Part shown: piece by piece, positions 1 through 8,417 of the stretch
How the letters are laid out: every line of letters begins with the position of its first letter
How positions within the stretch are numbered: the stretch's first letter is position 1
DNA from: an uncultured Flavobacteriales bacterium
GTDB taxonomy: Bacteria; Bacteroidota; Bacteroidia; Palsa-965
Assembly: GCA_946478675.1 (NCBI GenBank)
Contig: CAMLEF010000202.1
Span: forward strand, 1 to 8,417
Direction of reading: 5' to 3'
DNA length: 8,417 nucleotides
The notes under the pieces: generated by a model
Database searches by the model: none
Told to the model about the DNA's origin: nothing
What the model saw: only the letters and a program-made list of their open reading frames with translations
Position numbers and translations under genes: made by a program

Positions 1-651
1 CATCGTGTCAAGGTCGCCGGCTTTGTTATTGGGAACCGAAGGCGAAAATCCCTGCACGTACAGGCTGTCGTAATTGCCGGGCCGACCGAGCCATCCGCGC
101 AGCGACGCATCGAGGTAATGCGATCCGAAATACGGCAGGCTGTAAAACGGAAGCGTTTTGAAATAACGGAAGCGTTTATCGTGGTACTGCAAACCTTCGT
201 ACAGCTTTTCATTGGAGAGAAACGCGAAATACCGCGGGAACTGGTAAACCGTATCGGGGCTGTCGGCGAAGGTGTGAAGGTCGAGGTTGAGCACGACGTA
301 TTTCGGCGGCGGACTGTTTTCAAGATAAGCTTCGAAGCCGGCGCGGATGAACGGCATCGTGGCGCCCATCATGCCGATGTTGAACGATTGCAGCTTCGTA
401 GCGGAATCGATGACCGGCGGGTAGAACTGGCATTCGGCGCGCGAAGAACCGATGAATAAAATATCGCAGGGATGCGGCTCGAGAAAAGTTTCGCGCAGCT
501 TGGCGAATTCCCCGGTTTTGTTGCGGCGCAGCCCGGCGTATTCGAATTCACGAACGAGGTACAGCAATGCGATGGCGGCGATAACGTAAGCAAACCTCGA
601 AGGTTTTATAAACCTTCGAGGTTTGCTTACGTTATCGAAATTCTCCTTCAT
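1..651 (-). CDS. SGNH-hydrolase-like protein paired with MBOAT, C-terminus beyond window
   Basis: The frame is open for 217 codons from an ATG at 651 to the window edge, so the C-terminus is missing. Residues 1-19 form a basic tail. Residues 20-33 (FAYVIAAIALLYLV) form one membrane segment, and the rest should lie outside the cytoplasm. DILFIGSSR at 63-71 fits SGNH block I, with Ser70 as candidate nucleophile. NIGMMG (91-96) and VVLNLD (119-124) fit later blocks. The catalytic Asp/His block would lie off the window. Known for the family: such AlgJ/DltD-like partners work with an MBOAT protein to move acyl groups onto extracellular polymers. The MBOAT gene directly upstream ends in TGATG, its stop sharing one base with this start, which suggests translational coupling. 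No Shine-Dalgarno is visible. A perfect palindrome encodes residues 6-24. The acylated polymer cannot be read from sequence. Confidence 0.8.
   Translation of the reverse strand, partial: MKENFDNVSKPRRFIKPSRFAYVIAAIALLYLVREFEYAGLRRNKTGEFAKLRETFLEPHPCDILFIGSSRAECQFYPPVIDSATKLQSFNIGMMGATMPFIRAGFEAYLENSPPPKYVVLNLDLHTFADSPDTVYQFPRYFAFLSNEKLYEGLQYHDKRFRYFKTLPFYSLPYFGSHYLDASLRGWLGRPGNYDSLYVQGFSPSVPNNKAGDLDTM
579..637. repeat. Perfect 28-bp-arm palindrome inside the SGNH gene
   Basis: The arms at 579-606 and 610-637 are exact reverse complements around a 3-base loop (TAT). The inner part reads AACCTCGAAGGTTT on one side and AAACCTTCGAGGTT on the other. It starts 12 bases after the SGNH start codon and is read in frame as residues 6-24, the basic cytoplasmic tail before the membrane helix. 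There is no T-tract, so it is not a standard terminator. I recall hairpins with this core in intergenic DNA of other Bacteroidota, but this was not checked. An inserted palindromic element kept in frame is the likely explanation. Confidence 0.9.
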
Positions 652-2108
652 CAGAAATGAAAATAGATGAATTCGTTCGTGGTGAATTCGCCGATGGTGA
701 ATAGCGCAACAAAAAGCAGCGTGTAAAATGCGGGACGCCACCAGCGTTCAAAGGCGGGAAGGTGATTGAAAAGTCCGTGCTCTTCGTTCAGCTCTTTTGC
801 GAAGAGGAAAAGGATCATCGCTACGCCGATCGCCAGCGGGAAAAGATCGGTGACGGTGCGCAATTCGTTGAGTGTGTTGCCGGGGTTCCAGTGCAGCGAA
901 AAGATCTTCGAATAAAAAATCCCGAGATCGTGAAAACTGTTCGCGCGGAAAGCGATGAGCGAGATCGTATGGAAACTGATCAGATAAATCCAGCCGGTGA
1001 AATTTTTGATGGTTGATTTTTGATTTTTGATTTTTTTTCTTCGGCGAACGATTGTTTCTATGATGTACACTACGCCGTGCATGGCGCCCCAGGCGACGAA
1101 CGTCCAGTTGGCGCCGTGCCAGAGACCGCTGATGACGAAGACGAGGAAGAGGTTGAGCAATTGCCGCGGGAATTTTACGCGACTGCCGCCGAGCGGGAAG
1201 TAAACGTAATCGCGGAACCAGCTCGTCATGCTGATGTGGTTGCGCGACCAGAATTCGTGCAGCGAAGAAGAGAGCAGCGGACGCCGCCAGTTGAGGCGTA
1301 ATTCGTAACCGAAAAATTTCGCAACGCCCGTGGCAATGTCGGAGTAGCCGGAGAAGTCGCAATAGACTTGCACGACGAAGAAAAATCCGGCGAGCAGTAA
1401 CGTTCCGCCGCTGAAGAGCTCGGGATGTTTGAAAATGGGATTGACGAAATCCGCGAGGCGGTCGGCGATGGCGATCTTTTTGAAAAATCCCCAGAGTGCG
1501 AGACGCGTGCCGGTTACGAGCCATTCGGTGTTGAAATATTTTCGTTCGTGGAATTGCACACCGAGCTGATCGTAACGCGCGATGGGCCCGGCGACGAGCT
1601 GCGGGAAAAACGACACGAACAACGCGAAGGTGACCGGATCTTTTTCCGCCGCAATTTTCCCGCGGTAAACGTCGATCGTGTAGCTCAGCGAATGGAACAC
1701 GTAGAACGAAAGCCCGACGGGAATGACGATCGCTTCGATGTAATGCGGTGTGTTGCCGGAGAAGAGCGATCCGGTCCATGCGAACGTGTTGTAGAAAAAC
1801 GCGAGGTACTTGAATCCGGCAAGGCAACCGATGTTGCTAAGGATGCTCAGCAGCAGCCATCGTTTCGTCGCGCGCTGCGTGTTGCGTGTTGCGGGGGAAG
1901 TATTGCGGGACTGTTCAATTTTCAGTCCGACGAGCCAGTCGATGAGCGTGGTCCCCGCGAGCAAAATTCCGAACCACGGGTTCCAGCTCATGTAGAAATA
2001 ATAGCTGGCAAGGAGCAGGAAGGGATTTCTCCATTTCGCAGGCAGCAGCCAGTGCAGCGTAAACACGACCGGCAGGAAGAGAAGAAAATGGAGGGAGTTG
2101 AAGCTCAC
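651..2108 (-). CDS. MBOAT-family membrane O-acyltransferase (AlgI-like)
   Basis: The 485-residue polytopic membrane protein has the usual length and landmarks of bacterial AlgI/DltB-type MBOAT enzymes, which pass acyl groups across the inner membrane for transfer to a surface polymer. FFPQLVAGPIARYDQL lies at 167-182, CDFSGYSDIA at 250-259, LHEFWSRNHISMTSWFRDY at 283-301 and GLWHGANWTFVAWGAMHG at 328-345. His331 in WHG is the expected catalytic histidine, with a second at His344. The start is GTG at 2108. A TAA lies in frame just upstream, and MSFNSLHFLLFLP matches the usual MBOAT N-terminus. The downstream SGNH gene overlaps its stop by one base. Two predicted cytoplasmic loops, residues 67-83 and 358-370, are encoded by low-complexity word repeats. 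The CGAAT element lies directly upstream. The family is clear; the substrate is unknown. Confidence 0.93.
   Translation of the reverse strand: MSFNSLHFLLFLPVVFTLHWLLPAKWRNPFLLLASYYFYMSWNPWFGILLAGTTLIDWLVGLKIEQSRNTSPATRNTQRATKRWLLLSILSNIGCLAGFKYLAFFYNTFAWTGSLFSGNTPHYIEAIVIPVGLSFYVFHSLSYTIDVYRGKIAAEKDPVTFALFVSFFPQLVAGPIARYDQLGVQFHERKYFNTEWLVTGTRLALWGFFKKIAIADRLADFVNPIFKHPELFSGGTLLLAGFFFVVQVYCDFSGYSDIATGVAKFFGYELRLNWRRPLLSSSLHEFWSRNHISMTSWFRDYVYFPLGGSRVKFPRQLLNLFLVFVISGLWHGANWTFVAWGAMHGVVYIIETIVRRRKKIKNQKSTIKNFTGWIYLISFHTISLIAFRANSFHDLGIFYSKIFSLHWNPGNTLNELRTVTDLFPLAIGVAMILFLFAKELNEEHGLFNHLPAFERWWRPAFYTLLFVALFTIGEFTTNEFIYFHF
999..1038 (-). repeat. ATCAAAA word repeat inside the MBOAT gene
   Basis: On the coding strand the words ATCAAAA, ATCAAAA, ATCAACC, ATCAAAA follow a run of A. 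They encode residues 358-370 (KKIKNQKSTIKNF), a basic loop after the membrane segment ending near residue 350. Similar ATCAAAAATC strings are common between genes in Bacteroidota as I recall them. The base composition differs sharply from the GC-richer coding DNA on both sides, which suggests an acquired in-frame repeat rather than ancestral MBOAT sequence. Confidence 0.7.
1863..1910 (-). repeat. CGCAACA word repeat inside the MBOAT gene
   Basis: The coding strand holds CGCAATAC followed by CGCAACACGCAACACGCA and a GC-rich end. It encodes residues 67-82, SRNTSPATRNTQRATK, a polar loop between two membrane segments. The alternating RNT/TRNT pattern is unlike MBOAT sequence on either side. It looks like a second short-word repeat accepted in frame in a tolerant loop. 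Confidence 0.6.
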
Positions 2109-2131
2109 GCGGGGTGCGAATTACTAAGGGG

Positions 2132-2277
2132 CGAATTACGAATCAGTACGAATATACGAATGGCGATAGCAGGTATGTTCCGGCTTAATGATGATGGTGG
2201 GTCACGAATTACGAATCAGTACGAATATACGAATGGCGATAGCAGGTATGTTCCGGCTTAATGATGATGGCGGGTCA
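2132..2277. repeat. 73-bp tandem duplication
   Basis: The copies at 2132-2204 and 2205-2277 differ at one base (T2198 versus C2271). Each consists of the 30-base CGAAT element plus 43 bases that include GGCGATAGCAGGTATGTTCC and TAATGATGATGG. A third CGAAT core begins at 2278 but then leads into a different tail. The near-identity points to a recent duplication. Confidence 0.95.
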
Positions 2278-2421
2278 CGAATTACGAATCAGTACGAATA
2301 TACGAATCGCGCTTGCCGACGCGCCTTTGGAAATTTCATTAGCAGTAAATGAAAGGAGGGTGCGAATTCCGAATCAATACGAATATCCGAATCGCGCTTG
2401 CTGACGCGCCTTGGAATTCCC

Positions 2422-2451
2422 ATTCGTATATTCGCAGTGATTCGTAATTCG
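2422..2451 (-). promoter_or_regulatory. Inverted CGAAT element at the pssA1 start, possible promoter
   Basis: This inverted copy ends six bases (TAACCC) before the pssA1 ATG. On the plus strand it contains TATATTCG at 2427-2434, one base off the Bacteroidota -7 box TAnnTTTG and 23 bases before the start codon. No well-spaced -33 TTG is visible; the nearest, at 2411-2413, is 13 bases upstream. The promoter role is inference; the repeat copy is directly visible. Confidence 0.35.
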
Positions 2452-2457
2452 TAACCC

Positions 2458-3321
2458 ATGAAACTCTTCACTCTCCCCAACGTCATTACACTGCTGAACC
2501 TGCTCTGCGGCTGTCTCGCGATCGTTTGTGCGTTCAACGGCGAGCTCATGTGGAGCGCTTACCTCGTCGGTATTGCGGCGGTGCTGGATTTTCTCGATGG
2601 TTTCGTGGCGCGCGCGCTGAAGCAGTATTCACCGATCGGGAAGGATTTGGATTCGCTGGCGGATATGGTGACGTTCGGTGTGGTGCCGGGCGTGGTGATG
2701 TTTCATTTGATCCGTTGTTCCATTTCTCCGCTGGAGTATTCGTTTCCGCATAATTCTGAAGGATATTGGAAGATGGCGATGCTGATGCCTGCACCTTCGG
2801 GAGCGATCACGTATCTTCCTTATGTCGCGTTCCTGATCCCGCTTTTTTCTGCGCTGCGCCTGGCGAAATTCAACAACGATACGCGTCAAACGGATTCTTT
2901 CATTGGCGTGCCGACGCCTGCGAATTCCATTTTCGTGGTTTCGCTGGTGCTGATCGGTAATCATCACTTCGGCTATTTTTCCAGCACCAATCCTTTCGCG
3001 GAAATCGGGGAGTATGTAGCCGTCTCCATGAAAACGGATGTGCATACGACTGCGTCTGCCGGTTGGCTCGATCTGCTGCCGTATATCCTTTGCGGGCTTA
3101 CGCTGGTATTGTCCTTTCTTCTCATCTCCGAGATCCCGCTGTTCGCTTTGAAAGTAAAAGGTTTCGGCTGGAAAGGAAACGAGATCCGTTACATTTTCCT
3201 GGCGCTCTCACTGGTGATGCTCGTGCTGCTGAAATTCATTGCGCTGCCGCTGATCATCGTGCTGTATGTGTTAATGAGCGTGGTGAATAACCTGATGAGG
3301 AGAAAAGAGAAGCAGCTGTAA
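2458..3321 (+). CDS. pssA: CDP-diacylglycerol-serine O-phosphatidyltransferase, copy 1
   Basis: The 287-residue membrane protein carries the full CDP-alcohol phosphatidyltransferase signature DG-x2-AR-x8-G-x3-D-x3-D: Asp47, Gly48, Ala51, Arg52, Gly61, Asp65, Asp69. These residues bind metal and CDP-diacylglycerol. The family attaches serine to the lipid, the first step to phosphatidylethanolamine. LPNVITLLNLLCGCLA at the N-terminus and the ALRLAKFN motif near 138 are typical of PssA. Further membrane helices follow, ending in VLYVLMSVVNNLMRRKE. The protein is longer than the roughly 230-250 residues I expect. Extra sequence lies between VVMFHLIR and the next helix (about residues 85-115) and around 170-200. 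The ATG at 2458 begins exactly at the conserved N-terminus. The gene ends in a double stop (TAATAA). A second, diverged copy follows directly. Other CDP-alcohols cannot be fully excluded, but serine is the best call. Confidence 0.92.
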   Translation: MKLFTLPNVITLLNLLCGCLAIVCAFNGELMWSAYLVGIAAVLDFLDGFVARALKQYSPIGKDLDSLADMVTFGVVPGVVMFHLIRCSISPLEYSFPHNSEGYWKMAMLMPAPSGAITYLPYVAFLIPLFSALRLAKFNNDTRQTDSFIGVPTPANSIFVVSLVLIGNHHFGYFSSTNPFAEIGEYVAVSMKTDVHTTASAGWLDLLPYILCGLTLVLSFLLISEIPLFALKVKGFGWKGNEIRYIFLALSLVMLVLLKFIALPLIIVLYVLMSVVNNLMRRKEKQL

Positions 3322-3334
3322 TAAACGAGTAGTA

Positions 3335-3459
3335 GGGTTACGAATTACGAATGGCTGCGATTACCGCGAATAAAGAATCTGGAATTTGAACGCAGCAATC
3401 GCGATGCAGGGTTGGGTAGTGCGATTCGTATATTCGTAACCATTCGTAATTCGTAACCC
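3335..3459. repeat. CGAAT-element inverted repeat between the two pssA genes
   Basis: An exact 18-base inverted repeat (GGGTTACGAATTACGAAT) occupies 3335-3352 and 3442-3459 and encloses 89 bases. The right side is a full inverted CGAAT element (3424-3453) ending shortly before the pssA2 ATG. The left side is a half copy. TATATTCG lies at 3429-3436, 29 bases before the start codon. The enclosed bases show no coding frame or recognised motif. In RNA this would form a long-loop hairpin at the gene junction. Confidence 0.85.
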
Positions 3460-3465
3460 GCTAGC

Positions 3466-4344
3466 ATGTTCAACGTTCCCAACCTTTTCTCCCTCGGAAA
3501 TTTACTTTGCGGCTGCATCGCGACATTGACGGTGATCGAAGGCAATTTGTTTCCGGCTGCATTTCTCGTGATGCTGGCTTCGGTGTTTGATTTTCTCGAC
3601 GGGTTTGCGGCGCGCGGGTTGAAGCAGGGATCGCCGATGGGGAAGGAGCTGGATTCGCTCGCGGACATGGTGACGTTTGGCGTGGTGCCGGGCATGGTGA
3701 TGTTCCAGCTGATCCGGATGGGTATCAACATTCACGGACCGGAAAACTACGATGAGGCCACGCGTGATTGCCTGCCGTATGCGGGGTTTTTCATTCCGCT
3801 GTTCTCCGCGCTCCGGCTGGCGCATTTCAATGTCGATACGAAGCAATCCACTTCGTTCATCGGTTTGCCTACGCTGGCGAATGCGCTTTTGATCACCGGG
3901 ATTCCGCTGGCGATCGGGTTGACGCAGCAGGATTTTGCAGCGACCAGCCATGGCGGCTTTCATGTGGAGCCGGGACAGGAGAACGATCTCGTTTATCTCA
4001 TGATCAGCCTGCATCCGACGGACCTGTATTCCATTGCCGCGACGAATCTTTCCGGCAATCAGATTCCGTGGTTTTACGATTTGCCTGCGCTGGTGCTAAT
4101 GCCTTTCTGGATGGCGGGATTGTCGGCGCTGATGTCGATGCTGCTGATCTCGAAGCTGCCGATGTTCTCGTTCAAGGTGAAGAATGTGAAGTGGAAAGGC
4201 AACGAGGTGCGTTATGTTTTTCTCGCGGGGGCGGTGTTGCTGGCGGTGTTGTTGCAGCTGAAAGCGTTGTCGGTGATTATTGTATTGTACGTACTGATGA
4301 GCCTGGTCAATTCTATGGTTGGCAGGAAAGAGCAGCGGCAGTAG
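3466..4344 (+). CDS. pssA: CDP-diacylglycerol-serine O-phosphatidyltransferase, copy 2
   Basis: The 292-residue paralogue of the preceding gene has an intact catalytic signature: Asp45, Gly46, Ala49, Arg50, Gly59, Asp63, Asp67. The two proteins share long blocks by eye, such as DSLADMVTFGVVPG, PLFSALRLA and VIIVLYVLMS or close variants. They differ in the loops; this copy has a long hydrophilic insertion around residues 160-195 (HGGFHVEPGQEND and onward). The ATG at 3466 sits at the conserved N-terminus, 12 bases after the inverted CGAAT copy, without a Shine-Dalgarno. Stops are TAG then TAA. Both catalytic sites are complete, so this is not a decayed duplicate. It may differ in substrate (serine versus another alcohol) or in regulation. 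Confidence 0.9.
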   Translation: MFNVPNLFSLGNLLCGCIATLTVIEGNLFPAAFLVMLASVFDFLDGFAARGLKQGSPMGKELDSLADMVTFGVVPGMVMFQLIRMGINIHGPENYDEATRDCLPYAGFFIPLFSALRLAHFNVDTKQSTSFIGLPTLANALLITGIPLAIGLTQQDFAATSHGGFHVEPGQENDLVYLMISLHPTDLYSIAATNLSGNQIPWFYDLPALVLMPFWMAGLSALMSMLLISKLPMFSFKVKNVKWKGNEVRYVFLAGAVLLAVLLQLKALSVIIVLYVLMSLVNSMVGRKEQRQ

Positions 4345-4740
4345 TAAACGGGGCGGGTGCGAATTACGAATCACTACGAATATACGAATCGCGCTTGCTG
4401 ACGCACCTTTGGAGTTTCGCAGTAAACGGGAGGCAGGGTGCGAATTACGAATCACTACGAATATACGAATCGCACTTGCCAACCCTCCTGGGAATTCCTG
4501 TTTGGCATTCGCAGCTGTTAGCAGTAAACGGGAGGCAGGGTGCGAATTAACGAATCAATACGAATATACGAATCGCACTTGCCGACCCTCCTGGGAATTC
4601 CTGTTTGGCATTCGCAACTGTTAGCAGTAAAGGGGAGGCAGGGTGCGAATTAGGAATCAATACGAATATCCGAATCGCGCTTGCCGGCCCTCAACGGAAT
4701 TCCCATTCGTATATTCGTAAATATTCGTAATTCGTAACCC
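4345..4740. repeat. CGAAT-word repeat array downstream of pssA2
   Basis: Direct copies of the 30-base element start at 4360, 4441, 4543 (one extra A) and 4646, and an inverted copy occupies 4705-4734 followed by TAACCC. The spacing grows from 81 to about 102 bases because the later units carry GGGAATTCCTGTTTGGCATT and GTTAGCAGTAAA. Each direct copy is preceded by GGGTG and followed by CGCGCTTGC or CGCACTTGC. No gene is present; an apparent reading frame with repeating ELRITTNIRIA peptides is just translated repeat. Confidence 0.92.
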
Positions 4741-4742
4741 TT

Positions 4743-4750
4743 CATCTTTG
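4743..4750 (+). promoter_or_regulatory. Possible -7 promoter box for the RNA element
   Basis: CATCTTTG matches the Bacteroidota -7 consensus TAnnTTTG except for its first base. It would start transcription near 4757, just before the conserved-looking RNA element. The -33 region offers only TTCG at 4724-4727, so support is weak. Confidence 0.35.
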
Positions 4751-4756
4751 AAATTG

Positions 4757-4862
4757 CTTCCACTTCCTGGTAGCCCCGATTGAGCGGAAAGCCCGGACGC
4801 AGGAGGACTTGCAGCGAAAGCGGGACCGTACCCCGCTGGTGAGCACCACCGCCGCTGCTCCT
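4757..4862 (+). ncRNA. Structured RNA element upstream of purS, possibly Flavo-1-like
   Basis: This unique, non-repeat, non-coding stretch has GGTAGCCCCGATTGAGCGG at 4769-4787 and GCAGCGAAAGCGGGACC at 4811-4827. I recall the pattern TAGCCCCGATTGA, then GCGAAAGCGGGA, as a frequent intergenic element of Bacteroidota that resembles the published Flavo-1 RNA motif. The assignment is from memory and unverified. Possible pairings are CCCG 4775-4778 with CGGG 4821-4824, a GC-GAAA-GC tetraloop hairpin at 4814-4821 (an alternative fold, because C4821 is shared), TGGT 4837-4840 with ACCA 4845-4848, and GCAGC 4811-4815 with GCTGC 4854-4858. It lies between a -7-like box and the purS promoter, so it could be a free small RNA or a 5' leader. 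Confidence 0.5.
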
Positions 4863-4917
4863 TATCAAAAGTTTTACACCACTGTATTGTACAGGCGCTG
4901 AGGCTTCGCTAAATGCT

Positions 4918-4925
4918 TATTTTTG
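4918..4925 (+). promoter_or_regulatory. purS promoter, -7 box TATTTTTG
   Basis: TATTTTTG is an exact match to the Bacteroidota -7 consensus TAnnTTTG. Transcription would begin near 4931, leaving a leader of about 20 bases before the purS ATG at 4952. The -33 region is poor (CTG at 4898-4900, 17 bases upstream). The box excludes the upstream in-frame ATG at 4913 as the start. Confidence 0.55.
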
Positions 4926-4951
4926 CACCGCATTTCAATCCTCTCTCCAAC

Positions 4952-5203
4952 ATGAAATTCAAAGCAGAAATCGACGTGATGCCGCTCAAGGCGTTGCTGG
5001 ATCCGCAAGGAAAAGCCGTTACCGGAAGCATGAAGAACCTCGGCCTGCCCGAGATCGAAAACGTGCGCATCGGCAAGCACATTACGCTCGAGATCGAAGC
5101 TCCGTCGAAAGACGCGGCGCATGCGAAGGTGGACGAGGCCTGCAAAAAGCTTCTCGCCAACCAGATCATGGAATTCTACGAATTCGAGATCACGGAAGCG
5201 TAA
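4952..5203 (+). CDS. purS: Phosphoribosylformylglycinamidine synthase subunit PurS
   Basis: The 83-residue protein has standard PurS length. It begins MKFKAEIDVMPLKALLDPQGKAV, with the family's LDPQGKAV segment at residues 14-21. ENVRIGKHITLEIE follows at 31-44, and NQIMEFYEFEI near the end matches the usual C-terminal NPVIE.Y-type motif. PurS is the small subunit that bridges PurL and PurQ in FGAM synthase, which converts FGAR, glutamine and ATP to FGAM in cytoplasmic purine synthesis. The start at 4952 is preferred over the in-frame ATG at 4913, because it gives the normal N-terminus and the -7 box lies between the two. purL and purQ are not in the window. The gene stands alone with its own promoter. 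Confidence 0.95.
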   Translation: MKFKAEIDVMPLKALLDPQGKAVTGSMKNLGLPEIENVRIGKHITLEIEAPSKDAAHAKVDEACKKLLANQIMEFYEFEITEA

Positions 5204-5204
5204 T

Positions 5205-5377
5205 TCCGCTACTCAGCATGACAGGTGCGGAATTAAAGGTTCCGCTACCAGCATGACAGGCGTTGGATTCAAGGTGCCGCTACTCAGCATGACAGGCGTT
5301 GAATGAGTCGAATGCTCCGCTACCTGGCATGGCAGGCATGAAATTCTGCAGAACGCTTCGCTACCTGGCGCGACAGG
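5205..5377. repeat. Five degenerate copies of a CCGCTAC...GACAGG repeat
   Basis: Copies of about 21 bases lie at 5205-5225, 5241-5260, 5276-5296, 5316-5336 and 5357-5377, spaced 35-41 bases apart. The first three read CCGCTACTCAGCATGACAGG or lack two bases. The last two read CCGCTACCTGGCATGGCAGG and CGCTACCTGGCGCGACAGG, which gain CCTG/CAGG self-complementarity. A related unit (CGGCTACTCAGCCTGAC, 6041-6057) lies downstream of the next gene. Intervening bases are similar (GCGTTGGATT, GCGTTGAATG), so this is a decayed tandem array and not a CRISPR. Confidence 0.85.
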
Positions 5378-5393
5378 TGTCAAACATTAACCG

Positions 5394-6017
5394 ATGAAAT
5401 TCTACCGATACCCGCTGGCCCTTATTGCGTATGCGCTGCTGTTCATTTTCCTGCTCGCGTGGGGGTGGCACCAGCTGGCGGGGCAGTCGATGGCGACGTA
5501 CTGGTATTATTTTCCTGCGGGCGCCGGTGTTTTCCTGCTGATTTCTTTTTTGCTTTCAAAGCTGAAGCTGCACTGGGAGCTCGACGTGCTGCTGCAGGTG
5601 ATGGTGGTGCTGGCGCCGGTGCTCTGGTACGTGAACCAGCGCGAACCGTACAAGCGGCCGGTGTATATTTTCGTGACGAACCCGGTGTACAGCGGCAAGC
5701 TGACGATCCGCTTCAACCACGACAAGAACGCGAAAACGAACGCGAACAATCCTTCCGATACGCTGTACTTTAAATTCGACGAAGACGGCAGCATCCTGCT
5801 CAACGAAGACGGCGAATACGTGCGTGAATGCATGCGGAAACGTTTGTATACGGTCTTCCCGGACCAATCACGCAAGCTGGTCCCGTTCGCGGATAAAAAT
5901 CATCTTCCTTCCGATACGCTGACGAAAGTGCTCGTTGAGGATACGCTGATCGCGGAAAAAGGAAGAATGAAGGAGCTGCGTTACCGCATTGATTTTCCGC
6001 AGAAATTGAAACGTTAG
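5394..6017 (+). CDS. Membrane protein of unknown function, three helices and a soluble tail
   Basis: I do not recognise this 207-residue protein with confidence. Hydrophobic segments lie at about 7-25 (LALIAYALLFIFLLAWGWH), 38-58 and 63-80 (DVLLQVMVVLAPVLWYV). A hydrophilic C-terminal region of about 125 residues begins RPVYIFVTNPVYSGKLTIRFN. The tail alternates short beta-like runs with acidic turns (FKFDEDGSILLNEDGEY) and faintly recalls DUF6843-type domains, which I could not verify. The ATG at 5394 gives a short basic N-terminus (MKFYRYP). It follows a degenerate repeat array with no visible promoter. Its last codons lie inside the left arm of the convergent terminator hairpin. Confidence 0.75.
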   Translation: MKFYRYPLALIAYALLFIFLLAWGWHQLAGQSMATYWYYFPAGAGVFLLISFLLSKLKLHWELDVLLQVMVVLAPVLWYVNQREPYKRPVYIFVTNPVYSGKLTIRFNHDKNAKTNANNPSDTLYFKFDEDGSILLNEDGEYVRECMRKRLYTVFPDQSRKLVPFADKNHLPSDTLTKVLVEDTLIAEKGRMKELRYRIDFPQKLKR

Positions 6018-6073
6018 GCAGCCAGGCTTCGATACGCCTCCGGCTACTCAGCCTGACTACCTAACGTTTCAAT
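6005..6073. terminator. Nested hairpin between convergent genes
   Basis: The arms 6005-6021 (ATTGAAACGTTAGGCAG) and 6057-6073 are inverted with one mismatch. Inside, CAGGCT at 6023-6028 pairs with AGCCTG at 6050-6055, and GCC 6036-6038 with GGC 6042-6044. The left arm contains the stop of the plus-strand gene (TAG, 6015-6017). The position between convergent genes and the near symmetry suggest a bidirectional terminator. A T-rich run exists only further right (6080-6084). The inner GATACGCCTCCGGCTACTC belongs to the repeat family seen at 5205-5377. Confidence 0.65.
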
Positions 6074-6097
6074 TGGGGATTTTTCAATTGAAACGTT
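6063..6097. terminator. Second hairpin sharing an arm with 6005-6073
   Basis: AACGTTTCAATTG (6063-6075) and CAATTGAAACGTT (6085-6097) are perfect inverted 13-base arms around a 9-base loop, GGGATTTTT. The left arm is also the right arm of the 6005-6073 hairpin, so the two folds exclude each other. The stop of the minus-strand DUF2459-type gene (6084-6086) lies in this hairpin. Confidence 0.65.
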
Positions 6098-6491
6098 TTG
6101 CTGTAATCAGCAGATAACTGCTGATCACCTGACGTGACGCTTTCACGGCGGTGCTCGCCTTGAGATCGGCCCAGGTCGGCGTTTCGATGTAAAAGCCTTT
6201 GTCGCCCCAGCCGAAGCTCGCGTAAGTGTAGCTGCTGTCGGCGTTGCGCACGTCGCTGTACGGAAACAGTTTCGTCCAGTCTTCGATGTCGTTTTTCGCA
6301 GGCACGGCAATATCCGTATGCACGCCGTTCGAGATCACCGCGATCGTGACGCCGTTCCCGTCCTGCCGGAAATCGTCGTTCACCGAAATGCAGCACGCGA
6401 TACCCGCAACGATAAAATACAAACCGATAAAAATGAAAATACCCGCCACAATGCGTAGCAGGTATTTTATCGTTTTGCGAACGTGCTTCAT
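6084..6491 (-). CDS. DUF2459/TIGR02117-type protein, C-terminally truncated
   Basis: The 135-residue protein has a basic N-terminus (MKHVRKTIKYLLR), a membrane segment at about 12-36 and then ISNGVHTDIAVPAKNDIEDW. YASFGWGDKGFYIETPTWADLKASTAVKA (91-119) is the core of the DUF2459/TIGR02117 family, whose biochemical role is unknown. Family members as I know them run about 200-240 residues and continue after this motif into a region ending with Cys/Asn/Trp-rich motifs. Here the frame changes character at about residue 120 and ends SRQVISSYLLITAKRFN, encoded by two hairpin sequences. Roughly the last 85-100 residues are missing, so the product may be non-functional. The ATG at 6491 starts the natural N-terminus. 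The secreted-protein gene lies 68 bases upstream on the same strand. Confidence 0.75.
   Translation of the reverse strand: MKHVRKTIKYLLRIVAGIFIFIGLYFIVAGIACCISVNDDFRQDGNGVTIAVISNGVHTDIAVPAKNDIEDWTKLFPYSDVRNADSSYTYASFGWGDKGFYIETPTWADLKASTAVKASRQVISSYLLITAKRFN
6103..6128 (-). repeat. Hairpin in the 3' end of the DUF2459-type gene
   Basis: On the coding strand GTGATCAGCAG and CTGCTGATTAC form an 11-base stem around TTAT. The one imperfect pair is a G-U in the coding-strand RNA but A-C on the other strand, so the fold favours the gene's sense. It encodes VISSYLLIT and marks the place where the protein departs from its family. Confidence 0.65.
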
Positions 6492-6497
6492 CCGGTT

Positions 6498-6539
6498 GGC
6501 AGTTGGCAGTCATTTTTCCATTGCAGACTGCCGACTGCT
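6498..6539. repeat. GGCAGTT word-repeat hairpin
   Basis: GGCAGTTGGCAGTC (6498-6511) and GACTGCCGACTGCT (6526-6539) are inverted arms with two mismatches around a 14-base loop that includes ATTTTTCC. It fills most of the 68-base gap between the two minus-strand genes. It may attenuate readthrough from the upstream gene. GGCAGTTGGCAGT strings are another short-word repeat type in this window. Confidence 0.65.
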
Positions 6540-6559
6540 TACGCGGGAACGTGTGCCGA

Positions 6560-7027
6560 CTAATCTTCCGGCGGTTCCGGCGCTGACGAATAACCGACTT
6601 TTTTCGGCTTAAGCGTTTTCGGGAAAATGACGTTGACGAGCGCTTCGTCCATCGTGAGCAGCGTAGCGGAGATGCCGTTGGTGATGGTCATCGGCACTTC
6701 GTATTTCAGCTTCGGCTTGAAGGTTTCGTAGGTGCCGTCCTGCAGCTTGCGGTACATGGCGATGATCTTGCCGTCTTTCACATCTACCTTCCCGGCGTAA
6801 CATTGCGCGTCGGCGCCGTTGCGCACGGTGATGATGATGTCATCGTACGTGCCGTCTTTCACTTCTTCTGCGCCGCGTTCTTCGAATTTCTGTTCCCATT
6901 TCGTGTAACAGTTCGAAGGCGCCGCGGTGGTGTTGCTGGCCGTTGTCGTGGCGGGCTTCGTGGCAGTCTGCGCATAACCGGCCATCGTAATGCATACGGC
7001 GATGAGGCAGGGGTAAAGTTTTTTCAT
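6560..7027 (-). CDS. Small secreted or periplasmic protein of unknown function
   Basis: The 155-residue protein starts with a clear signal peptide, MKKLYPCLIAVCITMAGYAQT, with likely cleavage after Ala19. A Thr/Ala-rich linker follows (residues 20-37, TATKPATTTASNTTAAPS). The domain from about 38 begins NCYTKWEQKFEERGAEEVKDG, then DDIIITVRNGADAQCYAGKVDVKDGKI. Two cysteines (39 and 75) could form a disulfide. The C-terminus is Lys/Pro-rich, ending APEPPED. I do not recognise the domain. The ATG at 7027 is chosen over a longer frame from 7144 because of the signal peptide and because a -7 box at 7067-7074 lies between them. No Shine-Dalgarno is visible. The DUF2459-type gene follows and may be co-transcribed through the intervening hairpin. 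Confidence 0.75.
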   Translation of the reverse strand: MKKLYPCLIAVCITMAGYAQTATKPATTTASNTTAAPSNCYTKWEQKFEERGAEEVKDGTYDDIIITVRNGADAQCYAGKVDVKDGKIIAMYRKLQDGTYETFKPKLKYEVPMTITNGISATLLTMDEALVNVIFPKTLKPKKVGYSSAPEPPED

Positions 7028-7066
7028 GAATGGATTGGTGTTTGGTGGGAGCCGGGGCGTCCACGA

Positions 7067-7074
7067 TAAAGATA
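7067..7074 (-). promoter_or_regulatory. -7 box for the secreted-protein gene
   Basis: On the minus strand TATCTTTA matches TAnnTTTG in all but its last base and lies 39 bases before the ATG at 7027. About 20 bases upstream is CTTCG, a weak -33. A diverged CGAAT element sits immediately upstream at 7082-7111. Confidence 0.45.
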
Positions 7075-7081
7075 ACAAAAA

Positions 7082-7111
7082 CGATTTACGAAGAGGGACG
7101 AATCTGCGAAT
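7082..7111. repeat. Diverged CGAAT element upstream of the secreted-protein gene
   Basis: Reading plus, the words CGATT, CGAAG, CGAAT, CGAAT occur with spacers of exactly 2, 5 and 3 bases, as in the intact copies at 2132-4734; 23 of 30 bases agree. Relative to the minus-strand gene it is in the same orientation as the inverted copies next to pssA1 and pssA2. ATTCGTAACG at 7153-7162 may be a remnant of its opposite partner. The rest of 7028-7204 shows only the -7 box. Confidence 0.6.
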
Positions 7112-7204
7112 CGGCCGGGGTGAATTCCGTACGTCATCGCGCATCCGGGGGTATTCGTAACGAGGCGTGATTTACAAACTCCGTACCATTCCAATCCGTG
7201 CCGC

Positions 7205-8416
7205 TCAATCGTGGTATTTATTCGTGCGCACCACCGCAAATACTTTCGGAACGCGCGCATCGAACACGTGCGTATCGAAGCACGCCGTTTCGATCACGTT
7301 TCCCCGGTCGTCGAAAACAAGAACGTTGAAACCGCGCTGGTCGGGCGAATAATCTTTTCCATTCAGGAACAGCTGCGCGCGGTTGCCGGTAGCTTTCCCG
7401 TTGGACGTGGCGTGAACGGAAAACACGCGGTTGCCGAACGAAACGCTGGCCGTGTCTGCGTGCTCGAATTGTTCCGCGTACAATTTTCCGTGCAGGAGTA
7501 ATGCTGCGTAACCTTCGCGGAAACGCAGGCTGTCGGGATGCGCGCCGGTGCGTTCGAGGTACGCGCGGGTGCTGTCGGAAAGCGCGCTGGAACCGTCGTC
7601 GCTCACGCTGAGCAGCACGTTGTACTTTTCGTTTTCGCGCAAAAATTTTCCGAGGGAAGGCTGGCCTTCCGGCGGCACGATGCGATAGCAATCCATGCCG
7701 CGGATCATCTCGAAATTTTTCTGCGTGATCCAGAACGTGTCGCGCACGTTTTGTTCGAGGCTGTACAGGTTGTTGTGCAGATGCAACGGCATTGCGCCGC
7801 TCTTCTCCCAGCGATCGTAAACCGTACGCGTGATGTTGTCGGGAAAGCCGTAGAGCAAATTGACGCCCGGTCGCAGCGAAGGCAAGATGCTTTCCAATTC
7901 CTGCGTAATTTCCGCTTCGCGCTGCTTGACACGGTTGTTCGTTTCATTGGCGAAAAGCTGCGACTGTTTCCAGTTCCAGATGTAATAGCCCGGCGTCTTG
8001 TCGATGTTCGGAAAATCGTTCCAGTCGACCGTTTCATGGTTGTAAAGTCCTTCAACCGCGTGTTCGAAAATTCCGAATGCCGCCAGCGGGAGCGCCACCA
8101 GCCATGCGCGTGCATGATTTTTTTCCAGCTGTTCACGCAGCACGAGCACGCCGGCAATGATCAGCGGCGGAAGCGCATCCGTCATCAGCCGCGGGCCGAA
8201 GCACCAGCCGCCCCACCAGTTCGGTTGCGAAGCGATCATCATCAGCTGTAGCACGAACCAGCCCGCCATGACAAGATAGATCCGGTTGCGCCGCAGCGTT
8301 GCAGAAAAAAATCCGGCGAAGCTCAGCAGCAGCAGCGGTGTGAAGAGGAACAATCCGCGCGCCGGGCTGAACAGCAGCGCCAGCACCCGTTCGGAATATC
8401 CCGCGCCGGTGGGAGG
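7205..8416 (-). CDS. Polytopic glycosyltransferase-like protein with ILEI/FAM3-like tail, N-terminus beyond window
   Basis: The frame stays open to the right edge, so the GTG at 8386 is probably internal (upstream residues PPTGAGYSER); numbering below starts there. Hydrophobic helices lie at about 1-28 (LLFSPARGLFLFTPLLLLS), 35-53, 70-84 and 94-108. QPNWWGGWCFGPRLMTDALP (54-73) and later PNIDKTPGYYIWNWKQSQLF (126-145) are motifs I associate with GT39/ArnT-like membrane glycosyltransferase families. The catalytic N-terminal part is not present. Residues about 244-302 (SLGKFLRENEKYNVLLSVSDD, then LRFREGYAALLLHGK) resemble the second half of the ILEI/FAM3 domain. Residues 336-372 (LFLNGKDYSPDQRGFNVLVF, then CFDTH) resemble its first half. 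The substrate is unknown. No gene overlaps, and it lies 177 bases upstream of the secreted-protein ATG. Confidence 0.75.
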   Translation of the reverse strand, partial: PPTGAGYSERVLALLFSPARGLFLFTPLLLLSFAGFFSATLRRNRIYLVMAGWFVLQLMMIASQPNWWGGWCFGPRLMTDALPPLIIAGVLVLREQLEKNHARAWLVALPLAAFGIFEHAVEGLYNHETVDWNDFPNIDKTPGYYIWNWKQSQLFANETNNRVKQREAEITQELESILPSLRPGVNLLYGFPDNITRTVYDRWEKSGAMPLHLHNNLYSLEQNVRDTFWITQKNFEMIRGMDCYRIVPPEGQPSLGKFLRENEKYNVLLSVSDDGSSALSDSTRAYLERTGAHPDSLRFREGYAALLLHGKLYAEQFEHADTASVSFGNRVFSVHATSNGKATGNRAQLFLNGKDYSPDQRGFNVLVFDDRGNVIETACFDTHVFDARVPKVFAVVRTNKYHD

Positions 8417-8417
8417 T

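Follow-up and report, generated by a model that had tools for sequence, protein, structure and literature searches.

The stretch of DNA analysed here (the window; 8,417 nt of contig CAMLEF010000202.1, assembly GCA_946478675.1, from an uncultured Flavobacteriales bacterium of the phylum Bacteroidota) carries, between positions 2,132 and 7,111, a pattern of four short words repeated at fixed distances, CGAAT-2-CGAAT-5-CGAAT-3-CGAAT, and the question arises of what kind of element this pattern represents. That the pattern is real, as the first-pass annotation had proposed, is evident from 12 window matches (up to three mismatches), 9 of them exact, compared with a mean of 0.01 in the shuffled window, 12 being reached in none of 200 shuffles. 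The exact copies start at 2132, 2205, 2278, 2363, 4360 and 4441 on the plus strand and at 2422, 3424 and 4705 on the minus strand. Of the eight direct copies counted previously, these six are thus exact, whereas the copy at 4646 has GGAAT as its second word and the spacing of the one at 4543–4573 is broken because its first spacer has 3 bases (a one-base insertion); the diverged copy listed last among the repeats in Table 1 does retain the spacing, as had been stated. A degenerate direct arm at 3338–3370 (21 of 29 specified positions), the partner of the inverted arm at 3424–3453, had been overlooked. The tandem units of the window measure 73 bp (98% matches) and 103 bp (92% matches), and local tandem duplication accounts for part of the copy number there. 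The two neighbouring PssA-like proteins share 46% identity with each other.

Table 1 Repeat arms, full palindromic elements and neighbouring genes in the window
Feature	Positions	Strand	Remarks
Direct arm, first unit of 73-bp tandem array	2128..2161	+	four words exact; array 2132–2311
Direct arm, second 73-bp unit	2201..2234	+	exact words; tandem array
Direct arm, opening the third, partial 73-bp unit	2274..2307	+	exact words; tandem array
Full palindromic element (left arm 2363–2392, loop, inverted right arm 2422–2451)	2357..2457	+	reaches up to the first PssA-like gene, whose ATG is at 2458; RNA fold −39.7 kcal/mol, z −5.6
CDP-alcohol phosphatidyltransferase gene (PssA-like)	2458..3321	+	PF01066, E 8.9e-19
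Full palindromic element, 125 nt, between both PssA-like genes	3335..3459	+	left arm degenerate in words 3–4, right arm 3424–3453 exact; upstream stop ends at 3321, following ATG at 3466; RNA fold −51.3 kcal/mol, z −5.8
Second CDP-alcohol phosphatidyltransferase gene (PssA-like)	3466..4344	+	PF01066, E 1.3e-18
Direct arm	4356..4389	+	first CGAAT follows the second PssA-like gene's stop codon by 15 bp
Tandem array of ~103 bp units	4419..4703	+	direct arms 4441–4470, 4543–4573, 4646–4675
Full palindromic element (left arm 4646–4675, inverted right arm 4705–4734)	4640..4740	+	~210 bp upstream of the likely purS ATG (4952); RNA fold −37.9 kcal/mol, z −5.4
Diverged single arm	7082..7111	+	2 mismatches, spacing retained; partner arm not detected

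Concerning the word itself, per-position conservation in 126 contexts from other genomes (126 of 131 matches, duplicates and contig ends having been removed) indicates that the heptamer TACGAAT is a better statement of it than CGAAT, since conservation extends to the A in word 2 and to the TA in words 3 and 4 (1.25–1.73 bits at positions 7, 16, 17, 24 and 25, none of them imposed by the search pattern); word 2 itself begins with T or A. The arm, 33–36 nt long, uses TACGAAT four times with gaps of 0, 3 and 1, i.e. with words starting at 0, 7, 17 and 25. The earlier view that words are held while spacers vary therefore applies to the three- and one-base gaps—the central triplet (0.13–0.27 bits) and the base preceding the last TA (0.30 bits) being nearly free in these contexts—but not to the other presumed spacer bases, i.e. 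the conserved TA of the words. The code was also seen from anchors of two words only: in genome G546, a relative of G012 chosen for its 27 copies, a further word occurred at offset 5 in 18 of 28 anchors and at offset 13 in 16 of 28, with 5 each at offsets 6 and 14; in G548, offsets 5 and 13 were found in 3/6 and offsets 6 and 14 in 2/6; and in the rpsC loci, sampled by kinship only, offsets 5 and 13 were found in 6/10. Counting against the code, 46 two-word anchors in L001–L118 that miss its full form showed the usual offsets only 8 times and the shifted ones 6 times. Taken together, conservation and two-word anchors support the proposed multi-site recognition element with held words and some free spacers.

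The 30-base unit is, however, not free-standing as had been supposed: where a partner was found, it is one arm of an inverted-repeat hairpin. The full element, 73–192 bp long, consists of an arm, a loop of variable length and an inverted arm; 42 such non-coding elements with inverted 33-nt arms were collected (two of them sharing one right arm), and their terminal inverted repeat reaches ~3 nt beyond the arm. An inverted partner (up to 4 mismatches, within 150 bp) accompanies 26 of 124 arms on their inner side and none of 118 on their outer side. It should be noted that many arms have no clear partner. Five full elements fold as RNA 5.4–8.6 standard deviations below shuffles, the central spacer remaining unpaired in the predicted folds. 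Within an element, the central triplets of both arms agree in 36 of 126 comparisons (29%), compared with 30% between different elements, as expected for binding arrays and not for a stem selected for pairing throughout. The words agree in 87% within and 85% between elements; for the single-base gap (60 vs 32%), the first base of word 2 (90 vs 57%) and the outermost base (79 vs 35%) the clearly higher agreement within elements is consistent with subfamilies, though also with a degree of selection for pairing.

The hairpin is not confined to the window. Exact arms (a 20-base code) occur in at least 118 DNA stretches of the genome_contigs set, labelled mainly Patescibacteria and Bacteroidota; the hairpin is seen in at least two phyla of uncultured bacteria that are only distantly related, and 46 genomes reached via 48 loci (selected for having a match, among the matches listed) hold 1–69 copies each at up to three mismatches, the reversed-pattern control giving 0 in all 46. 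Its carriage is nevertheless patchy, with 11 of 239 Patescibacteria genomes and 1 of 247 from Bacteroidota, the latter being the window's own genome. The breadth may be inflated by misbinned contigs, one stretch labelled Nanoarchaeota (L097) carrying a bacterial NusA gene. No exact match was found in viral_contigs, nor any match among phages searched with the window's element, and the open-access literature yielded no description of the four-word repeat. The idea that the repeat arose locally, as a satellite or by slippage, and that similar sequences elsewhere are coincidental, an idea to which the tandem units of the window lend some credit, is refuted by the exact stretches, the empty control and the insertions with matching flanks at other junctions described below, and its probability is negligible.

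With regard to placement, the copies are far from randomly distributed: of 113 arms (140 arms less 21 inside predicted ORFs and 6 without an outer gene), 57% have their outer edge no more than 12 bp from a gene end, compared with 10.5% of random intergenic points, and the 36 tandem gaps that hold full elements have a median of 17 nt left over, compared with 167, which demonstrates a strong bias to short intergenic gaps. With copies outside the window and non-random placement, neither of the outcomes that the first-pass annotation would have taken as a refutation was observed. The ORF caller was crude and several arm-containing ORFs are doubtful, yet three arms do lie in one 1266-nt ORF of L085. 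Five elements are found between ribosomal genes in the ribosomal operon of L095, and one between ruvC and ruvA in L060 (genes assigned by Pfam).

The behaviour of individual junctions was followed at the rpsC loci of 30 of the 33 genomes with an RpsC match, these being the loci obtained and read. Genome G012 has an element at both the rplV/rpsC and the rpsC/rplP junction, while G544 and G548, whose RpsC is 99% identical, have gaps of 21 and 30 nt without it; since the same two junctions are empty in such close relatives, the element inserts. Further filled and empty pairs with matching flanks are L220:9856–9971 versus L233 and L224:3086–3199 versus L282. The cleanest pairs show ~83–92% DNA identity, and small gains or losses at the edges are therefore indistinguishable from later drift. 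All these pairs come from other loci, the second PssA of the window having only one partial match in 395 Bacteroidota genomes (E 1e-40). The filled and empty junctions support the mobile non-autonomous element that the first-pass annotation had listed among its options, and the repeat is probably a non-autonomous, intercistronic mobile hairpin of the MITE or REPIN kind.

The same junctions bear on a recombination site like the attC of integrons, bounding gene cassettes. An attC is a folded site located between genes, in which boxes pair, spacers stay unpaired and the loop varies, and the element resembles it as an imperfect palindrome with a variable loop and an unpaired central spacer, positioned between a stop and the following start. 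The relatives of G012, however, retain identical flanking genes with and without it, so that the element moves and not the genes; in contrast to attC, the hairpin itself is the inserted unit. Its neighbours, moreover, include ribosomal-protein and ruv genes, and an attC-like role appears very improbable.

Alternatively, the hairpin could be a functional intercistronic RNA (an mRNA-processing signal, stabiliser or attenuator) selected at operon junctions, with mobility secondary. Its location between essential, probably co-transcribed genes, the stability of the five folds, the matching of some gap and edge positions between the arms of one element and the presence, by eye, of related or different hairpins at the same rpsC junctions in L191, L192, L196, L199, L200 and L211 would agree with this, whereas the absence from the junctions of the closest relatives, the unmatched central triplet and the patchy carriage would not. 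Over the element, neither the window nor seven loci gave an Rfam match that reached the gathering score of its family (only three tRNAs were found in the seven loci), and at E up to 1 the element at 4640–4740 gave just a weak microRNA match far below its gathering score. Between 2100 and 4960, intrinsic terminators (a G+C-rich stem followed by a T run) gave 4 matches, none within an element, compared with 3.9 in shuffles, and no sigma-70-like site was seen; the latter scan is a weak test, because Bacteroidota promoters differ. An RNA function as the primary cause is, on balance, unlikely.

No transposase was found for the hairpin, and among four Pfam families searched in carriers none was common to all (pairs of more widely spaced arms were listed in L001–L118 and the window); IS110-type, RVT_1 and rve make poor candidates for a common mobiliser, the numbers of carriers having them being just 5, 9 and 9 out of 26. 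The comparison of G546 with G548, which has 3 copies, left 311 of 991 ORFs absent or less than 40% covered in the latter, too many to sort; two of the G546 proteins absent or poorly covered there (DDE-like and serine-recombinase-like, by eye) have flanks without such arms, also by eye. No clear excess of target-site duplications over shuffled flanks was seen around 49 full elements at eight boundary offsets (k 2–7).

Another possibility is that the arm is a REP belonging to a RAYT (Y1_Tnp) transposase and the hairpin an ordinary REPIN. In favour of this, target-site duplication is lacking as in IS200/IS605, the two inverted arms look REPIN-like, and Y1_Tnp is present in 26 of 32 chosen carriers and, within one Patescibacteria sample, in 9 of 11 pattern carriers versus 105 of 228 non-carriers (Fisher p 0.028). 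The 6 carriers lacking Y1_Tnp include G024 with 30 copies, although these genomes are possibly incomplete. A REP is, however, itself a palindrome, whereas four single arms folded as DNA do no better than shuffles (−0.5 to −1.5 kcal/mol, z +1.2 to −0.3). Of 20 Y1 genes read with their flanks, just 1 has arms within 250 bp (on its downstream side), and 2 of 30 Y1 loci of the chosen carriers contain arms; most of the 20 genes are bordered by other short palindromes, judged by eye. The rarity of arms near Y1 genes and the non-palindromic single arms weaken a RAYT-cognate REP to the point of making it quite unlikely.

The probable mobile hairpin of MITE or REPIN kind may be compared with described families. 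The bacterial MITEs Correia, ERIC and BrickBuilt, according to a review (PMC10969869), are short, non-coding, mostly intergenic and multi-copy, with terminal inverted repeats and stem-loop transcripts, some lying immediately before genes or within 3′ untranslated regions, and target-site direct repeats are expected in the younger ones. Compared with these features, the element agrees in being short and non-coding, with terminal inverted repeats, many copies, insertion polymorphism and a predicted stem-loop transcript, but differs by the target-site duplication not seen and arms built of four spaced heptamers; a parent IS was not identified among the four Pfam families searched. REPs, REPINs and TIRtrons, as portrayed in PMC3733652, are small extragenic palindromic repeats near or touching ORFs, also as inverted unit pairs, and REP termini are reported to provide neighbouring genes with a stop codon; for the CGTC superfamily no transposase is known, and tagged superfamilies are reported from 8 phyla, so that phylum breadth alone is not new. 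Two inverted units forming one mobile hairpin close to ORFs are shared with REPINs, whereas the four-word, non-palindromic arm and its scarcity beside the Y1 transposase genes read are not.

As to mechanism, the words may be the binding sites of one putative recombinase or transposase whose gene lies elsewhere in the cell and which, since target-site duplication was not seen, possibly acts on single-stranded DNA in folded form. Copies would survive mainly where both flanking genes stay readable, i.e. between stop and start codons in operons, and would be transcribed there as long bulged hairpins. It may tentatively be suggested that the hairpin represents an undescribed class, its multi-word code (0, 7, 17, 25; drifting words TACGAAT, TACGAAA, TACTAAT and TACAAAT) being read by a putative recombinase that prefers stop/start junctions, and that it has spread between the ultrasmall Patescibacteria and the Bacteroidota with which they may live, remodelling intercistronic stretches of essential operons inside a genus or family. 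If the mobile-hairpin reading is right, both phyla would share an element that looks selfish and whose recognition code can be read, inserting between ribosomal-protein genes without breaking them and being gained or lost between species with 99% identical RpsC; it would allow DNA exchange among uncultured bacteria to be traced, make the protein that reads the words a clear search target and provide a natural experiment on the effect of a long hairpin between two co-transcribed genes.

Heptameric repeats as such are known from cyanobacteria (STRR, in tandem). The search of plasmids with the element of G012 gave one record, a Dolichospermum plasmid with five tandem copies of ATTCGTA; this plain heptamer run differs from the spaced arms, and L315 has no match to the spaced pattern tried.

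The repeat of the window belongs to a genuine family of mobile hairpins that lie between cistrons. The spaced four-word repeat claimed by the first-pass annotation, CGAAT-2-CGAAT-5-CGAAT-3-CGAAT, is borne out, with 12 matches in the window at ≤3 mismatches, nine of them exact, against 0.01 in shuffled window sequence. Direct and inverted copies (arms) are paired into three full elements, listed below with the other repeats and structures seen, and the direct arm is multiplied by two tandem arrays with units of 73 and 103 bp. The products encoded in the window are PurS, an MBOAT protein, a DUF2459 protein and two CDP-alcohol phosphatidyltransferases sharing 46% identity. For the second of these transferases, every listed relative with a stated organism comes from Bacteroidia or Bacteroidota/Bacteroidetes.

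Full elements and other repeats or structures in the window
Feature	Position	Strand	Remarks
Inverted repeat, perfect	579-637		28-nt arms, 3-base loop; just past the MBOAT gene, on its 3' side
Full element	2357-2457		direct and inverted copy paired; runs right up to the ATG of the first transferase gene
Full element	3335-3459		direct and inverted copy paired; occupies most of the gap separating the two transferase genes
Full element	4640-4740		direct and inverted copy paired
Flavo-1-like RNA	4768-4831	+	upstream of purS; 33.9 bits, E 2.7e-5, under the gathering score of 42
Second repeat, CCGCTACTCAGCATGACAGG-type units	5206-5384		units every 35-41 nt; occupies the space from purS to the following ORF
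Inverted repeat	6004-6074		at the end of ORF 5394-6017; 25-nt arms, 92% complementary

Concerning the placement, 57% of the 113 arms lying outside predicted ORFs, each with a gene on its outer side, are found ≤12 bp from the end of that gene, a placement well away from random: points chosen at random in the intergenic DNA of these loci give 10.5% (distances are approximate and the ORF caller simple). The outer median distance is 11 bp for adjoining start codons (68 cases) and 7 bp for adjoining stop codons (45 cases). Among the 47 full palindromes with genes on both sides, 36 are positioned between co-directional genes, in gaps where the sequence not taken up by the element has a median length of 17 nt, versus 167 for random insertion. 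One locus (L095) carries five elements amid the genes for L14, S17, L16, S3, S19, L2 and L23, another (L060) a single one in the ruvC-ruvA gap. The absence from most ORFs is accounted for by the purging of gene-breaking insertions; purging alone does not explain why short gaps within operons are favoured over long intergenic stretches, a bias that reflects either target choice or selection. It should be pointed out that at L085:569-747 three arms are located within a single 1266-nt ORF.

Around rpsC, the sequence was compared among 30 genomes belonging to the same family as G012, a pattern-carrying genome; the ribosomal genes there are given their usual names, like genes of L095 having been tested against Pfam. 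G012 has an element at both rplV|rpsC and rpsC|rplP, whereas its relatives G544 and G548 (RpsC 99% identical) exhibit 21- and 30-nt gaps at these junctions, without the element; in G546 (RpsC also 99%) the first junction contains a different copy and the second is empty. By our reading of the alignment, the G012 insertion coincided with a shortening of RpsC by four residues at its C-terminus, relative to G548. In further pairs both flanks align around a 110-118 bp insert (L220:9856-9971, L224:3086-3199 and L216:1839-1956), some flank-aligned pairs having bases gained or missing next to the element; no target-site duplication was found in 49 full elements. The suggestion that the element is mobile is thus upheld by the filled and empty junctions among G012 and these close relatives.

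By eye, other members of the G012 family also have hairpins at these rpsC junctions, made up of related words or of different ones. Those of L191, L192, L199, L200 and L211 have drifted words (TACGAAA, TACTAAT, TACAAAT and others), and in L191 and L199 a largely similar hairpin is present at both junctions. In G012, hairpins of other families occupy junctions at which G548 has only a short gap: hairpin-like inserts of the CCCCCACCACTTT type (L220:11677-11767), the CACCCCCACACCAAA type (L218:4045-4156) and the CACAGAATTACACAGAAAC type (L220:4183-4267), where G548 has 3, 9 and 17 bases, respectively. Given the filled and empty relatives and these hairpins of other families, the junctions look like sites where such elements come and go. 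In L201, the heptamer CGCATAA is repeated five times in tandem immediately after the rpsC stop codon.

With regard to its spread, the element is not confined to the window, since an exact scan found the 20-base code (the four words at fixed spacing) in at least 118 stretches of the genome collection, and none in viral_contigs. Counted from record titles, the assemblies among the matches listed comprise at least 38 labelled as Patescibacteria groups, at least 23 Bacteroidota, at least two Omnitrophota, at least one Nanoarchaeota and at least seven without a label; the Nanoarchaeota-labelled contig (L097) is probably a misbinned bacterial one, because it encodes a bacterial NusA. In 46 genomes reached via 48 matching loci, i.e. 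chosen for having a match, there are 1 to 69 copies per genome at ≤3 mismatches, the reversed-pattern control giving 0 copies in 46/46. Evenly drawn samples matched, at ≤2 mismatches, in 11/239 Patescibacteria (two of the 11 known as carriers beforehand) and 1/247 Bacteroidota, the latter being the window's own source; the element is therefore rare and patchy, and often multi-copy in its carriers. That a single sequence family occurs in Patescibacteria as well as Bacteroidota is striking, although REP superfamilies as a class are reported from 8 phyla (PMC3733652).

Conservation was measured over 126 contexts at the positions left free by the search. Conservation is seen at the A of word 2 and at the TA of both word 3 and word 4 (1.25-1.73 bits; positions 7, 16, 17, 24 and 25), and is weaker at the TA preceding word 1 (0.9 and 0.8 bits). 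Word 2 begins with T or A, and the central triplet is almost free, as is the base ahead of the last TA, so that the arm is four times TACGAAT with gaps of 0, 3 and 1. The view of the first-pass annotation that words are held while spacers vary consequently stands for the triplet and that single base, but not for the conserved TA/A positions. Two-word anchors were used to reduce the circularity of the code search. G546 is related to G012 but was picked for high copy number; of its 28 anchors, 18 have the third word where the code predicts it and 16 the fourth, and five with both words one base farther along represent a minor variant whose centre has four bases. Of the 6 anchors of G548, 3 have both words at the usual offsets and 2 have the shifted pair. 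Among the anchors of the rpsC loci, which were chosen on kinship alone, 6/10 have the usual offset pair and 3/10 no further word, and the 46 anchors missing the full code in the stretches with exact arms (L001-L118) include 8 with the usual pair, 6 with the shifted one and 12 with no further word.

Over 42 elements, the two arms of one element agree in 29% at the central-triplet positions versus 30% across elements, and in 87% versus 85% at the word positions. This unmatched triplet argues for putative binding words over a stem in which pairing is under selection along the whole length; the higher agreement within than between elements at the one-base gap (60% vs 32%), the first base of word 2 (90% vs 57%) and the outermost base (79% vs 35%) fits subfamilies or some pairing. 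Strong RNA folds are predicted for five full elements, single arms folding no better than shuffles in 4/4 cases, and no terminator-like site was found inside the elements of the window.

No mobiliser was found among the families searched in carriers (Y1_Tnp, IS110-type, RVT_1 and rve). Y1_Tnp is present in 26/32 carriers and, in the 239-genome Patescibacteria sample, in 9/11 carriers versus 105/228 non-carriers (p 0.028); just one of the 20 Y1_Tnp genes read with flanks has an arm ≤250 bp away, on one side only. The IS110-type, RVT_1 and rve families occur in 5, 9 and 9 of 26 carriers, respectively. By eye, most of the divergent Y1 transposase genes (L294-L313) have their own gene-specific short palindromes at one or both ends, and a palindrome CCTACGCGAATAA...TTATTCGCGTAGG adjoins a serine-recombinase-like gene of G546, downstream of L343:9483-10913.

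The closest in kind are MITEs and REPINs; the present family differs from the former in having no target-site duplication, and from the latter in that its arms are neither palindromic nor, with the one exception, at the Y1 transposase genes read. The four-word arm is the new point of this family, of which searches of an open-access library brought up no description. In the Dolichospermum plasmid pAfl69 (L315:1511-1545), ATTCGTA is repeated five times in tandem within an annotated CDS.
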